Positions 1 to 64,000 of a stretch of DNA of 64,000 nucleotides are shown here, piece by piece. The stretch covers positions 126,160 to 190,159 of the forward strand of contig NZ_GG692710.1 in the NCBI RefSeq assembly GCF_000156175.1, written 5' to 3'. The translations under genes and the position numbers were made by a program. The stretch is from Collinsella intestinalis DSM 13280. GTDB lineage: Bacteria; Actinomycetota; Coriobacteriia; Coriobacteriales; Coriobacteriaceae. Below the pieces are notes generated by a model. That model saw nothing but the letters and a program-made list of their open reading frames with translations, made no database searches and was not told the origin of the DNA. Positions within the stretch are counted from its first letter, which is position 1, and each line of letters begins with the position of its first letter.

Positions 1-404
1 AGCGCCGCCGCCTGCATGTCGCCGCCGGTCGCCGCCTCGAGCTCGGGCAGGTCGCCTCCCGTTCGCGCGGCATCCATGAGGGCATCGCCAAAGCCCGCGG
101 GAATAACGAGCACGGCGTCGGCCTTGCCGGTCGCGAGCGCATCCTGCAGGGCGAGGGGCTCGTCGGCAACGGTTATGAGCTCGTCCGTCTGGGAGAGCAT
201 CTCCTCGAGCGATTGTGCTACGGCTGATCCGTCGCGATCGACGAGTGCGATGCGGGCGCGGGGAACCTCGGTTGCCTCCCGCGCGCCGCTTCCGCCCACC
301 TCTCCCATGAGCACAACGCCCATGCTCGATAAAAAGCCGATGTAGATGATGAGGTAGAGCGGGTGGCGAAGCGCGATGGTGAGTGCCCGTTTACAGATGT
401 TCAT
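1..404 (-). CDS. ABC-2 type transporter permease, N-terminal part (cut by window edge)
   Basis: Partial reading frame that starts at 404 and runs off the left edge, giving about 134 residues. It begins MNICKRALTIALRHPLYLII, one hydrophobic segment at about residues 13-30, followed by a soluble stretch containing ARIALVDRDGSAVAQSLEEM. That layout (one membrane helix, then a large extracytoplasmic domain) is typical of the YhgE/YhaP class of ABC-2 exporter permeases. A ribosome-binding site (AGGAGGT as read on the minus strand, 411-417) precedes the start. It overlaps the end of the upstream permease by 14 bases, so the two are probably translationally coupled and may form a heterodimeric channel with the ATPase at 1624-2610. 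Substrate unknown; peptide or drug export is an inference from the family. Confidence 0.8.
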   Translation of the reverse strand, partial: MNICKRALTIALRHPLYLIIYIGFLSSMGVVLMGEVGGSGAREATEVPRARIALVDRDGSAVAQSLEEMLSQTDELITVADEPLALQDALATGKADAVLVIPAGFGDALMDAARTGGDLPELEAATGGDMQAAA

Positions 405-1614
405 GCGCGGACCTCCTCATGCAAGCGGCCGATACGGCAAGCAGCACGGCTGCGATGCCGGCGCACGCCGCTAGGCGAAGGGAGAACGGGACGAGTGTGT
501 CGTAGTAGTAGACGGTGTAGAACAGGTCGCGGATCAGGCAGACCGGGTTGAGCCACGTCGCAGCGGGGAAGACATGTGCGACGGTATCGGCGAGCTCCAT
601 CGTGGGCTCTCCGTAGAGGCCGGCAAAAAGCGACAGCAGGCAGGTAAGCGCCGTGAGGATGCCCCTGCGCGAGTCTGAGCCCATACGTCCGGGCAACGCG
701 CCCACCAGGGCTCCGATGCCGCAAGAAAGCAAGCTCGACGCCGCGATTCCAACGAGGCAGAGTCCCTCGCGTCCCGAGAAGTCGATGTGCGCGGTCAGGC
801 AGATGTAACCAAAGGCGATAACCAAAAATGTGGTGGAGACCGCCCAGCAGGCGCCGATGGTGGGGATGAGCAGGCGCATGCGGCTCGTGCCCGAAACGGC
901 GCGCCGCGCGCCGGCGGCGGACGAGGTGGGTTGCAGGCGCCAGACGCTTTCCCCGGCGAGCTGCGCGGCAAAGATCGAGGCCATGCCGAGCAGCGCGTAG
1001 TAGAAGCGCACCATGCTATCGGGCTGGGCATGCGTGAACGAGACCTCCCGCACGGAGACGCCGAGACCGAGTGCATCTTCGAGGGCGATAGGGTCGCTCA
1101 GCGCCGCGGGGTCATGCGCGGAGAGGTCTTCGATGAGCGCCACGCGTTGCAGATAGCTGGTCGCGACCGATTCGAGGATGGCGCGGTTGACGTCGTAGGA
1201 GGCGTCGCTGCTCGTGCCGGACCCGGCGGGGGCGAGGATGATGCGGGGTGCGCCCGCGGCGCTGGCGGAGGGCGTGGCGGTCGACTCTCCCGCAGCGTCG
1301 ACGACGTACGTCCCCGCCACGGACCCCTCGGCGAGCAGGACGCGCGCCTCATCCTCGCCGGCCACGGGATGAACGGCGAGAAGGGGTTCGTCTGCCTCGC
1401 TCAAAGTATCGACTATCTGCGAGAAGGGAGAATCCTCCCAGGCGTCGTCGGCGACGACGGCGACTTTCACCGCCTCGACGGAGCCCGTGGAGCGCATGGG
1501 CTCGAACATGAAGTTGAACACCGTGGCAAGCACGATGGGGAAGATGAGCGTCCATATGACGGCGCTCGGCGTGAGCAGCAGCGTGCGCACGGTCGCTTTG
1601 AAGGTGGTCCACAT
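391..1614 (-). CDS. ABC-2 type transporter permease
   Basis: A 407-residue membrane protein. The N-terminal helix (about residues 12-36, LLLTPSAVIWTLIFPIVLAT) is followed by a soluble domain of about 170 residues with VKVAVVADDAWEDSPFSQ, then five or six helices in the C-terminal half, including GACWAVSTTFLVIAFGYICL. This is the common ABC-2 permease plan with a large extracytoplasmic insertion. It lies nine bases downstream of the ATPase gene stop and overlaps the next permease by 14 bases, so the three form one operon read leftwards. Role: membrane channel of an exporter, possibly for a peptide, lipid or drug; the substrate is not visible from sequence. Confidence 0.85.
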   Translation of the reverse strand: MWTTFKATVRTLLLTPSAVIWTLIFPIVLATVFNFMFEPMRSTGSVEAVKVAVVADDAWEDSPFSQIVDTLSEADEPLLAVHPVAGEDEARVLLAEGSVAGTYVVDAAGESTATPSASAAGAPRIILAPAGSGTSSDASYDVNRAILESVATSYLQRVALIEDLSAHDPAALSDPIALEDALGLGVSVREVSFTHAQPDSMVRFYYALLGMASIFAAQLAGESVWRLQPTSSAAGARRAVSGTSRMRLLIPTIGACWAVSTTFLVIAFGYICLTAHIDFSGREGLCLVGIAASSLLSCGIGALVGALPGRMGSDSRRGILTALTCLLSLFAGLYGEPTMELADTVAHVFPAATWLNPVCLIRDLFYTVYYYDTLVPFSLRLAACAGIAAVLLAVSAACMRRSAHEHL

Positions 1615-1623
1615 GGCGCTCTC

Positions 1624-2610
1624 CTAATCGCGCAGCTCGCGGCCGGTGATCTCGAGAAACACGTCGTTTAAGGTAGGCGGCGCGCAGGTGATGCGGCCCA
1701 GGCGCGCGTTGCCTGCGCGCAGCGATGCGAGGACGTCGGTGAGGTTGTGCTCGCTTGCCTCGCAGGAGACGGTGAGCAGGTTGCCGGCGAGCGAGACGTC
1801 GAGGACGTGGGGCAGCGCGCACAGGCGTTCAAGCTCGCGGGTGGGGAGCGCGTCGCCGTCGCTCGCGCGAGAACCCGGTCTCGCGCGTGGGCCCGAGGGG
1901 TCTTCGAGCTCGATTACGATGCGCTCGCCCGTGCGGGTCGAGCGCTTGAGCTCGTCGGGCGTGCCCTGCGCGAGCGCCCGGCCGTGGTCCATGATCATCA
2001 CTCGGTCGCAGATCTGCTCGACCTCCTCCATGTAATGGCTGGTGTAAACCACCGTCGCCCCTTCGGCTCGCAAGCGCTGGATGCCGTTGAGGATGGCGTT
2101 GCGGCTCTGCGGGTCCACGGCCACGGTGGGCTCGTCAAAGAAGATGAGTTCAGGCTTGTGGGCGATGCCACAGGCGATGTTGAGGCGGCGCAGCAGTCCG
2201 CCCGAGAGCTTGCCGGGGCGAAAGCGGACGAATTCCTCGAGCTCCACGAACTCGATCGCCTCGTCCACAAGCGCGCGACGCTGGGCGCGGTCGTTCACGT
2301 AGAGTGAGCAGAAGTAGTCGATGTTCTCGCGCACGGTAAGCTCGTCGATGACCGCCACCTGTTGCGGAACGATGCCGATTCGGCGCTTGAGGTCGTAGCG
2401 CGTGGGCGCCATGGACTCGCCGAACAGGCGGATGCTGCCGCGGTCGTAGGTGAGAAGGGCGAGCATGCAGTTGATGCTCGTGGTCTTGCCCGAGCCGTTG
2501 GGGCCCAGCAGGCCGAAGATCTCGCCCTGGTCGACGTGCAGGTCGAAGTGGTCGAGGGCGAGCAGCTCGTCGTAGCGTTTGACGAGCCCCTCGATCGCGA
2601 TGACGTCCAT
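1624..2610 (-). CDS. ABC transporter ATP-binding protein (DrrA/CcmA-like)
   Basis: ATPase of 328 residues. It shows Walker A GPNGSGKTTS (about residues 39-48), the signature LSGGLLRRLNIACGIAHKPEL, Walker B LIFFDEP with a D-loop VDPQSRNAI, and the switch histidine in TSHYMEEVEQICDRVMIMD. A C-terminal extension of about 90 residues is usual for DrrA-type export ATPases. The start at 2610 (MDVIAIEGLVKRYDELLAL) is preferred over an upstream in-frame codon because GGAGGAACC lies just before it and the family alignment begins there. It powers the two permeases downstream. A 33-bp palindromic repeat sits in its leader, 14 bases before the start codon, where it could fold in the mRNA. Confidence 0.92.
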   Translation of the reverse strand: MDVIAIEGLVKRYDELLALDHFDLHVDQGEIFGLLGPNGSGKTTSINCMLALLTYDRGSIRLFGESMAPTRYDLKRRIGIVPQQVAVIDELTVRENIDYFCSLYVNDRAQRRALVDEAIEFVELEEFVRFRPGKLSGGLLRRLNIACGIAHKPELIFFDEPTVAVDPQSRNAILNGIQRLRAEGATVVYTSHYMEEVEQICDRVMIMDHGRALAQGTPDELKRSTRTGERIVIELEDPSGPRARPGSRASDGDALPTRELERLCALPHVLDVSLAGNLLTVSCEASEHNLTDVLASLRAGNARLGRITCAPPTLNDVFLEITGRELRD

Positions 2611-2624
2611 GGTTCCTCCGCTCC

Positions 2625-2657
2625 ACCTCAATTTGGGGACAGTCCCTAAATTGAGGT
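2625..2657. repeat. 33-bp palindromic repeat, copy R1
   Basis: Inverted repeat of the form ACCTCAATTTGGGGAC, a central A, then GTCCCTAAATTGAGGT. It is one of several copies in this window (also 3601-3632, 3669-3701, 11597-11629, 36291-36323), all intergenic. This copy lies in the untranslated leader of the ABC ATPase gene at 1624-2610. Confidence 0.9.
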
Positions 2658-2711
2658 TTTCGATTCCGTGCTTGCTGCGAACATGGTGCCCGACGCCCTC
2701 GCAACGCGATA

Positions 2712-2725
2712 GTGACAATTGTCAC
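2712..2725. promoter_or_regulatory. 14-bp perfect palindrome between divergent genes (putative operator)
   Basis: GTGACAATTGTCAC is a perfect dyad in the gap between the ABC operon (leftward) and the LuxR-type gene (rightward), 48 bases before the latter's start codon. Position and symmetry fit a dimeric regulator site; that the neighbouring LuxR-type protein binds here is inference. Confidence 0.5.
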
Positions 2726-2772
2726 GACTTGGTTTTACCTGCCCTAACTTGCTTTTGCTACCATGGGGAGCC

Positions 2773-3600
2773 ATGGAGAGAATCATCGACATAGTGTTGG
2801 TGCTCGTCGCGTGCGCGCTGTTCCGCGTTGCCGCCGGGGTCGTGGGCGCGGCGTCGGCCGTTGCGGGACTCGCGGGGGATGCACTTGCTGTCCCGACGGT
2901 CGTCTGCCTGCTTGTGACGATCATCGCGGTGCTGACATGCGAGTGGGCGCAGGGGAAGTGGTGCGTGCTCGGCCCGTTGGCGTATTGCGTTGTGAGTTCG
3001 TTTGTTCCGGAGGGGCTATTTCTGCTTCCCGCCGTTGTGTACGAGTTGCTCCAATTCGCGCGGGAGCCGCTGCCGTGGCGCGCGGCGCCGATTGCTTTGC
3101 TATTGCCCGTCGCGCGCATGGTGGTCGCGCCGTGTATTTCTGGGACGGAGCTTGCGAGCGTGGGCGCTCTGTCTACGTTGGCGGGGCTGTTGTCCTGGCG
3201 GACGAGCATGCTGCTTGCCCAGCGCGACTTGCGGCATCGGACCCGGGACGAGTTTCGCGCGCACGAGCTGTTCGGCGCGGAGGGATCGAGCGGTGTCGTG
3301 GCGGCGGATGGTTGTTCGGAGCCTAGCGCGGATGTGGTATCCGAGTGCGCCGTAGCTGACGTTGATGCTGCCGCGCGCTCGCCCGAAGGGCGCTGTCGTG
3401 CCGCCTTTTCGGAGTTGACCGAGCGCGAATACGAGGTGGTACGCTTGGTTGCCGAGGGTCTGGACAACCATGAGATCTCCGCCGCCGCGTTCATCAGCGA
3501 AGGCACGGTGCGCAATCGGATCAGTTCCGTTCTGCAAAAGACCGGGCACAAAAACCGCACCCAGCTTGCCGTCGCCTGGTGGCAAGCACGCGAGCGGTAG
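2773..3600 (+). CDS. Membrane-anchored LuxR-family transcriptional regulator
   Basis: A 275-residue protein. The N-terminal 150 residues are hydrophobic, with about five predicted membrane segments (IIDIVLVLVACALFRVAAGV, VPTVVCLLVTIIAVL, GLFLLPAVVYELL and others). A hydrophilic linker follows, then a C-terminal LuxR/GerE helix-turn-helix (FSELTEREYEVVRLVAEGLDNHEI, then SEGTVRNRISSVLQKTGHKN) at about residues 210-270. There is no receiver domain, so any signal is probably sensed in the membrane. Membrane-plus-LuxR architecture is common in Coriobacteriia. The start at 2773 is chosen over an upstream frame because GGGGAG precedes it. It is divergent from the ABC exporter operon and is the likely regulator of that operon (inference). 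Confidence 0.85.
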   Translation: MERIIDIVLVLVACALFRVAAGVVGAASAVAGLAGDALAVPTVVCLLVTIIAVLTCEWAQGKWCVLGPLAYCVVSSFVPEGLFLLPAVVYELLQFAREPLPWRAAPIALLLPVARMVVAPCISGTELASVGALSTLAGLLSWRTSMLLAQRDLRHRTRDEFRAHELFGAEGSSGVVAADGCSEPSADVVSECAVADVDAAARSPEGRCRAAFSELTEREYEVVRLVAEGLDNHEISAAAFISEGTVRNRISSVLQKTGHKNRTQLAVAWWQARER

Positions 3601-3632
3601 CCTCAAATTGGGGACAGGCACTAATTTGAGGT
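3601..3632. repeat. 33-bp palindromic repeat family, copy R2
   Basis: CCTCAAATTGGGGACAGG followed by CACTAATTTGAGG. It starts directly after the TAG of the LuxR-type gene. It is in opposite orientation to the next copy at 3669-3701, judged by the asymmetric core GGGACAGGCAC against GTGCCTGTCCC. Confidence 0.85.
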
Positions 3633-3668
3633 GAGACCGTGCGAGGGGTGAGTGTCGGGGCTGCTAAA

Positions 3669-3701
3669 ACCTCAGATTGGTGCCTGTCCCTATTTTGAGG
3701 T
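3669..3701. repeat. 33-bp palindromic repeat family, copy R3
   Basis: ACCTCAGATTGGTGCC followed by TGTCCCTATTTTGAGGT. Together with R2, 36 bases away and inverted, it forms a BIME-like pair of repeats downstream of the LuxR-type gene. Confidence 0.85.
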
Positions 3702-3766
3702 GCTCATTTAAGGTGAGACGACGCCTTTCAGCGTTTGGGTGAAATAAAACGAATAGAAGGTCGAAC

Positions 3767-3850
3767 ATGAGTGTCTTAGTAGAGGCGCAGCGCGTTGCTA
3801 TCGCTCGTGCCATCGCTGCAAATCCAGACATCGGTGTCGAAGCCGGTTAG
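3767..3850 (+). pseudogene. Remnant of an ABC transporter ATPase (27-codon fragment)
   Basis: A short frame that reads VEAQRVAIARAIAANPDI. This is the stretch just after the ABC signature motif; compare LSGGEAQRVALARAIASCPDI in the intact ATPase at 8206-8961. Walker A, the signature start and Walker B are absent, so it cannot be functional. It lies among palindromic repeats in a gene-poor stretch and is best read as debris from a deleted ABC gene. The match is short, so chance similarity cannot be excluded. Confidence 0.5.
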
Positions 3851-3884
3851 GGTACACCTCAATCCGCCAGAAGAGCCTCTATGC

Positions 3885-3910
3885 ATGATATCACGATATC
3901 GTGATATCAT
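3885..3910. promoter_or_regulatory. 26-bp perfect palindrome upstream of DUF4160/DUF2442 pair (operator)
   Basis: The half-site ATGATATCACGAT is followed by its exact reverse complement, giving a perfect 26-bp dyad that ends 33 bases before the DUF4160 start codon. Length and position fit an autoregulatory operator of a toxin-antitoxin-like operon. The probable binder is the helix-turn-helix part of the DUF2442 protein. Confidence 0.7.
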
Positions 3911-3943
3911 GGGTGAAACTGTTTCAGGGTTAGGAGGATGCTC

Positions 3944-4198
3944 ATGCCAGTGCTGGCACGGTTTTACGGCATAGTAATTCGCATGTACTTTTTGGGATCG
4001 GAGCACAATCCTCCGCATATCCATGCCATTTATGGGGAAGACACAGCCGCCTTTGACATCAGATCTGGCGAAATAATGGACGGTCATCTTCCAAAGCGCG
4101 CTGCCTCATTGGTGAAAGAGTGGATGGCGTTGCACAAGGATGAGCTTATTGAAATGTGGGAGACCCAAGAATTCAAGAAGCTCGATTCACTTGAATAG
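3944..4198 (+). CDS. DUF4160 family protein (putative toxin partner)
   Basis: An 84-residue protein with the DUF4160 pattern: MPVLARFYGIVIRMYF, the invariant EHNPPHIHAIYG, and GHLPKRAASLVKEWMALHKDELIEMW. ATG 3944 is chosen over 3938 because TAGGAGG directly abuts 3938 and is correctly spaced for 3944. The next gene starts three bases after the stop. DUF4160-DUF2442 pairs recur across bacteria and are predicted toxin-antitoxin-like modules; the biochemical activity is not established here. GC content is clearly below the flanking genes, which suggests horizontal acquisition. Confidence 0.85.
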   Translation: MPVLARFYGIVIRMYFLGSEHNPPHIHAIYGEDTAAFDIRSGEIMDGHLPKRAASLVKEWMALHKDELIEMWETQEFKKLDSLE

Positions 4199-4201
4199 GA
4201 G

Positions 4202-4648
4202 ATGCCTGTGTTTCACAAAGTGAAAGAAGTTGTTCCTTTGCAGGACATGAGGCTATGTGTGCGTTTTGCAAATGGATCGACAAAGGAATATGACGTAGAG
4301 AAGCTTGCCGCTCGATTTCCCCAGTTTGCCGCTTTGGAAGATGAGCACCTCTTTGAGGAAGTGCAAGTTGATGTCGGTGGCTATGGCATCGTCTGGAACG
4401 ACGATCTCGACCTTTCTTGCGATGAGCTTTGGAAAAACGGCGTCGACGTGAAGACGCCTTTTGACGGACTCATGGCGTTTTCCGATGCAAGTGAGCTTTG
4501 GGGCCTGAGCGAGTCTGCCCTGCGCAAGGCTGTGGCATATGGAAAGATAGAAGCGGGGATTGACGCACGTAAATTTGGTAAGCAGTGGGTTGTGACCCAA
4601 GAGGCCATGAGGCGAGAGTACGGTAATCCGGTCGAGGTGCTCCGGTAA
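4202..4648 (+). CDS. DUF2442 protein with C-terminal helix-turn-helix (putative antitoxin/repressor)
   Basis: A 148-residue protein in two parts. Residues 1-85 match DUF2442 (LCVRFANGSTKEYDV, GYGIVWNDDLDLSCDELW). Residues about 95-140 form an excisionase-like helix-turn-helix (SELWGLSESALRKAVAYGKI, then GKQWVVTQEAMRREYG). It follows DUF4160 almost without a gap. GTG 4208 is an alternative start, better spaced from the AGGAG. The DNA-binding tail fits autoregulation through the 26-bp palindrome upstream. Antitoxin role is inferred from gene pairing and the DNA-binding domain. Low GC like its partner. Confidence 0.82.
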   Translation: MPVFHKVKEVVPLQDMRLCVRFANGSTKEYDVEKLAARFPQFAALEDEHLFEEVQVDVGGYGIVWNDDLDLSCDELWKNGVDVKTPFDGLMAFSDASELWGLSESALRKAVAYGKIEAGIDARKFGKQWVVTQEAMRREYGNPVEVLR

Positions 4649-4694
4649 TTTCGATGTGTCGTTATCGCAAGGCGGGGTTTGGCTTCTGTTGGTC

Positions 4695-4732
4695 TGAGCA
4701 GGGTGGCTCAACGATCGGAGACACCCTGCTCA
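4695..4732 (+). terminator. Hairpin downstream of DUF2442 gene
   Basis: TGAGCAGGGTG at 4695-4705 pairs with CACCCTGCTCA at 4722-4732 (11 bp, loop 16). It lies between the DUF2442 gene and the convergent MetE-like gene. The T-tract is weak, so termination may be inefficient. Confidence 0.5.
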
Positions 4733-4775
4733 ACTTTGCCAAGCTTCTAAGGTCGCTGAGCAACGAGCGGCGCAG

Positions 4776-5894
4776 TTAGGCCCCCCAGACCTCCTCGGCG
4801 ATGCTGCGCACGAGCGCGATCTTGGCCCACTGCTCGTCCTCGGTGAGCTTGTTGCCGATCTCGCAGCTGGCAAAGCCGCACTGCGGGGAGAGGCAGAGGT
4901 TCTCGAGCGGGACGAAGCGCGCGGCCTCGTGGATGCGCGCGATCACGGTGTCGCGGTCCTCTAACTCGGGGCGCTTGGTGGTCACCAGGCCGAGGACGAC
5001 CTTCTTGCCCGGCGCCACGTGCGCGAGCGGCTCGAAGCCGCCGGAGCGCTCGTCGTCGAACTCCAGGTAGAAGGCGTCGACGTTCTCGCGCGCGAACAGG
5101 ATGGGGGCCACCAGGTCGTACGGGCCACTCGAGGCGTGGGTGGAGTGATAGTTGCCGCGGCACACGTGCGTGGTGACGGCCATGTCGGCGGGGCGTCCCT
5201 CGAGCGCGAGGTTGTTCACGCACAGGTACTTCTCGGCCTCGGCCTCGGGCGTGGAGCCGGCGGCGCGGATGCCCGCCTGGAAGCCCTCGTCTACGAGCGC
5301 GCCCCAGGTGCAGTCATCGAGCTGCAGGTTGCGGCAGCCCGCGGCGTAAAGTTCGGCGATCACGGTGCGGTACGCGGCGCCGATATCCTCGAGCAGCTCG
5401 TCCTCGTTCGGGTAGAAGCTGTGCGTGCGCTCGGCCGCCGCCTCGTCACGGTAAAGCTCGAGCAGGAGCTGGGCGGGGGCGGGGATGGTCTGCTTAGCCG
5501 TGTGCCCAGGCTCCTCGAGCGCCTGAACGAACTTGAAGTGCTCGACGAAGGGGTGGTTCTCACCGGAGATCTTGCCGGTGAGGACGGCTGAGCCGTGCGT
5601 GGTCTCCTCGCCCACGAAGAAATAGCCGTGGTCGAGCTCCACATGCTCGATCCCGCCGAGTCCCCACATGAAGTCGAGGTGCCAGTAGGAGCGGCGGAAC
5701 TCGCCGTCTGTGAGCAGCGGCAGGCCGGCGGCCTTCTGCTTGGCGACAAGCTCGGTGATGCAGGCGTCCTCGACGGCGATGAGACCTGCGTCGTCAAGTT
5801 TGCCGGCGGCGTGTGCGGCTCGGGCCTCCTTGAGCGCCTCCGGGCGCAGGAAGCTACCGACGACGTCGAATCGGGTGGGTGCGATGGCGGCCAT
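4776..5894 (-). CDS. MetE-like cobalamin-independent methyltransferase (YxjG/YxjH family)
   Basis: A 372-residue single-domain protein of the MetE C-terminal-domain family, the size of Bacillus YxjG/YxjH and about half of full MetE. Seen: VVGSFLRP near the N-terminus, TDGEFRRSYWHLDFMWGLGG, NLQLDDCTWG, the zinc-ligand motif THVCRGN, a conserved acidic patch FYLEFDDERSG, and LSPQCGFAS with the last zinc cysteine. It probably moves a methyl group to homocysteine or a related thiol; donor and acceptor are unknown. The start at 5894 follows AAAGGA and avoids a longer upstream frame. The LysR-type gene at 6041-6940, on the same strand 146 bases upstream, is the likely activator, as MetR is for metE (inference). 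Confidence 0.88.
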   Translation of the reverse strand: MAAIAPTRFDVVGSFLRPEALKEARAAHAAGKLDDAGLIAVEDACITELVAKQKAAGLPLLTDGEFRRSYWHLDFMWGLGGIEHVELDHGYFFVGEETTHGSAVLTGKISGENHPFVEHFKFVQALEEPGHTAKQTIPAPAQLLLELYRDEAAAERTHSFYPNEDELLEDIGAAYRTVIAELYAAGCRNLQLDDCTWGALVDEGFQAGIRAAGSTPEAEAEKYLCVNNLALEGRPADMAVTTHVCRGNYHSTHASSGPYDLVAPILFARENVDAFYLEFDDERSGGFEPLAHVAPGKKVVLGLVTTKRPELEDRDTVIARIHEAARFVPLENLCLSPQCGFASCEIGNKLTEDEQWAKIALVRSIAEEVWGA

Positions 5895-6040
5895 GATGGG
5901 TTCCTTTCGGTAGATGCGATATCTGATGAAAGGAGTATGCGGGACGCGCATCCGATTGGGAAATACTTAAAACAATCCAATACCGATAGGAAAAACCTAT
6001 GGAGATAGGTGGGTAACGAAGGCTTGCGATCCCATGGTCA

Positions 6041-6940
6041 TCACGGGATATGCGTGCGGATGGCCTCGACGAACGCCTTCCCATAGCGGGAGAGGTGGGT
6101 GTCGCGCCGCGTGACGATGCCGACTTCCATGCGGTCGTCGACCTCGAGTGGGACGGCGATGATGTCCTCGCCGTTGAGCTCGTGCGAGATCACGCCCGAG
6201 CACACCGTGTAACCATCGAGGCCTATGAGCAGGTTGAACAGGGTCGCGCGGTCGCGCACGCGGATGTTTTTGGAGCGGCCGAGCGTGGACAACGGCTCCT
6301 CGGAGAAGTAGAACGAGTTGAAATCCCCCTGCTCGTAGGAGAGGTACGGAAAGTCTGCAAGATCCTCGAGCGTGACCGAGGCGCGTCCCGACAGGGGATG
6401 GGTCGAGGAGAGGAACACGTGCGCGGCGCATGAGAACAAGGGCTTGAATTCGAGCTCCTCGGCACGCAGCATGCGGCCGATCACGTCGCGATTGGCATCA
6501 GATAGGTAAATCACGCCGAGTTCGCTCTTCATATGGGCGACGTCCTCGATGATCTCGTGCGTCTGCTCCTCGCGCAGGGTGAACTCGTAGCGCGCGGCGT
6601 CGTATGCGCGAATCACGTCGACGAAGGCATTCACAGCGAACGAGTAGTGCTGGCAGGAGACAGCGAAGCGGGGCACGGGTTCGGTGTCGCGTTTGTAACG
6701 CTCCTCGAGCAGGTCCGCCTGTTCGAGCACTTGACGGGCGTAGCCGAGGAACGTCTGGCCCTCGGTGGTGGTCACCATGCCCTTGCTCGTCCGGTCGAAC
6801 ACCGTGATGCCCATCTCGCGTTCCAAATCGCGCACGGCGGCGGTCACGCTCGGTTGCGATACGAAAAGCCGCCGCGCCGCCTCGGTGACGCTGCCGCACG
6901 AGGCCACCTCGACGATGTATCTGAGTTGTTGGAGTTTCAC
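6041..6940 (-). CDS. LysR-family transcriptional regulator
   Basis: A 299-residue protein. The N-terminal winged helix-turn-helix reads LQQLRYIVEVASCGSVTEAA, then SQPSVTAAVRDLEREMGITV (residues 1-60), followed by the periplasmic-binding-like co-inducer domain (FAVSCQHYSFAVNAFVDVIR onwards). The GTG start at 6940 is chosen because AAGGGA lies upstream and the family starts with this helix; longer upstream frames would add unmatched residues. It lies upstream of, and on the same strand as, the MetE-like gene, so control of methionine or methyl-transfer metabolism is plausible but not shown. Confidence 0.9.
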   Translation of the reverse strand: MKLQQLRYIVEVASCGSVTEAARRLFVSQPSVTAAVRDLEREMGITVFDRTSKGMVTTTEGQTFLGYARQVLEQADLLEERYKRDTEPVPRFAVSCQHYSFAVNAFVDVIRAYDAARYEFTLREEQTHEIIEDVAHMKSELGVIYLSDANRDVIGRMLRAEELEFKPLFSCAAHVFLSSTHPLSGRASVTLEDLADFPYLSYEQGDFNSFYFSEEPLSTLGRSKNIRVRDRATLFNLLIGLDGYTVCSGVISHELNGEDIIAVPLEVDDRMEVGIVTRRDTHLSRYGKAFVEAIRTHIP

Positions 6941-7103
6941 CGGGTTCCCTTCCGTTTGCAACTGCCCGTGCCGTACATCTCGTAACGGTTTCGACATATT
7001 ACGACACTCCGACCCTGCCGCTATCCGAGGCGCGAAGCCATCTGCTAGCATGTCAACACTTTACTGAAAGAAAGCGCAGCACGAAAAGACGGAGGACGCG
7101 CAT

Positions 7104-7312
7104 ATGGCGACTGACGGCAACAGGGCAACGACGGCGCGGGCATCTCGTTCAAGGCCACGCCGGACGCCGTCAAGACGGGCGTCGTCGTGCGCATCCCCAA
7201 GCTTTTGCTCGCCGCGGCGATGGGCTTCGCCGTCGCTTGGTTCTTCAACGACGACCTCCTCGGCCTGTCGTCCGTCTCTATCATCGGCGGCATCTCGTTT
7301 TGCAACATCTCA
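7104..7312 (+). pseudogene. Remnant of a 2-keto-3-deoxygluconate permease-like gene
   Basis: A ribosome-binding site (GGAGGA) and an ATG at 7104 open a frame that soon shifts. In the second frame from about 7121 the translation reads NDGAGISFKATPDAVKTG, then VVVRIPKLLLAAAMGFAVAW and LLGLSSVSIIGGISFCN. This resembles the middle of KdgT-type permeases (GAGISxKxxPxALKKG, LFGLSxLAIIAAMTN). There is no room for the other eight or so membrane segments, and the frame breaks, so this is a decayed fragment. Family assignment rests on pattern memory and is moderate. Confidence 0.5.
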
Positions 7313-7313
7313 G

Positions 7314-7460
7314 CTAGAGGGCAGCGGCCTGTAGGATGGCGAACGCCGCGACTCCCGTCACGATGCACCAGACGGGCGACTTGGTTTTGATCCCGACTGC
7401 CGCAACGATGCCAACGGCGGGGCGAAGCTGGGTTCGAAGCTGCGAGTATTCGCCCTGCAT
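7314..7460 (-). pseudogene. C-terminal scrap of an unidentified membrane protein
   Basis: A 48-codon minus-strand frame ending RPAVGIVAAVGIKTKSPVWC followed by IVTGVAAFAILQAAAL and stop. It looks like the last two membrane helices of a transporter, perhaps AzlD-like, with the rest missing. It adjoins the permease remnant, tail to tail, in a 700-base gene-poor stretch. It could be a chance hydrophobic frame. Confidence 0.3.
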
Positions 7461-7649
7461 CCTCACCGCAACGGGCGGTGGCGGAATTGTCGCGATGTGT
7501 TGCTACAATTGTCGCTGCTAGATGGTGGAGCGCAACGGCGGTTGCGAGGATAGTCTTGCGCTGAGGCCCGATGGCCAAAGGGGGTGAAAGCATCCCATGA
7601 CGGCTGCCGTCGGGCCCCGGAATATCAGCGCTACAAGGAGGCTTTCATT

Positions 7650-8051
7650 ATGGATGACGCGACGACGCAGCTAGCCGATCGTCTGCTCGACCTTCGCCGC
7701 AAGGCCGGCTATTCGCAGGAGCAGCTGGCGGACCTGCTTGGGGTTTCCCGTCAGGCCATCTCGAAGTGGGAGGGTGCCCAGGGCCGCCCCGAAGTCGACA
7801 ACGTGGTCAAGCTCGCGCAGATCTACCGTGTGAGCACAGACTTCATCCTCACGGGCTCGGCGAGCGTCCCGTCGGTGTGCGAGACGCCCTCGGCGCCCGC
7901 CCCGCGCGAGCTGTCGCGTGAGTACCGCTTCGCCCTCAGTGCCCTCATGGTCATCGCGGGCACTGCGGTTGTGTTCCTGCTGATCGTCGTTATCCTGACC
8001 ATCCTGTCCACGATACTCACCTCGGGTGCCGACATCCCCGGCTGGAAGTAG
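7650..8051 (+). CDS. XRE-family regulator with C-terminal membrane helix
   Basis: A 133-residue protein. The N-terminal XRE helix-turn-helix (residues about 8-62) contains LRRKAGYSQEQLADLLGVSR and QAISKWEGAQGRPEVDNVVK. One membrane helix follows near residues 95-122 (FALSALMVIAGTAVVFLLIV). AAGGAGG lies eight bases before ATG 7650, which sets the start. It is followed 154 bases later by an ABC transporter of the FtsX/MacB type. The pattern of XRE regulator plus membrane segment next to a transporter recurs several times in this window. It probably controls the transporter (inference). Confidence 0.88.
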   Translation: MDDATTQLADRLLDLRRKAGYSQEQLADLLGVSRQAISKWEGAQGRPEVDNVVKLAQIYRVSTDFILTGSASVPSVCETPSAPAPRELSREYRFALSALMVIAGTAVVFLLIVVILTILSTILTSGADIPGWK

Positions 8052-8205
8052 CCGCTGGCCGAGGCCTCGTATTCACTATCAACTGATGAGACGCGTGCAA
8101 GGTAACTTGGCGCTTGTCCGATGCGCCCTTTCTTGCAGGGTGCAGGGCTCGTGCGCTTTGGCCTTGCATGCTCACGGGCGGATTGGCAAAAGGAGCAGAA
8201 GAATT

Positions 8206-8961
8206 ATGGGCATCCTCGTTGAGGCGTGTGGCGTATGCAAAAGTTATAAGCATGGAAATCTGAACACCGAGGTTCTTCGCCACGTTGATATGAATGTGTT
8301 GGCAGGTGAGATGGTATCCATCGTGGGACCATCCGGTTCGGGCAAGTCGACGCTGCTGCACTGTCTGGCGGGGCTTGAGGTCCCCGATGCGGGCGAGATT
8401 CATCTTATGGGCGTGGATGTCGTGCGAGCGAGGCGCGGCGAGCGCGCGAAGGTCAGGGCTCGACATGTCGGGTTCGTGTTCCAGCAGTACAATCTCATGC
8501 CCTCGCTCTCCGTGGGTGAGAACGTCTCACTGCCCGCGCGCTTTGCCGGTCGCAGGGTGAGCGGGAAGGATGTGTGCGATCTCTTGGAGAGGGTCGGTAT
8601 GGGAGGGAAGGAGCATGCCCGTCCAGCCGAGTTGTCCGGCGGCGAGGCGCAGCGCGTGGCGCTCGCCCGGGCTATCGCTTCCTGTCCGGACATCGTGTTC
8701 GCCGATGAACCCACCGGCGCCCTCGACACGGCGAACGGGAACGCGGTCCTCGACATACTGCGAGCCATGGCGGATGGGGAGAGCCGGGCCGTCGTCATGG
8801 TGACGCACGATCTTGAGGCGGCCGCTCGTGCCGATCGGGTGTTTGTAATGCGTGACGGGAAGATCGTCCACATGATGACTCGTCCTGCGTCGCGGGAAAT
8901 CCTCACCGCGATGGAGGCGGTTGGGGAGCGCGATACCGATGAGGGGGCGATGTTGCGATGA
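8206..8961 (+). CDS. ABC transporter ATP-binding protein, MacB/LolD type
   Basis: A 251-residue ATPase: Walker A GPSGSGKST (about residues 42-50), Q-loop FVFQQYNLMPSLSVGENV, signature LSGGEAQRVALARAIA, Walker B DIVFADEPTGALD, H-loop VTHD. These signatures place it with the LolD/MacB/BceA subfamily that pairs with FtsX-type permeases. The start at 8206 follows AGGAGCAGAAG. Its stop overlaps the permease start by four bases (ATGA), so the two are coupled. The subfamily couples ATP hydrolysis to a mechanical movement of the permease, often for antimicrobial-peptide resistance or lipoprotein release; the specific role here is unknown. Confidence 0.93.
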   Translation: MGILVEACGVCKSYKHGNLNTEVLRHVDMNVLAGEMVSIVGPSGSGKSTLLHCLAGLEVPDAGEIHLMGVDVVRARRGERAKVRARHVGFVFQQYNLMPSLSVGENVSLPARFAGRRVSGKDVCDLLERVGMGGKEHARPAELSGGEAQRVALARAIASCPDIVFADEPTGALDTANGNAVLDILRAMADGESRAVVMVTHDLEAAARADRVFVMRDGKIVHMMTRPASREILTAMEAVGERDTDEGAMLR

Positions 8962-10325
8962 TCCGTCTGCTTGTGGGTGATGTTCGGGAGCATTGGCATG
9001 TGTGGTTCGGTGTGCTCGCCGTTGCTACCGCATTTGGCTATATGGGAGGTTGGTTCGCATCGTTTTCCGCAACGGCGGCCGCGGACCCGATGGTCTCGAC
9101 TTCTTTCTTCTTTAGAAGCGCCGCCCAGGCGATTCTCATGTTCTCGGCGATTGCCGGATGCGTCGTTCTCTCCTCAACGGCTCGGGGAAGCGTCGTCTCG
9201 TTGCGGCGAACCTACGCCCTGTGGCAGGTGATCAACATTCCTCCGGTTGTGGTGGGCTTTGCCGTCATCGTTCAAATTGCACTCGTGGGGGTCTTCGGTT
9301 TGTGCTTGGGCTTGGCCTTGTGCTGGGCAAGCTCATCCACCGTGTTCAGCGCTCTGTTCATGGATATCGACTTGTTCGAAGGGGTGCGGCTTCTGCCGGG
9401 ATTTTCCCTCTGCCCTGCGGTTCTGGGTGTGTCGCTATTCGTGTCGGTACTCGGCGGGACGCGCGCCGCAAGGGCGGCGGCGTGTACGCCGCCCGTGATG
9501 GCTTTGCGTGACGAGTGGTCGGTCGAGGGCGCATCCGAGCGCATGATGCCGCTGCGCTGGCTTGCCGCCCTTGCCGCATGCGCCGCTGCCGCATGGTGTG
9601 TGTCCACGGTTGACCCCGTCTTAGCCCCTGTCGATTTCGGTCAGAGCACCTGGCTCGTCTTTTTGCCTATTGCAATCCCGGCGCTAATTACGGCTCTCGC
9701 CCCTGTACTTTTGCCGAGGATCCTGCGAGCGGCGACGTGTCCGTTGTCGCGCTGGACGGCGTGGCTTCTCGCGCGCGGGAGCGCTCAGCACGGCTTGACA
9801 CAGAGCTTGTCGATTGAGACATCCCTCGTGGTTGCCATGGGTGTCGTTGCGGGTTTCTATTCGATGATGAGCCTGATGGAGCAGTATGCCACGGCATACG
9901 ACTTGCCGATTGGGAGCGGATTCGGTTTCGACCCGCGCCTCGCGTGCGTAATGTTCGCGGGGCCGGTTATCTTGGCGGCTGTGGGGTCGTGCGCAAACGT
10001 GGCTCTCGCCCTGCGTGTGCGGGAGCGTGACGCATCGTTGCTGGAGGTGCTGGGCGCCACCCCACGCCAAGTCTGTGTCGTCTCGGTTCTCGAGGCGTAT
10101 ATGCATGTGGTGACAGCAGGCTCAGCTGCATTACTTGCGGTTGTGCTTTCCAACATGATCGCGGCCCATGCGTTGGGCTTGGGTGCTGGGAGCGCGATGC
10201 TGTCCGTGCGTTTTGTCCCTGCCGTCCTCATCGCCGTCGCAGGTTTCGTCGTGCTGGTCGTAGCAGGGCTGATGCCGGTGCTGCGCATGATCAGGACCGC
10301 ACCGGTGCGGTTTCTCAATGAGTGA
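8958..10325 (+). CDS. FtsX-type ABC transporter permease
   Basis: A 455-residue membrane protein with about eight hydrophobic segments, including WFGVLAVATAFGYMGGWFA near the N-terminus and two FtsX-like bundles (VGFAVIVQIALVGVFGLCLG; VILAAVGSCANVALALRVRE; VLIAVAGFVVLVVAGLMPVL). The motif LRVRERDASLLEVLGATPRQ is the typical FtsX cytoplasmic loop. It overlaps the ATPase gene by four bases. No large periplasmic domain is evident, so it looks more like a Bce-type or simple FtsX permease than MacB itself. It forms the exporter or sensor-transporter with the protein from 8206-8961. Confidence 0.88.
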   Translation: MIRLLVGDVREHWHVWFGVLAVATAFGYMGGWFASFSATAAADPMVSTSFFFRSAAQAILMFSAIAGCVVLSSTARGSVVSLRRTYALWQVINIPPVVVGFAVIVQIALVGVFGLCLGLALCWASSSTVFSALFMDIDLFEGVRLLPGFSLCPAVLGVSLFVSVLGGTRAARAAACTPPVMALRDEWSVEGASERMMPLRWLAALAACAAAAWCVSTVDPVLAPVDFGQSTWLVFLPIAIPALITALAPVLLPRILRAATCPLSRWTAWLLARGSAQHGLTQSLSIETSLVVAMGVVAGFYSMMSLMEQYATAYDLPIGSGFGFDPRLACVMFAGPVILAAVGSCANVALALRVRERDASLLEVLGATPRQVCVVSVLEAYMHVVTAGSAALLAVVLSNMIAAHALGLGAGSAMLSVRFVPAVLIAVAGFVVLVVAGLMPVLRMIRTAPVRFLNE

Positions 10326-10387
10326 CAGAATTTGCGAGTGAGCTGATTGAGCGGGCGTTTCTTCTATCGAGCCCTCTGTATGAGTTT

Positions 10388-10444
10388 TGTTCAACTTGTT
10401 AAACCTTGTTCAACTTGTTAAACTCTGTTCAACTTGTTAAACTT
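10388..10444. repeat. Three tandem 19-bp iterons upstream of ATPase gene
   Basis: Three exact-period copies begin at 10388, 10407 and 10426. The first 17 bases, TGTTCAACTTGTTAAAC, are identical in all three and only the last two bases vary. The array ends 25 bases before the GTG of the ATPase gene. A period of 19 bp (nearly two helical turns) puts all copies on the same face of DNA, as expected for cooperative protein binding. Confidence 0.9.
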
Positions 10445-10469
10445 CTTTGACCGCAGAGGGTGATGTGCG

Positions 10470-11546
10470 GTGGTGCGCGTTAATCCGTTCAAGCCGACGG
10501 CTGGAATGAATCCACCTGAACTTATCGGTCGAGATGAGATTCTCGACGACTTTACCGAAGCGCTTGAAAACGGCCCCGGAGCTCCTGACAGATTACTTCG
10601 CGTTTCCGGGGTCCGTGGCGTGGGTAAGACCGTGCTCCTTAACGCATTTGGAGACATCGCGCGCGAGCATGGGTTCCATGTTGTTGACGTCGCCGCGAAC
10701 GCGGGCTTTTGCGATCGCATTCTCGGTGCCCTCTCGCGGAATCGCGAAGTGTCCTCGCTGTCGATATCCCCTTCTATATTGGGCGTGAGCTTGGGTTCCG
10801 TCGAGATATCCAAGTCGGCGACGCAGCTGGGGGAGGCGATGTACGAGGCTTCGCGCAACGGTGGCCTCTTGATCACGCTCGATGAAATTCAAGATGCGCC
10901 GCTCGATGAGATGCGCGAGTTGGGTAACGAGATTCAGCTGCTGGTGCGCCAGGGTGCGAACGTCGCCTTTGCATTCGCGGGTCTTCCCGCTTCGGTCGAT
11001 GGTGTCGTGGTGGACGAGACCCTGACGTTTCTACAGCGGGCCAAGCATGTCGAGCTCAAGCGCCTTATGGACTTTGAGGTCGGAGACTCGTTTGAGGACA
11101 CGATGGTGCGCGCGGGCAAGTCCGTCGCACCCGGGGTGTCCGATATGCTCACGGCCGCCGCTGCCGGCTATCCCTTCATGGTCCAGCTTGTCGGATATTA
11201 CACCTGGCAGTCAGCTTCGCGCCGCGGTTCTGATGCGGTTGAGCTGTGCGATGCGCAAAAGGGCATCGCGACGGCGCGCAAGAGCTTCGACAACATGGTG
11301 ATTGAACCGGCGCTCAGGCGCGTCTCGGGCAAGCAGTTCGAGTACCTTGCTGCCATGGCGCGATGTGGGTCTGGCCCCGTGGCGTCTGGCGATATCGCGC
11401 GCGAGATGGGGGTCGACGCCACGTCCGTGAGCACCTATCGTCGCCGCCTCGTAGATGCGGCGCTCATCGAGGCGCCGTCCTACGGCGTGGTCAGCTTTGC
11501 GATTCCCTACATGCGCGAATACCTGCTCGAGCACGTGAGGGAGTAG
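10470..11546 (+). CDS. P-loop ATPase with C-terminal winged helix (archaeal-ATPase/Orc1-like)
   Basis: A 358-residue protein. It begins with the ATPase lead-in MNPPELIGRDEILDDFTEAL, then Walker A GVRGVGKTVLL (about residues 50-60), Walker B GLLITLDEIQDA (about 131-142), a sensor-like VAFAFAGLPASVD, and a C-terminal winged helix (YLAAMARCGSGPVASGDIAR, then VDATSVSTYRRRLVDAALIE). Such standalone STAND/archaeal-ATPase proteins occur widely, often with unknown signalling or defence roles. GTG 10470 (or 10473) follows GCAGAGGG. It stands alone and is preceded by three iterons that could be its own binding sites. Function not assigned. Confidence 0.85.
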   Translation: MVRVNPFKPTAGMNPPELIGRDEILDDFTEALENGPGAPDRLLRVSGVRGVGKTVLLNAFGDIAREHGFHVVDVAANAGFCDRILGALSRNREVSSLSISPSILGVSLGSVEISKSATQLGEAMYEASRNGGLLITLDEIQDAPLDEMRELGNEIQLLVRQGANVAFAFAGLPASVDGVVVDETLTFLQRAKHVELKRLMDFEVGDSFEDTMVRAGKSVAPGVSDMLTAAAAGYPFMVQLVGYYTWQSASRRGSDAVELCDAQKGIATARKSFDNMVIEPALRRVSGKQFEYLAAMARCGSGPVASGDIAREMGVDATSVSTYRRRLVDAALIEAPSYGVVSFAIPYMREYLLEHVRE

Positions 11547-11595
11547 GGCTGGCCCGTTGTTATCGCTGCATGTGCGCGTAGAGGGTGAGCGCGAT

Positions 11596-11630
11596 CACCT
11601 CAATTTAGGGACTGTCCCTAAATTGAGGTG
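11596..11630. repeat. 33-bp palindromic repeat family, copy R4 (perfect)
   Basis: CACCTCAATTTAGGGAC, a central T, then the exact reverse complement: a perfect 35-base dyad between the convergent ATPase and DUF4097 genes. Twelve bases further on (11642-11655) CCTATTTCGAGGTG resembles the right half of copy R3, so a partial copy forms the end of the DUF4097 reading frame. Confidence 0.9.
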
Positions 11631-11641
11631 AGGGCTGATTC

Positions 11642-12601
11642 CTATTTCGAGGTGAAGTTGATCTGGATGTCGCCCAGGTTGCTGTCGACGCTAATGGTGC
11701 GCGCGGCGTCGTCGGCACCTTGCGGCGACACGATGTCGCCCTGGTTGGTGTGGGCGTCGATGTGGTAGGAGTCTTCTGCCCCCAGGTACGACAGGTAGAT
11801 GTCCCCGTTCACGCTCTCGATCCGACTTGCGGTGACGTCGAGCCTCTGCGCCGAGATGTCGCCGTTCACCGATTCGCACAGCAGGTCATCCTGCAGCGCC
11901 ATGTCCACCAACATGATGTCGCCGTTTTCGTTTACGACCTGGGCCTTGCGTGCCGTGGTGCCTCCCAGCGAGATGTCGCCGTTGAAGTTGGTCGTGAGGA
12001 CCGCCTCGGCCTCGACGCCGGAGAGCAGGGTGTCGCCGTTCTCGTTGATTGCGTCGAGCTTGGCGGCGGAGACATTCTTCGCCACGACGTCTCCGTTGCT
12101 GTTGGAAGCTCGCAGCCCGGCGAGCCCGTGCACGTTAGCCGCAACGACATCGCCCGAATCGGAGTGCACCTCGATCTCACCGGTGAACGAGGCTGGCACG
12201 CGCACTACGGTCGTAGTGTCGTCGACGCCGCCGGCCTCAGCAGGGGAGAGGTCGATCATGACGCCCTCCATGGGCTGCGAGTCGACGTCAATCTTGAGCA
12301 CGCCGTCAGTGTCTTCAACGGAGACACTCTGGCAGTTTCCCGTCCAATACTCGAGTTCGATGGCATCGCCGTCGGCGGGTTCGAGGAGGACGTTCTCGAA
12401 TTCGGACGTGATGACGATGCTTTTGTGCGGCGAAGTCGCTTCGTCTTCGAGCGTGCTCACCGTTTGATGCCAGTCGTAGTTCACGGTGGATAGACGTGCT
12501 GTATCGAATCCGGCCGCCGCCCAAGCGCCGCACGAGAGCACGGTTCCGGTCCCGATGAGCGCCGCGGCGGTGATGAGGATGATCTTGGGCGCCTTACGCA
12601 T
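11642..12601 (-). CDS. DUF4097 family beta-strand repeat protein (LiaG-like)
   Basis: A 319-residue exported protein. It has an N-terminal membrane/signal segment (IILITAAALIGTGTVLSCGA, residues 6-25), then a right-handed beta-helix-like run of repeated units with the core NGDI/NGDV (SDSGDVVAANVHG, NSNGDVVAKNVS, NENGDTLLSGV, NFNGDISLGG, NENGDIMLVDM, VNGDISAQRLD, VNGDIYLSYLG). This is the DUF4097 adhesin-like fold found in LiaG-type envelope-stress proteins. It is the last gene of a PadR-DUF1700-DUF4097 operon and overlaps the preceding gene by eight bases. Envelope-stress sensing is the family context; the exact role is unknown. The last codons overlap a partial palindromic repeat. Confidence 0.9.
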   Translation of the reverse strand: MRKAPKIILITAAALIGTGTVLSCGAWAAAGFDTARLSTVNYDWHQTVSTLEDEATSPHKSIVITSEFENVLLEPADGDAIELEYWTGNCQSVSVEDTDGVLKIDVDSQPMEGVMIDLSPAEAGGVDDTTTVVRVPASFTGEIEVHSDSGDVVAANVHGLAGLRASNSNGDVVAKNVSAAKLDAINENGDTLLSGVEAEAVLTTNFNGDISLGGTTARKAQVVNENGDIMLVDMALQDDLLCESVNGDISAQRLDVTASRIESVNGDIYLSYLGAEDSYHIDAHTNQGDIVSPQGADDAARTISVDSNLGDIQINFTSK

Positions 12602-13304
12602 TGTGGACGCCTCCTTCCGGGAGGGTTGCTTGGCCGGGGCGGGTGCTCTCGGCGGCCGAGGGCATGCTCGGGGTGCCGTGGGTCCTTGCTCGATTGGGCG
12701 TGTCGCCGTCACCTTCGCCGCTCACGCGCACGAACAGGCTCGCGATCCAGCGCGCGAAAGCTCGCGTTGCCTGGAAGAGCAGCTTGCTTGCCCAGAACAC
12801 GGCGAAGGAGGCGATGAGCCCGAAGCCGCTCGACACGAGCGAGAGACCGAGGACGAAGACGCCGGGCAGCGGCATGCCCCCGCCCAAGGTCGAGGTGAGC
12901 GCGGCGATCCCCGCGAAGGGCATGAGCACGAGGACCGCGTCGACGGCCCACAGCGCGGCGATGACCGCCCAAATCGCGACGTACACGGCGAGCGCCGCTG
13001 CCGCGAGCGCGAGCGCGACGGGCACCCAGATGGGGGAGAACACGGCGAGCAGCACGATGTTGAGGGTGCGGCTGCCGGTGTTGGCCCGCGCGATGGCGCG
13101 CGGGATGGGCGGCGTCTCGGCGGTGATCTGCGCTGCGATCTCATCGATCAAACCCAGGTCTGCCACCGCCTCGACTTCGGAAAGGCCGTCTTCCATGCGG
13201 TCGCTGACGGCCTCGTCGTAGAACGCGAGCGCCTGCTCGACTTCGGCGTGCGGCAGCTTGCCCAGCGCCCGCTCGAGCTCGGAGAGGAATTCCTGCCTGG
13301 TCAT
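12594..13304 (-). CDS. DUF1700 (HAAS-domain) membrane protein
   Basis: A 236-residue protein. The N-terminal HAAS domain (MTRQEFLSELERALGKLPHA, then EQALAFYDEAVSDRMEDGLS, residues 1-60) is followed by four hydrophobic segments (TLNIVLLAVFSPIWVPVALA, LAVYVAIWAVIAALWAVDAV, GVFVLGLSLVSSGFGLIASF and others) and a polar tail. HAAS proteins usually sit between a PadR regulator and a membrane effector. Start and stop overlap both neighbours by a few bases, so translation of the three genes is coupled. It is a likely signalling partner in the membrane for the PadR repressor (inference from the family). Confidence 0.9.
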   Translation of the reverse strand: MTRQEFLSELERALGKLPHAEVEQALAFYDEAVSDRMEDGLSEVEAVADLGLIDEIAAQITAETPPIPRAIARANTGSRTLNIVLLAVFSPIWVPVALALAAAALAVYVAIWAVIAALWAVDAVLVLMPFAGIAALTSTLGGGMPLPGVFVLGLSLVSSGFGLIASFAVFWASKLLFQATRAFARWIASLFVRVSGEGDGDTPNRARTHGTPSMPSAAESTRPGQATLPEGGVHNA

Positions 13305-13615
13305 ACGTGTGCACCTCGCTTTACAAAGTCATAGATCGACATGATGTCCGCCTGCTCTGATAGGAACTCGGCGATGCGCTCCTCACCTGCGGGCATGAGC
13401 CGGTAATACTTGCGCAGCCTGCCGTTGTGCTCCACGGAGTAGGCGGTCAGGCACTCGGCCTTCTCGAGGCGCTTGAGCAGCGGGTAGAGCGTCGACTCGG
13501 TGAGCCCCAGGATGTCGGGTACGTCCTTCACGATCTGGTAGCCGTAGGAGTCCCGTCCCTGGAGCGACGCGAGCACGCACATCTCGAGGAAGCCGCGCTT
13601 CATCTGAGCATCCAT
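13301..13615 (-). CDS. PadR-family transcriptional regulator
   Basis: A 104-residue winged-helix protein: MKRGFLEMCVLASLQGRDSY, GYQIVKDVP, LTESTLYPLLKRLEKAECLT, GRLRKYYRLMPAGEER. This is the compact PadR-s2 type without the long C-terminal coiled domain. It is first in the operon with the DUF1700 and DUF4097 genes and overlaps the DUF1700 gene by four bases. An inverted repeat ATACTAT-N7-ATAGTAT lies 19 bases upstream and is probably its own operator. Confidence 0.93.
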   Translation of the reverse strand: MDAQMKRGFLEMCVLASLQGRDSYGYQIVKDVPDILGLTESTLYPLLKRLEKAECLTAYSVEHNGRLRKYYRLMPAGEERIAEFLSEQADIMSIYDFVKRGAHV

Positions 13616-13633
13616 GATACCTCCCTTCGACCG

Positions 13634-13654
13634 ATACTATACGGAGCATAGTAT
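13634..13654. promoter_or_regulatory. Inverted repeat, probable PadR operator
   Basis: ATACTAT at 13634-13640 and ATAGTAT at 13648-13654 are exact inverted copies with a 7-base spacer, 19 bases upstream of the padR start. The minus strand also contains TATACT here, so the site overlaps a likely -10 box and binding would block transcription. Confidence 0.65.
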
Positions 13655-13706
13655 AAGGCGTCAACTGCCTAATGGTTGAATCGAGCGCGTATTTTTACGT
13701 GAGAGT

Positions 13707-13732
13707 AATGCCCGCGCTTGTGCGCGGGCATT
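13707..13732. terminator. Hairpin between padR operon and XRE-LURP gene
   Basis: AATGCCCGCGC at 13707-13717 and GCGCGGGCATT at 13722-13732 form an 11-bp stem with a 4-base loop, 87 bases past the stop of the gene at 13820-14650. The following T-run is poor on the minus strand. Confidence 0.55.
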
Positions 13733-13819
13733 GCCAGGGAAAGATGATGTAGCTGGGTTGAAATGGACGCATGGCCGGGAAATGTACCGCAATTCGCAAA
13801 GCCCCGGCCATTCAAAGGT

Positions 13820-14650
13820 TCAGATAGAAGCTTTGCCCGCGCCGCGCACCCACACGCGGTCGTAGTCGCGGAGCATCAAGATCGCGAACGTCACGCCGAG
13901 TGCGAGGGGAGCCGAAGCATCGTCCACGATTTCGATGCCATATGCGGTCCGGTTGAGGGCCCGACGTGCGTTGATGCGGGCGATTGCGCTGTTGTTTCGT
14001 GCTATCGAGAACTCGTCCCCCATGAGGTTGCCTTCCACGCCGACGCCGCCGCCGTCGAACCGTATGACGTCTTTGTAGCCGTTGTCGATGCGGGTCTCGC
14101 GACGGAGTTGGATTCGGTCGAATCCCTCCATGCGTACTTGGAAGACGGGGTGCTGGAGAGCGTGTCTGCGTGTGATAGAGCCAACTTTGTACCCATGTTC
14201 ATCCAAGATGTGGTAAAGGCTTCTGCTGAATAGCGTCGCGATGCGCACCAGGCGATACGCAAGCCCGTGTGAATCGGTGACATCGGCATCCTCGAATCTG
14301 CCGTGTGCGGGCCCGCCCGTCGAGCGAAGTTCGAAGAGGCCCAGCGTGGATGTATGGTTCCAGTCGGCGGCTTGCCGATTTCCAGGGTTGAACGTCTCTC
14401 CTGCAATGAGGAGGTGATTCTTGTCGCGTTCGAGCGCCTGGGCCATCACCTGCTCGTCGCCCTTCACCATCTCGTCGAGAGAGAGCCCGAAGAGCGCGCC
14501 CATCAGCACGAGGCTTTGAATGTCAGGCGTGGTATCGCCCCGTTCCCAGTTGCTGACGGTGTTTCTTGACACCCAGATGGCGTCGGCGAGATCGGCTTGC
14601 GACATCCCGAGTTCTTTGCGTCCAAGCTTGATCTGTTCCGAGAGAATCAT
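13820..14650 (-). CDS. XRE regulator fused to a LURP-one/YxjI-like domain
   Basis: A 276-residue protein. Residues 1-65 are an XRE helix-turn-helix (LGRKELGMSQADLADAIWVS, RNTVSNWERGDTTPDIQSLV). After a linker, residues about 110-275 carry a tubby-like LURP-one-related pattern (LFSRSLYHILDEHGYKVGSI, HPVFQVRMEGFDRIQLRRET, VEGNLMGDEFSIARNNSAIA, YGIEIVDDASAPLALGVTFA). LURP-one/YxjI proteins are phospholipid-scramblase-like folds, so the fusion suggests a regulator that senses membrane state. The start is fixed by AAGGGAG nine bases upstream. It is transcribed alone. The fold assignment of the C-terminus is by pattern only. Confidence 0.8.
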   Translation of the reverse strand: MILSEQIKLGRKELGMSQADLADAIWVSRNTVSNWERGDTTPDIQSLVLMGALFGLSLDEMVKGDEQVMAQALERDKNHLLIAGETFNPGNRQAADWNHTSTLGLFELRSTGGPAHGRFEDADVTDSHGLAYRLVRIATLFSRSLYHILDEHGYKVGSITRRHALQHPVFQVRMEGFDRIQLRRETRIDNGYKDVIRFDGGGVGVEGNLMGDEFSIARNNSAIARINARRALNRTAYGIEIVDDASAPLALGVTFAILMLRDYDRVWVRGAGKASI

Positions 14651-14753
14651 CTGCGCTCCCTTCGTTGGAGTCGAACATGTTTGTCCTTTTCCAAGTTCAC
14701 CTTACCGCCTCGAGATGACTCGAGCTGCCAAATCACTTGTGCATTGCCTTTAG

Positions 14754-14884
14754 TTGAGCTTTTTCGTATCCATTTTTGAACTCGCGAAGTACAGCGGATA
14801 TCTCGTGCGGCAAAAGTGCAGGTGACGGTGTGGCCAATATCGAGACTACTTGGCGTTTTCCGATTTGAATACGAAAAAGCTCAA
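14754..14884. mobile_element. 131-bp MITE-like element, copy 1
   Basis: Perfect 16-bp terminal inverted repeats (TTGAGCTTTTTCGTAT at 14754-14769; its reverse complement at 14869-14884) enclose 99 bases with no reading frame. Internal motifs (GAA-TCG--AAGTAC near the left end, TACTTGGCG near the right) also occur in the element at 26693-26818, so the two belong to one family. It lies in the 400-base gap upstream of the XRE-LURP gene. No transposase is present. Confidence 0.65.
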
Positions 14885-14987
14885 GAAGCCAAACTGACCT
14901 AGACGTGGAGGCTGGCTACGCGGGCAAAGGTGATGTCAAAGTCCGGGTGTTTCGATGAATAGTCCCGCGTGGTTCGGAATGGGAAAT

Positions 14988-15014
14988 GGCGGGCGCCCAA
15001 AATGGGCGCCCGCC
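14988..15014. terminator. Strong hairpin downstream of DUF4179 gene
   Basis: GGCGGGCGCCC at 14988-14998 and GGGCGCCCGCC at 15004-15014 form an 11-bp GC stem with loop AAAAT, 43 bases past the stop of the gene at 15057-16295 on the minus strand. It is followed by a short ATTT run. Confidence 0.75.
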
Positions 15015-15056
15015 GTCTTCGTAATGTTAGGCATTTCCGGTCGAAGGGTGCCGTCT

Positions 15057-16295
15057 CTACTGGATGGGGACCGTCAGATCGCCGACGGTGATGCTTGCTA
15101 TGTCATCGACATCGCGGATCTGGTCGAAAAGGCGGGTCTTCTGAACGACGGTTTTGTCGCCCTCCCGCCAGGACCCGTAGCCGCTGCCGATTTCCTCGGT
15201 GGTGCCGTCGGTGAAGGTCACGCTGAAGTTGCCGTAGCCGGCACGGCTCTCGGAATTGGTCTCGAGTCCGGTGGGCTCGGAGGTCCCGTCCACGGCGTCG
15301 ACCATGTAGGTGATGGACGCGCCGAGTGGGGATATCGCGAGCTCATCCACGACAGCGTTGTGGCCGTTCACGGTGAAGCTCTGTCCCTCGGGCAGGTCGA
15401 CAGACAAGTCGTCGTAGTCGATCTTGAACGACATGTTCCAGTCGCCGGTGGCGATGGTCTCAACCGGCAAGTCCCTCTGTCCATCTGCGCTCGTGGGCAT
15501 GTAGAGGAGCTTGCTTGCGTTGAAGTGCAGCGTCTCGCCCACGAGCGAGGCGTCGGTGCCGGTGAGGCTCATCATCTCCACGAGCTGGATGGCGTTGTCC
15601 GAGGGGTCGGCGTCGAAGGTGTAGGCGCCGCCGTGGCCGCCTTGCACGCCGAGGCGCAGCGCGGTCAGCGCGTTGATGTTGCCGCCTCCCTCGAGGAAGA
15701 GGTTGTAGTGCCCGTTCTCGTTCATCGCGATCTCATCGAACGCCGTCCCGTCGTCCTTCTCGATGGTGTAGACCACCGCGTAGGCGTGGCGCATGCCGAT
15801 GATGGCGTCGGCTGTGATAGTGATGCCGTTGCTCGTGCAGCTCGCGCCGATCGGCCGGCCGATGCGGTCGATGAGCTCGGTTTGCGCGGGCCCCGCGCCG
15901 AAGACCGCGGCGAGGGAGTCCGCCGCGCGGGCGAGCGTCCCCGTGGCGTACGCGGTGCCGCCGCCAACCGTGAGCAGTGCGGCGATGCCGAGCGCCGCGG
16001 CGATGCGGCGCACCTTGGGACGGCGAGCAAAGGGGTGGGCCTGCCGACGACCCGTCGCGATGCGGAAGGGCTGATCGGCGCGGGCGACGGGGAGCTCCAG
16101 GACCTCGGCGGGAGCGGCTTTGCCGGTGCCCTCGGCCGAGGCGCTCGGCGCGGTCTCGTGCGCGGTGGGGATCCCAATGGGGTCCGCGTTCGCCGCTTCG
16201 ATGAGTCGCGCCGTCATGCGCGCTTTCTGCTCGTCGGAAAAGGAGAGCTGGTCGAGGTCGGATCGATAGGAGGAGGAATCAAAGGTCGAGCTCAT
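15057..16295 (-). CDS. DUF4179-type anti-sigma-like membrane protein
   Basis: A 412-residue protein. The N-terminal cytoplasmic region (about 95 residues, including LSFSDEQKARMTARLIEAAN) precedes one membrane helix (RRIAAALGIAALLTVGGGTA, about residues 96-118). A large extracytoplasmic domain typical of DUF4179/anti-sigma partners follows (SCTSNGITITADAIIGMRHA, NFSVTFTDGTTEEIGSGYG). Its start overlaps the sigma-factor stop by 17 bases, so the pair is coupled. It probably holds the ECF sigma factor inactive until an envelope signal arrives (family knowledge; not shown here). Confidence 0.88.
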   Translation of the reverse strand: MSSTFDSSSYRSDLDQLSFSDEQKARMTARLIEAANADPIGIPTAHETAPSASAEGTGKAAPAEVLELPVARADQPFRIATGRRQAHPFARRPKVRRIAAALGIAALLTVGGGTAYATGTLARAADSLAAVFGAGPAQTELIDRIGRPIGASCTSNGITITADAIIGMRHAYAVVYTIEKDDGTAFDEIAMNENGHYNLFLEGGGNINALTALRLGVQGGHGGAYTFDADPSDNAIQLVEMMSLTGTDASLVGETLHFNASKLLYMPTSADGQRDLPVETIATGDWNMSFKIDYDDLSVDLPEGQSFTVNGHNAVVDELAISPLGASITYMVDAVDGTSEPTGLETNSESRAGYGNFSVTFTDGTTEEIGSGYGSWREGDKTVVQKTRLFDQIRDVDDIASITVGDLTVPIQ

Positions 16296-16875
16296 GTCGA
16301 ACTCCTTCCAGGGCGGGGCGAAGTTTGGACCGGCCGCGGCTGAGTCGCGTTGCCACGGCCGATTCGGATGCGTGGACGATGGCAGCGATCTGCTTGATGG
16401 AATAGCCCTCGTAGTAGTGGAGGTAGATCGCCTCGCGGTATTCCAGGGGTAGGGCCATGACGCGTTCCAGGACGCCCTCCGCGCGGGCCTCGAGCTCGTG
16501 TTCCGTGGCTCGTCGCGGCGCGGCAGGCTCGACGATCTCGTCGAGCGCCAGGGTGTCGCGTCCGATCTGGCACCTCAGGAGGTCTTTCGCGGCGTTGATG
16601 GCGACGCGGATGATCCAGGCGCGCTCGTGCTCGGGCGATTCGAAGCTCTTCGTGCGGCCGAGGGCCTTAAGAAGGACCTCTTGGCAGATGTCCTCGGCAT
16701 CCTGCGTGCTGTGCAGATAGGTGTAGCTCACACGGAGTATCGTGTCGGCATATGTCGCCACGAGTCGGTTCGCCTCCGCTTCGATCGGGCGACTCGTCGG
16801 CTCGCCTGCCGTCTTCGGCGGCCGTTCGAGCGTTTCGCCTGCCCTTCGCGCGGCCGATGCAATCCAAGCTCCCAT
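16279..16875 (-). CDS. ECF-type RNA polymerase sigma factor
   Basis: A 198-residue sigma-70 family protein. Region 2 is ADTILRVSYTYLHSTQDAED followed by ICQEVLLKAL (about residues 45-75), and region 4 is LPLEYREAIYLHYYEGYSIK then QIAAIVHASESAVATRLSRG (about 140-185). The start at 16875 is chosen because GAGGTGAGG precedes it and it gives the usual ECF length; a longer upstream frame lacks support. It is followed, with overlap, by the DUF4179 anti-sigma-like gene, the normal ECF arrangement. The divergent gene at 17030 may belong to its regulon (inference). Confidence 0.92.
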   Translation of the reverse strand: MGAWIASAARRAGETLERPPKTAGEPTSRPIEAEANRLVATYADTILRVSYTYLHSTQDAEDICQEVLLKALGRTKSFESPEHERAWIIRVAINAAKDLLRCQIGRDTLALDEIVEPAAPRRATEHELEARAEGVLERVMALPLEYREAIYLHYYEGYSIKQIAAIVHASESAVATRLSRGRSKLRPALEGVRHELDL

Positions 16876-17029
16876 GTCCTCACCTCGCTTTCTCGGGTGG
16901 TTTCGATGTGCGAGGGACCGGTTTGCGATATCTCCCTCTATCAACAATACGTGAGCGCGCCGGAAAGTTGGCATAATTGGCTTGAGCATTTGCCTCGATT
17001 CCGTTTCGCCTGCGCGGAGAGGAGCGGAT

Positions 17030-17668
17030 ATGAATGAATCTGCGGCCACGCCGCGCGACCGGCTTTCCCGTCGGCTGGCGATTGCGTGCAGGGCTTTGGC
17101 ATGGGCGTCCCTTCTGCTTTGCGCGCTTCACGCGCGCGATGCGGCGGGCGCCGTGGTGCTCGTCGGTCCGTTGGTGCTTGCCCCTGCGGGATATCTGTTG
17201 GTTTTGGTGATTGCCGCCGTTTCGATCGGTTTGGCGCTTGCGAGTTGGATGATCGCCAGGGCTCGGAGGGCGGCTCCCAGCGATGGGAGTGCGGCGCCCG
17301 TCCGTCCCGTTCGCAATAGGGTGGTCCGATGGCTCGTGAACGGCACGGCGGCTCTCGCCCTGCCCATATCCATCCTGGTCGCCGGCTTCGAGTGCCTTTT
17401 AGCGGCGCCGCATATCGCCGATCCGGCGAGCCCGGCGGGCGACCGGGTCGTGGTGGTGGAGCGAAACGTGCTCCTGGCGGGTTACGGGGACGTGTATCTG
17501 GTGCCAGACGGGTTCGGCGTCGGCAGGAAGATCGCGAGCTACAGCGCAGATGACGGTTACAGTCCCATGGGCAACGGGACGTATGAACTCGAATGGAGTG
17601 GGTCCGTGCCTCACTTCACCGCTCATGGGGCCCCTGCCGACCCGGTTGCGATGTATCCCGCCGATTGA
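17030..17668 (+). CDS. Hypothetical membrane protein
   Basis: A 212-residue protein with three or four hydrophobic segments (IACRALAWASLLLCALHARD; AAGAVVLVGPLVLAPAGYLL; VLVIAAVSIGLALASWMIAR; NGTAALALPISILVAGFECL) and a C-terminal extracytoplasmic domain of about 80 residues (RVVVVERNVLLAGYGDVYLV). GGAGAGGAG precedes ATG 17030. No family recognised. It is divergent from the ECF sigma gene and followed by several other small membrane-protein genes on the same strand. Confidence 0.75.
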   Translation: MNESAATPRDRLSRRLAIACRALAWASLLLCALHARDAAGAVVLVGPLVLAPAGYLLVLVIAAVSIGLALASWMIARARRAAPSDGSAAPVRPVRNRVVRWLVNGTAALALPISILVAGFECLLAAPHIADPASPAGDRVVVVERNVLLAGYGDVYLVPDGFGVGRKIASYSADDGYSPMGNGTYELEWSGSVPHFTAHGAPADPVAMYPAD

Positions 17669-17801
17669 CGCCCTCTCGCGCAGGCCGACCCCTCCGCGCC
17701 CTTTACCGAACCTCCGCCATGGGTTGGTTTACCCTGTGCTAGATTCGACTGAATCGTCGGCCCGGGGACGGACTGGGCCGCATTGACGTGAGCGAGGAAG
17801 C

Positions 17802-18629
17802 ATGAGACGTTTCACCACCGCGAGGGACCGCAAGCAGGGCGCCGTCGCCATCATCGGCTGCGTCTTCCTCTTCACCGCGTTCGGCGTGCTCGTCTACGGC
17901 CGCTTCGCCACGAGCGTCGGGGCGGCGGCGCTGTACAACCGTGCGTCGGTCGGTGTCGGGTTCATCCTCTTCGGCATCTCCATGCTGTGCTTCACGCCCA
18001 TGGTCTACCTGCAGCGCATGCACCGCAGGCGTATCGACCCTGCCGTCCTCGCCCGTGAGCTCAAGGGCATCTTGCTCGGCTTTTTCTGCTACGTGGTGCC
18101 GTTCTTCCTCGCCATGGGCGCGCTCTCCTCTGCGGACAGCACGGGCGCGTTCGGCCTTGTCCTCATGGTCGCTTTCGGCGCGATTCCTTTTGTGTATCGC
18201 CGCCATCGCAAGAAGGACCCCATCTCTTACAAGCACACCGGGTCCGCCGCGATCGTGGCGTTCTGCGGCGTGTTCGCCGTCATCTCGATCGCCGGCGGCG
18301 CGTTCTCCTGCAGCGAGATGCTTGACGACCTCAACGGGGGATGGCGGCAGGAGCGCTTCGCCTTCTACGAGGCCGAGATCAACAAGCCGCGCGGCCGCGG
18401 GGCGGCGCTGTCGCCTACCACGTTCGAGGTCTCGCTCTACAGGGACGGGGAGTCGGTGGCGAACCACCGGGTGGACGCGCGCCTCAGCGTGAACGCGGCC
18501 GACTGGCCCGAGGTCGCGCTTGTCCTCGACGAGCCCATGGCCGAGGTTCGCTGGTACCCCAAGACCCGCACCCTCGTGGGCGCGCGCGACGTGGACGGTC
18601 CTGCCACCGCGGGCGACCCGATCGAGTAG
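17802..18629 (+). CDS. Hypothetical membrane protein with C-terminal soluble domain
   Basis: A 275-residue protein with five predicted membrane segments in the first 170 residues (VAIIGCVFLFTAFGVLVYGR; VGFILFGISMLCFTPMVYLQ; LLGFFCYVVPFFLAMGALSS; FGLVLMVAFGAIPFVYR; IVAFCGVFAVISIAGGAFSC). A soluble tail of about 95 residues follows (FEVSLYRDGESVANHRVDAR). GAGGAAGC precedes the start. No family recognised. The next gene begins ten bases after its stop, suggesting an operon with 18639-19040 and 19062-19400. Confidence 0.75.
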   Translation: MRRFTTARDRKQGAVAIIGCVFLFTAFGVLVYGRFATSVGAAALYNRASVGVGFILFGISMLCFTPMVYLQRMHRRRIDPAVLARELKGILLGFFCYVVPFFLAMGALSSADSTGAFGLVLMVAFGAIPFVYRRHRKKDPISYKHTGSAAIVAFCGVFAVISIAGGAFSCSEMLDDLNGGWRQERFAFYEAEINKPRGRGAALSPTTFEVSLYRDGESVANHRVDARLSVNAADWPEVALVLDEPMAEVRWYPKTRTLVGARDVDGPATAGDPIE

Positions 18630-18638
18630 GGGGCGGCA

Positions 18639-19040
18639 ATGGCGCGCGCGACTGAGAGAACGGCTCCTGTGGCGGAGTCCCCTCACGCCCGGTCGACGCT
18701 CAAAAGCAGCTGTCCCGCGGGGCCGACTCTCGTCGCGTGTCAACGGTGCCGTCGTCCGGTCCGCTCGTCCGCGCGCCTGTACAGCCCCGGGGGCTGCGGG
18801 TGCGCCCTACTCATGGCCCCGGTCATGGCCGCCGCGATGGGGTTGGCGGCGCTCTCGCTCGGCATGGCCGCGCTGGCCGTCGGCGGATTGGCGATCGCAG
18901 TCGCCCTCACGGTGCGGGAGGTCCGCCGCGCGAGGGGAGGGGCCAGCGTTCGGCCCGGGTTCGCGGTCGCCGCGGGCGCCCTGTACCTGGCGAGCGTCCC
19001 GTACCTCGTGTTCTTCATCTGGCTCTGGTTCGTCGACTGA
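18639..19040 (+). CDS. Small membrane protein with a possible zinc-binding CxxC
   Basis: A 133-residue protein. The N-terminal half is polar with CQRCRRPVRSSARLYSPGGC, four cysteines that could bind zinc. The C-terminal half has two or three helices (LLMAPVMAAAMGLAALSLGM; AALAVGGLAIAVALTV; FAVAAGALYLASVPYLVFFI). It starts ten bases after the preceding gene and ends 22 bases before the next. No known family recognised; the start codon is uncertain because an upstream Shine-Dalgarno (GGGGGCGG) is only fair. Confidence 0.65.
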   Translation: MARATERTAPVAESPHARSTLKSSCPAGPTLVACQRCRRPVRSSARLYSPGGCGCALLMAPVMAAAMGLAALSLGMAALAVGGLAIAVALTVREVRRARGGASVRPGFAVAAGALYLASVPYLVFFIWLWFVD

Positions 19041-19061
19041 CCGTTTTGGAAAGGGGCTCAC

Positions 19062-19400
19062 ATGCTCTTCTCGCTGTATAAGGCCACGCTTGATGATGAA
19101 ATCAGGAGGGGTTTGGAATCCTCCGCGTATTCCGAGATGGAGATCGAGGGCGTGCGTTGCAAGTTGAGGCGCCAAATCGAGGAGCGGACGAGGGCGACGA
19201 GCGGCGTGCTCGCCCTCTTCGCCGCCTTCGATGCCATGTTGGTGATGACCAGGAGCTCCGTGCCCGTCCTCATCGCGATGCTCGTCGTCGAGGGCCTTGC
19301 CCTGTATGCGGCGTGGTATCTGCAGGCGGGCTGCCTTAAGCGGCAGTTCAAGAAGGCCCTGCGGCGCGGGTATCCGGGGTTCGATCATTTGAAGCTGTGA
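19062..19400 (+). CDS. Small hypothetical membrane protein
   Basis: A 112-residue protein. Amphipathic N-terminal helices (LYKATLDDEIRRGLESSAYS; VRCKLRRQIEERTRATSG) precede two membrane segments (VLALFAAFDAMLVMTRSSVP; VLIAMLVVEGLALYAAWYLQ) and a basic tail. GAAAGGGG precedes ATG 19062. Last gene of the short run of membrane-protein genes from 17802. No family recognised. Confidence 0.7.
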   Translation: MLFSLYKATLDDEIRRGLESSAYSEMEIEGVRCKLRRQIEERTRATSGVLALFAAFDAMLVMTRSSVPVLIAMLVVEGLALYAAWYLQAGCLKRQFKKALRRGYPGFDHLKL

Positions 19401-19528
19401 GGTGAGCCGCCCGCCCGGCAATTGAAGGTGGCGGCCGCGTTCGTCTTGCGACCTGGAACACCGGTGCGGTGGCCTGCAATCCCGGAGGGGGTACAATCCC
19501 CTAAACCCATAGCGAGGAGATGACCGCC

Positions 19529-20434
19529 ATGAGCAATCTTCCGACTCCGCCCGCTCCGGCGCCGGAGCCCAACCGCATCGACAACGTCTCGCCGTCGGGT
19601 GACGGGCGCTCCTCCTACTGGGGTTTGGATGCGCAGGAGACCGTTGCCACGTATGTCAAGCGGGTGCGCGCGATCAAGGCGCAGTCCATCGCGCTGATTC
19701 TCGCCAACCTCGTTGCGATGATCTGGTTTGTCGAGGAGGGCCACTTCGCGCTCTACCTCGTCTGCTTTGTCCTCCTGCTCGCCATCGTGCTCATCGCGCG
19801 CGTGCGCATGGGCACACTGTTCCTCAAGCTCGGAGAGGTCGTCTCCCAGGATTGCGACCCTGCCCGCTATCGCGCGGTGCTCGATGTGCTTTCCGCCCGC
19901 GACCGCTTCGGCCGCTCCGCGAACACCATCGCCATCGAGCTCGCGTACTGCGACTACCTTGAGCTCGACAGCGCCGGCGCCCTGCGCCGCCTCGAGTCCG
20001 TCACCTTCAAGCGCAAGGACAACGTCAGGTGGTTCCGAGCCTTGCAGATCGAGTTTTTGAGCCGGATCGATGTGGGCGACCTCGAGGGCGCGCGCGATGC
20101 GCTGGCGAGGCTCTCGACGTTCCGGAAGAACTTCAGGGAGGGCTCGCGCAACCGTGCTTCCGCCGACCTGCAGGTCGCCGATTACGCCGTACTGGTGCGC
20201 CCGCCCGCCGAGCGGGACGCCGCTGACGCCGCGCGCATGCGCGAGCGCATGGCCCTGGCCGATTGCCATCAACAGCGTGCGAACTGGCAGCTCTATCTCG
20301 CCGAGTACGAGCTACTGCACGGGTCTGCCGACCAGGCTGCGCGCCTGGCGGGCGATCCTACACTTGAGCCGCTCACGCCCCGCATGGAGCGCCTCCGCGC
20401 CGAGGTTCTGTCAGGGCTGGAGGTGAGCGGGTGA
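19529..20434 (+). CDS. Membrane-anchored helical-repeat (TPR-like) protein
   Basis: A 301-residue protein. A proline-rich N-terminus (LPTPPAPAPEPNRID) leads to two adjacent membrane segments (SIALILANLVAMIWFVEEGH; FALYLVCFVLLLAIVLIARV). About 170 residues of alpha-helical hairpins follow, spaced like TPR units (YRAVLDVLSARDRFGRSANT; LRRLESVTFKRKDNVRWFRA; ADQAARLAGDPTLEPL). ATG 19529 is preferred over 19520 because GAGGAG abuts the latter. It probably scaffolds protein-protein contacts at the membrane. Its stop overlaps a 25-codon frame (TGATG). Confidence 0.7.
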   Translation: MSNLPTPPAPAPEPNRIDNVSPSGDGRSSYWGLDAQETVATYVKRVRAIKAQSIALILANLVAMIWFVEEGHFALYLVCFVLLLAIVLIARVRMGTLFLKLGEVVSQDCDPARYRAVLDVLSARDRFGRSANTIAIELAYCDYLELDSAGALRRLESVTFKRKDNVRWFRALQIEFLSRIDVGDLEGARDALARLSTFRKNFREGSRNRASADLQVADYAVLVRPPAERDAADAARMRERMALADCHQQRANWQLYLAEYELLHGSADQAARLAGDPTLEPLTPRMERLRAEVLSGLEVSG

Positions 20435-20511
20435 TGGAATACGCCGTCTTCAGGCTTGCTGTGGAGTACCTGCCGCACACGGGCTACGGCGCGATCGTCG
20501 AGCGGGGCTGA
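20434..20511 (+). CDS. Possible 25-residue small protein
   Basis: MEYAVFRLAVEYLPHTGYGA then IVERG and stop. The ATG overlaps the TGA of the preceding gene (TGATG), the arrangement used for re-initiation coupling, and AGGTGAGCGGG lies just upstream. The next gene starts 27 bases later. No similarity recognised. It may be a truncated remnant of a longer gene. Confidence 0.35.
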   Translation: MEYAVFRLAVEYLPHTGYGAIVERG

Positions 20512-20537
20512 CCGGATTTGAAGCAAAGGGGGCTGTC

Positions 20538-20852
20538 ATGGCGTCTTCGCAAGGCTATCTCGAATATGTCCTCGACCTTCTCTCGGGTGTCGAGGGCTTG
20601 ACCACGAGGAAGATGATGGGGGAGTACCTCCTCTACTCGGAGGGCACGTTGTTCGGCGGCGTCTACGACGACCGTTTGCTCATCAAGGAGACCCCCGCGT
20701 CCGCATCGGCGCTGGGCGCGACCGCCGTCCCCTACGAGGGCGCGAGGCCGATGCGGCTCGTCGATTCGGATGATGGCGATGCGCTCTCCCGGTTGGTGGG
20801 GGCCGTCTGCGCGGAGCTCCGCGGGGGCCCGGCTCGGAGGGCCTGCCGATGA
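20538..20852 (+). CDS. TfoX N-terminal domain protein
   Basis: A 104-residue protein matching the TfoX_N domain: YLEYVLDLLSGVEGLTTRKM, MGEYLLYSEGTLFGGVYDDR, LLIKETPAS, VPYEGARPMRLVD. It has only the N-terminal domain, as in many small stand-alone TfoX-like proteins; the C-terminal TfoX domain is absent. Competence control is known for full-length TfoX in Gammaproteobacteria and should not be assumed here. ATG 20538 follows AAAGGGGGC. The stop overlaps the next small frame by four bases (ATGA). Confidence 0.85.
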   Translation: MASSQGYLEYVLDLLSGVEGLTTRKMMGEYLLYSEGTLFGGVYDDRLLIKETPASASALGATAVPYEGARPMRLVDSDDGDALSRLVGAVCAELRGGPARRACR

Positions 20853-20950
20853 CGGGGGAGATGGCCTGCGCCCGCTGCGGGTTGCGCGTGTGCGAGACGC
20901 TGCTCGTGCGTTTTGGCCTGTTGCGCATGGAGGACGTCGACGTAGCATAA
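20849..20950 (+). CDS. Possible 33-residue cysteine-containing small protein
   Basis: The frame MTGEMACARCGLRVCETLLV and on to MEDVDVA overlaps the TfoX_N stop by four bases (ATGA). The segment CARCGLRVC has three cysteines in a knuckle-like spacing. Coupling and cysteine spacing suggest a real small protein, but it could be a chance frame or part of a larger lost gene. Confidence 0.35.
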   Translation: MTGEMACARCGLRVCETLLVRFGLLRMEDVDVA

Positions 20951-20984
20951 TCGATATCACGTCCCGAATCGAAAGGACCTGCCT

Positions 20985-21758
20985 GTGACGGACATAACCA
21001 CAGAAAACTACGCCGATGTGAACGCGCGCGCCATCGATGGATGGAACGCACAGGGCTGGGAGTGGGGCACGCCCTTGAGCCATGAGGAATATCTCGATGC
21101 CCGGCAGGGCGAGTGGCGCATGCTGCTGACCCCCACCAAGCCCGTTCCGCCCGCATGGTATCCGAGCGACCTGTCCGGTCTGCGCGTACTGGGGCTCGCC
21201 TGCGGCGGAGGTCAGCAGATGCCCATCTTCGCCGCTCTCGGGGCACGGTGCACCGTGTTCGATTACACGCCCAGCCAGCTGGAATCCGAGCGGATGGTCG
21301 CCGAGCGCGAGGGCTACGAGATCGAGATCGTTCGAGGCGACATGTCAAAGCCGCTTCCCTTTGCGGACGGGGAGTTCGACCTCATCTTCCATCCCGTCTC
21401 GAACTGCTACATAGAAGAGGTCAAGCCGCTCTGGCGCGAGTGCCATCGCATCCTGAAGCCCGGCGGGCGCCTGCTGGCGGGCCTAGATAACGGCTTCGGG
21501 TACGCGTTCGACGACGCTGAGGAGCGGGTGGTGTGCAGCCTGCCGTTCGACCCATTGAAGAATCCCGATCACATGGCGGCGCTCGACCTCGTGGAGGACG
21601 GCATCCAGTTCTCGCATACGCTCGAGGAGCAGATTCGAGGCCAGCTCCAGGCTGGTTTCCAGCTGGTCGACTGCTACGAGGACACCTATGGCGAGGGTCG
21701 TCTGCACGACCTGAACATTCCGACCTTCTGGGCGACCTACGCCGTGAAGGCCGGCTGA
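20985..21758 (+). CDS. Class I SAM-dependent methyltransferase
   Basis: A 257-residue methyltransferase. Motif I is VLGLACGGGQQMPIFAALGA (about residues 68-88), then CTVFDYTPSQLESERMVAE and the acidic-loop motif FDLIFHPVSNCYIEEVKPLW, followed by ILKPGGRLLAGLDNGFGY. This is a Methyltransf_11 Rossmann fold. The GTG start at 20985 is supported by GAAAGGA. Substrate unknown; Gram-positive homologues are usually annotated only as methyltransferases. It is transcribed alone or with the TfoX_N gene. Confidence 0.9.
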   Translation: MTDITTENYADVNARAIDGWNAQGWEWGTPLSHEEYLDARQGEWRMLLTPTKPVPPAWYPSDLSGLRVLGLACGGGQQMPIFAALGARCTVFDYTPSQLESERMVAEREGYEIEIVRGDMSKPLPFADGEFDLIFHPVSNCYIEEVKPLWRECHRILKPGGRLLAGLDNGFGYAFDDAEERVVCSLPFDPLKNPDHMAALDLVEDGIQFSHTLEEQIRGQLQAGFQLVDCYEDTYGEGRLHDLNIPTFWATYAVKAG

Positions 21759-21862
21759 GGTCCTCGCCGCCCATCTCGCCGTCCGACTGGATAACGAGGG
21801 CGGGGCCTTTTCTGTGCTAGATTCGGAAGAATGGAGTCGGCCGCAGAGGAGGGCGATGGGTC

Positions 21863-22306
21863 ATGGAGAAGCCGGTTGCATTCAGGGAAATAGCCATGCC
21901 GCATCCGAACCCGCGAAACGAATACGTGACGTACGGTCGGAGGCTGCAACCCGAGATGAATTTCGAATCCGATGATTTGGAAAGGCTTTATCTCGACCAC
22001 CGAAAGGACTTGATCGAGACGGCCATTGAGGAGTGCGCGGAGTACCTGGACGCGGACGACTGGATGGACGAGGACGTCTTCCCTTGCGTGAAGGAGATGA
22101 CGGGGGAGTGGTACCTGGCGTCTGTCGATGTGCGGCGCGAGGGCGGTGAAGTCATGGCCCAGATCTACCTCCATTTTCTGGGCCGCTGCTCCGAGGAATC
22201 CATGTCGGGGGAGAAAGATGACTACCTGGGTATCGAGGCGCTGTTCGTCTACGACTCCGACCGGGGGGAATTTGGCTTTGACGGCCTGAACACGGATGCG
22301 ATCTAG
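21863..22306 (+). CDS. Hypothetical acidic cytoplasmic protein
   Basis: A 147-residue soluble protein, strongly acidic in its middle (DLIETAIEECAEYLDADDWM; YLGIEALFVYDSDRGEFGFD). No membrane segment or known motif. It is preceded by a possible promoter (GTGCTAGATTC near 21815) and convergent with the secreted protein gene 57 bases on. GAGGGCGATGGG is a weak ribosome-binding site. Confidence 0.65.
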   Translation: MEKPVAFREIAMPHPNPRNEYVTYGRRLQPEMNFESDDLERLYLDHRKDLIETAIEECAEYLDADDWMDEDVFPCVKEMTGEWYLASVDVRREGGEVMAQIYLHFLGRCSEESMSGEKDDYLGIEALFVYDSDRGEFGFDGLNTDAI

Positions 22307-22363
22307 CAAGCGTGCGCCGGTTTGCACGGGGCGAGGGTCGCGTGGTGCATCACCGCAGCGTCA

Positions 22364-22798
22364 TCAATAGCCCCAGTCGACAATTTTCCATGGGGCGTCT
22401 TGCGAAGGCCTGGTGAGAATCCATTGCCAGTCTTCGTATCTGTCGTTCGGCGAGAAGCCCCCGTCGGCTGCCCGCCAGTCGGTCGTGAATTCGGACAGCA
22501 CGACGATAAGGTCCCCTTTGCCTTTTTGCCCATGCGCGAGCATTTCGTCCAGAAATTTGGACTCAACCTCGTCGTCGTAGCGAAGCTCATCAAGCGTGCA
22601 TCCCTTGAAACCTGAGGCGAATTCCGATTCGACGGCATTGAACGCATCGTCTATGTCGCCTTTGCTGTAAAGATCGGTCGCCCGCGCGATGCGCTCGACC
22701 GATTTCACGTTTCCGCAGGAGGGGCCGATGAGCGCCGCCAGGATGCCAAGAGCGGCGAAAGCGCCCGCTATCGCGATGAGAGCCGATTTCCTGTTCAT
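22364..22798 (-). CDS. Exported hypothetical protein (possible lipoprotein)
   Basis: A 144-residue protein. The signal segment MNRKSALIAIAGAFAALGIL, then AALIGPSCGN, contains a cysteine at about residue 28 in a poor lipobox (GPSC). The mature part is soluble (YSKGDIDDAFNAVESEFASG; FLDEMLAHGQKGKGDLIVVL; WQWILTRPSQDAPWKIVDWG) and resembles DUF4829-type small exported domains. AAGGGGGC precedes ATG 22798. Function unknown. Located next to the toxin-antitoxin-like copy A. Confidence 0.7.
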   Translation of the reverse strand: MNRKSALIAIAGAFAALGILAALIGPSCGNVKSVERIARATDLYSKGDIDDAFNAVESEFASGFKGCTLDELRYDDEVESKFLDEMLAHGQKGKGDLIVVLSEFTTDWRAADGGFSPNDRYEDWQWILTRPSQDAPWKIVDWGY

Positions 22799-23003
22799 TG
22801 CGCCCCCCTTGGGATCGCCGTGTCGAGTGCCCGGATGCAGGTTCCTCAACGGTAGGTGACATCGATGCTAATTGCAACGAGGCGAGACCCGCTTCGTTTT
22901 GGATGCCGCAAGCTGTAGCGAGCAGTTTGAGGCGTGCTTTCTTTGCGGGGCGGGGCTGCGCCGAGTTGTTTTGTCGCAACGCTGGGGTCCGATCATTAGA
23001 AAA

Positions 23004-23032
23004 CGGCGCCAGGCTCGCGAAGCCTGGCGCCG
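23004..23032 (-). terminator. Terminator of the putative toxin mRNA, copy A
   Basis: CGGCGCCAGGCT at 23004-23015 pairs with AGCCTGGCGCCG at 23021-23032 (12 bp, loop CGCGA). On the minus strand it is followed by TTTTCTAAT, giving a classic Rho-independent terminator for RNA coming from the small peptide gene at 23202-23282. The same structure occurs in copy B. Confidence 0.85.
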
Positions 23033-23087
23033 CCCAGAAACCCGCGGGTGGCGTGCGGGGGCGCCGTAAAGCGGGTATACTGGTAAC

Positions 23088-23178
23088 GACTTGGGAGGCG
23101 TACGCCCTCCTGGAACAGAGTTGGTGGGGTAAAACCCGCACGAACAGCCGCTCCTGCCAGGGCGGCTGTTCCCTTAAA
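23088..23178 (+). ncRNA. Putative antisense antitoxin RNA, copy A
   Basis: A -10 box TATACT at 23076-23081 points rightwards into about 90 bases that end at a hairpin (GAACAGCCGC 23142-23151, GCGGCTGTTC 23162-23171) followed by CCTTAAAT. A second hairpin (GGAGG...CCTCC) lies near the start. This RNA is complementary to the 3' part of the convergent peptide mRNA. The layout is that of TxpA/RatA- or BsrG/SR4-type type I modules. Ends are estimated from motifs; the -35 is poor. Confidence 0.65.
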
Positions 23179-23201
23179 TGACGAGTTTCACCCCTCGGCC
23201 G

Positions 23202-23282
23202 TTAGAAAACGGCAAGAACGAGTAGCGCGATCGATAGAACGAGCACGGAAGCTGCGAGCAGCAACGCAGTGAACTTCGCCAT
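23202..23282 (-). CDS. 26-residue hydrophobic peptide, putative type I toxin, copy A
   Basis: The frame starts MAKFTALLLAASVLVLSIAL and ends LVLAVF, a single membrane helix with one lysine near the N-terminus, much like known type I membrane toxins. GGAGG lies six bases before the ATG. An almost identical peptide is encoded at 28134-28214 (residue differences L7M, S12A, A19T only), so the frame is conserved after duplication. The mRNA would run from about 23334 to 22994 (about 340 bases), long for so short a gene, with its own terminator and a convergent antisense RNA in its 3' region. The segment GTTCCC before the start codon is complementary to GGGAAC in the 3' region, allowing self-inhibition by folding (inference). 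Confidence 0.72.
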   Translation of the reverse strand: MAKFTALLLAASVLVLSIALLVLAVF

Positions 23283-23340
23283 GGGAACCCTCCTAACCCC
23301 CTGCAAGGACTCGGAGGGCACCGCCCATGTCGCTAAGTCC

Positions 23341-23370
23341 AGTATACCATAAAATACGAACATCTGTTCT
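23341..23370 (-). promoter_or_regulatory. Promoter of putative toxin with LexA-type SOS box
   Basis: On the minus strand a -10 box TATACT occupies 23346-23341. The -35 position (about 23364-23369) lies inside CGAACATCTGTTCT at 23357-23370, which matches the Gram-positive/actinobacterial SOS box CGAAC-N4-GTTCG in every defined base but one. LexA bound here would block the promoter, so the peptide would be DNA-damage inducible. Copy B lacks this box. Confidence 0.65.
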
Positions 23371-23523
23371 ATTCATGGCACGATTGTTCGCTGGCGCCGC
23401 CAAAAATTGCATTCCCTATTTCCAGATGTAAAGCAATCCTAAAGCTTTGCCCTCTACCATGAGGCCATGGAGATCTCCAATCCTGATCGTGCGTCATGGA
23501 CGCTGTATGTTTGGAGGGTGAAG

Positions 23524-23781
23524 ATGAAGAATATGGGCAAGCTGGTACTGGCTGCTGCGGGTTTGGCCGTGGCGGTGTTTGCGGCTCTCGGGATGCTCTC
23601 GCCCGCGTCTGCCGTTGCCGATGAAGAGACGCCTGGGGCCCTCGGAATCGTGATCGGCTTGGGCGAGGCGACGCCGCGTTCCGATGGGGGCGTGGAGTTC
23701 GATGTTGTTCGCTGGGTCGAGGACGGCACCGAGGTGGTGCCCGTGCCCGATGTGCGGGTATTCACTGACGTTGCGGAATAG
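23524..23781 (+). CDS. Small secreted protein
   Basis: An 85-residue protein. A cleavable signal peptide (MGKLVLAAAGLAVAVFAALG, then MLSPASAVA) is followed by a mature part of about 50 residues (GALGIVIGLGEATPRSDGGV; FDVVRWVEDGTEVVPVPD). GGAGGG precedes ATG 23524. It stands 65 bases upstream of a response-regulator gene on the same strand, separated by a GCGGCGCG/CGCGCCGC hairpin, so it may be co-transcribed and could act as an extracellular accessory of the two-component system. No family recognised. Confidence 0.65.
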   Translation: MKNMGKLVLAAAGLAVAVFAALGMLSPASAVADEETPGALGIVIGLGEATPRSDGGVEFDVVRWVEDGTEVVPVPDVRVFTDVAE

Positions 23782-23846
23782 GCGCGACGGACTGTTGCGG
23801 CGGCGCGGGCCAAGGTGGTTCGCGCCGCTCTTGTAGGGGGGCTTAT

Positions 23847-24533
23847 ATGAGGCTTTTGCTGGTAGAGGATGCCCGGCTCATTCGGGAGCCGCTTTCCCGG
23901 GCGCTCGAGTTCGCCGGGTGGGAAGTGGAGGCGTTGCCGGATGGCGAGGCGGCGCTCGCGCGTCTTGCCGTGGCTCCTGTAGATGCCGTGGTACTCGATA
24001 TCATGCTGCCCGGCAAGGATGGCCTCTCCGTTCTATCGGAGTTGCGCGCACGTGGTGACGCCACACCCGTCATCCTGCTCACGGCCCGCGGTGACGTGCG
24101 CGATCGCGTGTGCGGCCTGGACCTTGGCGCGGATGACTATCTTGCCAAGCCCTTCCATGTCGAGGAGCTTCTGGCGCGGCTGCGCGCCGTTTTGAGGCGT
24201 CGTGGCATCACGGATTCGTCCACAGTGATTGAGGCGCTCGGCATGCTCTATGCACCCGATTCCCGCGAGTTGACATATGGTGAGGGATCTTGCGTTCTTG
24301 CGCCCAAGGAGGGCCTGGTGCTCGAAGCGTTGATGCGCCATGCGGGGACTCCTGTGCATAGGGAGCGAATCGTGACGGCTGCGTGGGGCGCTGCGGGCGA
24401 GTGGAGCGCCGGCAGGATCGAGACACAGGTCTCGCTGCTTCGTTCCAAGATCGTCGTCCTCGGGGCCCCGGTTTCAATTCGCGCCATTCGTGGAATCGGT
24501 TACGTGTTGGAGGCCAAGCATGAAGATGTCTAG
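23847..24533 (+). CDS. OmpR-family response regulator
   Basis: A 228-residue protein. The receiver domain (MRLLLVEDARLIREPLSRAL; phospho-acceptor Asp in VVLDIMLPGKDG near residue 52; switch Thr in VILLTARGD; Lys in YLAKPFHVEELLARL) precedes an OmpR winged helix (LAPKEGLVLEALMRHAGTPV; VHRERIVTAAWGA; IETQVSLLRSKI; IRGIGYVLEA). It overlaps the kinase gene by 14 bases. The DNA-binding domain is complete, so it can act, but its partner kinase lacks a catalytic domain. Confidence 0.93.
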   Translation: MRLLLVEDARLIREPLSRALEFAGWEVEALPDGEAALARLAVAPVDAVVLDIMLPGKDGLSVLSELRARGDATPVILLTARGDVRDRVCGLDLGADDYLAKPFHVEELLARLRAVLRRRGITDSSTVIEALGMLYAPDSRELTYGEGSCVLAPKEGLVLEALMRHAGTPVHRERIVTAAWGAAGEWSAGRIETQVSLLRSKIVVLGAPVSIRAIRGIGYVLEAKHEDV

Positions 24534-25425
24534 GGACCTCGCGGTGTTCCGCCGACGCATCGTCGTGGTTTCCGCCGTCCTCGTCGCTCTGTGCACCGCA
24601 GCATGCATGACGCTGATCGCGGTGCCGCTTATCAATGCGGATATGACGATGCGTAGGCATATGCTCGAGGAGTTCTCAAACCAGCCGTTTGACGTCGAGC
24701 GGACCGGTGCGGGTATTGAGGCTCATGGGACGTCAGGTTTGATTGTTGCCGGCGCCGACATTTCATGGTGCCGGGTCGCTGTGGACGAGTCGGACAAGAT
24801 GCTTGCGGTGGAATGCGGGGGAGCGGCAGCCGTCGATCGCCTCTCCGAAAGCGGCGCAACACAGCTTGTGCGTCTTCGCGATGAGGTTGGGAGCCAACCT
24901 TTCTCTTTTGATGGGCGCAGGTGGATCGGTCTTTGGCAGCCTCTCGGTGCCCAGGATGGTGCCGTGACGGTTTCGAACGGAAACGTTGCGGCGGTTGAGG
25001 CCGCCCCAACTGGGAGACGCGTTTACACGTTTCTCGACGTGACGCCCCATGGCGAATACGTTGCCTCACTCATCCTCCGATGTATCTCCTCCGGAGCTGT
25101 CATCGTGCTGTGTGCAACGGCGGTGGCGGCTTTCGCGACAACGCGGTCGCTGCGACCGGTTAGGGAGGCTCGCGAGCGCGAAAGGAAGTTCGTCCTTTCT
25201 GCCTCCCACGAGCTTAAAACCCCTTTAATGGCGATCACGAGCGCCTGCGACGTGCTCGAAGCGGAGGCGGCGATTTCTTCTGACGTGTCCGGCGATTTGT
25301 CAATCGGCGATGCATCGGTCGGTGTGGATAGCCCTTCTCGCTGGCTCGGAATTATTCGTGGGGCATCGGATGAGATGGCTCGGAGCATCTCTGATATGCT
25401 CAGAAGCTTGGACGGAGGCGTTTGA
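24520..25425 (+). CDS. Sensor histidine kinase lacking the HATPase domain (truncated)
   Basis: A 301-residue protein. Membrane segment 1 (RRIVVVSAVLVALCTAACMT, about 13-38), an extracytoplasmic domain of about 140 residues, membrane segment 2 (LILRCISSGAVIVLCATAVA, about 183-208), then a HisKA domain with the phospho-accepting His in FVLSASHELKTPLMAITSAC. The frame ends about 75 residues after the His with MARSISDMLRSLDGGV. The N, G1, F and G2 boxes of the ATPase domain are absent, and the next sequence is the promoter and leader of yjdF. It cannot autophosphorylate by itself; it may be a loss-of-function remnant, a phosphatase, or need a separate ATPase protein. Confidence 0.88.
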   Translation: MKMSRDLAVFRRRIVVVSAVLVALCTAACMTLIAVPLINADMTMRRHMLEEFSNQPFDVERTGAGIEAHGTSGLIVAGADISWCRVAVDESDKMLAVECGGAAAVDRLSESGATQLVRLRDEVGSQPFSFDGRRWIGLWQPLGAQDGAVTVSNGNVAAVEAAPTGRRVYTFLDVTPHGEYVASLILRCISSGAVIVLCATAVAAFATTRSLRPVREARERERKFVLSASHELKTPLMAITSACDVLEAEAAISSDVSGDLSIGDASVGVDSPSRWLGIIRGASDEMARSISDMLRSLDGGV

Positions 25426-25452
25426 TGATACGGCAAGACGTGGTGCTATACT
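25422..25452 (+). promoter_or_regulatory. Promoter of yjdF transcript
   Basis: Extended -10 TGCTATACT (hexamer 25447-25452) with a weak -35 TTGATG at 25422-25427 and 19-base spacing. It lies directly after the end of the truncated kinase gene and about 15 bases before the probable riboswitch. Confidence 0.6.
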
Positions 25453-25464
25453 GATATCCATCGA

Positions 25465-25560
25465 AGATAAAAACACAGTGCCCGTCGGGTAGTCGGGCCG
25501 TGGGTGCTCGCCTGCCAGTAACCTGCCTCCTTGGTTGTCCCTTCTTCGCGTAGCCCTACA
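25465..25560 (+). ncRNA. Probable yjdF riboswitch
   Basis: The leader between the promoter and the yjdF gene is rich in paired segments and carries AAAAACACAGTGCCCGTCGG followed by GTAGTCGGGCCGTGGGTG and GCCTGCCAGTAACCTGCC. It sits directly upstream of a DUF2992 (YjdF) gene, the position and overall pattern of the yjdF motif RNA, which responds to azaaromatic compounds. The assignment rests on gene context plus remembered motif; a covariance-model scan would settle it. Confidence 0.68.
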
Positions 25561-25578
25561 TAGAAGGAGGTCGCGGCT

Positions 25579-26010
25579 ATGCGAAAGAGTGAGGTCTCAT
25601 CGACCCTGACGGTCTATCACGACGGTCAGTTTTGGGTGGGCGTGGTTGAGCATGTCGAAAATGATATGTTGAAGGTCGAGCGCGTGGTGTTTGGCGCCGA
25701 GCCGTCGAATGAAGAGGTCTATACGTGGGTGCTTGAGCGCTGGTCGAGCCTGCGCCTGAGTGCGGAGGCGGAGCCTGTTGGGCCACGTGTCGGACGGCTG
25801 CCCGGCAACCCCAAGCGTCGTGCGCGCGAGGCGGCCAAGGCGATGCACCAGCGCGGGCCATCGACTGTTTCGCAACTTGCGCTCGCCCGCGAGCGGGAGC
25901 GCGTCAAGGATGAATCGCGAAGCGAGCGAGCAGTGCGGCGTCAGGATGAAGCGCGTTCGCGCTGGGAAGGCCGGTGTGAAAGGAAACGCCGCAAGCACCG
26001 CGGCAAATAG
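25579..26010 (+). CDS. yjdF: YjdF family protein (DUF2992)
   Basis: A 143-residue protein with the DUF2992 signature: STLTVYHDGQFWVGVVEHVE, KVERVVFGAEPSNEEVYTWV, and a basic C-terminal tail (NPKRRAREAAKAMHQRG; RQDEARSRWEGRCERKRRKH). Length and tail match Bacillus YjdF. AGAAGGAGG precedes ATG 25579. The protein's function is unknown, but in Firmicutes it is controlled by the yjdF riboswitch and is linked to the response to azaaromatic compounds. Its stop is three bases from the stop of the convergent XRE gene. Confidence 0.9.
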   Translation: MRKSEVSSTLTVYHDGQFWVGVVEHVENDMLKVERVVFGAEPSNEEVYTWVLERWSSLRLSAEAEPVGPRVGRLPGNPKRRAREAAKAMHQRGPSTVSQLALARERERVKDESRSERAVRRQDEARSRWEGRCERKRRKHRGK

Positions 26011-26013
26011 CCG

Positions 26014-26481
26014 TTACTCGTTCGGTCGGGCGCTCTTCCTCCACCTGCGGAGTGTCGGCAGGATGGCGCCCAGAAGCGACGCGCACTCGTCCACGGACCA
26101 GTCCATGTTCTGAGCCATGCGCGGTGCGCAGTCCTCGATCATCTCTTCCATGGTGGTCTCGTAGGTATACGCGCCCTTGTCGTAGCACCAGCGGCAGAAC
26201 TCGTCGGTCTCGGTTCCATCCGCCTCGTGTCCGCGCTGGCCGGGTTCGGTGAACATCATGCCGCAGCTCTGGCAGTAGTGCTCGGGCATGTCGAGCAGGC
26301 GCGTCACGGGGACGTCGAGCTCGCGCGCAATGAGTTTGATCATGTCGATGCCGGGCTCGGTCGCGCCGGTCTCCCAGCGGCTGACTGCCTGGCGCGTGAT
26401 GAAGAGGCGCGCGGCGAGTTCTTCTTGGGTGAGGCCGCGTTCGCGTCGGGTTTGGGCCAGGGCGTCTTTAAGCAGAATCAT
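26014..26481 (-). CDS. XRE regulator with C-terminal zinc ribbon
   Basis: A 155-residue protein. The XRE helix-turn-helix (LAQTRRERGLTQEELAARLF; TRQAVSRWETGATEPGIDMI, residues 5-62) is followed by a putative zinc-ribbon domain (HYCQSCGMMFTEPGQRGHEA; TDEFCRWCYDKGAYTY) with four cysteines in two CxxC pairs. The fusion of XRE with this zinc-ribbon is a known small family in gut bacteria. It is convergent with yjdF. Likely a sensor-regulator; metal or redox sensing is an inference from the cysteines. Confidence 0.9.
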   Translation of the reverse strand: MILLKDALAQTRRERGLTQEELAARLFITRQAVSRWETGATEPGIDMIKLIARELDVPVTRLLDMPEHYCQSCGMMFTEPGQRGHEADGTETDEFCRWCYDKGAYTYETTMEEMIEDCAPRMAQNMDWSVDECASLLGAILPTLRRWRKSARPNE

Positions 26482-26692
26482 GGCGGGTTTCCTTTGATCG
26501 GGGCGTGGGCGGCGGGGTTTGATCCCGCCGCTTGCCTGCGATTATCCCGCGACGCACCTTGATGGTCGAGCAACGTTTTGTTGCGGGCGTGGTCGGTTCT
26601 GCGCTGATTCGCATCGCATCCGGTTTTTCCATGTCAAAGCCCACCGTAAAGTTTTATAAATGCATGATTTCATTAATCGGATTCATGATCTT

Positions 26693-26818
26693 GAGGTTTT
26701 TCGTACTGATTTTGGAAATCGTCAAGTACAAGAAGTTAATCACCTCATTTTTCCTGCGCTTTTGTGCCTTACTGCGCTTCTGTACTTGGCGGAACGGAAA
26801 AACAATACGAAAAACCTC
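26693..26818. mobile_element. 126-bp MITE-like element, copy 2
   Basis: Ends are 13-bp perfect inverted repeats (GAGGTTTTTCGTA at 26693-26705, TACGAAAAACCTC at 26806-26818). An inner inverted repeat, CAAGTACAAGAAG near the left and CTTCTGTACTTGG near the right, adds a second stem. Ends and inner motifs match the element at 14754-14884. It fills the 420-base gap between two XRE genes, with local AT content far above its surroundings. No coding capacity. Confidence 0.65.
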
Positions 26819-26901
26819 TTTTTCGTGTGGTCATTGTTCAATGTGCTGCCCATTGCGAGGCGGTGCCCATGGTAAATTGATCGCGAAAGCTATGAAGGGC
26901 C

Positions 26902-27405
26902 TTATTTGCGGGACGCAACTGCGCCCGTGATCGACCCCGCCAGTATGATTGGTGCCATTCGAGCGAAGATCCACTCGAATCTATGGAGCATCGTTCCCGC
27001 CACCGCGTATTCCGGATTGGAGAAATCCCACTCGAGATACGAGCCGCCGATCGACGCCAGTGCGATAAGGGCGAGTGTCGTGGCGACGGCGATCGCGATG
27101 CAAAGGGCGTGCAGCACACGTCGTTTGGATTCCTGCGCTCGTGCGAACTGGTCGTTCAGCACCTCAAGTTTTTCGGAGAGCGCCTGTAGGCCCCCCGGCA
27201 CGGATGTGGGAACGGTCTCGCTCGGCAGCGTGCTCACCGGGTTGCCGAGCACCTCTCCGATGGCGACGAGCATCTCAGCGTCGGGCACCGAGAGCCCGCG
27301 CTCCCATTTGGATACCGTCTGCCTTACCACGTTCAGCTTGAGCGCGAGCTCCTCTTGCGAGAGGCCCTTCTATTTCCTGAGGGCCTGGATGTTCTCGTTC
27401 AACAT
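26902..27405 (-). pseudogene. XRE regulator with membrane segments, interrupted by an in-frame amber codon
   Basis: Translation from ATG 27405 gives MLNENIQALRK, then TAG at 27372-27370, then KGLSQEELALKLNVVRQTVS and KWERGLSVPDAEM in the same frame. This rebuilds a normal XRE helix-turn-helix, so a single base change made the stop. The rest is intact: a coiled linker (LQALSEKLEVLNDQFARAQE), a membrane segment (LHALCIAIAVATTLALIALA), a second segment (FARMAPIILAGSITGAVA) and stop at 26902. AAAGGA precedes the start. Either a recent pseudogene, or readthrough or restart at a downstream codon makes a shortened protein without the first helix. Confidence 0.85.
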
Positions 27406-27560
27406 GGCGAATCCTTTCTCTCGCCTGACTTCTACGTTACCGCAATGCTGCCTGCAGATGGTCCGTTGCCGCAAGCAACGGGTTGTAGCGTACGCGAAGA
27501 TTGTTTGATTTCGCAGGGGGGTACAAGCTGGTAAAGACCCTAATTGAGAAGGGAGCTGCC

Positions 27561-27884
27561 ATGAGCGTTTTTGATTGGGGATCTGGTTTTGTCTTGGTTG
27601 CAACCCAGCTTCTTCCGGGCGTGGTGGCTGTCGTTCTTGCACTTGCAGCGGCTGTTGCTGCACGTTCGAAAGCGATGCCGGCGCTCATAGGGGCCAGTGG
27701 GCTTGCTGCAGCGTTGTCGCTTTTGGGAGTGTTGATGCAGCTGCAGCATTTCGCTCACGTGGACAATGCTTCTGCGTGGTACGACACCATTGATGTTTAC
27801 GTCGCCTGCGCAGTCGCGCTCATCGTGTTGACGTTCGGTTTGAATCTGGTTGCTCTCGTACGCGGTTTTCGAAACCAGGGCTAG
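27561..27884 (+). CDS. Hypothetical small membrane protein
   Basis: A 107-residue protein with three predicted membrane helices (FVLVATQLLPGVVAVVLALA; MPALIGASGLAAALSLLGVL; VYVACAVALIVLTFGLNLVA). AAGGGAGC precedes ATG 27561. Located between the broken XRE gene and toxin-antitoxin copy B. No family recognised. Confidence 0.68.
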   Translation: MSVFDWGSGFVLVATQLLPGVVAVVLALAAAVAARSKAMPALIGASGLAAALSLLGVLMQLQHFAHVDNASAWYDTIDVYVACAVALIVLTFGLNLVALVRGFRNQG

Positions 27885-27936
27885 GTTCTTCGTTATTTAA
27901 ATCGATTGACCCGTCTTGACGGCGGCGTTGTAAAAA

Positions 27937-27965
27937 CGGTGCCGGGCTCGCGAAGCCCGGCACCG
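27937..27965 (-). terminator. Terminator of the putative toxin mRNA, copy B
   Basis: CGGTGCCGGGCT at 27937-27948 pairs with AGCCCGGCACCG at 27954-27965. The minus strand then reads TTTTTACAA. The stem differs in sequence from copy A at paired positions (compensated T-A for C-G pairs), so the hairpin itself has been kept. Confidence 0.85.
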
Positions 27966-28020
27966 CCCCAGGAGCCCGCGGAGGCGTGCAGGGGCGCCGG
28001 AAAGCGGGTATACTGGTGGC

Positions 28021-28110
28021 GACTAGGGAGGCGTACGCCCTCCTGGAGTTGAAGCAGTGGGGTGAAACCCGCACGAACAGCCGCTCCTGCCAGGCGGCTG
28101 TTCCCTTATA
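28021..28110 (+). ncRNA. Putative antisense antitoxin RNA, copy B
   Basis: The same arrangement as copy A: -10 box TATACT at 28009-28014, a GGGAGGCGTACGCCCTCC hairpin, and an end hairpin GAACAGCCGC (28075-28084) with GCGGCTGTTC (28094-28103), then CCTTATAT. The promoter core GCGGGTATACTGG is identical in both copies, which argues that it is used. Confidence 0.65.
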
Positions 28111-28133
28111 TGGCGAGTCTCACCCCTCGGCCG

Positions 28134-28214
28134 TTAGAAAACGGCAAGAACAAGTAGCGTGATCGATAGAACGAGCACGGCAGCTGCGAGCAGCATTGCG
28201 GTGAACTTCGCCAT
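28134..28214 (-). CDS. 26-residue hydrophobic peptide, putative type I toxin, copy B
   Basis: A frame identical in length to copy A, beginning MAKFTAMLLAAAVLVLSITL and ending LVLAVF. GAGGG lies six bases before the ATG. Most nucleotide differences from copy A are silent or conservative, a sign of selection on the peptide. Sequence upstream of the ribosome-binding site (beyond about 28225) no longer matches copy A, so this copy has a different promoter and no SOS box. Confidence 0.7.
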   Translation of the reverse strand: MAKFTAMLLAAAVLVLSITLLVLAVF

Positions 28215-28245
28215 GGGAACCCTCATTTGACGTCTGGTCAATCTA

Positions 28246-28266
28246 CCTGCGGTTTGCAACCGCAGG
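28246..28266. promoter_or_regulatory. Inverted repeat upstream of toxin copy B
   Basis: CCTGCGGTT and AACCGCAGG are exact inverted copies around TGC, 32 bases upstream of the peptide start. TTGAC/GTCAA at 28226-28240 form a second small dyad next to it. Either may be an operator or leader hairpin for copy B; no clear -10 box was found. Confidence 0.4.
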
Positions 28267-28441
28267 GTGCCTTCAAGTTGCGTAAAATGAAGCCCCAAGT
28301 TGGTGGTTCTCGCCGTGCGGCAACCGTAGTGTGTAAGTCGCCGGCAGGAAAAACGCCAAACGCTGGATGTCGAGTTCGGGCGCTGCATTGAGTTGGATTG
28401 CGCCGTTCGGACTCTCGCTCCAGCCAACGAGAGGACCCATC

Positions 28442-29617
28442 ATGAGCTTCCGCACCAATCTGCAATACCTGCGCGCCGAGCGCCGCATGACCCAGGAGCA
28501 GCTCGCCATGCTGCTCGGGGTGTCCCGCCAATCCGTTACCAAGTGGGAGGCAGAGAAGTCCTACCCGGAGATGGACAAGCTCATCAAGATGTGCCAGATC
28601 TTCGAATGCTCGCTGGACGATTTGGTGCAGGGTGATGTATCCCGCCACGGCGTCCCCTCTCGGGATGATCTTGGCGGCTACTCGCCGGTGCGTGTGGCCA
28701 CGGAGGGCGCCGTTGGCGATATGTCCGCTGGTCCGTTGACCGTCGCACCGCGGGATGCATCTCTTGGTGAACCTGCGGGACCTGCACGCGCACGTTCCTC
28801 CGCCGGTGTCTGTGCTATTCCCGCCGGTCCAGCTACGGATGTATGTGGTTACGACGAGCACATGGTCACCTTCGCGCGCAAAATCGCGATCGGCGTCGTG
28901 CTCTTTATCCTCGGTGCGGCGGCCGCCATCTTCACCGACGAGGTCATGCACTCGGACGGCATCGTCCTTTTCGCGACGTTCGCGTTCGTTGCCGCCGGCC
29001 TCGCGTTTACCATTCCTGCGGGCATGGACCACGCCGCATTCGCCAAGGCGCACCCCTACGTCGCTGATTTCTATACGGCGGAGGAGAAGGCGACTGCTCG
29101 GCGCCGCGCCTCGATCGCAATCGTGGCCGGCATTGCGGTGATTCTGCTCGGGGTTGCCGTGGCAGGTTTGTTCGAGGTTGAGTCCAACGTGCAGGTATAC
29201 GGCAATTCGCTGATGATGGTGCTGGTCGCGTTCGGGGTCGGGATGATCGTCCATTGGGGCATGCTCTGGGGGCGCACGGACCTTGCGGACTACAACAAGG
29301 AGTGGCTCGAGACCGTTGCGCTGAGCGATGACGAGCTGGCGCAGCTCGACCAGCGGAGCCGCGAGGCCTATCTGCGCGCTAACAACCCCAGGCGTCGAGG
29401 CGCCGCCGACCGCAAGGGGAAGGCCTGCATGGTGATCATGCTCGTCGCCACGATGGTGGCGCTGGTATGGCTTTTCGCCGCGTCCGCCATGGGCGCCTCC
29501 GAGGGTGTCTCCGGCTTGTTCTGGCTTCCTTGGGTCGTTGGCAGCCTTGGCAGTGGAATCGCCTTGATCGTGATTGAAGATGACGACGCTGAGCCTCATT
29601 GTGAGGGCAAGCGCTAA
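28442..29617 (+). CDS. XRE regulator with multi-spanning membrane domain
   Basis: A 391-residue protein. The N-terminal XRE helix-turn-helix (LQYLRAERRMTQEQLAMLLG; SRQSVTKWEAEKSYPEMDKL, residues 5-62), then a low-complexity linker of about 75 residues rich in Ala, Pro and Gly, then about seven membrane segments (IAIGVVLFILGAAAAIFTDE; IVLFATFAFVAAGLAFTIPA; IAIVAGIAVILLGVAVAGLF; LMMVLVAFGVGMIVHWGMLW; MVIMLVATMVALVWLFAASA and others). ATG 28442 follows GAGAGGA. It resembles XRE regulators whose membrane part senses envelope state. Convergent with another XRE-membrane gene. Confidence 0.87.
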   Translation: MSFRTNLQYLRAERRMTQEQLAMLLGVSRQSVTKWEAEKSYPEMDKLIKMCQIFECSLDDLVQGDVSRHGVPSRDDLGGYSPVRVATEGAVGDMSAGPLTVAPRDASLGEPAGPARARSSAGVCAIPAGPATDVCGYDEHMVTFARKIAIGVVLFILGAAAAIFTDEVMHSDGIVLFATFAFVAAGLAFTIPAGMDHAAFAKAHPYVADFYTAEEKATARRRASIAIVAGIAVILLGVAVAGLFEVESNVQVYGNSLMMVLVAFGVGMIVHWGMLWGRTDLADYNKEWLETVALSDDELAQLDQRSREAYLRANNPRRRGAADRKGKACMVIMLVATMVALVWLFAASAMGASEGVSGLFWLPWVVGSLGSGIALIVIEDDDAEPHCEGKR

Positions 29618-29643
29618 TCGAGGTCCGGCATCGATATCCGAAA

Positions 29644-29786
29644 GATTGCCTATGACTTCCTTCCGTTTGGGCCCCTTGAATTGGCTGAACAGCATAGACA
29701 ATTGCAAGGGGCCCATAGGCATTTCGGGGGAGTCGCGGGGATACCGCAAGAGCCCATAGGTAATTTCGGAGAAGCCATAGGCAATC
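29644..29786. repeat. 143-bp nested inverted-repeat block
   Basis: Outer arms GATTGCCTATGACTTC (29644-29659) and GAAGCCATAGGCAATC (29771-29786) match at 15 of 16 positions. Inside is a second dyad, GGGCCCCTTG at 29670-29679 and CAAGGGGCCC at 29707-29716, plus CCATAGG motifs repeated three times. It fills most of the gap between two convergent XRE genes and has no coding frame. Non-autonomous mobile element or bidirectional terminator are both possible. Confidence 0.6.
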
Positions 29787-29815
29787 GACGGATGCCTGGC
29801 CCGCCGGCAGGCTGG

Positions 29816-30436
29816 TTAGTTCAGCAACCCCCAAATGATGTAGCCGATTGCCGCGCCGATGATGCCGCCGGCGAGAATTGTCAGCGCGTTGTAGGCATGA
29901 CGATGCTTCGCTGCCCAGCCGCGGCGGGGGAGGGCCCGAGGATCGCGCTCGATCTCCGCCTCGCCGTTCATGAAGGCGAGGATCTCCTTATAGGTAGCCA
30001 AGTCGTTCTCCTGCTTGATGTTCTCTATGGTGTTACTCAAAACAAGGGCGCCTATTGCGGGGATGAGCGTTACTATGGCGGCGATCTCCACGCCCCAATA
30101 CCCCCGCATCCAGTCAAACGCAGGTGAGAATATTAGGGCAAAAGGCAATACGAGCAGCGCGAGCATCAGCACGGCCAGTCGCAGCATCCGCGTTCCCGAG
30201 TACTTGCGGTCTCTCTCGACAGCCTCTTCCATAACGGTCACGTCTCCCTTCACGAGCGTGTCTATGGAGGTGTCGAACAGGACACTCAGCATGAGCAGGC
30301 TCTGGACGTCCGGATACGTCTTGTCCCGCTCCCAGTTGCTGATCGTCTGACGCGATACATAGAGTTTCTCGGCAAGTTGCTCTTGCGAGAGGCCCATCGC
30401 CTCACGCCGCGTCTTGATCTGGTTGCTGATGTCCAT
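29816..30436 (-). CDS. XRE regulator with membrane segments (206-residue paralogue 1)
   Basis: A 206-residue protein. XRE domain (ISNQIKTRREAMGLSQEQLA; EKLYVSRQTISNWERDKTYP, residues 3-60), a short linker with TLVKGDVTVMEEAVERD, two adjacent membrane helices (LAVLMLALLVLPFALIFSPA; VEIAAIVTLIPAIGALVLSN), a helical loop (NDLATYKEILAFMNGEAEIE) and a final helix (ALTILAGGIIGAAIGYIIWG). GGAGG sits five bases before ATG 30436. It is the same length and plan as the gene at 31245-31865. Two copies of AATCTGTTGTACAT lie upstream as possible operators. Confidence 0.9.
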   Translation of the reverse strand: MDISNQIKTRREAMGLSQEQLAEKLYVSRQTISNWERDKTYPDVQSLLMLSVLFDTSIDTLVKGDVTVMEEAVERDRKYSGTRMLRLAVLMLALLVLPFALIFSPAFDWMRGYWGVEIAAIVTLIPAIGALVLSNTIENIKQENDLATYKEILAFMNGEAEIERDPRALPRRGWAAKHRHAYNALTILAGGIIGAAIGYIIWGLLN

Positions 30437-30490
30437 CGTCACCTCCCGGTCGTGAAGGAGCGTCTCGCGAACACGCCGCGGGCGCTATCG

Positions 30491-30550
30491 AATCTGTTGT
30501 ACATCTTACGCGGCAAGGACCGCCGGTCTCTGCAAAATCTGTTGTACATG
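30491..30550. promoter_or_regulatory. Duplicated 14-bp box upstream of XRE gene
   Basis: AATCTGTTGTACAT occurs exactly at 30491-30504 and 30537-30550, 46 bases apart, 55 bases upstream of the XRE gene at 29816-30436. Its TGTACA core is palindromic. Probable autoregulatory sites. Confidence 0.5.
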
Positions 30551-30642
30551 CTTGTGAACTGGGAAATTCATGGGTCATGGTGTGATTGGGGCGTTGGGCG
30601 ACCGACGAGTATCCGCTTTCAACTTCGGGGCGCTTTGAAAAG

Positions 30643-30788
30643 TTCGGTGCACCTGTGAACCATATGTTGCATGGAAAATGGTTCACAGGCGCACCGAAGA
30701 TTCGGTAGGCGCACCGAAGATCCGGTAGGCGCACCGAAAGCGCCGGGCCCGTACGGCCCTTTATGGACATCTGGTTATGGACATCTGG
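30643..30788. repeat. Block of an inverted repeat and two tandem repeats
   Basis: Three structures in 146 bases. First, a 21-bp inverted repeat with one mismatch: TTCGGTGCACCTGTGAACCA(T) at 30643-30663 and its partner at 30678-30698. Second, a 20-bp direct repeat beginning GGCGCACCGAAGAT at 30689 and 30709, with a partial third at 30729. Third, a 14-bp exact tandem TTATGGACATCTGG at 30761 and 30775. The repeat unit GCACCGAA is shared between the first two. No reading frame. Confidence 0.75.
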
Positions 30789-30789
30789 T

Positions 30790-31149
30790 TCAACGTGGTG
30801 GGCGACATCGCTTGGCCATGCTGACGTGCAGCCCCATGGCGACGTATCCAATGGCGGTATAGAAGATGCCGTAGAACGCGACGTCCTGGCTGCCCTCGAC
30901 CGCGAGGGGAAATAGGAGGGCGAAGGCGGCCCCGAGCGCCGCAGGCACCCAAAAGAGCGTTCGCGCGGAGCCCGCAGCGAGCAGGCCGAGGGCGACCGCG
31001 GTGATTGGTAGAAGGGCGTAGGGGAGCGCCATCATGGCGAACATCCCCGCATCGGGCGGGACGGCGCCGACCAGGAGGGCGGGGACCGCCCAGCATGCGG
31101 CGGCGATGGCGGCTGCGGCGATGAGCGATGCGCGCGCGGTTGCGTTCAT
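30790..31149 (-). CDS. Small hypothetical membrane protein
   Basis: A 119-residue protein with four hydrophobic helices and short loops (ASLIAAAAIAAACWAVPALL; GMFAMMALPYALLPITAVAL; TLFWVPAALGAAFALLFPLA; VAFYGIFYTAIGYVAMGLHV). GAGGAGGC precedes ATG 31149. It lies downstream of the XRE gene at 31245-31865 on the same strand, past a hairpin, and may be its target (inference). No family recognised. Confidence 0.72.
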   Translation of the reverse strand: MNATARASLIAAAAIAAACWAVPALLVGAVPPDAGMFAMMALPYALLPITAVALGLLAAGSARTLFWVPAALGAAFALLFPLAVEGSQDVAFYGIFYTAIGYVAMGLHVSMAKRCRPPR

Positions 31150-31167
31150 GGGGCCTCCTCAACGAGA

Positions 31168-31208
31168 ATCGCCCCCATTCTGCCACGAGGGGCGGGAATG
31201 GGGGCGAT
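31168..31208 (-). terminator. Hairpin between XRE gene and small membrane protein gene
   Basis: ATCGCCCCCATTC at 31168-31180 and GAATGGGGGCGAT at 31196-31208 form a perfect 13-bp stem with a 15-base loop. The minus strand continues TCTCGTT, a weak U-run; it may be a partial terminator or an attenuator ahead of the gene at 30790-31149. Confidence 0.55.
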
Positions 31209-31244
31209 CGTGCCGGCGAAAGGCCATCCGGTCTGCAGATCTAC

Positions 31245-31865
31245 CTAGCTCAACATCTTGGCGAGCATGCCGATGCCGACGCCAACCATGCCGCCGGCGA
31301 TCGCGCCGAGGATGATCTGCACGCCGCTGCGCGCGCCCTTGACCCAGGGGTTCATCTCGCGCTCGCGGTGTCCCTCGAGCGTGTCGCGCTCGACCTGCTC
31401 GCCGCGGCTGAACGCCAGCACCTCGCGGTACGTGACGAGGTCGTGCTGCTTCTTCATGCGCTCCATATACACGAACGCAACGAGCATCACGACGAGCGCC
31501 ACGGCGGCGAACGCCGCGGTGGGCGCGATGTGGGCGCCCCAGCCCCATTCGAACTGGAACGCCGCCCATGCGCTCAGCCCCAGGAACACGACCGCGCTCA
31601 CGACCGTGATCGTGGAAAGGGCGTTGTACTTCTTGACCGCTTCGTTCATTACCTGTGCCATGGTTTCCACATCTCCTTTGATGAGGGAGTCCACGGTCAC
31701 CCCGAACACGTTGGAAAGCAAGAGTAGGCTCTGGACGTCAGGATACGTGCGGCCGCACTCCCAGTTGCTGATGGTCTGGCGCGACACGTAGATGCGCTCC
31801 GCCAGGTCGTCCTGGGACAGTCCGAGCTCCGTGCGATGTTCCTTGATGTGAGAGCCCAGCTCCAT
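31245..31865 (-). CDS. XRE regulator with membrane segments (206-residue paralogue 2)
   Basis: A 206-residue protein of the same plan as 29816-30436. XRE domain (LGSHIKEHRTELGLSQDDLA; ERIYVSRQTISNWECGRTYP), SLIKGDVETMAQVMNEA linker, membrane helices (ITVVSAVVFLGLSAWAAFQF; HIAPTAAFAAVALVVMLVAF), a helical loop (HDLVTYREVLAFSRGEQVER) and a C-terminal helix (QIILGAIAGGMVGVGIGMLA). The start at 31865 follows GGAGC. Two boxes of the form AAAGG-CTTTATAC lie upstream at 31939-31952 and 31983-31996. Confidence 0.9.
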   Translation of the reverse strand: MELGSHIKEHRTELGLSQDDLAERIYVSRQTISNWECGRTYPDVQSLLLLSNVFGVTVDSLIKGDVETMAQVMNEAVKKYNALSTITVVSAVVFLGLSAWAAFQFEWGWGAHIAPTAAFAAVALVVMLVAFVYMERMKKQHDLVTYREVLAFSRGEQVERDTLEGHREREMNPWVKGARSGVQIILGAIAGGMVGVGIGMLAKMLS

Positions 31866-31938
31866 GCGCTTGCTCCTTGCGGATCGGGGTGACCCTTGTC
31901 GAAAGTCACCATGGCATTGACGGGCAAATCGTACCATC

Positions 31939-31996
31939 AAAGGTCTTTATACCGCGTCCCCGAGGGGTCAGATCGCGCTGCCAAAAGGCTTTATAC
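31939..31996. promoter_or_regulatory. Duplicated box upstream of XRE paralogue 2
   Basis: AAAGGTCTTTATAC at 31939-31952 and AAAAGGCTTTATAC at 31983-31996, 44 bases apart. Each contains GTATAAAG on the minus strand, so they may be tandem -10 boxes or paired operators for the gene at 31245-31865. Confidence 0.4.
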
Positions 31997-32041
31997 ACGC
32001 TTCTGAACTGCGGGTTTTACAGTTCACATTGTTCATCGGCT

Positions 32042-32950
32042 TTAGTGGCTTCGGAGCTCGATGGTGAGGCGGCCGCGATCCACCTTCGCCTCGAGGGACA
32101 TCCCCATGGTCTCGGCCAGCTTCGCGGACGTCGCCAGGCCGAGTCCCGATCCCCCGCCGCGCCGTGCGGAGTCTGCCCTGTAGAACCGATCGAAGAGATG
32201 CTCCACATCCAGCTCATCGGGACGGTCGATAGGGTTCGAGATGGAGAGGATGGTCTGTTCGGGCGCCGTCGCGATGCGGAGCTCGGGTGCGCCGCTGCCA
32301 TGCCTCAGCGCGTTCGCGACGAGGTTCTCCACGATGCGCCCCATCGCCTGCCGGTCGGCCTCCGTGATGCGCGGAGCTCCGGTCCCCGTTACGACCGGCT
32401 CCCATCCGAGCCGTTCGAAATCCGGATAGTGGCCGAGCAGGCATTGCTCGACGATTTCGCGCACGTCGATGGGCTCGGCATTGAGAACGAGGTCGGGGTC
32501 GCTCGCCTTGGTGTAGGAGAAGAGCGCGTCAAGGAGCTCGGAGGTCCGGTTGATGCGCTCGACCGCGGCGTCGATGCGCCGCCGTTTGAGCGCGGGGTCC
32601 GCCTCGTCTGCGGCGAGCTGCAGGTAGCCCTTTGCCCCGGTGAGCGGGGTCCGTATGTCGTGCGAGAGCGCGGAGAGGTCGCGTTGGAAGTCCCGCTGGG
32701 CTCTCATGCCGTCTATATGCGAGCGCATGGCGCAATCGAGCTCCCGGTTGATCGCTTCGGCGAGTTCGGCGACCCCTGGGGCGTGCGCGCCCATGGTTAT
32801 GCGCGCGTTGGCGGACGCTCTGCCGTCCCGACGCGCGTCGAGTAGCCGCGATATTCGGCGGAGCTCGGGTGCATATGCCGCAGTCGTGATGAGCGCGCCC
32901 GCGAGAACGCCGATGACGAGCATGAGTACGGCGAGTGCGCCTGGGGACAC
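32042..32950 (-). CDS. Sensor histidine kinase
   Basis: A 302-residue complete kinase. One N-terminal membrane helix (ALAVLMLVIGVLAGALITTA, residues 5-26), a HAMP-like linker (ELAEAINRELDCAMRSHIDG), a HisKA domain with His in LSALSHDIRTPLTGAKGYLQ (about residue 96), N-box IVENLVANALRHG, and G-box RRGGGSGLGLATSAKL. There is almost no extracytoplasmic loop, so it may sense through a partner, as BceS/NsaS-type kinases do with their ABC transporter. GTG 32950 follows AAGGAGG. It is the last gene of a cluster with response regulator, ATPase, small protein and permease, all on the minus strand. Confidence 0.92.
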   Translation of the reverse strand: MSPGALAVLMLVIGVLAGALITTAAYAPELRRISRLLDARRDGRASANARITMGAHAPGVAELAEAINRELDCAMRSHIDGMRAQRDFQRDLSALSHDIRTPLTGAKGYLQLAADEADPALKRRRIDAAVERINRTSELLDALFSYTKASDPDLVLNAEPIDVREIVEQCLLGHYPDFERLGWEPVVTGTGAPRITEADRQAMGRIVENLVANALRHGSGAPELRIATAPEQTILSISNPIDRPDELDVEHLFDRFYRADSARRGGGSGLGLATSAKLAETMGMSLEAKVDRGRLTIELRSH

Positions 32951-33090
32951 GGTGCCTCCTTGATGTCGTGCCGCCCCCTGACGAGCAGGTGGGCGGCGGG
33001 GAGCTTAAAGATAGGATAGTCGGGTTTCGTCGCCGTCTCGGTGCGGACTCGAGGGCGGGCCTGAGCGGCGGCTCATCGAGCGCCCGCGGA

Positions 33091-33972
33091 TCACACGTCT
33101 CGCTTGCTTGCGGTGAGGAGAAACGCGCCGCCGCCGATGGCGGTCCACATGAGGCCCGCCAGTGCACCCCACAGCCACGTTGGGACGGCGCCGATGAGCG
33201 GCAAGGTCTGCGCTGGATCGAACATGGCTCCCGCGCCGAGCTTGAAGGCGGCGATGACCATGCTCGGCATCCAGTTCGCGATGCCGTTGAGGGCGGAGAA
33301 CAGCGGCTCAAACACGGGAGCGGCTTGCGCCCCCATATTGGCCGCGAACATGAGCGCGACGGGGACGACGCCCATGATCAGGATGAACGTGAGGGTGTAG
33401 GCGGGCAGCTTCTTGCGGAAGAGCAGGACGACGGAAAGCGGGATCACCGTGAGCGCCCACACGGCGAGCCAGCCTCCGAGGAGCCACAGCGCGAGCTCGG
33501 CCGCCCCGTCGAACGAGGTGAAGGAGAGGCCCAGGGGAAGGGCGAGGAGCAGCTGCATGCAGACGAGGTGGCACACGATGCCCGCGATGAGCATCATGGC
33601 CGCCCAAATGCCCGAGAACACGACCTTCTCCGTGAAATATGACAGGCGCCCGGCGAGCGAGGAGACGAGCGATTTGACATAGCCGTCATTCAGATCGGCG
33701 AATATCCACTCGACCATGCCGTAGGCGCTCGCCAAGCCCACGACGGAGACGGAGCCGAACATGGACCAGCCCAAAAACACTGAGGGCGTGGCGAGGGATT
33801 CGTGCACGCTGATCGCTTCGAGCTCACCGAGTCCCTGAGAGATGATGAGGGCGTTGAGCCCGACCTCGAGGATCGCGACGCCGAGGACGACGGAGAGATA
33901 CTGCCACAGGGGTCCGCGTAACCCGCGGAAGCGTGTGCAGCGATAGAGATCCGAGCGAAGGAGATTCAACAT
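33091..33972 (-). CDS. ABC transporter permease (BcrB/ABC-2 type)
   Basis: A 293-residue membrane protein with six helices (LWQYLSVVLGVAILEVGLNA; VFLGWSMFGSVSVVGLASAY; KVVFSGIWAAMMLIAGIVCH; LALWLLGGWLAVWALTVIPL; YTLTFILIMGVVPVALMFAA; WLWGALAGLMWTAIGGGAFL). N-terminal MLNLLRSDLYRCTRFRG is typical of BcrB/SpaE-like immunity-type permeases. AAAGGCAGG precedes the start at 33972. It works with the ATPase at 34133-35092; the family often protects against bacitracin or lantibiotics, but no substrate can be read here. Confidence 0.88.
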   Translation of the reverse strand: MLNLLRSDLYRCTRFRGLRGPLWQYLSVVLGVAILEVGLNALIISQGLGELEAISVHESLATPSVFLGWSMFGSVSVVGLASAYGMVEWIFADLNDGYVKSLVSSLAGRLSYFTEKVVFSGIWAAMMLIAGIVCHLVCMQLLLALPLGLSFTSFDGAAELALWLLGGWLAVWALTVIPLSVVLLFRKKLPAYTLTFILIMGVVPVALMFAANMGAQAAPVFEPLFSALNGIANWMPSMVIAAFKLGAGAMFDPAQTLPLIGAVPTWLWGALAGLMWTAIGGGAFLLTASKRDV

Positions 33973-33975
33973 GGT

Positions 33976-34140
33976 TTACCTGCCTTTCCGGGCGGCGACG
34001 AGGATGTAGACGAGGAACGCGACGAGCGCGATATCGATGAGGAGGTTGATGGCTGGTGCGAGCCGGCCGAGTGTCGGCGGCCATGCGAGCATGAACACGG
34101 ACGGCGCAAAGGCACTCGGGAGGGGCGCTGGACTAAGCAT
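33976..34140 (-). CDS. 54-residue membrane protein in the ABC operon
   Basis: A small frame starting MLSPAPLPSAFAPSVFMLAW and ending INLLIDIALVAFLVYILVAA RKGR. It has two possible membrane segments and a basic C-terminal tail. It overlaps the ATPase stop by eight bases and ends three bases before the permease start, filling the gap exactly, so it is very likely translated as part of the operon. It could be a small subunit of the transporter. No family recognised. Confidence 0.65.
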   Translation of the reverse strand: MLSPAPLPSAFAPSVFMLAWPPTLGRLAPAINLLIDIALVAFLVYILVAARKGR

Positions 34141-35092
34141 CCGCCCCGCCCATCAGCTCGACGAAGTACTCCTCGATGTCGCGTTCGACGTGGCTGAGCT
34201 CGAGGATAAGCAGGCCATGCTCACTGAGGGCCCTTGCCACGTCCTCCGCGGAGGGCGCCATGGGGGCGACAGCGGCGCCCCCGAAGCTCGTGGCGGCGTG
34301 GCGTACGGCTGCGCTCGCGAGAATCGACCCGTCCGGCTCCGCGCGCAGTGCCGTTCCCGGCAGCGCTTCCTCCAGTATCGCGAGCGTTCGTGCGGGGTCA
34401 TTCGTCCTAATGCGGATGGAGTTACCGCACTCCCGATGCAGGTCGTCCATAGAGAGCTCGCGCACCATGCGGCCCGACCTGATCACACCGAAACTCGTCG
34501 CCATGCGGTCGAGTTGGTCGAGGACGTGGCTTGAGATAACCATGGTCACGCCCCGTTCCCGGTTGAGACGTACAAGGGCGCCGCGCATGGCCCTCGTCGA
34601 TTCGGGGTCCAGCCCGTTGAATGGCTCGTCGAGCAGGAGCAGGTCCGGTCCGCCCACGAGCGCGAGCGCGAGTCCCAGGCGCTGCTTCATGCCCAGGGAG
34701 AATTTCTTGACGCGCAGGCTTCCCGTGTCGGCAAGGCCGACAAGCTCCAGTAGTTCGCGACAGTGCGCATTGGGGCGGACGACGCCGAGGGCGAGCGCCT
34801 TGCACATGAGGTTCTCGAGTGCGGAGAACGTCGGCAGGATGCCGGGGTCCTCGATGAGTGCGCCGACGCGGGAGAACCCCTCGCGCGCTCGTCGCTGCGC
34901 ACCGAAGAGTTCTACGGAGCCCGAGGTCGGGCGCACGAGCCCTGCGATCATCTTCATTGCGGTCGACTTGCCTGCGCCGTTCTTGCCCACGAATCCGTAT
35001 ATTTCGCCGGCAGCGACGCACATGTCGAGGCTGTCGACGGCGCGCCTCTTGCCGTAGACGCGCGAGAGCGCATGGGTTTCGATGATGTTCAT
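34133..35092 (-). CDS. ABC transporter ATP-binding protein (BcrA type)
   Basis: A 319-residue ATPase: Walker A GKNGAGKSTAMKMI (about residues 38-51), signature KFSLGMKQRLGLALALV, Walker B LLLLDEPFNGLDP, H-loop ISSHVLDQLDRMATSFGVI, and a C-terminal extension of about 100 residues common in BcrA-type proteins. The start MNIIETHALSRVYGKRRAVD is preceded by AAGGAGG. It overlaps the small 54-residue gene and lies 105 bases downstream of the response-regulator gene. It probably energises export or removal of a membrane-active antibiotic (family inference). Confidence 0.92.
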   Translation of the reverse strand: MNIIETHALSRVYGKRRAVDSLDMCVAAGEIYGFVGKNGAGKSTAMKMIAGLVRPTSGSVELFGAQRRAREGFSRVGALIEDPGILPTFSALENLMCKALALGVVRPNAHCRELLELVGLADTGSLRVKKFSLGMKQRLGLALALVGGPDLLLLDEPFNGLDPESTRAMRGALVRLNRERGVTMVISSHVLDQLDRMATSFGVIRSGRMVRELSMDDLHRECGNSIRIRTNDPARTLAILEEALPGTALRAEPDGSILASAAVRHAATSFGGAAVAPMAPSAEDVARALSEHGLLILELSHVERDIEEYFVELMGGADA

Positions 35093-35197
35093 GGTGCCTC
35101 CTTGCAGTTCAGCATCAACTTGATTACAAGGATGCGGTCCATCTCTTGATAAAGTCCGAAGCAACCCTAAAGAAAGGGTAAAGTTCGGCTTGGTGGG

Positions 35198-35935
35198 TTA
35201 GCGTTTATCTTCGTCGAGCCTGAAGCCGATGCCCCAGACGGTTTTTATGTACGCGTCGGTGCCCGACGGCTTGAGCTTGGCTCGGATGTTGGATATATGG
35301 ACCGTGACCGTGCTGTCGTCGCCGGCATAGGGTTCACCCCAGGCCGCCTCAAAGAGATCCTGCTTCGAGAAGGCGCGCCTGGGCTGGCGCATCATGGCCT
35401 CGAGGAGGTTGAACTCGATGCGGGTGAGTTGAAGTGGGGAGCCCGCTACCAAGAAGGTGCGTGAGGAGGGTTCGAGCATCCAGTCGCGAAAGACGAGCGT
35501 GCCGCTGGCTTTCTCGTGCGGCGTTCTGCTCTTATTCGTGCGTGGTCCGCGTTGCTTCGACCTATGCCGGAGCTGTACCTCGACGCGTGCTGCGAGCTCA
35601 TCAAGGTCGAATGGCTTGGTGAGGTAGTCGTCTGCACCGAGCTTGAGCAGCTCAACGCGGTCGGCGGTCGAGGTCCTCGCCGATATGACGATCACGGGCA
35701 GCGCGGAATCGATTCCCCGCACGCTGTCGATGATTTGCTCGCCCGTGGCCCCGGGGAGCATGAGGTCGCATATGACGAGGTCGTAGGGGAGCGGGCCGCC
35801 ATTGGGGTCGAGACGCATGAGCGCTTCGGTCCCGGAGAACGCCTGCGTGCAGGTGTGCCCATTTCGCGAGAGCTGGGTGGAGATGATCTCGTTGATGTCG
35901 GCGTCGTCTTCGACGACCAGGATGTTCGCGGTCAT
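35198..35935 (-). CDS. OmpR-family response regulator
   Basis: A 245-residue protein. Receiver domain with acidic pocket VVEDDADINEI, phospho-Asp in LVICDLMLPGATG (about residue 55), Thr/Ser in VIVISARTST and Lys in YLTKPFDLDELAARV. The C-terminal winged helix follows (LTRIEFNLLEAMMRQPRRAF; SKQDLFEAAWGEPYAGDDST; VHISNIRAKLKPSGTDAYIK). ATG 35935 follows GGAGACC. It is first in the cluster with the BcrAB-like transporter and kinase, which it probably controls. Confidence 0.93.
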   Translation of the reverse strand: MTANILVVEDDADINEIISTQLSRNGHTCTQAFSGTEALMRLDPNGGPLPYDLVICDLMLPGATGEQIIDSVRGIDSALPVIVISARTSTADRVELLKLGADDYLTKPFDLDELAARVEVQLRHRSKQRGPRTNKSRTPHEKASGTLVFRDWMLEPSSRTFLVAGSPLQLTRIEFNLLEAMMRQPRRAFSKQDLFEAAWGEPYAGDDSTVTVHISNIRAKLKPSGTDAYIKTVWGIGFRLDEDKR

Positions 35936-35995
35936 GTTGGTCTCCTCGTCCGCGTCTGCCTCGGGTGCGTCCATTATCGTTCAGAGACGTAAAAA

Positions 35996-36028
35996 TCCCC
36001 CTCGAAAGCGACGTGCTTTCGGAGGGGG
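35996..36028 (-). terminator. Terminator downstream of the ribbon-helix-helix gene
   Basis: TCCCCCTCGAAAGC at 35996-36009 and GCTTTCGGAGGGGG at 36015-36028 form a long stem with a 5-base loop. The minus strand then runs ATTTTTACG. It ends transcription of the leftward gene at 36055-36249, and separates it from the response-regulator operon. A run of nine G residues (36023-36032) is part of it. Confidence 0.85.
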
Positions 36029-36054
36029 GGGGTACATCGATTGGCGGGTTGCGA

Positions 36055-36249
36055 CTACAGGCTGTCTACCTGCCCCTCGGATTCATTGCGTGGCTTCTCC
36101 TTCTTTGGCAGCCTTCCCGCGCGCTTGAGGGCGTCGCGCAAGATCCACTCTACCTGGCCGTTGGCGCTGCGCATCTCATCGTCCGCCCAGCGTTGGACGG
36201 CCTCCCATATGGCGGGGTCTATGCGAAGGGGGTATTGCTTGCGTGCCAT
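36055..36249 (-). CDS. Ribbon-helix-helix (Arc-like) DNA-binding protein
   Basis: A 64-residue basic protein: KQYPLRIDPAIWEAVQRWAD, then DEMRSANGQVEWILRDALKR. This is the Arc/MetJ ribbon-helix-helix pattern (beta strand YPLRID, two helices). A glutamate/lysine tail follows. It lies 81 bases downstream of the SPFH protein gene, with a 33-bp palindromic repeat between. SPFH-plus-RHH pairs recur in Firmicutes and Actinobacteria, so the two may be one functional unit; what it regulates is unknown. Confidence 0.85.
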   Translation of the reverse strand: MARKQYPLRIDPAIWEAVQRWADDEMRSANGQVEWILRDALKRAGRLPKKEKPRNESEGQVDSL

Positions 36250-36290
36250 GACGTGCTTTCTTATCGAGCTGAGGTGCGTGTGGCTGGAAA

Positions 36291-36323
36291 ACCTCAGTTT
36301 AGGGACTGTCCCTAAACTGAGGT
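36291..36323. repeat. 33-bp palindromic repeat family, copy R5 (perfect)
   Basis: ACCTCAGTTTAGGGAC, a central T, and the exact reverse complement, ending seven bases before the SPFH gene stop. Compared with copy R4, an A-T pair has changed to G-C on both arms, a compensated change that keeps the fold. Confidence 0.9.
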
Positions 36324-36330
36324 TGCGTGG

Positions 36331-37362
36331 TTAGTACAGGGAACCTGCGTTCAGGACCGGGTGCGCCTCGGATTCACCGCAGAGCACCACCATGAGGTTG
36401 CTGGCCATCTGCGCCTTGCGCTCGTCGTCCAGCTCGATGGTGCCGCCCGCTGCCATCTCCTTGACGGCCATGTCGACCATGGAGACGGCGCCCTCGACGA
36501 TCTTCTTGCGCGCGGCGATGACGGCCTCCGCTTGTTGACGGCGCAGCATCGCCTGGGCGATCTCGGGGGAGTAGGCGAGGTGCGTGAGACGGGCGTCGTC
36601 CACCTCCACGCCGGCGGGAGCCAGGCGTGAGGCGAGTTCGCGGCGCAGGGCCTCGGAGACCTCCTCAACGTTGGCGCGCAGGGTGATGGCGCCGGCGGCG
36701 TCGGACTCGTCCTCCAGGTGGTCGTAGGCGTACACGCTGGCCACGTGGCGGAGCGCCGTCTCGGCCTGCATGGCCACGTAGCTCAGGTAGTCGTCCACGT
36801 CGAACAGGGCCTTGGCGGTGTCGGCCACGTGCCACACCACGACGGTGGCGATCTCGATGGGGTTGCCCATCTTGTCGTTGACCTTCAGGCGCTCGCCGTT
36901 CAGGGTGCGCACGCGGGTGGAGATGGTGGTGGACAGGCCCTTGGCGGCGTTGCCCGCCGCCTTGACGCTCTCGCTCAGGGAAAGACTTGCCTTTACGGCG
37001 GCTGCGGCCATGGCGTCCTCGGAGGCGTCGCTCACACCCATGTTCTTGCTAAAGAACGGGTTCGCCCAGAAAAAGCCCTCGTCGCGCACGGTGCCCACGT
37101 ACTTGCCGAAGAGGATGCACACGCGCGCCTGGCCGGGCTGCAGCGAGAAGAAGCCGTTGAGCGGCAGGAACCAAAAGCAGAACGCCGTGATGCTGATGCC
37201 CATGCCCCAGCCGTAGGCGGCCGGCGCGTCGACGCCGTCCGGCGTTCCGGCTAGCCCCGCGACGCTCCAGATGAAGAGGCCGACGATGGCGAGCAGCGCC
37301 GCGATGACGGCGGCGAGCATGCCATAGCCCGACGTGGCCTTGAGTTGCTTTTCCACGCTCAT
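36331..37362 (-). CDS. SPFH-domain (stomatin/prohibitin-like) membrane protein
   Basis: A 343-residue protein. Two N-terminal membrane helices ([40 protein letters not shown]) precede an SPFH/Band 7 domain ([80 protein letters not shown]). A helical region follows ([35 protein letters not shown]). GAAAGGAAC precedes ATG 37362. Such proteins form membrane-microdomain scaffolds. The downstream RHH gene on the same strand is a likely partner. Confidence 0.92.
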
Positions 37363-37636
37363 GCGAGTTCCTTTCACGACTGCGCCGGCGTTTGCGTGAC
37401 GGCCCCGGCGCCGCCTCCAGATTGCGATGGGGAGGAGGCGAATCCCCGAGCAGTCCGTGCGGCTGCTGATTGCATTGTGATATCACATTGAGACCAAGTC
37501 AAGAAGAATCGGTGCCTGCGCGCGCACTTCTGTGCTCCGCCGCGGCCGCTCTGTTGCATCTTTGCCGGCAAGTCCCTAGAATAGCTCCTACTCACGACTG
37601 AAGGTGCACCTGGATTTAGGAAAGGGGAGCTGTATC
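37363..37636. other. Divergent intergenic region, SPFH gene / efflux pump
   Basis: No gene. It contains the 12-bp palindrome TGTGATATCACA at 37476-37487, possibly an operator for the leftward SPFH gene; its GTGATATCA core also occurs in the 26-bp palindrome at 3885-3910. The rightward promoter for the pump transcript probably lies near 37570-37600 (TAGAAT at 37578-37583). Confidence 0.45.
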
Positions 37637-37666
37637 ATGCTCGCTTCCATGAGGATTTGGCTCTAG
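37637..37666 (+). CDS. Nine-residue leader peptide (MLASMRIWL) of the efflux gene
   Basis: ATG 37637 is preceded by a strong AAAGGGGAG (37621-37629) with ideal spacing, and the frame ends at TAG 37666, 63 bases before the pump start. The sequence MLASMRIWL resembles MTASMRLR, the leader described for the mef macrolide efflux gene, and the downstream protein is a Mef relative. That suggests drug-dependent ribosome stalling controls the pump. Very short, so similarity could be chance. Confidence 0.6.
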   Translation: MLASMRIWL

Positions 37667-37669
37667 CCA

Positions 37670-37687
37670 CGGTCGCGTGAGCGACCG
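37670..37687 (+). promoter_or_regulatory. Leader hairpin between leader peptide and efflux gene
   Basis: CGGTCGC and GCGACCG with GTGA tetraloop (GNRA class), starting four bases after the leader-peptide stop. Such a stem could be held open or closed by a stalled ribosome. No U-run follows directly, so translational rather than transcriptional attenuation is more likely. Confidence 0.5.
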
Positions 37688-37729
37688 GTACTTCGCTGCA
37701 TATCACCGATCGCAACAAAGGATTATTCC

Positions 37730-38980
37730 ATGACACAACCGAATCCCCGCGCTTCCTGGAAGCGCTCGCTCGCCATCGTCTGGATCGGCGAGTTCTTCTC
37801 CGTGCTCACGAGCTCCATCTTGCAGATGGGCCTCATCTGGCACGTCACCCTCACCACCGGCTCCGCGAGCGCCCTGTCGTTCGTGAGCCTGGCGGCCTTC
37901 TTGCCCATGGCGCTCCTCGGCGCCTTCGCGGGCACCATCGTGGACCGCACGTCCATCAAGCGGCTCATGATCGGCGCGGACCTCTTCATAGCCGCCGTGA
38001 GTCTCACGCTCGTCTTCGGATCGCTACGCGGCGATCTCTCCGTCACTGCCGTGGCGGCGGTGCTGTTCGTTCGCGCCCTAGGTAGCACGCTCCACACGCC
38101 TGCGTTCAACGCGCTCACGCCGCTTATGGCCCCGCCCGAGGCGCTCGGAAAGCTGGCGGGCATGCTCCAGTTCATGCAGTCGGGCAGCTACATCATCGGC
38201 AACGCAATCGCGGCAGTCATCTATCCGGCGTTCGGCCTGACCTTCATGATCGCGCTCGATGTCGCCGGCGCGGTGCTCGCGAGCATCGCGGTCGCGGTCT
38301 CCGGTATAAAGACGCCAGTGCCCGAGCGCCATGCACTCGAGGAGAACGCCGAGGCGTCGCGCCGTGCGGTGCGGGCGTTCCTCTCGGAGACGGCCGACGG
38401 TTACCGCGAGCTCAAGCGCCATCGCGGGCTGTTCGCCATGCTCTGGATCGGATTTGCGTTCTCCGTGCTGTTCTCGCCTATCTCCGCGCTGTTCCCGCTC
38501 ATGGTGTTCGACCATTTCGGCGGCACCACCACGCAGTCGGCTATCGCCGAGATCGCGTTCTCGGTCGGAATGATCGCGGCGAGCGGCTGGATTGGGGTGA
38601 CGGGCGGCCTCAGGAACCACGCGCTCTCGTGCGCGCTCGCAATCGCGCTCTTCGGCGCGGCCACGCTCGCGAGCGGTCTCGTGCCGCCCTCGGCCCTCGT
38701 CGTGTTTTTGGGCCTCACGTTCGCGATGGGGCTGTCGAGTCCGCTGTACAGCGCCCCGCAGATGGCGCTCATGCAGGAGCGCATCGATCCCGAGTGCATG
38801 GGGCGCGTCTTCGGCCTTTACGGGGCGGTTTGCAGCTGGGCCATGCCCGTGGGGCTCGTCGCGTCGACCCTGTTCGCCGACGCCATCGGCGTGAGCGCGT
38901 GCTTCGTGCTCATCGGCGCTGCGATGGTGATCCTTGCGGGTATCACCTGGACGATACCGAGCATCAGGAAGATCGGGTAG
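37730..38980 (+). CDS. Mef-like MFS efflux transporter
   Basis: A 416-residue protein with twelve predicted membrane helices. It shares characteristic stretches with macrolide efflux Mef proteins: WIGEFFSVLTSSILQMGLIW, GAFAGTIVDRTSIKRLMIGA, FVRALGSTLHTPAFNALTPL, ISALFPLMVFDHFGGT, GRVFGLYGAVCSWAMPVGLV. AAAGGA precedes the ATG. Likely substrate is a drug exported by proton antiport; macrolides are suggested by family and by the leader peptide upstream, but many homologues in gut Actinobacteria are untested. Monocistronic. Confidence 0.88.
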   Translation: MTQPNPRASWKRSLAIVWIGEFFSVLTSSILQMGLIWHVTLTTGSASALSFVSLAAFLPMALLGAFAGTIVDRTSIKRLMIGADLFIAAVSLTLVFGSLRGDLSVTAVAAVLFVRALGSTLHTPAFNALTPLMAPPEALGKLAGMLQFMQSGSYIIGNAIAAVIYPAFGLTFMIALDVAGAVLASIAVAVSGIKTPVPERHALEENAEASRRAVRAFLSETADGYRELKRHRGLFAMLWIGFAFSVLFSPISALFPLMVFDHFGGTTTQSAIAEIAFSVGMIAASGWIGVTGGLRNHALSCALAIALFGAATLASGLVPPSALVVFLGLTFAMGLSSPLYSAPQMALMQERIDPECMGRVFGLYGAVCSWAMPVGLVASTLFADAIGVSACFVLIGAAMVILAGITWTIPSIRKIG

Positions 38981-39229
38981 CGCTTTTGGATGGGCGACCC
39001 GCCCCAAGCGGCTAGCATGGTCGTTGCGATGCGAAGGACGGCCGACGGCGTGCCCGCGAGGGCGCCGTTGGCCGCTTATTCTCGCGGCGTCGAGTCCATG
39101 GCCATCATCGAGTCGGCGAGCGTTCGAGATGCTGCCGCTGGTTTCCACCGTATGCCGAAAACACCCGGACGATGCCGTGCAGATCGCTTCGCTCTGCTAT
39201 AGTCTCCCAAATTCACGTTTTCTACTGGG

Positions 39230-40336
39230 ATGGTGGTTAATATGGGCGACATGCTCGAATCGTTCCTGCGCGTGGCGATGGTGGTCTTCATCGTCGGTCC
39301 GCTCACTGCATGGGTCGCCCGTCGCGGTGCGCGCGAGCGCAGTGAGGCGACGGACAGCCTCGATCGCTTCACGGTGCGCATGCCCGCTGCCATCCGCACG
39401 ATCATCGCCTGCTGCGCGGTCGCGTTCGAGCTGCTCATGTTGGGTGTTTACGTCTGGCAGGGCGTTTCGCTGGGCGAGTGGGACCACGAGCTTGTGTGGT
39501 TCGGCCACGCCATGGCACTTGCGGGCATGGCCATCTGGGCCCTGCTGAGCATCCCGCGCATCGACGTGGACGGTGAGCGAATTCTCTCGCGTAACGCCTT
39601 TGGCGTCCGCAGGGAGTCGACGTTCGGCAACATCGCCCGTGCAACGCTTCACACGCAGATGATGAGGATCGACCTGTTCGAGGGCGATCGAAAGTTCTGC
39701 TCGATAAGCCTTGAGGGGGTGTGCTCGCTCAATCTCCTCGCCCGTCTGGAGGAAGAGGGCATCGAGATCTCGGACGCTGTCGACGGCCCCATGACCAAGG
39801 CGGGCCTGTGTTGGTCTGCCATCAAGCCGTTGACGATTGTTTTCAACGGCATGGCACTCGTCTTCTCGCTCGTGATCGCCTTCATGGCTGTTTTCACCGA
39901 TGCCGGAGCCCGCTTGCTCTTGCTCGTCCCGTTCCTCTTCCTGTTCATAGGGGGACTCCTGCCCCTGCTCATGCTCAGCATGCCCGCTCGTGGTATCTAC
40001 GAGATCGGCAGGCAGGAACGCGAACTCGGTTTCTCCTTTGCCGAGGAGATGACAAGCCGGGGTGCCACGGGCACTTCGCTCGTTGACGACGATTGGTTCA
40101 TCGAGATCAGCAACGCCCGCGTCGTGGCGTTCCGCCGCGATTACCTCAAGAAGGTCACGGCGCACGAGGACAGCGAGAGCGGCGACCGCTGCACGGTGAC
40201 TACGAAGGGCGGTCGCAAAATCAAGGTGTATGCAACGGGCAGCACCCTCGAGGACCTGCGCTTGTGGTTCAAACAGGGCGCCAAGGTCAGAAGCACGGTC
40301 GACCGTGCAGAGGATGCGCTCGAGGCGACCGTCTGA
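39230..40336 (+). CDS. Hypothetical membrane protein
   Basis: A 368-residue protein with two pairs of membrane helices (SFLRVAMVVFIVGPLTAWVA; IIACCAVAFELLMLGVYVWQ; ALAGMAIWALLSIP; FNGMALVFSLVIAFMAVFTD; LLLVPFLFLFIGGLLPLLML) separated by soluble beta-rich parts (IDVDGERILSRNAFGVRRES; WFIEISNARVVAFRRDYLKK; GDRCTVTTKGGRKIKVYATG). The soluble parts look PH-like, as in bacterial bPH/DUF-type membrane proteins; this is weak. ATG 39230 or 39242; neither has a strong ribosome-binding site. Confidence 0.7.
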   Translation: MVVNMGDMLESFLRVAMVVFIVGPLTAWVARRGARERSEATDSLDRFTVRMPAAIRTIIACCAVAFELLMLGVYVWQGVSLGEWDHELVWFGHAMALAGMAIWALLSIPRIDVDGERILSRNAFGVRRESTFGNIARATLHTQMMRIDLFEGDRKFCSISLEGVCSLNLLARLEEEGIEISDAVDGPMTKAGLCWSAIKPLTIVFNGMALVFSLVIAFMAVFTDAGARLLLLVPFLFLFIGGLLPLLMLSMPARGIYEIGRQERELGFSFAEEMTSRGATGTSLVDDDWFIEISNARVVAFRRDYLKKVTAHEDSESGDRCTVTTKGGRKIKVYATGSTLEDLRLWFKQGAKVRSTVDRAEDALEATV

Positions 40337-40367
40337 TTGGGTTGCCTGTCATAGTTTCAAATACGGG

Positions 40368-40390
40368 AAGGGGCGCTGTCGGCGCCCCTT
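40368..40390. terminator. Bidirectional hairpin between convergent genes
   Basis: AAGGGGCGC at 40368-40376 and GCGCCCCTT at 40382-40390, loop TGTCG, between the hypothetical membrane protein and the MGMT-fold gene, which end at 40336 and 40392. Confidence 0.7.
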
Positions 40391-40391
40391 G

Positions 40392-40724
40392 TCATACCAG
40401 GCCTGCGGGCCAGCGAGAGGCCTGCAGGTCGACATGCCCATTGGCGAGGAAGGCAACGCCTTCATCCTCGAGCAATGCGCGCTGCACCTCGGGTCCGCCG
40501 AAGGCGAAACCCTCCGCCAGGCGCCCGTCCGCGAATACGATGCGGTGACAAGGTATGTCCCCGGGTTCCGGATTGACGTGCAGGGCGTATCCCACATATC
40601 GAGCTCGACGGGGCTCACCAACGAGCTTGGCGATCTGACCATACGTGGCAACCATGCCGCAGGGTACCTGGCGCACCATGTTGTATACGCGGTTGAAGAA
40701 TCCGTCGGTGTTCCGGTCCGCCAT
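40392..40724 (-). CDS. MGMT-fold (O6-alkylguanine DNA alkyltransferase-like) protein
   Basis: A 110-residue protein consisting of the DNA-binding/active-site domain only: VYNMVRQVPCGMVATYGQIA, KLVGEPRRARYVGYALHVNP, the active-site motif IPCHRIVFADGRLAEGFAFG. The reactive Cys is present, unlike alkyltransferase-like (ATL) proteins where it is Trp; the N-terminal Ada-type domain is missing. It could repair alkylated guanine or flag it for nucleotide excision. ATG 40724 follows GAGG; an upstream start at 40763 would add 13 residues. Confidence 0.88.
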   Translation of the reverse strand: MADRNTDGFFNRVYNMVRQVPCGMVATYGQIAKLVGEPRRARYVGYALHVNPEPGDIPCHRIVFADGRLAEGFAFGGPEVQRALLEDEGVAFLANGHVDLQASRWPAGLV

Positions 40725-40763
40725 GCCATCCTCACTTTCGATCGATACCGCCATTGTAGTCAA

Positions 40764-40795
40764 GAAAGGCGCCCCACATGTGCGGGGCGCCTTTC
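40764..40795. terminator. Strong hairpin upstream of MGMT-fold gene
   Basis: GAAAGGCGCCCC at 40764-40775 and GGGGCGCCTTTC at 40784-40795, perfect 12-bp stem with 8-base loop. It stops leftward transcription from the HAD gene; the minus strand continues TTGACTACAATGG, which may be the start of the MGMT promoter. Confidence 0.7.
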
Positions 40796-40981
40796 CAAAG
40801 AGGTGTTGCGCGAGGGGAGGGAAGGCGCAACGTTCGTGTCGAAGGTCTTTAATTCGCCTGTGCCTTCGTTGAGTTAACTATAGCTAATTCTATGAGACCC
40901 AAGTCGTAGACCGACGAGCACATAGCCTCTCCACAAGTTAACCAAGGGTTACAAATAGAAAGACGCGGCGTCATGCGGGCG

Positions 40982-41812
40982 TTAGGGCTCGAGGAATCGC
41001 TCGACGAGCTCGGAGAAGGCGCCGTCGGTCCCGGCCGTTTCAAGGATGACATCGCAATACGGCCGCACGTCGTCGGTGACATTCGCCACGCCGACTCCCA
41101 GCCCCGCCGCTTTGATCATGGAGAGGTCGTTTGCGGAATCGCCAACGGCGATGACCTCGGACATCGGGATTCCCAGCATATCGGCAAGGCGTGCGAGTCC
41201 CGTCCCTTTGTCAACGCCTGCGGGCATGAGCTCGAGGTAGCGCTTGGAGGAGAAGGTGATGTCAACGCCGAGGCGCTTGGCCATGGGCGCGAGTTCGCGG
41301 CCCAATTCCTGCAGCGCATCGAAGTCCCAGTCGACATATAGGATCTTCACGATGCCACGGCCTTCGAGGAATGAGAGGTCGGGATGGTCAGATCCGCGAA
41401 AATGAGTGACCCCGGTGATCGATTCCAGATAGTCGCGCTCCCGTGCGGGCGCGTCATTCACGAACACGTGGCCGTCGGCAACGTTGACGTGCATGCAGAG
41501 TCCGAGTTCGAGCCCCTTTGCATAGATCGCGTTCGCGCATTCGTTGGAAAGGCCGCAGGTGGTGAGCGGGGTGGGGTCTCCCACGCGGTTGATGAAGCCG
41601 CCGTTATAGGAGAGCACATAGCCGTCTTCGATCAGCTCGCGGGCCTCCCCCGAGAAGTTGTCCATGATAGAGGAATACCATCGCCCGCTCGAAGGGACGA
41701 ACAGCACGCCGAGCTCCCTCATGCGTTTGAGTGCCCGGAGGTTGGACGCCGGGATGGCGTGGTCGGCATCGAGAAACGTCTCATCCATATCGCTGGCAAC
41801 AAGTCGGTACAT
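40982..41812 (-). CDS. HAD-superfamily Cof-type phosphatase
   Basis: A 276-residue protein: motif I VASDMDETFLD (two Asp), motif II VLFVPSSGRW, a C2b cap domain (YNGGFINRVGDPTPLTTCGL), KGTGLARLADMLGIPMSEVI, motif IV VIAVGDSANDLSMIKAAGLG. These are the signatures of Cof/YidA-like sugar-phosphate phosphatases. The start at 41812 (MYRLVASDMD) follows GGGGGA; upstream ATG 41824 is possible. It lies downstream of trpS, past a terminator, and is probably expressed separately. Confidence 0.92.
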   Translation of the reverse strand: MYRLVASDMDETFLDADHAIPASNLRALKRMRELGVLFVPSSGRWYSSIMDNFSGEARELIEDGYVLSYNGGFINRVGDPTPLTTCGLSNECANAIYAKGLELGLCMHVNVADGHVFVNDAPARERDYLESITGVTHFRGSDHPDLSFLEGRGIVKILYVDWDFDALQELGRELAPMAKRLGVDITFSSKRYLELMPAGVDKGTGLARLADMLGIPMSEVIAVGDSANDLSMIKAAGLGVGVANVTDDVRPYCDVILETAGTDGAFSELVERFLEP

Positions 41813-41836
41813 GCAATCCCCCATACAACGTAAAAA

Positions 41837-41866
41837 ACGAGGCGGGCTTATTATCACCCACCTCGT
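41837..41866 (-). terminator. Rho-independent terminator of trpS
   Basis: ACGAGGCGGG at 41837-41846 and CCCACCTCGT at 41857-41866 (10-bp stem, one mismatch), followed on the minus strand by TTTTTTACG. It lies 80 bases past the trpS stop. Confidence 0.85.
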
Positions 41867-41945
41867 AAGACCTGGCTATGTCGAAAGCGCGGGCACGTGA
41901 AGATGGCCCATTCGCGTGCCGCCGCGCGTGTGCGGGGCGGATGGC

Positions 41946-42995
41946 TTAGTACACCATTCCCATGGCTTCGCGCACCTCGGCGAGCGTCGCCTCGGCGACC
42001 TCGTTGGCGCGGCGATTGCCCTCGCGCAGGACGTCCTTGACGTAGTCCATGTCCTGGACGAGCTCCTCGCGGCGGGCGCGGATGGGGGCGAAATAGTTGT
42101 TCACGCTCTCGGTGACGTACTTCTTGAGCGCGCCGGAGCCGCCCATGCCGATCTCCTCGGCGATCTCGACCTCGGAGCGGCCGGTGCAGATGGCGGCGGT
42201 GGAGAGCAGGCCGGACACGCCGGGGCGCGCCTCGGGGTCGAACGTGATCATGCGCTCGCCGTCGGTCTGGCTCTTCTTGATGCGCTTCGCGGTCTCCTCG
42301 GCGGTCATCGAGATGTTGATGGCGTTGCCGTAGGACTTGCTCATCTTGCGGCCGTCGAGGCCGGGGAGCAGCGGAGTATCGGACAGCAAAGCGTCGACCT
42401 CGGGGAAGACGTTGCCGTAGCGGTTGTTGAACTTGCGGGCGATGGTACGGGTGAGTTCGATGTGGGGCAGCTGGTCACGACCGACGGGCACGACGTTGCC
42501 CTTGCAGAACAGGATGTCGCAGGCCTGGTGCACGGGGTAGGTAAGGAGCAGGCCGGTGAGCTCGTGCCCGCTGGCCTCCATCTCCGCCTTGACCGTGGGG
42601 TTGCGCTGGAGCAGGGCCTCGGAGACGAGGGAGAGGAACGGCAGCATGAGCTGGTTGCAAGCGGGAACCGCGGAGTGCGTGTAAATCATGGTCTTGTCGG
42701 GGTCCAGGCCGCATGCCAGGTAGTCGATGACCATGTTGTAGACGTTGTCCTGGATGTTGTCCGTGCTGTCGCGGTCGGTAATGACCTGGTAGTCGGCGAT
42801 GAGCACGTTGGTGTGAACACCCAGCTCCTGCAACTCGACGCGGCTCTTGAGGGTGCCAAAGTAGTGGCCCAGGTGCAGGCGGCCGGTGGGGCGATCGCCG
42901 GTGAGCATGGTGTACTTCTCGGGGTGCTGCGGCAGGTCGGCGCGGATTTGATTGCTGCGTTCGAGGCTGACCTCGTAGCTGAGCTCGTTGGGCAT
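41946..42995 (-). CDS. trpS: Tryptophan--tRNA ligase
   Basis: A 349-residue class I aminoacyl-tRNA synthetase. HIGH-type motif GRLHLGHYFGTLKSR (about residues 26-40), KMSKS motif GRKMSKSYGNAI (about 208-219), and TrpRS features MLTGDRPTG, YPVHQACDILFCKGNVVPVG and ITFDPEARPG. It charges tRNA-Trp. The start MPNELSYEVSLERSNQIRAD at 42995 is preceded by AAAGGAG. It follows the WecA/TagO-type gene on the same strand by 61 bases and ends in a strong terminator. Confidence 0.96.
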   Translation of the reverse strand: MPNELSYEVSLERSNQIRADLPQHPEKYTMLTGDRPTGRLHLGHYFGTLKSRVELQELGVHTNVLIADYQVITDRDSTDNIQDNVYNMVIDYLACGLDPDKTMIYTHSAVPACNQLMLPFLSLVSEALLQRNPTVKAEMEASGHELTGLLLTYPVHQACDILFCKGNVVPVGRDQLPHIELTRTIARKFNNRYGNVFPEVDALLSDTPLLPGLDGRKMSKSYGNAINISMTAEETAKRIKKSQTDGERMITFDPEARPGVSGLLSTAAICTGRSEVEIAEEIGMGGSGALKKYVTESVNNYFAPIRARREELVQDMDYVKDVLREGNRRANEVAEATLAEVREAMGMVY

Positions 42996-43056
42996 GACTT
43001 CTCCTTTGCTGGTCGTGCGTGCCACGAGGCATGTGCGCTCGGGCGATGCCGTTCGT

Positions 43057-44277
43057 CTACTTGTGGGAATCGGTGCTCTTGGGCGATTTTCCGGGGATGA
43101 GGTGCTCGAGGCGCTCTTCTCGCATCTCAGCTGCGGCTCGTTCCTCGGCGGCAAAGGCCGGGTCGTCGGGGGTCACGATCTCGTCCTGCTGCGTCTTGGG
43201 GTTGTAGTGATGGCGCAGGACGGGTTCGAACAGATGGAGCCTGGTGGCGAACAGCGCGGAGCAGGCGAGCAGGACCAGGAAGATGGCGACGCGCCAGCCC
43301 ACGCTCACCTGGTTGATCACCACGGCGCCGAGCGACAGGAGCAGGCACCATGCGTAGATGAGCAGCACCGCCTGACGCTGGTCGTAGCCCTCACGTATGA
43401 GACGGTGGTGGATGTGGCCCGTGTCCGCCTGGCCGATGCTCACGTGGGCGCGCTTGCGACGGACGATCGCCGAGAGCGTGTCGAGGATGGGCACGCCGGC
43501 CACGATGAGCGGGATGATGAGGGAGGTGAGCGCGGCGGTGCGGCTCACGTTGAGAAGCGAGATGGTCCCCAGTCCAAAGCCGAGAAGCAGCGAGCCGGAG
43601 TCGCCCATGAAAATCGACGCGGGGTAGAAGTTGTAGCGCAAAAAGGCGAGGCAGGCGCCGAACAGCGCGATGGACAGCGCGGCTGCGTCGAGGCGGCCGG
43701 AGAGCACGGCGAACGAGAACATGGAAAGCGACGCGATGCCCGAAATGCCGGCGGCCAGGCCGTCCAGACCATCGATGAGGTTGATGATGTTCGTGAAGGC
43801 CACGAGATAGATGACGGTGATGGGGTAGGCGATGAGGCCGAGCTCGATATAGGTGCCCGGGGCGAACGGATTGACCACGCGGCCGATGAGCAGGCCGCCG
43901 GCGGCGGCGATGCAGGCGGAGAGGATCTGTCCGAGGAGCTTGCTGCGCGGGCTGAGCGAGTGCACGTCGTCGACGGCGCCCGTGATCACGATCACGAGGA
44001 AGGACAGGCCCAGGACCGGGTAGCTGATGCTCATGCTGGGGTGGGGGATGAGGATGGGGGGCCAACCCAAGATTTTGATGCCCGCTATCTCGACGATGAG
44101 CGCGACGCAGAGTCCTGCGAACATGGCGAGCCCGCCCAGACGGGGGATGGGCTTGGTGTTGATGCGGCGCTTAGAGGGGTAGTCGATCGCGCCGAGTCGG
44201 TGCGCCAGCCGCTTGGTGAGCGGCACGCACAGGTACGTGGCGATGAAGGCCGCGGCAGCCACATATATGTATGGCAT
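43057..44277 (-). CDS. Undecaprenyl-phosphate GlcNAc-1-phosphate transferase (WecA/TagO family)
   Basis: A 406-residue membrane enzyme with about eleven helices. Family motifs: IPRLGGLAMF, GAVDDVHSLSPRSKLLGQIL, the catalytic NLIDGLDGLAAGISG, YPASIFMGDSGSLLLGF and the histidine loop TGHIHHRLIREGYDQRQAVL. It transfers GlcNAc-1-P from UDP-GlcNAc to undecaprenyl phosphate, the first step of teichoic acid or other wall-glycopolymer synthesis. Start 44277 follows GGAGC; 44289 would add four residues. A charged C-terminal tail (EERAAAEMREERLEHLIPGK) is unusual. Confidence 0.93.
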   Translation of the reverse strand: MPYIYVAAAAFIATYLCVPLTKRLAHRLGAIDYPSKRRINTKPIPRLGGLAMFAGLCVALIVEIAGIKILGWPPILIPHPSMSISYPVLGLSFLVIVITGAVDDVHSLSPRSKLLGQILSACIAAAGGLLIGRVVNPFAPGTYIELGLIAYPITVIYLVAFTNIINLIDGLDGLAAGISGIASLSMFSFAVLSGRLDAAALSIALFGACLAFLRYNFYPASIFMGDSGSLLLGFGLGTISLLNVSRTAALTSLIIPLIVAGVPILDTLSAIVRRKRAHVSIGQADTGHIHHRLIREGYDQRQAVLLIYAWCLLLSLGAVVINQVSVGWRVAIFLVLLACSALFATRLHLFEPVLRHHYNPKTQQDEIVTPDDPAFAAEERAAAEMREERLEHLIPGKSPKSTDSHK

Positions 44278-44927
44278 CGCTTGCTCCATAAGTAGGGCAC
44301 CACCGTTGCAGACGAATCGAACACAGGGACGCTTTGAGCGTCAATCTTACCCATGATAGCGGAAGCGGGGATTCTTCTGGCGTGCAAAGGTCGTGTAACG
44401 CATCAAGCACATGCCGTTCAGGTCGATTTCGGGCATTATGCCCTTCATCGGGGCCACAGGATGTCTCATGTCCGTTGCATGCGCGGCCGTCGCGATCGTC
44501 AGGCCGATGACACGCGGGTGGGGCGGACGGTAGGATTCGGCGGCTAAACGGTCCCTATGAGAAGAATTCTGAATAAATCTTTTCAGGCACTGCATATTGA
44601 TTACCAGTGCAAAATCCCAGGCCAGCTACTTCCCAATATGCAGAACAAGTACGAAAATATGCAATATTGAGTATGTTCTTATTCATTTATCCCTCATGGT
44701 AAACTCCGCCAGGAACGATATTTACGCACGTAAAACGCTTTATTAGATAAAAGCAGCCAACTGGGAGATTGATCGAGATATACCGTTCACTCCTCAATAT
44801 CGTCCGTTTGGCGTTCTCGTGTATCCCTCTCTGAAATTTGGATATAACGGTAACTGTTGAACGGAGCCCCGCGAGGGGCTTGAACCGGAATCGCACATGC
44901 GGTTCCAGAAAAGAAAGGTAGGAGGCA
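44278..44927. other. Long AT-rich intergenic region with arc leader
   Basis: About 650 bases without a gene. GC content falls clearly between about 44550 and 44860. TATAAC at 44843-44848 is a possible -10 box for arcA. The leader carries two stems: AGCCCC/GGGGCT with GCGA loop (44865-44880) and GAACC/GGTTC (44882-44905). GTATGTTCTTATTCAT near 44674 and GAATTCTGAATAAAT near 44570 resemble ArgR boxes (TNTGAAT/ATTCANA) weakly. Small frames here have no support. Confidence 0.5.
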
Positions 44928-46169
44928 ATGACGAAAGGCTTGCATGTCCCGAGCGAAATCGGACAGCTCAAAAAGGTCTGCCTGCACAGGCCCGGCGAGG
45001 AGCTTCTGAATCTGCCGCCGTTCGAGCTGGAGCGCCTGCTCTTTGACGACGTTCCTTTCCTCGAGGTTGCTCAGGAGGAGCACGACACCTTTGCCCAGAT
45101 CCTGCGCGACCAGGGTGTCGAGGTTCTCTATCTTGAGAAGCTCGTTGCCGAGGTCTTCGACCTGAACCCCGATGCACGCCAGGAGTTCCTGGATCAGTAC
45201 ATCGCCGAGGCCGGCATCAAGGGCCAGGAGATGCCCAGGGTCGTCCGCGAGAAGCTCGATTCCATCAAGGATAACCTCGAGTTCGTCCAGAAGACGATGG
45301 CCGGTCTCACCAAGGCCGAGATCGAGATGCCGCTCGTGAGCTCCACCACGCTTGACTCCCTGGTCAACACCGAGTCCGAGTCCGATCTCATCATCGACCC
45401 GATGCCCAACCTGTACTTCACCCGTGACCCGTTCGCGGTCGTCGGCAACGGCGTTTGCCTGAACCGTATGTACTCCGTCACCCGCAACCGCGAGACCCTG
45501 TACGGCAAGTACATCTTCAAGTATCACCCGGACTACAAGGACGTCTCCCTGTACTTCCGCCGTGACGCCGCTTACCACACCGAAGGTGGCGACGTGCTCA
45601 ACATCAACGAGCACACCCTGGCCGTGGGCATCTCCCAGCGCACCCAGGCTGCCGCCATCGACGTCATGGCCCAGAACATCTTCTGGAACAGCGACTCCAA
45701 GGTCGATCGCATCCTCGCCTTCGACATCCCGAACAACCGCGCCATGATGCACCTCGACACCGTCTTCACCCAGATCGACGTGGATAAGTTCACTATCCAC
45801 CCGGCCATCATGGGCACCCTCAAGGTGTACGAGCTGACCCCGGGCAATAACCCCGGCGAGGTCAACATCAAGGAAATGGTCGACACGCTCGAACACATCC
45901 TCGAGGATGCTACCGGCGTTGATCAGATCAAGCTGATCCCCTGCGGTGGCGGCGACCCGATCGCTGCTGCTCGCGAGCAGTGGAACGACGGTTCCAACAC
46001 GCTGGCTGTTGCCCCCGGCAAGATCTGCGTGTACGCCCGCAACACCGTCACCAACGACGTGCTCTACAAGGAGGGCCTGGATCTCCTGGTCGTTCCCTCC
46101 GCTGAGCTGTCCCGTGGCCGTGGCGGCCCGCGCTGCATGAGCATGCCTTTCTGGCGCGAGGATCTCTAA
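44928..46169 (+). CDS. arcA: Arginine deiminase
   Basis: A 413-residue enzyme that hydrolyses arginine to citrulline and ammonia. Catalytic landmarks: FTRDPFAVVGNGVCLNRM (Asp), HTEGGDVLNINEHTLAVGIS (His/Glu), HLDTVFTQIDVDKFTIHP (His) and the nucleophile Cys in RGRGGPRCMSMPFWRED at the C-terminus. AAGGTAGGAGG precedes the ATG. First gene of the arginine catabolic cluster. Codon use is strongly biased (C-ending codons), a sign of high expression. Confidence 0.97.
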   Translation: MTKGLHVPSEIGQLKKVCLHRPGEELLNLPPFELERLLFDDVPFLEVAQEEHDTFAQILRDQGVEVLYLEKLVAEVFDLNPDARQEFLDQYIAEAGIKGQEMPRVVREKLDSIKDNLEFVQKTMAGLTKAEIEMPLVSSTTLDSLVNTESESDLIIDPMPNLYFTRDPFAVVGNGVCLNRMYSVTRNRETLYGKYIFKYHPDYKDVSLYFRRDAAYHTEGGDVLNINEHTLAVGISQRTQAAAIDVMAQNIFWNSDSKVDRILAFDIPNNRAMMHLDTVFTQIDVDKFTIHPAIMGTLKVYELTPGNNPGEVNIKEMVDTLEHILEDATGVDQIKLIPCGGGDPIAAAREQWNDGSNTLAVAPGKICVYARNTVTNDVLYKEGLDLLVVPSAELSRGRGGPRCMSMPFWREDL

Positions 46170-46271
46170 GCATCTTCTTCGGCGGCGCATCGGCTCCGGT
46201 GCGCCGTCGTACTTCGATGCGGGTGCATTGGGCATCCGCATGACCTATTCATATGTATGAAAGGAGCCCAC

Positions 46272-47267
46272 ATGGGCGTTAATCTCTCCGGTCGCAGCTT
46301 CCTGCGCCTCCTCGACTTCACCACCGAGGAGATCGAGTACATGCTGAAGCTCTCCAAGAACTTCAAGGACCTCAAGCGCGCGGGCACCCCGCACCGTTAC
46401 CTCGAGGGCAAGAATATCGTCCTGCTGTTCCAGAAGACCTCCACGCGCACCCGCTGCGCCTTCGAGGTTGGCGCCATGGACCTCGGCATGGGCGTCACCT
46501 ACCTCGATCCCGGTTCGTCCCAGATGGGCAAGAAGGAGTCCATCGAGGACACCGCCCGCGTTCTCGGCCGTATGTATGACGGCATCGAGTTCCGTGGCTT
46601 CGACCAGGAGGACGTCGAGGAGCTCGCCGCCAAGTCCGGCGTTCCGGTGTGGAACGGCCTGACCGACCTGTGGCACCCCACCCAGATGCTCGCCGACATC
46701 CTGACCGTTCAGGAGAACTTCAACTACGACATCAAGGGCAAGACCCTCGTCTTCATGGGCGACTGCAAGAACAACGTCGCTCGCTCCCTCATGGTCGTTT
46801 GCGCCAAGCTCGGCATGAACTTCGTGGCCTGCGGCCCGCAGGAGTGCATGCCCGCTGACGACGTCATCGAGGCCTGCAAGCCCATCGCCGAGGAGAACGG
46901 CTGCACCATTAAGCTGACCTCCGACGTGAAGGACGCCTGCACCGGTGCTCACGTCATCTACACCGACGTTTGGGTCTCCATGGGCGAGCCCGACGAGGTC
47001 TGGACCGAGCGCATCAACCAGCTCCAGGACTACCGCGTCACCACCGAGCTCATGGCCATGGCCGATCCTTCTGCGATCTTCCTGCACTGCCTGCCGGCCT
47101 TCCACGACACCAACACCACCATCGGCAAGGACATCGCCGAGAAGTTCGGTGTCACCGAGATGGAGGTCGAGGACGCCGTCTTCGAGTCCAAGCAGTCCAA
47201 GGTCTTCGACGAGGCCGAGAACCGCATGCACACCATCAAGGCGATTATGTACGCCACGCTCAAGTAG
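46272..47267 (+). CDS. arcB: Ornithine carbamoyltransferase (catabolic)
   Basis: A 331-residue enzyme that converts citrulline and phosphate to ornithine and carbamoyl phosphate. Motifs: carbamoyl-phosphate loop [68 protein letters not shown] and [23 protein letters not shown] 46272 follows AAAGGAG; ATG 46257 upstream is not needed. It lies 102 bases after arcA; context makes it the catabolic rather than the biosynthetic enzyme. No arcC (carbamate kinase) is in the window. Confidence 0.96.
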
Positions 47268-47282
47268 GAGCGATTTGTCGGT

Positions 47283-47316
47283 CCGCTCGGAGCGCATCGC
47301 TGCGCGCTCCGAGCGG
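47283..47316 (+). terminator. Hairpin between arcB and transporter gene
   Basis: CCGCTCGGAGCGC at 47283-47295 and GCGCTCCGAGCGG at 47304-47316, perfect 13-bp stem, no U-run after it (CTCCTTGG). More likely an mRNA-stabilising or partial-termination stem within the arc operon than a full stop. Confidence 0.6.
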
Positions 47317-47413
47317 CTCCTTGGTAACAATCTTGCCCATGCGGTGCGCACGGCACGGAAAGGCCGCGTAAGCAAGATCAATGACACGTGTTAAAGAAGG
47401 GGGGATGAGAACA

Positions 47414-48889
47414 ATGACTGAGACCGCTAAGAAAAAGCGCGGCATGCCTTCATCGTTCACCATTCTTCTGCTCCTGTTGGCTATCGTTGCGGTTATCACC
47501 GTCGTCATTTCCGGTACGTCCGGCGGCGCCGTTACCGCTGCTCGTCCGAGCGACTTCTTCACCGCCCCGGTGAAGGGCTTCGCAGACGCTCTGCCCGTCT
47601 GCCTGTTCGTTATGATTCTCGGCGGCTTCCTCGGCATGATGACCGAGACCGGCGCCCTGGATAACGGTATTGCCGTTCTGGTCAAGAAGCTCCATGGCCG
47701 CGAGATCATGCTGGTCCCCGTCCTGATGCTCATCTTCTCCCTCGGTGGTACCACCTATGGTATGTGCGAGGAGACCGTGCCGTTCTACGCCCTGCTCGCT
47801 GCCACCATGATGGCCGCCGGCTTTGACCCGCTGGTCGGCGCCGCCACCGTCCTGCTCGGCGCTGGCTGCGGCTGCCTTGGCTCCACGGTCAACCCGTTCG
47901 CCGTCGGTGCCGCCGTTGATGCCCTCACCGGCGTCGGCATCGAGGTCAACCAGACCATCATCATCGGCCTCGGCCTCGTTCTGTGGGCTGTGACCACCCT
48001 GATCTCCATCGCTTTCGTGATGAACTACGCCAAGAAGGTCAAGGCTGACAAGGGTTCTACCATCCTGTCCATGCAGGAGCTCAAGGACGCCGAGGAGGCC
48101 CACGGCGCTGCCGCCGCTGAGGTCACCAAGGACGTCAAGCTCACTGGTCGCCAGAAGGCCGTCCTGGGCATCTTCACCTTCACCTTCGCAGTCATGATCG
48201 TTGGCTTCATCCCGCTCGCCGACCTTAACGCCGGCGTGGCTGGCTTCTTCGACAACGGCGTGTACGATGCCGAGGGCAACGTCATCACCCAGGCTTGGTC
48301 CGCCGTCATCACCGGTCTGCCCATCGGCCAGTGGTACTTCGATGAGGCCTCCACGTGGTTCTTCGTGATGGCCATCGTCATCGGTATCGTGGGTGGCCTG
48401 TCTGAGAAGAAGATCGTCGACACCTTCATCACCGGCGCCGCCGACATGATGTCCGTCGTTCTGATCATCGCCCTCGCCCGTGGTATCTCCGTCCTCATGG
48501 CTGCCACCGGCCTCGACGTCTACGTCCTCGACGCTGCCGCCAACGCGCTCGCCGGCCTGTCCGGTGTGATCTTCGCCCCCATGAGCTTCCTGGTCTACTT
48601 CGGCCTGTCCTTCCTCATTCCTTCGACCTCCGGTATGGCCACCGTGTCCATGCCCATCATGGGGCCCCTGGCCGCTGAGCTCGGTTTCGCTCCTGAGGTC
48701 ATGGTTATGATCTTCTCCGCCGCCATCGGTGTCGTGAACCTGTTCACCCCCACCTCCGGCGCCATCATGGGCGGTCTCGCCCTGGCCAAGGTTGAGTGGA
48801 CGACCTGGCTCAAGTTCGCCCTCAAGCTCATCGTGGTGCTGACCATCGTCTGCGCGGTCATCCTGACCATCGCCTGCGTCATGATCTAA
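47414..48889 (+). CDS. YfcC/ArcD2-family basic amino acid antiporter
   Basis: A 491-residue protein with about twelve membrane helices. YfcC family features: SFTILLLLLAIVAVITVVIS at the start, PVCLFVMILGGFLGMMTETG, SLGGTTYGMCEETVPFYALL, FLIPSTSGMATVSMPIMGPL and TPTSGAIMGGLALAKVEWTT. In arc clusters members of this family exchange arginine for ornithine. The start 47414 follows AAGAAGGGGGG; ATG 47405 is an alternative. Codon use is as biased as arcA/arcB. A terminator follows at 49009-49040. Confidence 0.9.
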   Translation: MTETAKKKRGMPSSFTILLLLLAIVAVITVVISGTSGGAVTAARPSDFFTAPVKGFADALPVCLFVMILGGFLGMMTETGALDNGIAVLVKKLHGREIMLVPVLMLIFSLGGTTYGMCEETVPFYALLAATMMAAGFDPLVGAATVLLGAGCGCLGSTVNPFAVGAAVDALTGVGIEVNQTIIIGLGLVLWAVTTLISIAFVMNYAKKVKADKGSTILSMQELKDAEEAHGAAAAEVTKDVKLTGRQKAVLGIFTFTFAVMIVGFIPLADLNAGVAGFFDNGVYDAEGNVITQAWSAVITGLPIGQWYFDEASTWFFVMAIVIGIVGGLSEKKIVDTFITGAADMMSVVLIIALARGISVLMAATGLDVYVLDAAANALAGLSGVIFAPMSFLVYFGLSFLIPSTSGMATVSMPIMGPLAAELGFAPEVMVMIFSAAIGVVNLFTPTSGAIMGGLALAKVEWTTWLKFALKLIVVLTIVCAVILTIACVMI

Positions 48890-49008
48890 GCGCCTTCCAG
48901 GCGCAACGCGGTCCGGGCGTCTATCGGTGTTTTCGAAATGACGCCCCGCTGTTTTTGAGTCGTCCAGCCGGCTCGGCATTAGGCGTCCCGGTTGCGACCT
49001 ACCTTTCA

Positions 49009-49040
49009 GCCCCCTTCCGTATCCGTGCGCGGAGGGGGGC
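49009..49040 (+). terminator. Rho-independent terminator of the arc operon
   Basis: GCCCCCTTCCG at 49009-49019 pairs with CGGAGGGGGGC at 49030-49040 (11 bp with one G-U pair), then ACTTCTTTA. It separates the arcA-arcB-antiporter transcript from the APC permease gene. Confidence 0.8.
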
Positions 49041-49125
49041 ACTTCTTTACCGATCTAAAAAACGGCTACACATGTCCTTATAAGTTGCGGGAACGCTCCC
49101 GCTGTGTCTAATAATTGGGGTACTT

Positions 49126-50604
49126 ATGTCTCATGACACGCATGTCGACAACCCGAACGGTGTCGGTTACTTTGGCCTGATCGGCCTCGTCGTCTCGTCC
49201 TGCATCGGTTCGGGCGTTTTTGCCCTGACCGGCCAGCTCGCCAATGTCGCCTCGCCCGGTGCGGCTCTGCTCGCTTGGCTCATTTGCGGCGCCGGCTTCC
49301 TGTTCCTGGCGTTGTCCATTTCCAATGTGGGTGCCAAGCGACCCGACCTTGACGGTATCTGCGCGTACGCCGAGGAGGGCTTCGGTCCGTTCCACGGATT
49401 CGTCTCCGGTTGGGGCTATTGGCTGTCCGCCTGGCTCGGCAACGTCGGCTTCGGCACGATGGTCGCGCAGGTACTCGGCAGCGATTACTGCCTGGGTGGC
49501 CTTCTGCCCGGCGTCTTCTCCGATCCCGTGACCGGTAATCCCGCCGTCGGCGGCGTCATCATCGTCTCGCTCGTTTTGTGGGCCATCACGTTCCTGGTCA
49601 TCCGCGGTGTCGAGAGCGCTGCGTTCCTCAACGCCGTCGTGATGGTCGTGAAGATCGCGTCCATTCTCGTGTTCATTGCCTTTGCCACCTTCAGTTTCAA
49701 CGCGGGCCTGTTCACCGCTGATTTCTGGGGTACTGTCGAGCGCAATGCCACTGTGCTTGCCGCCAATGGCACCGGCCTCGGCGGCGTTGCCAACCAGATC
49801 GTCCAGTGCGTCCTGATCCTCATGTGGGCGTTTATCGGTGTCGAGGGTGCTTCCGTCATGTCCGGTCGCGCTCGTCGCCGCAGCGAGGTCGGCAGCGCCA
49901 CCGTTCTCGGTCTCGGCGTACTGCTCGCCCTCTACATCGGCGCCTCCATCATTCCCTACGGCGTCATGGATTACGCCGACCTCATCGCGGCTCCCAAGCC
50001 CGCCACCATCTCCGTCTTCGAGTACATGGCTCCCGGTTGGGGCGGCGCCTTCATTTCCTGGGCCATCATCATCTCCGTTTGCGGTTCCTGGCTTTCCTTC
50101 ACCATGCTTCCGGCCGAGACCTCCTCGATGATGAGCGAGCATCACCTGCTGCCCGCGTCTTGGAACAAGATGAATGCGAAGGGAGCGCCGCAGATGGCCC
50201 TGCTCATCGTCGGCGTCCTCACCGAGGTCTTCATTATCGTGGCGACGTTCGCCGCCGATGCGTACACCTTCGCCATCTCCATGTGCACGGTTACCATCGC
50301 CATTACGTGGGCCTATGCCGCGGCGTACCAGATCAAGCTCTCCCGCGAGCGCAACGAGCCCATGCAGATGGCATTCGGCGTCATCGCACTTGCCTTCCAG
50401 GTCGTGGGCGTTCTCATGACAGGTTGGGGTTTCCTCCTGCTTGCCTGCCTTGGCTACCTTCCCGGCTTCTTCTTCTATAAGAAGGCCCGTCAGGAGGCGG
50501 GGGAGAGCCTGACCAAGCGCGATTGGATTTTCATCGCCGTGTTCGCCGTGCTCGCCGTCGTGTCGATCCCGCTGACGGCCGCCGGCATCATTCCCGTTTT
50601 TTAG
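49126..50604 (+). CDS. APC-family amino acid permease (ArcD1-like)
   Basis: A 492-residue protein with twelve membrane helices. APC/APA family signatures: GYFGLIGLVVSSCIGSGVFA (helix 1 with the GSG substrate loop), GAALLAWLICGAGFLFLALS, AEEGFGPFHGFVSGWGYWLS, FIGVEGASVMSGRARRRSEV (helix 6 region) and GIIPVF at the end. The basic amino acid/polyamine antiporter subfamily is most likely, making this a second arginine/ornithine exchanger in the cluster. ATG 49126 lacks a strong ribosome-binding site (GGGGTACTT). It is followed 122 bases on by an aminotransferase. Confidence 0.88.
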   Translation: MSHDTHVDNPNGVGYFGLIGLVVSSCIGSGVFALTGQLANVASPGAALLAWLICGAGFLFLALSISNVGAKRPDLDGICAYAEEGFGPFHGFVSGWGYWLSAWLGNVGFGTMVAQVLGSDYCLGGLLPGVFSDPVTGNPAVGGVIIVSLVLWAITFLVIRGVESAAFLNAVVMVVKIASILVFIAFATFSFNAGLFTADFWGTVERNATVLAANGTGLGGVANQIVQCVLILMWAFIGVEGASVMSGRARRRSEVGSATVLGLGVLLALYIGASIIPYGVMDYADLIAAPKPATISVFEYMAPGWGGAFISWAIIISVCGSWLSFTMLPAETSSMMSEHHLLPASWNKMNAKGAPQMALLIVGVLTEVFIIVATFAADAYTFAISMCTVTIAITWAYAAAYQIKLSRERNEPMQMAFGVIALAFQVVGVLMTGWGFLLLACLGYLPGFFFYKKARQEAGESLTKRDWIFIAVFAVLAVVSIPLTAAGIIPVF

Positions 50605-50726
50605 CGGGCCCTTGCAGGTCGGGGCGGATGCACTTTCGCGTCGACGCCCCGACCGCGCCGTCGACGGCGGCGGTACGGGCCCGTATGGGTGCATGGGTTC
50701 ATGAGTTGAGAAAAAAGGAGCCTGCT

Positions 50727-51851
50727 ATGGATATTCCGGTTATCGGAGTCGAGGATTGGCTGAACGTCCACGAGATGGACGCGACCTGGGATATCGCCCA
50801 GTCGACCATCTCGTCGCTTACCATGGGGGAGCTGCGCGCGCTCGACGGTCAGGAGGGCGCCTCGTTTTACGAGATGCTCGATGCGCAGAAGATGAACTAC
50901 GGTTGGATTGAGGGCTCGCCCGAGTTCAAGGACGAGGTCGCCAAGCTCTATGACCGCAAGGTCGAGCATCGGAACATTCTTCAGACGAACGGATGCACCG
51001 GTGCGAACTTGAACGCGCTCATGGCGGTGGTGCGTCCCGGCGACCATGTGATCGCCGAATGGCCCACCTACGCCCCGCTTTACGAGATCCCGCGCACGCT
51101 TGGCGCCGAGGTCGAGTATTGGCAGATTCACGAGGAGCTCGGCTGGATGCCCGACATCGACGAGCTGCGCGAGCTGGTCCGCCCCAACACGCGCCTCATC
51201 TGCATCAACAACGCCTCCAATCCGGTGGGTGCGGTGCTCGACGCCAAGATGCTCGAGCAGATTGCGGAGATCGCCGACAGCGTGGGTGCCTACGTCCTGT
51301 GCGACGAGGTGTATCTGCCGCTCGAGAACACCGAGGGATTCAAGTCGATGACCGATGTGTACGATCGCGCGATCGTCACCAATTCCGTGTCCAAGACCTA
51401 TTCGGTGCCCGCCGCCCGCTGCGGCTGGGTGATCGCCGATGATGAGGTCTCGGACGCCATTCGCACCTATCGCGATTACACCATGATTTGCGGAGGTGTG
51501 TTCAACGATGAACTCGCGACCTACGTGCTGCGCCATCGCGACAAGATCCTCGACCGCAACCGTGAGATCGTGTTCGGCAATCGCGAGATCGCCCAGTCGT
51601 GGATTAATTCTCAGCCCCGTGTGAGCTGGGTCGCTCCCAAGGGCGTGTCGACATCGTTCATCCGACTGGATATCCCCGAGGACGATGAGGCGTTCTGCTT
51701 GCGTCTGCTCGAGGAGCGCGGCGTCTTGCTTGTCCCTGGCAGCCGCTTCGAGCTGCCTTGTGGTGCCCGTTTGGGGTACTGCGCCCAGCCGGACGTGCTC
51801 AAAAAGGGTCTCGATCTGTTGGGCGAGGCTCTCGCGGAGTTCGATCGATAG
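50727..51851 (+). CDS. PLP-dependent aminotransferase, class I/II
   Basis: A 374-residue enzyme. Motifs: MNYGWIEGSPEFKDEVAKLY, NGCTGANLNALMAVVRPGDH, EWPTYAPLYEIPRTLGAEVE, CINNASNPVGAVLD (Asn/Pro of the PLP pocket), YVLCDEVYLPLE (Asp pairing with the pyridine N), the Schiff-base Lys in NSVSKTYSVPAARCGW, and the terminal Arg in GARLGYCAQPD. AAAAAAGGAG precedes ATG 50727. Homologues beside arginine genes are often labelled capreomycidine-synthase-like, so an arginine-derived substrate is plausible. A GC-rich hairpin (51909-51953) follows. Confidence 0.9.
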   Translation: MDIPVIGVEDWLNVHEMDATWDIAQSTISSLTMGELRALDGQEGASFYEMLDAQKMNYGWIEGSPEFKDEVAKLYDRKVEHRNILQTNGCTGANLNALMAVVRPGDHVIAEWPTYAPLYEIPRTLGAEVEYWQIHEELGWMPDIDELRELVRPNTRLICINNASNPVGAVLDAKMLEQIAEIADSVGAYVLCDEVYLPLENTEGFKSMTDVYDRAIVTNSVSKTYSVPAARCGWVIADDEVSDAIRTYRDYTMICGGVFNDELATYVLRHRDKILDRNREIVFGNREIAQSWINSQPRVSWVAPKGVSTSFIRLDIPEDDEAFCLRLLEERGVLLVPGSRFELPCGARLGYCAQPDVLKKGLDLLGEALAEFDR

Positions 51852-52041
51852 GGATAGGGAGGGTGCCGTCCCTGCGGGTGCCTCGTGCGCCGTTCCCCAT
51901 ATGAGTGTTCGGCCCTGGCTGCGTGTGTATGAGACCGCGCGGCCGGGGCCGTTTGCGTGAAGAAACCCTGACCGCCCCCGCATGCGCGCGAATCTCGGCT
52001 AGACTGTTTCGGTACCGCCATGACAAAAAGGGAGCCGCCAC

Positions 52042-53523
52042 ATGCGCCAGGGTTTCGATAACGATATGTACATCGCCAGCCAGGCCGAGCACATCAAGGA
52101 GCGCATCGCCCAGTTCGGCGGCAAGCTCTACCTCGAGTTCGGCGGCAAGCTGTTCGACGATTTCCACGCAAGCCGCGTGCTGCCCGGCTTCGAGCCCGAC
52201 AGCAAGTTTCGCATGCTCAAGAGCCTTGCGGATGACGTCGAGATCATCATTGCCATCAACGCGAATCATATCGAGAAGAACAAGGCCCGCGGCGACCTCG
52301 GCATCACCTACGACGAGGATGTCCTGCGCCTGGCCGACATCTTCCGGTCCAGCGGTTTCCTTGTGGGCGCCGTCGTGCTGACCCAGTACTCGGGCCAACC
52401 TGCGGCCGACCAGTTCCGCCGTCGTCTCAACATGTTGGGCATCACGTGCAAGCTGCACTACCCGATCGAGGGGTACCCGCACGATATCGACCTTATCGTG
52501 AGCGAGGAGGGTTACGGCAAGAACGAGTTCGTGGAGACCACGCGCCCGCTCGTCGTGGTGACCGCCCCCGGCCCCGGTTCCGGCAAGCTCGCCACCTGCC
52601 TGTCCCAGCTCTATCACGAGCACAAGCGCGGCGTTGCCGCCGGGTATGCCAAGTTCGAGACTTTCCCCGTGTGGAACCTCCCGCTCAACCATCCCGTCAA
52701 CATCGCCTACGAGGCCGCCACGGTCGATTTGGACGACGCGAACATCATCGATCCGTTCCACCTCGAGGCGCACGGGCAGACCACGGTCAACTACAACCGC
52801 GATGTCGAGGCGTTCCCCGTGGTTAAGGCCCTGATGGAGAAGATTCTGGGCGAGAGCCCGTATCAGAGCCCCACCGACATGGGTGTCAACATGGTCGGTT
52901 ACGCCATTTGCGACGATGAGGCTTGCCGCGAGGCCGCGCGCATGGAGATCGTGCGTCGTTACTTCACGGCCGCATCCGATGTCAAGCGCACCGGCAGCGG
53001 TCAGGAGCAGGTGGACAAGCTCAAGGCCATCATGCAGAAGGTGGGCGTGACCAACGACCAGTCCCCAGCGCGTTCCGCCGCGTTGCTCAAGGAGCAGACC
53101 ACCGGCGCGCCCGCCGGCGCCATGGTCCTGCCCGACGGTTCCGTGGTCACGGGCAAGACCTCCACGCGTCTGGGCGCGGCGAGCTCACTCATGATGAACG
53201 CGCTCAAGGCTGTGACTGGCGTCGACATGGAGCTCGAGGTCATCTCCAACGATGCCATCGAGCCCATCAGCCGCCTCAAGACCAGCCAGCTCGGCAGCGC
53301 CAACCCGCGCCTGCACCCCGAGGAGACGCTGATCGCCCTGTCCATCACCTCCGCATCCAGCGAGATCGCCGAGCGCGTGCTCGCCGGCCTGCCCAAGCTG
53401 CGCGGTTGTGATGCCTTCTTCTCGGTGATCATCTCCAGCTCCGATGAGGCGCTTTTCAAGAAGCTCGGCATCAACGTGTGCTGCGAGCCCAAGTTCGAGC
53501 GCAGCGGGTATTACCATCGATAG
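52042..53523 (+). CDS. DUF1846 family protein
   Basis: A 493-residue cytoplasmic protein matching DUF1846 along its length: [80 protein letters not shown] (P-loop-like), [40 protein letters not shown]. Typical length is about 500. AAGGGAGC precedes the ATG. The family is widespread in Firmicutes and Actinobacteria and structurally characterised, but its function is unknown. Monocistronic, ended by a strong hairpin. Confidence 0.95.
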
Positions 53524-53549
53524 GCCCGTCCGCATACATGCGTCTTGAC

Positions 53550-53597
53550 CGCCCGCCGGTCCGCGACCCCGAGCAGGGTGTCGAGGACCGGCGGGCG
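53550..53597 (+). terminator. Terminator of DUF1846 gene
   Basis: CGCCCGCCGGTCC at 53550-53562 and GGACCGGCGGGCG at 53585-53597, perfect 13-bp stem with a 22-base loop, followed by TCTTACAAT, which also looks like a -10 for xerD (TACAAT, 53601-53606). Confidence 0.8.
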
Positions 53598-53633
53598 TCT
53601 TACAATGGTCGAGTCGAAAGGAGGCGGACAGGC

Positions 53634-54539
53634 GTGACCGAGCTTGAGCGCTGTCGAGGCGAATACTTGAATCACCTGACGGTCGAGCGCAATTTGGCCG
53701 CCAACACCATCGCGGCGTACGAGCGCGACCTCAGAGCCTACCTTGCCTTTCTTGGAGAGCGCGGAACGCGCCGCCCGGATGATGTGATTCGCCGCGATGT
53801 GGAGGATTTCGTGGCCGCCAAGCGCGCCGACCATGCCGCGGATGCATCGGTGAACCGAGCGCTTTCCGCCGTCAAGGGGTTTCACCGGTTCATGGTTCGC
53901 GAGGGTCTCTCTTCGGTCAATCCCACGGCCACGTTGCGCGTTCCCAAAATGGGCGACCATCTGCCCGATGTGATTTCAATTGAGGCTGCCGAGCGCTTGC
54001 TCGACCAGGATTTTCCCGCAACGGCCGCCGGCATGAGGGACCGTGCGGTGCTCGAGGTGCTGTATGGATGCGGCCTGCGCGCCAGCGAGCTGTGCGGCCT
54101 GGACGTGAACGAGGTCTACCTGGATGAGGGATTCGTGCGCGTGATGGGCAAGGGCTCCAAGGAACGCTTGGTCCCGCTTGTGGGTACGGCACGGCGGGTT
54201 CTCGGTACCTATCTCGCCGAGGCGCGCTCGGAGCTGTTCTCCCACACGCGATCGGCTTCGGCGTCGGCCGCGGTGTTCTTGAATATGCGGGGCACGCGCC
54301 TTTCGCGTCAAAGCGTCCATGCGATTTGCGAGCGCTACGGACGTATGGTCGGGATCGATGGACTGCACCCGCACACCCTTCGACACTCCTTCGCAACGCA
54401 TATGCTCGCAGGCGGTGCGGACCTGCGTGCCCTGCAGGAGATCTTGGGGCACGCGGATATCGCCACGACGCAGATTTACACCCATATCGACCGCACGCAG
54501 CTGCGCGAGGTCTATCTGGCGGCGCATCCACGCGCCTAG
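53634..54539 (+). CDS. xerD: Tyrosine recombinase XerD
   Basis: A 301-residue recombinase. SAM-like N-terminal core-binding domain ([20 protein letters not shown], residues 8-90), then the catalytic domain with all active residues visible: Arg in [14 protein letters not shown], Lys in [12 protein letters not shown], HxxR in [20 protein letters not shown], His in [12 protein letters not shown] and the nucleophile Tyr in [17 protein letters not shown] 53634 follows AAAGGAGG. It resolves chromosome dimers at dif with XerC; assignment to XerD rather than XerC is by overall similarity and length. Confidence 0.92.
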
Positions 54540-54742
54540 GATCGGGAGGCGTTTCGCGCCTTCGCCGGTGAGGGCTCGGTGGGAGGCTGCGACCACAAGT
54601 CGGGCACAATTTAAAAATCGCTTCAACCTCAACTAGAAGGTTTAACCTGGGAAAACGGCATCGAGTAGTGGTGCCGCATTGCAGTCAAAACACAATATCT
54701 TGTGTTGAGGGCAACACCTGTTCGCTGTCTCGTTTGGGGTCT

Positions 54743-54779
54743 GTGGGGGATAGTGGGGGAGTGTGGGGGAGAAAGTGGG
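54743..54779 (+). promoter_or_regulatory. MraZ operator: four GTGGG repeats
   Basis: GTGGG occurs at 54743, 54753, 54763 and 54775, i.e. 10, 10 and 12 bases apart, all on the same strand and helical face. MraZ proteins bind tandem TGGGN/GTGGG repeats upstream of their own gene. The array directly precedes the promoter at 54788-54816. Confidence 0.88.
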
Positions 54780-54787
54780 AAAAAGTG

Positions 54788-54816
54788 TTGCGAAAGGGGA
54801 GTAGGCCCCATAGAAT
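54788..54816 (+). promoter_or_regulatory. Promoter of the division/cell-wall cluster
   Basis: -35 TTGCGA (54788-54793), exactly 17 bases, then -10 TAGAAT (54811-54816), about 60 bases upstream of mraZ. The spacer contains GGGGAGTAGGCCCC. The MraZ repeats end nine bases before the -35. Confidence 0.8.
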
Positions 54817-54882
54817 TGAAAACGTCGACGGCGGGGTGGCTCCCGCATATGCCCACGAGTAAGCCTAAGGGGGTGCGCGCCA

Positions 54883-55317
54883 GTGTATTTCAACGGTACC
54901 TACGATCGAAATCTCGATGCGAAGGGACGTTTGTCACTGCCGCCCGCCTTCAAAAAGCAGCTTGAGGAGCATGTGCGCGTCCTTCCTGCCCCTGAAAAGG
55001 AAGTCGACGCCCTGTACGTGTTCACTGAGGACACGTTCAAGGTTTGGCTTGACTCCGTGTTTGAGGCGAAGGGCGGGTTCGACCCCACCAACCGCTCTCA
55101 TCGCATGGTCAAGGAGGCTCTGTACGGTGCGGCAATCACACTTGAAATAGACTCCGCCGCCCGCATCAGCCTTCCCGAAGCCGCCCGTAAGAAGGCGCAC
55201 CTCGATCGCGAGGTCACGGTCGTCGGCAGCGATGACCGTCTGGTGATCTGGGATCGCGAGACCTACGCGGCACGTCAGGCCGAGACCGAGGACATCCTCG
55301 CGGACTTCTTCGACTAA
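54883..55317 (+). CDS. mraZ: Transcriptional regulator MraZ
   Basis: A 144-residue protein with two SpoVT/AbrB-like swapped-hairpin domains: GTYDRNLDAKGRLSLPPAFK and TLEIDSAARISLPEAARKKA. The first copy has the conserved DxxGRLxLP, the second DSAARISLP. MraZ is a homo-oligomeric repressor of the dcw operon. GTG 54883 (reads VYFNGTYDRN) follows AAGGGGG. Its repeats upstream indicate autoregulation. 15 bases to rsmH. Confidence 0.96.
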   Translation: MYFNGTYDRNLDAKGRLSLPPAFKKQLEEHVRVLPAPEKEVDALYVFTEDTFKVWLDSVFEAKGGFDPTNRSHRMVKEALYGAAITLEIDSAARISLPEAARKKAHLDREVTVVGSDDRLVIWDRETYAARQAETEDILADFFD

Positions 55318-55332
55318 AGGAGACGCCCCCAC

Positions 55333-56310
55333 ATGGACGCGAACAAGGCAGCAGGTACGTTGACACCTGAATATCGGCATGAACCCGTCATGCTCCAAGA
55401 AGTGCTCGAGCAGCTTCAGCTCAAGCCCGGCTCGGTCGTGTGCGATTGCACGCTCGGCGGCGCCGGTCACTCCGTCAGGATGGCCGAGCGCGTGGGCTCG
55501 GAAGGGCTGCTGCTCGGTGTCGATCAGGATGACATGGCGCTCGCGGCAGCGGGGAAGCGACTTGACGCTGAGGCCCCCGATACGCCGCACAAGCTCCTGA
55601 AGGGCAACTTTGGGGATTTGGATGAGCTCCTGTGCTCGGCGCAGGTGCCGGGCGTCGATGGATTCCTCTTCGACCTGGGCGTCTCGAGCCCGCAACTCGA
55701 TATCCCTGGTAGGGGTTTCTCGTACAACGAGGACGCCCCGCTCGACATGCGTATGGATCCGGGAACCAACACCCTAAACGCAGCTGAGGTCTTGAACACC
55801 TATACCGAAGCCGACCTCGCCCGGATTCTTCGCATCTATGGAGAGGAGAAGTTCGCCCGCCAGATCGCCCGCGAGGTCGTGCGCCGCAGGCAGGAGAGCC
55901 CGCTCGTCTCCACGGGAGATTTCGTCGATGCCATCAAGGCCGGTATCCCGGCGGCTGCCCGCAGGCACGGAGGCCATCCGGCAAAGCGCAGCTTCCAGGC
56001 GATCCGCATCGAGGTCAACCATGAGCTCGATGTCCTCGAGCGCGGCCTCGAGGCCGCGATCCGCTGGCTGAACCCCGGTGGCCGCGTTTGCGTCATCTCC
56101 TACCATTCGCTGGAGGACCGCATCGTGAAGCGCCTGTTCCAGGAGCTTTCGAAGGGTTGCACCTGCCCGCCGGACATTCCGGTGTGCGTGTGCGGAAACG
56201 TGCCGATAGTCAAGGTCACCACCCGCAAACCCCTGGTTGCCACGGCCGAAGAGGTCGAGCGCAACCCCCGCGCCAGATCGGCCAAGATCCGCTGCGCCGA
56301 GCGTTTGTAG
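55333..56310 (+). CDS. rsmH: 16S rRNA m4C1402 methyltransferase RsmH
   Basis: A 325-residue SAM methyltransferase: RHEPVMLQEVLEQL, motif I VCDCTLGGAGHSVRMAERVG, LLGVDQDDMALAAAGKRLD, DGFLFDLGVSSPQLDIPGRG, RGFSYNEDAPLDMRMDP, and VISYHSLEDRIVKRLFQELS near the end. It methylates N4 of C1402 in 16S rRNA. Second gene of the division cluster, AAAGGAG at the start. The CxCPPDIPVCVCG segment near the C-terminus is a usual variant of the RsmH tail. Confidence 0.96.
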   Translation: MDANKAAGTLTPEYRHEPVMLQEVLEQLQLKPGSVVCDCTLGGAGHSVRMAERVGSEGLLLGVDQDDMALAAAGKRLDAEAPDTPHKLLKGNFGDLDELLCSAQVPGVDGFLFDLGVSSPQLDIPGRGFSYNEDAPLDMRMDPGTNTLNAAEVLNTYTEADLARILRIYGEEKFARQIAREVVRRRQESPLVSTGDFVDAIKAGIPAAARRHGGHPAKRSFQAIRIEVNHELDVLERGLEAAIRWLNPGGRVCVISYHSLEDRIVKRLFQELSKGCTCPPDIPVCVCGNVPIVKVTTRKPLVATAEEVERNPRARSAKIRCAERL

Positions 56311-56377
56311 CTCGACCGCGCTTCACGGCCCCGGCGCATGTCATTTGTTATCTTCGCCTTAAGGAGGGCCGCATATC

Positions 56378-56806
56378 ATGGGTTATTCCACCTCAAACGC
56401 AGCATATGCCTATGATGTGCGGTCCGAGGCGTACTCGGCGCCCGTCGCGCCCTCCCGTCCGAGCCTCGACGTCGTCCATGGCGCCGGCCGCCAGGCGAGC
56501 CAGGATGTCAGCCCTCAGTTCACCCACTGTGTGAAGGTGTTCGCCGTGCTCATGACGGTCTTCGTCGTCCTCGGCCTGTTCCGCGTCACCGTGGCGGGTT
56601 TCACCGCCGCCTCGCTCAACAGCGCCGCGACCCTTTCGAACAACCTCACCACCGCGCAGGAGGAGAGCTCCGATCTCGAGGTCATGCGCTCCGTGTACGG
56701 CTCATCCACGCGCATTCGCGATCTTGCGGAGGGGTACGGCATGGTTGCGGCCGAGGGTGGCGTGACGCTCGATTTCACCGAGTACGTAGACGCGGCGGCA
56801 CAGTAG
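56378..56806 (+). CDS. ftsL: FtsL-like division protein
   Basis: A 142-residue bitopic protein. A cytoplasmic N-terminus of about 60 residues, one membrane helix (VFAVLMTVFVVLGLFRVTVA, about 51-70), then a leucine-zipper-like extracytoplasmic helix (SLNSAATLSNNLTTAQEESS; DLEVMRSVYGSSTRIRDLAE). Sequence identity to FtsL is always low; position between rsmH and ftsI and this topology support the call. AAGGAGG precedes ATG 56378. It should link FtsB/DivIC to the FtsW-FtsI synthase. Confidence 0.82.
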   Translation: MGYSTSNAAYAYDVRSEAYSAPVAPSRPSLDVVHGAGRQASQDVSPQFTHCVKVFAVLMTVFVVLGLFRVTVAGFTAASLNSAATLSNNLTTAQEESSDLEVMRSVYGSSTRIRDLAEGYGMVAAEGGVTLDFTEYVDAAAQ

Positions 56807-56821
56807 TAGGCGAGAGCACCC

Positions 56822-58657
56822 ATGCCCCAAGATAGATACAACGGACGCGGCTCCGGCCGCACGGGCCGCCCTGCCAGGGGCGGTTCATCGCGTGATGCGC
56901 GTAGGTCCCCGCAGGGCGGCCGGACGCGCCGCGCCGCCTCGGGTCGCGCCTCCGAGCGCCGCGGTGCCGACGCACCTTCCGGCTGGCTCTCAACAGAGCT
57001 CGTCTCCCGTCATGGCTTGCTGGCCGGCGGCTTCCTCGCCGCCTCGGCGATCGTTCTCGCGCGCCTTTCCGAGATACAGATCTTCAACACCGATTGGTAT
57101 CGCGAACAGGCAAATGCTCGTCGCGTGTCGAGTCAGACCCTCTACGCGAAGCGCGGCACGATCTACGACCGCAACGGTACGGTGTTGGTGTCGAGCATCG
57201 AATGCAAGAATGTCTATTTGAACCCGTCGCTCATCAAGAAGAAGCAGCGCCGCCGTGCGATCGACGCCCTCGTCGACGTGCTGGGCATGGATGAGGACGT
57301 GGTCGAGGACCTCGTCGATCGCGAGGGCACCTTCGTGTACGTCAAGCGGCAGGTCGATGAGGAGGATGCGGAGCTCCTTGCCAAGAAGGGCATCGCGGGC
57401 ATCGAATTCGAGCCGGCGATCAAGCGCGTGTATCCCAACGGCAGTCTCGCCTCCCAGGTGCTCGGCGTCGTGAACGTCGACAACGAGGGCATCACGGGGC
57501 TCGAGAAGCAGTACAACGAAGTGTTGACGGGCGTGAACGGCTCGCTCATGCGCGAGCGCGCCCGCGACGGCTCGTTTATCGCCGGTGGTGCGTACGAGAA
57601 AGTCCCGGCCCAAGACGGCATGGACATCGTGCTCGGTATCGACGCCAACGTGCAGCGAGTCGCCGAGGACGCCATCGCAGAGGCGGTCGAGCGCGTGGGA
57701 GCCACGTACGGGTCGATCATCGTGACGGACCCCACGACCGGCGAGATCATCGCCGCGTGCTCCTATCCGACCTACGACCCCACGGATCTGGCGTCCGCTT
57801 CCAACGCTTCGATGAACCTGCGTGTCGTGACCGACGTCTACGAGCCCGGTTCGGTCTTCAAGACCTTTGTCTCCGCCGCGGCTATCGAGCACAAGGGGCT
57901 GACGCCCGACACGACGTTCGATGTTCCCGCTGAGGTCCTTGTCGGCAGCGATATCGTTCGAGATGTCGATAAGCGCGGCGCGGCTATGACGATGAGCCTG
58001 CGCGAGATCCTGCGCCGCTCCTCCAACACCGGTATGGTCCTGGTGGGCGAGAAGCTCGGCGCCGATGCGTTTTCGGAGTATGTCATCGACGGGTTTCAAT
58101 TTGGCAAGTCCACGGGCATCGATTTCCCGGGTGAATCGCTCGGTATCATCAAGAAGCGCTCGGAATACGACGGCGCGTCGCTGGGTTCCATGTCGTTTGG
58201 CCAGTCGCTGGCCGTCGAGCCCGTTCAGATGGTCCGCGCGATGAGCGCGATCGCCAACAAGGGAGTTATGACCACCCCGCATTTCCTCAAGACCCGTGCG
58301 GGCGAGGAGGTCGACTGGACCGACGGCGAGCATCGCGTCCTGTCCGAGGAGACGGCCGCCAGCGTCGCAGACATGATGCTGACCGTTGTGGACGAGGGCA
58401 CGGGCATGGACGCCCAGATGCCCGGTTATGAGGTTTCGGGCAAGACCGGTACCGCCGAGCGCGCCGGCAAGGACGGTGGATACGAAGAGGGCAACAACAT
58501 GGCTTCGTTCATGGGATTTGTCTCGACCAAGGATCCGCGCGTCCTGTGCTACGTGACTCTCGACGGCACGGCGGCCATGTCCTATGCGGCCACGCCGGTG
58601 TTCCGCAAGGTCATGGAGGAGGCCCTGCCCGCCCTTGGAATCAAGCCGACCCGATAG
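56822..58657 (+). CDS. ftsI: Septal penicillin-binding protein FtsI (PBP2/SpoVD class)
   Basis: A 611-residue class B PBP. A basic, serine/glycine-rich N-terminal tail (about 55 residues), membrane helix GLLAGGFLAASAIVLARLSE (about 62-81), pedestal domain (TLYAKRGTIYDRNGTVLVSS), then the transpeptidase domain: SxxK in YEPGSVFKTFVS (about residue 345), SxN in LRRSSNTGMV, KTG in VSGKTGTAERAGKD. It cross-links septal peptidoglycan. No PASTA domains are present at the C-terminus, unlike some Gram-positive homologues. It starts 15 bases after ftsL. Confidence 0.95.
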   Translation: MPQDRYNGRGSGRTGRPARGGSSRDARRSPQGGRTRRAASGRASERRGADAPSGWLSTELVSRHGLLAGGFLAASAIVLARLSEIQIFNTDWYREQANARRVSSQTLYAKRGTIYDRNGTVLVSSIECKNVYLNPSLIKKKQRRRAIDALVDVLGMDEDVVEDLVDREGTFVYVKRQVDEEDAELLAKKGIAGIEFEPAIKRVYPNGSLASQVLGVVNVDNEGITGLEKQYNEVLTGVNGSLMRERARDGSFIAGGAYEKVPAQDGMDIVLGIDANVQRVAEDAIAEAVERVGATYGSIIVTDPTTGEIIAACSYPTYDPTDLASASNASMNLRVVTDVYEPGSVFKTFVSAAAIEHKGLTPDTTFDVPAEVLVGSDIVRDVDKRGAAMTMSLREILRRSSNTGMVLVGEKLGADAFSEYVIDGFQFGKSTGIDFPGESLGIIKKRSEYDGASLGSMSFGQSLAVEPVQMVRAMSAIANKGVMTTPHFLKTRAGEEVDWTDGEHRVLSEETAASVADMMLTVVDEGTGMDAQMPGYEVSGKTGTAERAGKDGGYEEGNNMASFMGFVSTKDPRVLCYVTLDGTAAMSYAATPVFRKVMEEALPALGIKPTR

Positions 58658-58741
58658 GTTCACACGCCCTGCACCACCTGGTGCGGACGGCGCGGTACCA
58701 TACCAGGTTGCACGGTAAGCGCTTCAGAAAGGTTGCCACCC

Positions 58742-60190
58742 ATGGTGGAGATTGCAGTCAAGTACCTTCAAAGCACCACGGGTGCCCGTTTCGTGGCGGG
58801 CGATCCGGATCGGGTTTGCCGCGGTGTCGAGATCGATTCGCGCGCGGTTACCCCCGACGCCGTGTTCGTCGCGTTCCCCGGTGAGCGCGTCGACGGCAAC
58901 GCGTTCGCCCCCGCGGCCATCGAGGCCGGCGCGGGCGCTGTCGTCATGACGTGCGAGCCCACGCGTGAGCTTGTCGACCTTGCGCTCGAACATGGTTCTT
59001 CCATCCTCGTCGCCGAGGATCCGACCGAGTTTCTCCTGCGCCTGGCACAGGGCTATCGCGCGCGCCTGCGCTGTACGGTCATCGGCATCACGGGTTCGAT
59101 CGGCAAGACCACGACCAAGGACGTGCTGGCAGCATGCCTCGCCAAGCGCTATCGCGTGCATGCCACGGCCGGCAATTTCAACAGTCTGATCGGGCTGCCC
59201 CTTACCATCCTGTCCGCTCCCGCTGACACGCAGATGCTCGTACTCGAGATGGGCATGAGCGATTTTGGCGAGATCGAGCGCCTGTCTCGGTGCGCTCAGC
59301 CCACCTTTGGCATCATCACCAAGGTCGGCACTTCCCATATCGGCATGCTCGGCAGCCGCGAGGGCATCGCGCGGGCCAAGGCCGAGATCGTGTCCGGCAT
59401 GCCCGCCAGCGCCGAGAATTTCGAGGGCAACCATTCCGCCCTCGTCCTGCACGGCGAGGACGATTTCACGCCGTTCATCATCGAGAACTTCGCCCGTCCC
59501 GCCGGCCTTGACGTGGTGCTTGCCGGCACCTCGACCGATGACGACGTCTGCGCGACGCATATCGAGCTCGACGAGGACGGATGCCCCGTTTTCGACCTCA
59601 CGTTCGAGGACGGCTCGAGTTTCAAGACGCGCCTTTCCGTTCCCGGTGCGCAGTCCGTTCCCAACGCGCTGTTCGCCGCTGCGGTTGCCCATCGCCTCGG
59701 TGTGCCCGGCTTTGAGATCGACGAGGCTTTTGGCGAGCTCCAGATGACCGGTCGCCGCACCCAGGTGCGCCATGCGGCGTGCGGTGCTCGCGTGATCGAC
59801 GACTCGTACAACGCCAGCCCCGAGTCCATGGCCGCCGGCCTCAACCTGTTCTCAACGCTGCCCTGCACGGGTTCGCGCATCGCCGTTCTCGGCGAGATGG
59901 GGGAGCTGGGCGATGACGCCGAACGCCTCCACGCGCTCGTCGGCGCCTATGCCGCGGCCAAGCGTCCGTCGATGCTGATCTGCGTGGGCGGCGAAAACGC
60001 CCGGGTGATGGCGGACGCGGCGCGTCTCATGGGGCTCGATGAAGGTGATGTCCAGGTCGTTCCCTCCTGCGATGCGCTGATCAGGCGTTATGCGGGCGTC
60101 ATGGGCGAGCGCGACCTCGTATTGGTGAAGGGCTCGCGTTTCGTCGGGCTCGATCGTTTCGTGGAAGAGGTGTGTGCCGATGCTCGGTAA
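58742..60190 (+). CDS. murF: UDP-N-acetylmuramoyl-tripeptide--D-alanyl-D-alanine ligase
   Basis: A 482-residue Mur ligase: N-terminal FVAGDPDRVCRGVEIDSRAV, ATP loop GITGSIGKTTTKDVLAACLA (about residues 116-135), the central motif NFNSLIGLPLTILSAPADTQ, MGMSDFGEIERLSRCAQPTF, and VIDDSYNASPESMAAGLNLF in the C-terminal domain. It adds D-Ala-D-Ala to the muramyl tripeptide. It follows ftsI after 84 bases; murE, which is often between them, is missing here. Its stop overlaps the mraY start by 11 bases. Confidence 0.95.
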   Translation: MVEIAVKYLQSTTGARFVAGDPDRVCRGVEIDSRAVTPDAVFVAFPGERVDGNAFAPAAIEAGAGAVVMTCEPTRELVDLALEHGSSILVAEDPTEFLLRLAQGYRARLRCTVIGITGSIGKTTTKDVLAACLAKRYRVHATAGNFNSLIGLPLTILSAPADTQMLVLEMGMSDFGEIERLSRCAQPTFGIITKVGTSHIGMLGSREGIARAKAEIVSGMPASAENFEGNHSALVLHGEDDFTPFIIENFARPAGLDVVLAGTSTDDDVCATHIELDEDGCPVFDLTFEDGSSFKTRLSVPGAQSVPNALFAAAVAHRLGVPGFEIDEAFGELQMTGRRTQVRHAACGARVIDDSYNASPESMAAGLNLFSTLPCTGSRIAVLGEMGELGDDAERLHALVGAYAAAKRPSMLICVGGENARVMADAARLMGLDEGDVQVVPSCDALIRRYAGVMGERDLVLVKGSRFVGLDRFVEEVCADAR

Positions 60191-61211
60191 CCCTGCCTAT
60201 CCCACCTATCAGGTGTTCCTTGCCATTCTCGTCTCCGCGCTCATCGCGGGGCTCGTCATGCCCCTGTGGATTCGCCTGCTCAAGATCGACGGCATCGGTC
60301 AGCAGATCCGCGCCGACGGCCCGCAGTCGCATCTCGTGAAGGCCGGCACCCCCACCATGGGCGGTGTCATCATCCTCTTGGCCGTGTGCCTGACCTGCCT
60401 GATCATGGCCAAGCCCACGACCGAGCTTTTTCTGGCCGTCGGCGCGACGCTCGCCACCGGCGCCCTGGGCCTGTTCGACGATGTGACCAAGGTCGTGCAG
60501 AAGCGTTCGCTCGGCCTGACGCCCACGGGCAAGATGATCGGCCTTACCGCCATCGTGCTCGTGTTCTTCGTCATCGCGGTCAACTTCTGCGGCGTCGGCG
60601 CGGCGATTCGCTTCCCGGGCGGCTTCGCCATCGACTTGGGCGTGCTCACGTCGACGTTCACCTTCGGCGATACGGTCATCAAGATTCCGTGGCTCTATCT
60701 CATCTTTGTGTTCTTGCTGCTCGCGGGTATGTCCAACGCGGTCAACCTCACGGACGGCCTCGACGGACTCGCCGGCGGTACGGTTATGATGGCCATGCTC
60801 GTCATGGCCGCCATCGGATTCCTTCGCGGTGACGTCAATCTCGCCATCTTCTGCGCGGCCTGTGCCGGCGGTTGCATCGGCTTCTTGTGGTACAACGCCT
60901 ACCCCGCCCAGATTTTCATGGGCGACACCGGCTCCCTTGCCCTGGGCGGTGCCCTGGCCGCCGTCGCCGTGCTCACGAATACCGAGGTCGTCTCACTCGT
61001 TGTGGGCGCCCTGTTCATCGCCGAGACCCTCTCCGTGATGATCCAGGTCATCAGCTTCAAGGCCACGGGCAAGCGCGTCTTCCTCATGGCCCCCATCCAT
61101 CATCACTTCGAGAAGAAGGGCTGGGCAGAGACAAAGGTCGTCATCCGCTTCTGGATCGTGTCCGCTGCGTGCGGCGCCCTCGGCCTCGCGCTCTTCTTCC
61201 AGCTTGGTTAG
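60180..61211 (+). CDS. mraY: Phospho-N-acetylmuramoyl-pentapeptide transferase
   Basis: A 343-residue membrane enzyme with ten helices. Signature motifs: KAGTPTMGGVIILLA, LGLFDDVTKVVQKRSLGLTP, NAVNLTDGLDGLAGGTVMMA (catalytic Asp region), NAYPAQIFMGDTGSLALGGA, and the His cluster MAPIHHHFEKKGWAETKVVI. It makes lipid I from UDP-MurNAc-pentapeptide and undecaprenyl phosphate. ATG 60180 overlaps murF. Eight bases to murD. Confidence 0.97.
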   Translation: MLGNPAYPTYQVFLAILVSALIAGLVMPLWIRLLKIDGIGQQIRADGPQSHLVKAGTPTMGGVIILLAVCLTCLIMAKPTTELFLAVGATLATGALGLFDDVTKVVQKRSLGLTPTGKMIGLTAIVLVFFVIAVNFCGVGAAIRFPGGFAIDLGVLTSTFTFGDTVIKIPWLYLIFVFLLLAGMSNAVNLTDGLDGLAGGTVMMAMLVMAAIGFLRGDVNLAIFCAACAGGCIGFLWYNAYPAQIFMGDTGSLALGGALAAVAVLTNTEVVSLVVGALFIAETLSVMIQVISFKATGKRVFLMAPIHHHFEKKGWAETKVVIRFWIVSAACGALGLALFFQLG

Positions 61212-61219
61212 GAATACCT

Positions 61220-62626
61220 ATGCCCCTGCCGCAACAATTCACGCTGCTCGTTCTCGGACAGGGCGGCACGGGTCTCGAGCTCGCCTCGTGGGCTGCGTCT
61301 CATCTTGGTGAGCGTGTGACGTCCGTGACTGTGTATGGTGGGGCTTCTTCGGCCCCCACCGAGCGCACGACCGCTCTCGAGGCGGCCGGCGTCGCTTTCG
61401 TCTACGGCACCGAGGAGGTCGCCGGAACATTCGATATCTGCGTCGCGAGCCCGGGGATATCCGAGTTCGGCGAGTTTTTCCGCAGCGCGCGTGCCGCCAG
61501 CTCCCAGATCATGGGCGAGCCCGAGTTCGCATGGCTGCTGTCGCCCGAGCGTTGGTGCGCAATCACCGGCACCAACGGCAAGACGACGGTCACGAGTCTG
61601 ACCGACGAGCTGCTGCGCGCCTCGGGGCTCGACAGCGTCGCGGTCGGCAACATCGGCAACGCGCCCATCCACGAGGTTGATCGGCGCGAGGAGGGGGAGT
61701 GGTTCGTCGCCGAGCTCTCCAGCTATCAGCTCGCCACGACCGAGGCATTCCATCCGCGCGTCGCCGTGCTTTTGAATCTTTCGCCCGATCATCTCGCCTG
61801 GCACCGTTCGCACGAGAACTACGCCCTGGCGAAAATTCGCATGTTCAAAAACATGGATGACGGCGATATCGCCATCGTCAACGTCGAGGACGAGGGCCTC
61901 TCACCGTATCTCGACCGTATCTGCGGTCCCGGGCGTCGTGTCTTGCATCTCGGGTTTGCCGACGACGGCGCCGCTGACGCCGCGTTCGTGCGCGACGACG
62001 TGCTCACGGTTCGCATGGCGGGCGATGAGCATGCGCTTGTGCGCGTTGACGAACTGCGCATCGTGGGCGCCCATAACGTCCTCAACGCGTTGGCGGCGTC
62101 CGCTGCGGCGCTTGCGTGCGGCGCCTCCGTTACGGGCGTTTGCTCCGGTCTTAGGGAGTTCAAGCCCCTTCCGCATCGACTTGAGCCCGTCGACACGGTC
62201 GACGGCGTGCGATATGTGAACGATTCCAAGGCCACGAACACCGACGCGGTCCTCACCGCTCTTGCCGCCTTTGACGGCGCGCGCATCGTTCTGCTGCTGG
62301 GCGGCTCCGATAAGGGGACGCCGCTTGAGGAGTTCATGGCGAAGGTCGCCTCCCGCGTCGCCTGCGTGGTCTGCTTTGGCGAGGCGCGCGAGCGCCTGCG
62401 CACGGCCCTCATGGATGCTCCTGGCGCGACGGACATCGATATCGCCGAGGCTGAGGACCTGCGCGATGCCGTCGATGTGGCGCGTTCGCTCGCGCAGCGC
62501 GGCGACACGGTTCTGCTTTCGCCCGCCTGCGCGTCGTTTGACGAGTTCTCCGGCTTTGAGGAGCGCGGCGAGGCATTTCGTTCGTATGTGGCCGATTTGG
62601 CCGCCCTGTCCGAGGCGGAGGCCTAG
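61220..62626 (+). CDS. murD: UDP-N-acetylmuramoylalanine--D-glutamate ligase
   Basis: A 468-residue Mur ligase: N-terminal Rossmann-type LLVLGQGGTGLELASWAASH, VASPGISEFGEFFRSARAAS, ATP loop CAITGTNGKTTVTSLTDELL (about residues 112-131), AELSSYQLATTEAFHPRVAV, LNLSPDHLAWHRSHENYALA, YVNDSKATNTDAVLTALAAF, LLLGGSDKGTPLEEFM. It adds D-Glu to UDP-MurNAc-L-Ala. ATG 61220 follows AGGA at good spacing; ftsW starts five bases after its stop. Confidence 0.96.
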   Translation: MPLPQQFTLLVLGQGGTGLELASWAASHLGERVTSVTVYGGASSAPTERTTALEAAGVAFVYGTEEVAGTFDICVASPGISEFGEFFRSARAASSQIMGEPEFAWLLSPERWCAITGTNGKTTVTSLTDELLRASGLDSVAVGNIGNAPIHEVDRREEGEWFVAELSSYQLATTEAFHPRVAVLLNLSPDHLAWHRSHENYALAKIRMFKNMDDGDIAIVNVEDEGLSPYLDRICGPGRRVLHLGFADDGAADAAFVRDDVLTVRMAGDEHALVRVDELRIVGAHNVLNALAASAAALACGASVTGVCSGLREFKPLPHRLEPVDTVDGVRYVNDSKATNTDAVLTALAAFDGARIVLLLGGSDKGTPLEEFMAKVASRVACVVCFGEARERLRTALMDAPGATDIDIAEAEDLRDAVDVARSLAQRGDTVLLSPACASFDEFSGFEERGEAFRSYVADLAALSEAEA

Positions 62627-62631
62627 GAATC

Positions 62632-64000
62632 GTGTGGTTCTCTAAAACAAAGGAAAGCACAGCCGAGTCCGAGGCCCCGTCCGCCGGCGCGCGTTCGGCA
62701 GCTCGCCCCAAGGTCCGCCGCCGCGCTACGGCGACGAGCCATTCCGATTGGGGCGAGAAGTACATCGCGGGCGTTCCCGCCCGCATCATGCGTCCCCGCT
62801 TGGTCTTCCTGTCCTGCCTCATCGCCATTTGCATGTTCGGCTTGCTCATGATCTACTCAGCATCTTCCGTCGAGTCCCTGCAGGAGAACGGCAGCTCGTG
62901 GTTCTTCCTGTATCGCCAGGCGATCTTCATGTTCATCGGCTTCGTGCTGTTCGCCGTGATCGGCAGTAGGTTGCTGCCGTGGCCGCTCTTTCGATCCAAG
63001 CTCGTCTGGGGAGTGTGGTTCGGAGTGCTCGTGCTGCTCATCGCGGTGCTTTTCCTCGGCCAGGGCGCCGAGGAGTGGGGTGCTTCGCGCTGGATCGACC
63101 TCGGATTCTTCAACCTGCAGCCCGCCGAGGTCGCCAAGCCGGTGATCATCGTCTTGACGGCCAAGATCTTTGCCGATTACTTCGAGGACGGCACCATCGA
63201 CACCCGTGCGTTCCTCATCCAGATGCTCATCATGCTCCCGATTCCGCTGTTCTTGATCTTCAAGGAGCCCGATCTGGGCACCACGATCATCATCGCGCTG
63301 ACGGTGTTCGCCATCGCTATCTTGTGCGGGCTTCCCTGGCGCGTGGTCGCATTCGTCACCATCGCCGCGTTCGTGTTCGGCGCCGCTGCCATCGTCACCT
63401 CGCCGTATCGCGCCAAGCGCTTCCTCGCCTTCTTGGATCCGTGGAGTGACCCGTACGACACCGGCTACCAGGCGACGCTTGCCATCATGGCCTTCGCCTC
63501 AGGCGGCCTGTTCGGCCGTGGCATCGGCAACTCGACGATGAAGTACCACTACCTGCCCGAGGCCCACAACGACTACATCCTCGCCATCATCGGCGAGGAG
63601 CTCGGTTTTGTGGGGACCGCCATCTTCGTGTTGGTGTTTGTCGCCATGATCATCGCTGCGTTCTACATCTGTCGCGAGGCGCCGACGCTTCACGCGCAGC
63701 TGTTGGCGAGCGGCTGCACGATCATCCTTGCCGTGCAGTTCCTCATCAACGTCTTTGGCATCCTGGGCGTCATGCCCATGACCGGCAAGCCGCTGCCGTT
63801 CGTGAGCTACGGCGGCTCGTCGATTATCGCCTCGCTCGTGCTCGCTGCGCTGATATTCCGCGTCTCGGTCGAGAGCAACGTCGAGACCGCGGCCGATCGC
63901 CGCCGTTCCGGCATGGCCGTGATGGGGGAGCGTTCCGCCCGAGCATCTACGCGCCGTTCCGTGGGCTCCGGTGACGATGTGTCGGGCCATATCGGCCGCA
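62632..64000 (+). CDS. ftsW: FtsW-type lipid II polymerase (C-terminus cut by window edge)
   Basis: A frame from GTG 62632 (reads VWFSKTKESTAESEAPSAGA) open to the window end, 456 codons seen. A polar N-terminal tail of about 45 residues, then ten helices of the SEDS family: LVFLSCLIAICMFGLLMIYS with the conserved SASS, GASRWIDLGFFNLQPAEVAK, FKEPDLGTTIIIALTVFAIA, HNDYILAIIGEELGFVGTAI and GKPLPFVSYGGSSIIASLVL. It polymerises glycan strands at the septum together with FtsI. The C-terminal cytoplasmic tail begins about residue 420 (TAADRRRSGMAVMGERSARA) and continues beyond 64000. Confidence 0.95.
   Translation, partial: MWFSKTKESTAESEAPSAGARSAARPKVRRRATATSHSDWGEKYIAGVPARIMRPRLVFLSCLIAICMFGLLMIYSASSVESLQENGSSWFFLYRQAIFMFIGFVLFAVIGSRLLPWPLFRSKLVWGVWFGVLVLLIAVLFLGQGAEEWGASRWIDLGFFNLQPAEVAKPVIIVLTAKIFADYFEDGTIDTRAFLIQMLIMLPIPLFLIFKEPDLGTTIIIALTVFAIAILCGLPWRVVAFVTIAAFVFGAAAIVTSPYRAKRFLAFLDPWSDPYDTGYQATLAIMAFASGGLFGRGIGNSTMKYHYLPEAHNDYILAIIGEELGFVGTAIFVLVFVAMIIAAFYICREAPTLHAQLLASGCTIILAVQFLINVFGILGVMPMTGKPLPFVSYGGSSIIASLVLAALIFRVSVESNVETAADRRRSGMAVMGERSARASTRRSVGSGDDVSGHIGR

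Follow-up and report, generated by a model that had tools for sequence, protein, structure and literature searches.

The window, which is the whole stretch of 64,000 nucleotides of Collinsella intestinalis DSM 13280 analysed here, carries a gene for a Mef-like MFS efflux pump preceded by a short open reading frame encoding MLASMRIWL (Table 1). Direct reading bears out an earlier note on this DNA, which had described a nine-codon frame with a strong Shine–Dalgarno (SD) sequence, separated from the pump ATG by 63 bases (37667-37729), and a GNRA-capped hairpin (hairpin B) whose first base is the fourth after the leader stop. Further upstream, a putative sigma-70 promoter can be assigned, the start site probably lying near a conserved ACTCACG downstream of it. 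The -10 position is kept in aligned relatives, reading TATAAT, TACAAT or TAGTAT; a generic promoter scan scores the candidate below threshold.

Table 1. Features of the leader and pump locus, in window coordinates.
Feature	Position	Strand	Description and basis
Putative sigma-70 promoter	37554..37582	+	-35 TTGCAT (37554-37559), 17-nt spacer, -10 TAGAAT (37577-37582)
Leader SD region, GGAAAGGGGAG	37619..37629	+	Strong SD; direct reading
Leader ORF, MLASMRIWL*	37637..37666	+	Nine codons, ATG CTC GCT TCC ATG AGG ATT TGG CTC TAG; sequence reading and conservation
Predicted stall site	37655-37657 and 37658-37660		Ile7 in P site and Trp8 in A site; stalling logic of PMC8298421 and PMC6238534
Predicted hairpin A	37658..37669	+	TGGC-TCTA-GCCA; leader codons 8, 9, stop and CCA; predicted -3.7 kcal/mol
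Hairpin B	37670..37687	+	CGGTCGC-GTGA-GCGACCG; 7 bp, GNRA loop GTGA; predicted -12.8 kcal/mol
Conserved element ACCGATCGC	37705..37713	+	Can pair with the 3' arm of hairpin B, 8/9
Pump SD, AAAGGA	37717..37722	+	No extended structure predicted to sequester it
Mef-like MFS efflux pump	37730..38980	+	416 aa ORF; best NCBIfam profile Mef(A)

The assignment of the pump to the Mef family holds in part. Mef(A) is the best NCBIfam profile (NF000245; 327 bits, E 1.8e-97), but the score stays below the curated cut-off of 675 bits and the protein is 42-43% identical to plasmid Mef(A). The pump is present as a single copy in the genome. Searches found no relative in viral contigs, and relatives on plasmids were limited to Mef(A) at about 42% identity and one more distant MFS protein. 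There is no adjacent Msr-type ABC-F gene; the next ORF on the + strand (39230-40336) is not an ABC-F by its translation. Genes of the ABC-F type lie elsewhere in the genome, and one passes the cut-off of a general ribosomal-protection model, a threshold that is reached in 8 of 14 control genomes as well. Around A2058 the 23S sequence is unmutated, with GACGGAAAGACCCC occurring at three places in the genome, so macrolides should bind the ribosomes of this organism.

Leaders of a similar kind are well described. The published class comprises MTASMRLR (mef), MTASMRLK (msrA) and MTHSMRLR (ermD), and macrolide induction requires Mef(E)L (PMC4335068). The earlier note had likened the window peptide to MTASMRLR, which is indeed the published Mef(E) leader: Ser4, Met5 and Arg6 are kept, but the Arg-X-Arg pattern is not. 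With Mef(E)L/Mef(A)L of the streptococcal mef-mel(msrD) elements (PMC4335068, PMC10314930) the window leader shares an SD-led frame, a Mef-type pump, Ala3-Ser4-Met5-Arg6 and a hairpin. It differs in having Leu2 for Thr2 and Ile7-Trp8-Leu9 for Leu7-Arg8, which leaves it without a +X+ motif, and in lying 63 nt rather than about 270 nt from the pump, in a chromosomal Collinsella locus that lacks both a U-tract terminator and an msrD partner. In all six orthologous leaders Ser4-Met5-Arg6 of the MTxSMRLR class is identical, and as in that class a short SD-led ORF stands directly before a gene of macrolide-resistance type; the +X+ motif Arg6-X-Arg/Lys8 is absent from all six, which read Arg6-Ile7-Trp8, that is, +X(W).

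The consequences of this replacement can be gauged from ErmDL. For stalling with erythromycin, its Ser4 can be replaced only by Ala or Gly and Met5 is critical, whereas Arg6 and Arg8 accept almost any residue; stalling with telithromycin needs both Arg residues and is relieved by an Arg8-to-Trp change (PMC8298421). In inverse toeprinting, +X(W) is one of the motifs at which arrest depends on erythromycin (PMC6238534). The ErmDL and ErmK leaders (MTHSMRLR; PMC8298421, PMC4335068) share Ser4, Met5 and Arg6 with the window leader, and in both cases the stall is expected when codon 7 occupies the P site, but they control an rRNA methylase and have Arg8 in place of Trp8; ErmDL also stalls with telithromycin, which is predicted not to occur with Trp8. 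MsrDL (MYLIFM; PMC10314930), the leader in a mef-msr operon, is likewise specific for macrolides and coupled to an attenuator, yet its peptide is different, it stalls at the stop codon and it uses an intrinsic terminator. Because MLASMRIW keeps the residues needed with erythromycin and lacks those needed with telithromycin, a response to erythromycin and none to ketolides is predicted. The earlier note had expected the stall at the Arg codon; RIW, being a +X(W) motif, instead points to Ile7 as the P-site and Trp8 as the A-site residue.

How readily such features arise by chance was assessed within the window and beyond it. The window has 60 ATG-started ORFs of 6-20 codons that follow an SD, and this leader alone among them has SM[RK] at residues 4-6. 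The motif +X(+/W) occurs in 8 of the 60 and, being so common, is by itself weak evidence for a stalling leader. Strings with SMR can also be fortuitous. A wider search for SMR leaders in 298 genomes of the class gave matches nearly all of which were chance-like and inside genes, and the best-looking, MTHSMRIR, was rejected as a further leader since it is the start of the ribosomal protein L24 gene in another genome. In viral contigs the SMR-leader pattern had seven matches, none with an SD context, while the positive control, MTASMRLR upstream of plasmid mef(A), was recovered. No Rfam family matches the leader region. Literature searches, which covered few subscription papers, returned no paper joining Collinsella, erythromycin and a leader peptide, and only general papers on mef/msr in Coriobacteria.

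Conservation across relatives rules out a chance ORF. Of 67 genomes of the family, 6 contain a single match to MxASMRIW, always 93-101 nt before the orthologous pump, and the reversed control pattern has no match in the 67. In a collection of about 85,000 species MxASMRIW is found only in five Collinsella records and at one unrelated place in Bacteriovorax. A search of the genus gave pump orthologues at 93-94% identity (four genomes), 80% (L006) and 73% (L007, Collinsella tanakaei), as well as paralogous pumps at 58-61% and 52%. The leader peptide is identical in the window, the four close orthologues and L007, and the SD region GGAAAGGGGAG has 0-1 changes across the six leader-bearing relatives. 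A comparison of leaders before homologous pumps, as the earlier note had proposed, thus shows conservation in six genomes, always before this pump clade, where its lack would have refuted the note's reading; the conservation is confined to that clade, and at the loci examined in the genus, family and order no such leader precedes paralogues at about 58-62% identity.

The degree of conservation is striking at the nucleotide level. Over the 51 nt from the leader start to the end of the hairpin, the window and L007 differ at one base (Leu2, CTC/CTT), whereas only 46% of the 182 fourfold sites of their pump genes are identical; so few differences at the fourfold rate have P = 4.5e-16. In all comparisons with L007 the block shows 0-1 differences against 46-52% identity at fourfold sites, with P of roughly 1e-15 to 1e-17 and in any case below about 1e-14. 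Since the sequence upstream of the block has diverged in L005 and L007, as has the linker after the hairpin in L007, the identity is not simply due to a long segment having been copied recently; local conversion over a short tract is a possible source. Within the block, silent leader positions vary no more than the other sites. With six leaders, one peptide and one silent change, selection on the peptide is inseparable from selection on the RNA.

The history of the block is illuminated by the sister pump locus L006, which has a deletion-like variant and is the seventh genome beside the six leader-bearing ones. Its region 1370-1500 retains the hairpin B stem and the first part of the leader, and the SMRIW segment is missing. 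It reads ...ATGCTCGCTT-TCTA-ACGGTCGCTCAGCGACCGCCTGTTTTTG and contains a GTG-started frame, MPIPMLAF, preceded by a weaker SD; the stem is followed by a U-run, CCTGTTTTTG, likely forming an intrinsic terminator. Because L007 splits off before L006 and the five others in the pump tree, the leader was most simply ancestral in the clade and altered in L006.

Other pump loci showed further peculiarities. Collinsella provencensis (L018) has a partial pump copy (G018:C3:1701578-1702435), 92% identical over residues 131-416 and about 1.2 kb upstream of the full-length pump, with an N base nearby; this could be a tandem duplication or an assembly problem. Just upstream of several paralogous pumps (L036, L040 and L044) lie inverted repeats, AAAGGTTGGGTACTTTTT ... 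AAAAAGTACCCAACCTTT, which resemble a small mobile repeat.

A second group of pumps, 51-53% identical to the window pump and near-identical among themselves, spans three families and at least 12 genomes (L060-L070, L015-L017 and L019). Its members have an invariant GTG-started leader, MVGLFRTWMSA, behind AAAGGAGG, followed by a hairpin with a U-run. In L062, the only operon checked, the pump (8731-10041, - strand) is followed by an ABC-F of the Msr family (6973-8442, - strand) that scores 679.3 bits against the family profile, whose cut-off is 680. From its sequence and distribution, this mef-msr group looks like a mobile resistance operon of many Coriobacteriia genera. It forms a separate clade in the pump tree, with leaderless pumps between it and the window clade. 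The two systems have in common the host class, a Mef-like pump, a hairpin after the leader and the +X(W) combination Arg6-x-Trp8. In contrast to the window, the mef-msr leader has a GTG start and unrelated residues 2-5, its terminator has a canonical U-run, an Msr-family ABC-F follows, and the operon is spread over many genera. It is conceivable, if doubtful, that Mef-type pumps of Coriobacteriia twice gained Arg6-x-Trp8 leaders, native +X(W) leaders responsive to cladinose macrolides and blind to ketolides, and that in the window clade the leader works by way of a hairpin that is neither a U-tract terminator nor SD-sequestering.

How a stalled ribosome would affect the pump is less clear from the RNA. 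Hairpin A is invariant in relatives, with no covariation available, and directly abuts hairpin B, which is also invariant and predicted with high probability in all six leader-bearing sequences. Hairpin B is presumed to be an attenuator, mainly because the same stem with a U-run probably serves as a terminator in the sister locus L006. In the window it is followed by GTACTTCGCTGC instead of a U-tract, and a terminator scan misses it. Hairpin B is accordingly not an intrinsic terminator; a U-tract is present in L006 and in the mef-msr clade. Translational attenuation of the ermC type is not supported by folding, which predicts neither sequestration of the pump SD nor a switch: part of the SD forms only a local 3-bp pairing, whether or not a ribosome occupies codon 7. 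The element ACCGATCGC is kept in L002-L005 and L007 though the linker before it has diverged, and its pairing with the 3' arm of hairpin B is predicted at -8.3 kcal/mol, against -12.8 for hairpin B. A stable 2:3 switch is likewise not supported, with P(2:3) predicted at 0-0.01 in the free state and up to 0.16 in a stalled-ribosome simulation. The whole 5' region folds no better than shuffles (z = -0.93). Of the role in a drug switch that the earlier note had given the hairpin, its presence and invariance stand; a U-tract or predicted SD sequestration that would support such a switch does not.

The window count of U-tract terminator-like sites is not clearly above that of shuffles, so the scan cannot tell which terminators the genome uses. 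Strong terminator-like hairpins with T-runs lie at 2625-2657 and 41837-41866 (15 and 11 pairs), and are perhaps canonical terminators of this genome.

Collectively, MLASMRIWL is probably a drug-sensing leader that raises expression of the Mef-like pump through macrolide stalling. From published work on other leaders we infer that macrolides may stall ribosomes on it. By the same comparison we favour sensing of cladinose macrolides, with P-site Ile7 and A-site Trp8, such that the pump would be erythromycin-inducible and ketolide-blind. Transcription from the promoter around 37554-37582 would yield a short 5' UTR with the nine-codon leader. With a cladinose-bearing macrolide in the exit tunnel, the nascent M-L-A-S-M-R-I would be held by Ser4-Met5-Arg6, and Ile7 in the P site would fail to form a bond with Trp8 in the A site. 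In toeprints, the leading edge of a ribosome lies at +15 to +16; with Ile7 in the P site it gets no further than the first pair of hairpin B. The parked ribosome would therefore open hairpin A and sit at the foot of hairpin B, crowding rather than melting it. There it would counter a loss of transcripts at hairpin B, through weak or Rho-assisted termination or decay, and pump expression would rise. Such premature loss is proposed only loosely, by analogy with L006, the mef-msr clade and the streptococcal system. Counting against the drug-sensing reading are the folding predictions, which offer no U-tract terminator, stable 2:3 switch or SD sequestration, and, on the side of the sequence comparisons, the 42-43% identity of the pump to Mef(A), the lack of an adjacent msr gene and the absence of SMRIW from L006.

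The main competing explanation is that conservation of the block reflects an RNA element, comprising hairpins A and B and ACCGATCGC, for mRNA stability, processing or protein binding, and that the peptide, though translated, senses no drug. The invariance of silent leader positions and of both hairpins, the prediction of hairpin B in all six sequences and the retention of the downstream element beside a changed linker fit this explanation. However, a hairpin alone would need neither the well-placed SD and ATG with which the block opens nor residues 4-6 that coincide with the erythromycin-critical region of ErmDL, and the independent mef-msr clade also has a leader ORF before a hairpin; we consider a purely RNA-based role unlikely.

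Two further possibilities retain the ORF without a macrolide switch. The leader could respond to general translation trouble, such as another drug class, shortage of Trp or Arg, or slow initiation. It contains one Trp codon, its Arg codon is AGG, a macrolide substrate of the pump is only putative, and uORFs are reported that sense several ribosome-targeting drug classes (PMC12121999). Yet the gene encodes a Mef-type pump and the peptide agrees with the macrolide leader class at residues 4-6, which makes such unspecific sensing rather improbable. The ORF could also be a simple translation enhancer or spacer that keeps the 5' UTR open or permits reinitiation at the pump, as folding predicts no clear off-state structure and a general boosting effect has been proposed for reinitiation at leader genes (PMC4833913). 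Against this, 63 nt with a stable hairpin separate the leader stop from the pump start, and a spacer would not need near-absolute sequence conservation; this is the explanation to which we give the least credence, and a very slight one.

If MLASMRIWL is indeed a macrolide-sensing leader, the findings would point to a mobile Coriobacteriia mef-msr operon with a leader of its own. Natural leaders with +X(W) rather than +X+ would separate the mechanisms of stalling with erythromycin and telithromycin. Further, macrolide-type efflux inducible through a stalling leader would be native to the chromosomes of gut Collinsella, beyond the mobile elements of Firmicutes.
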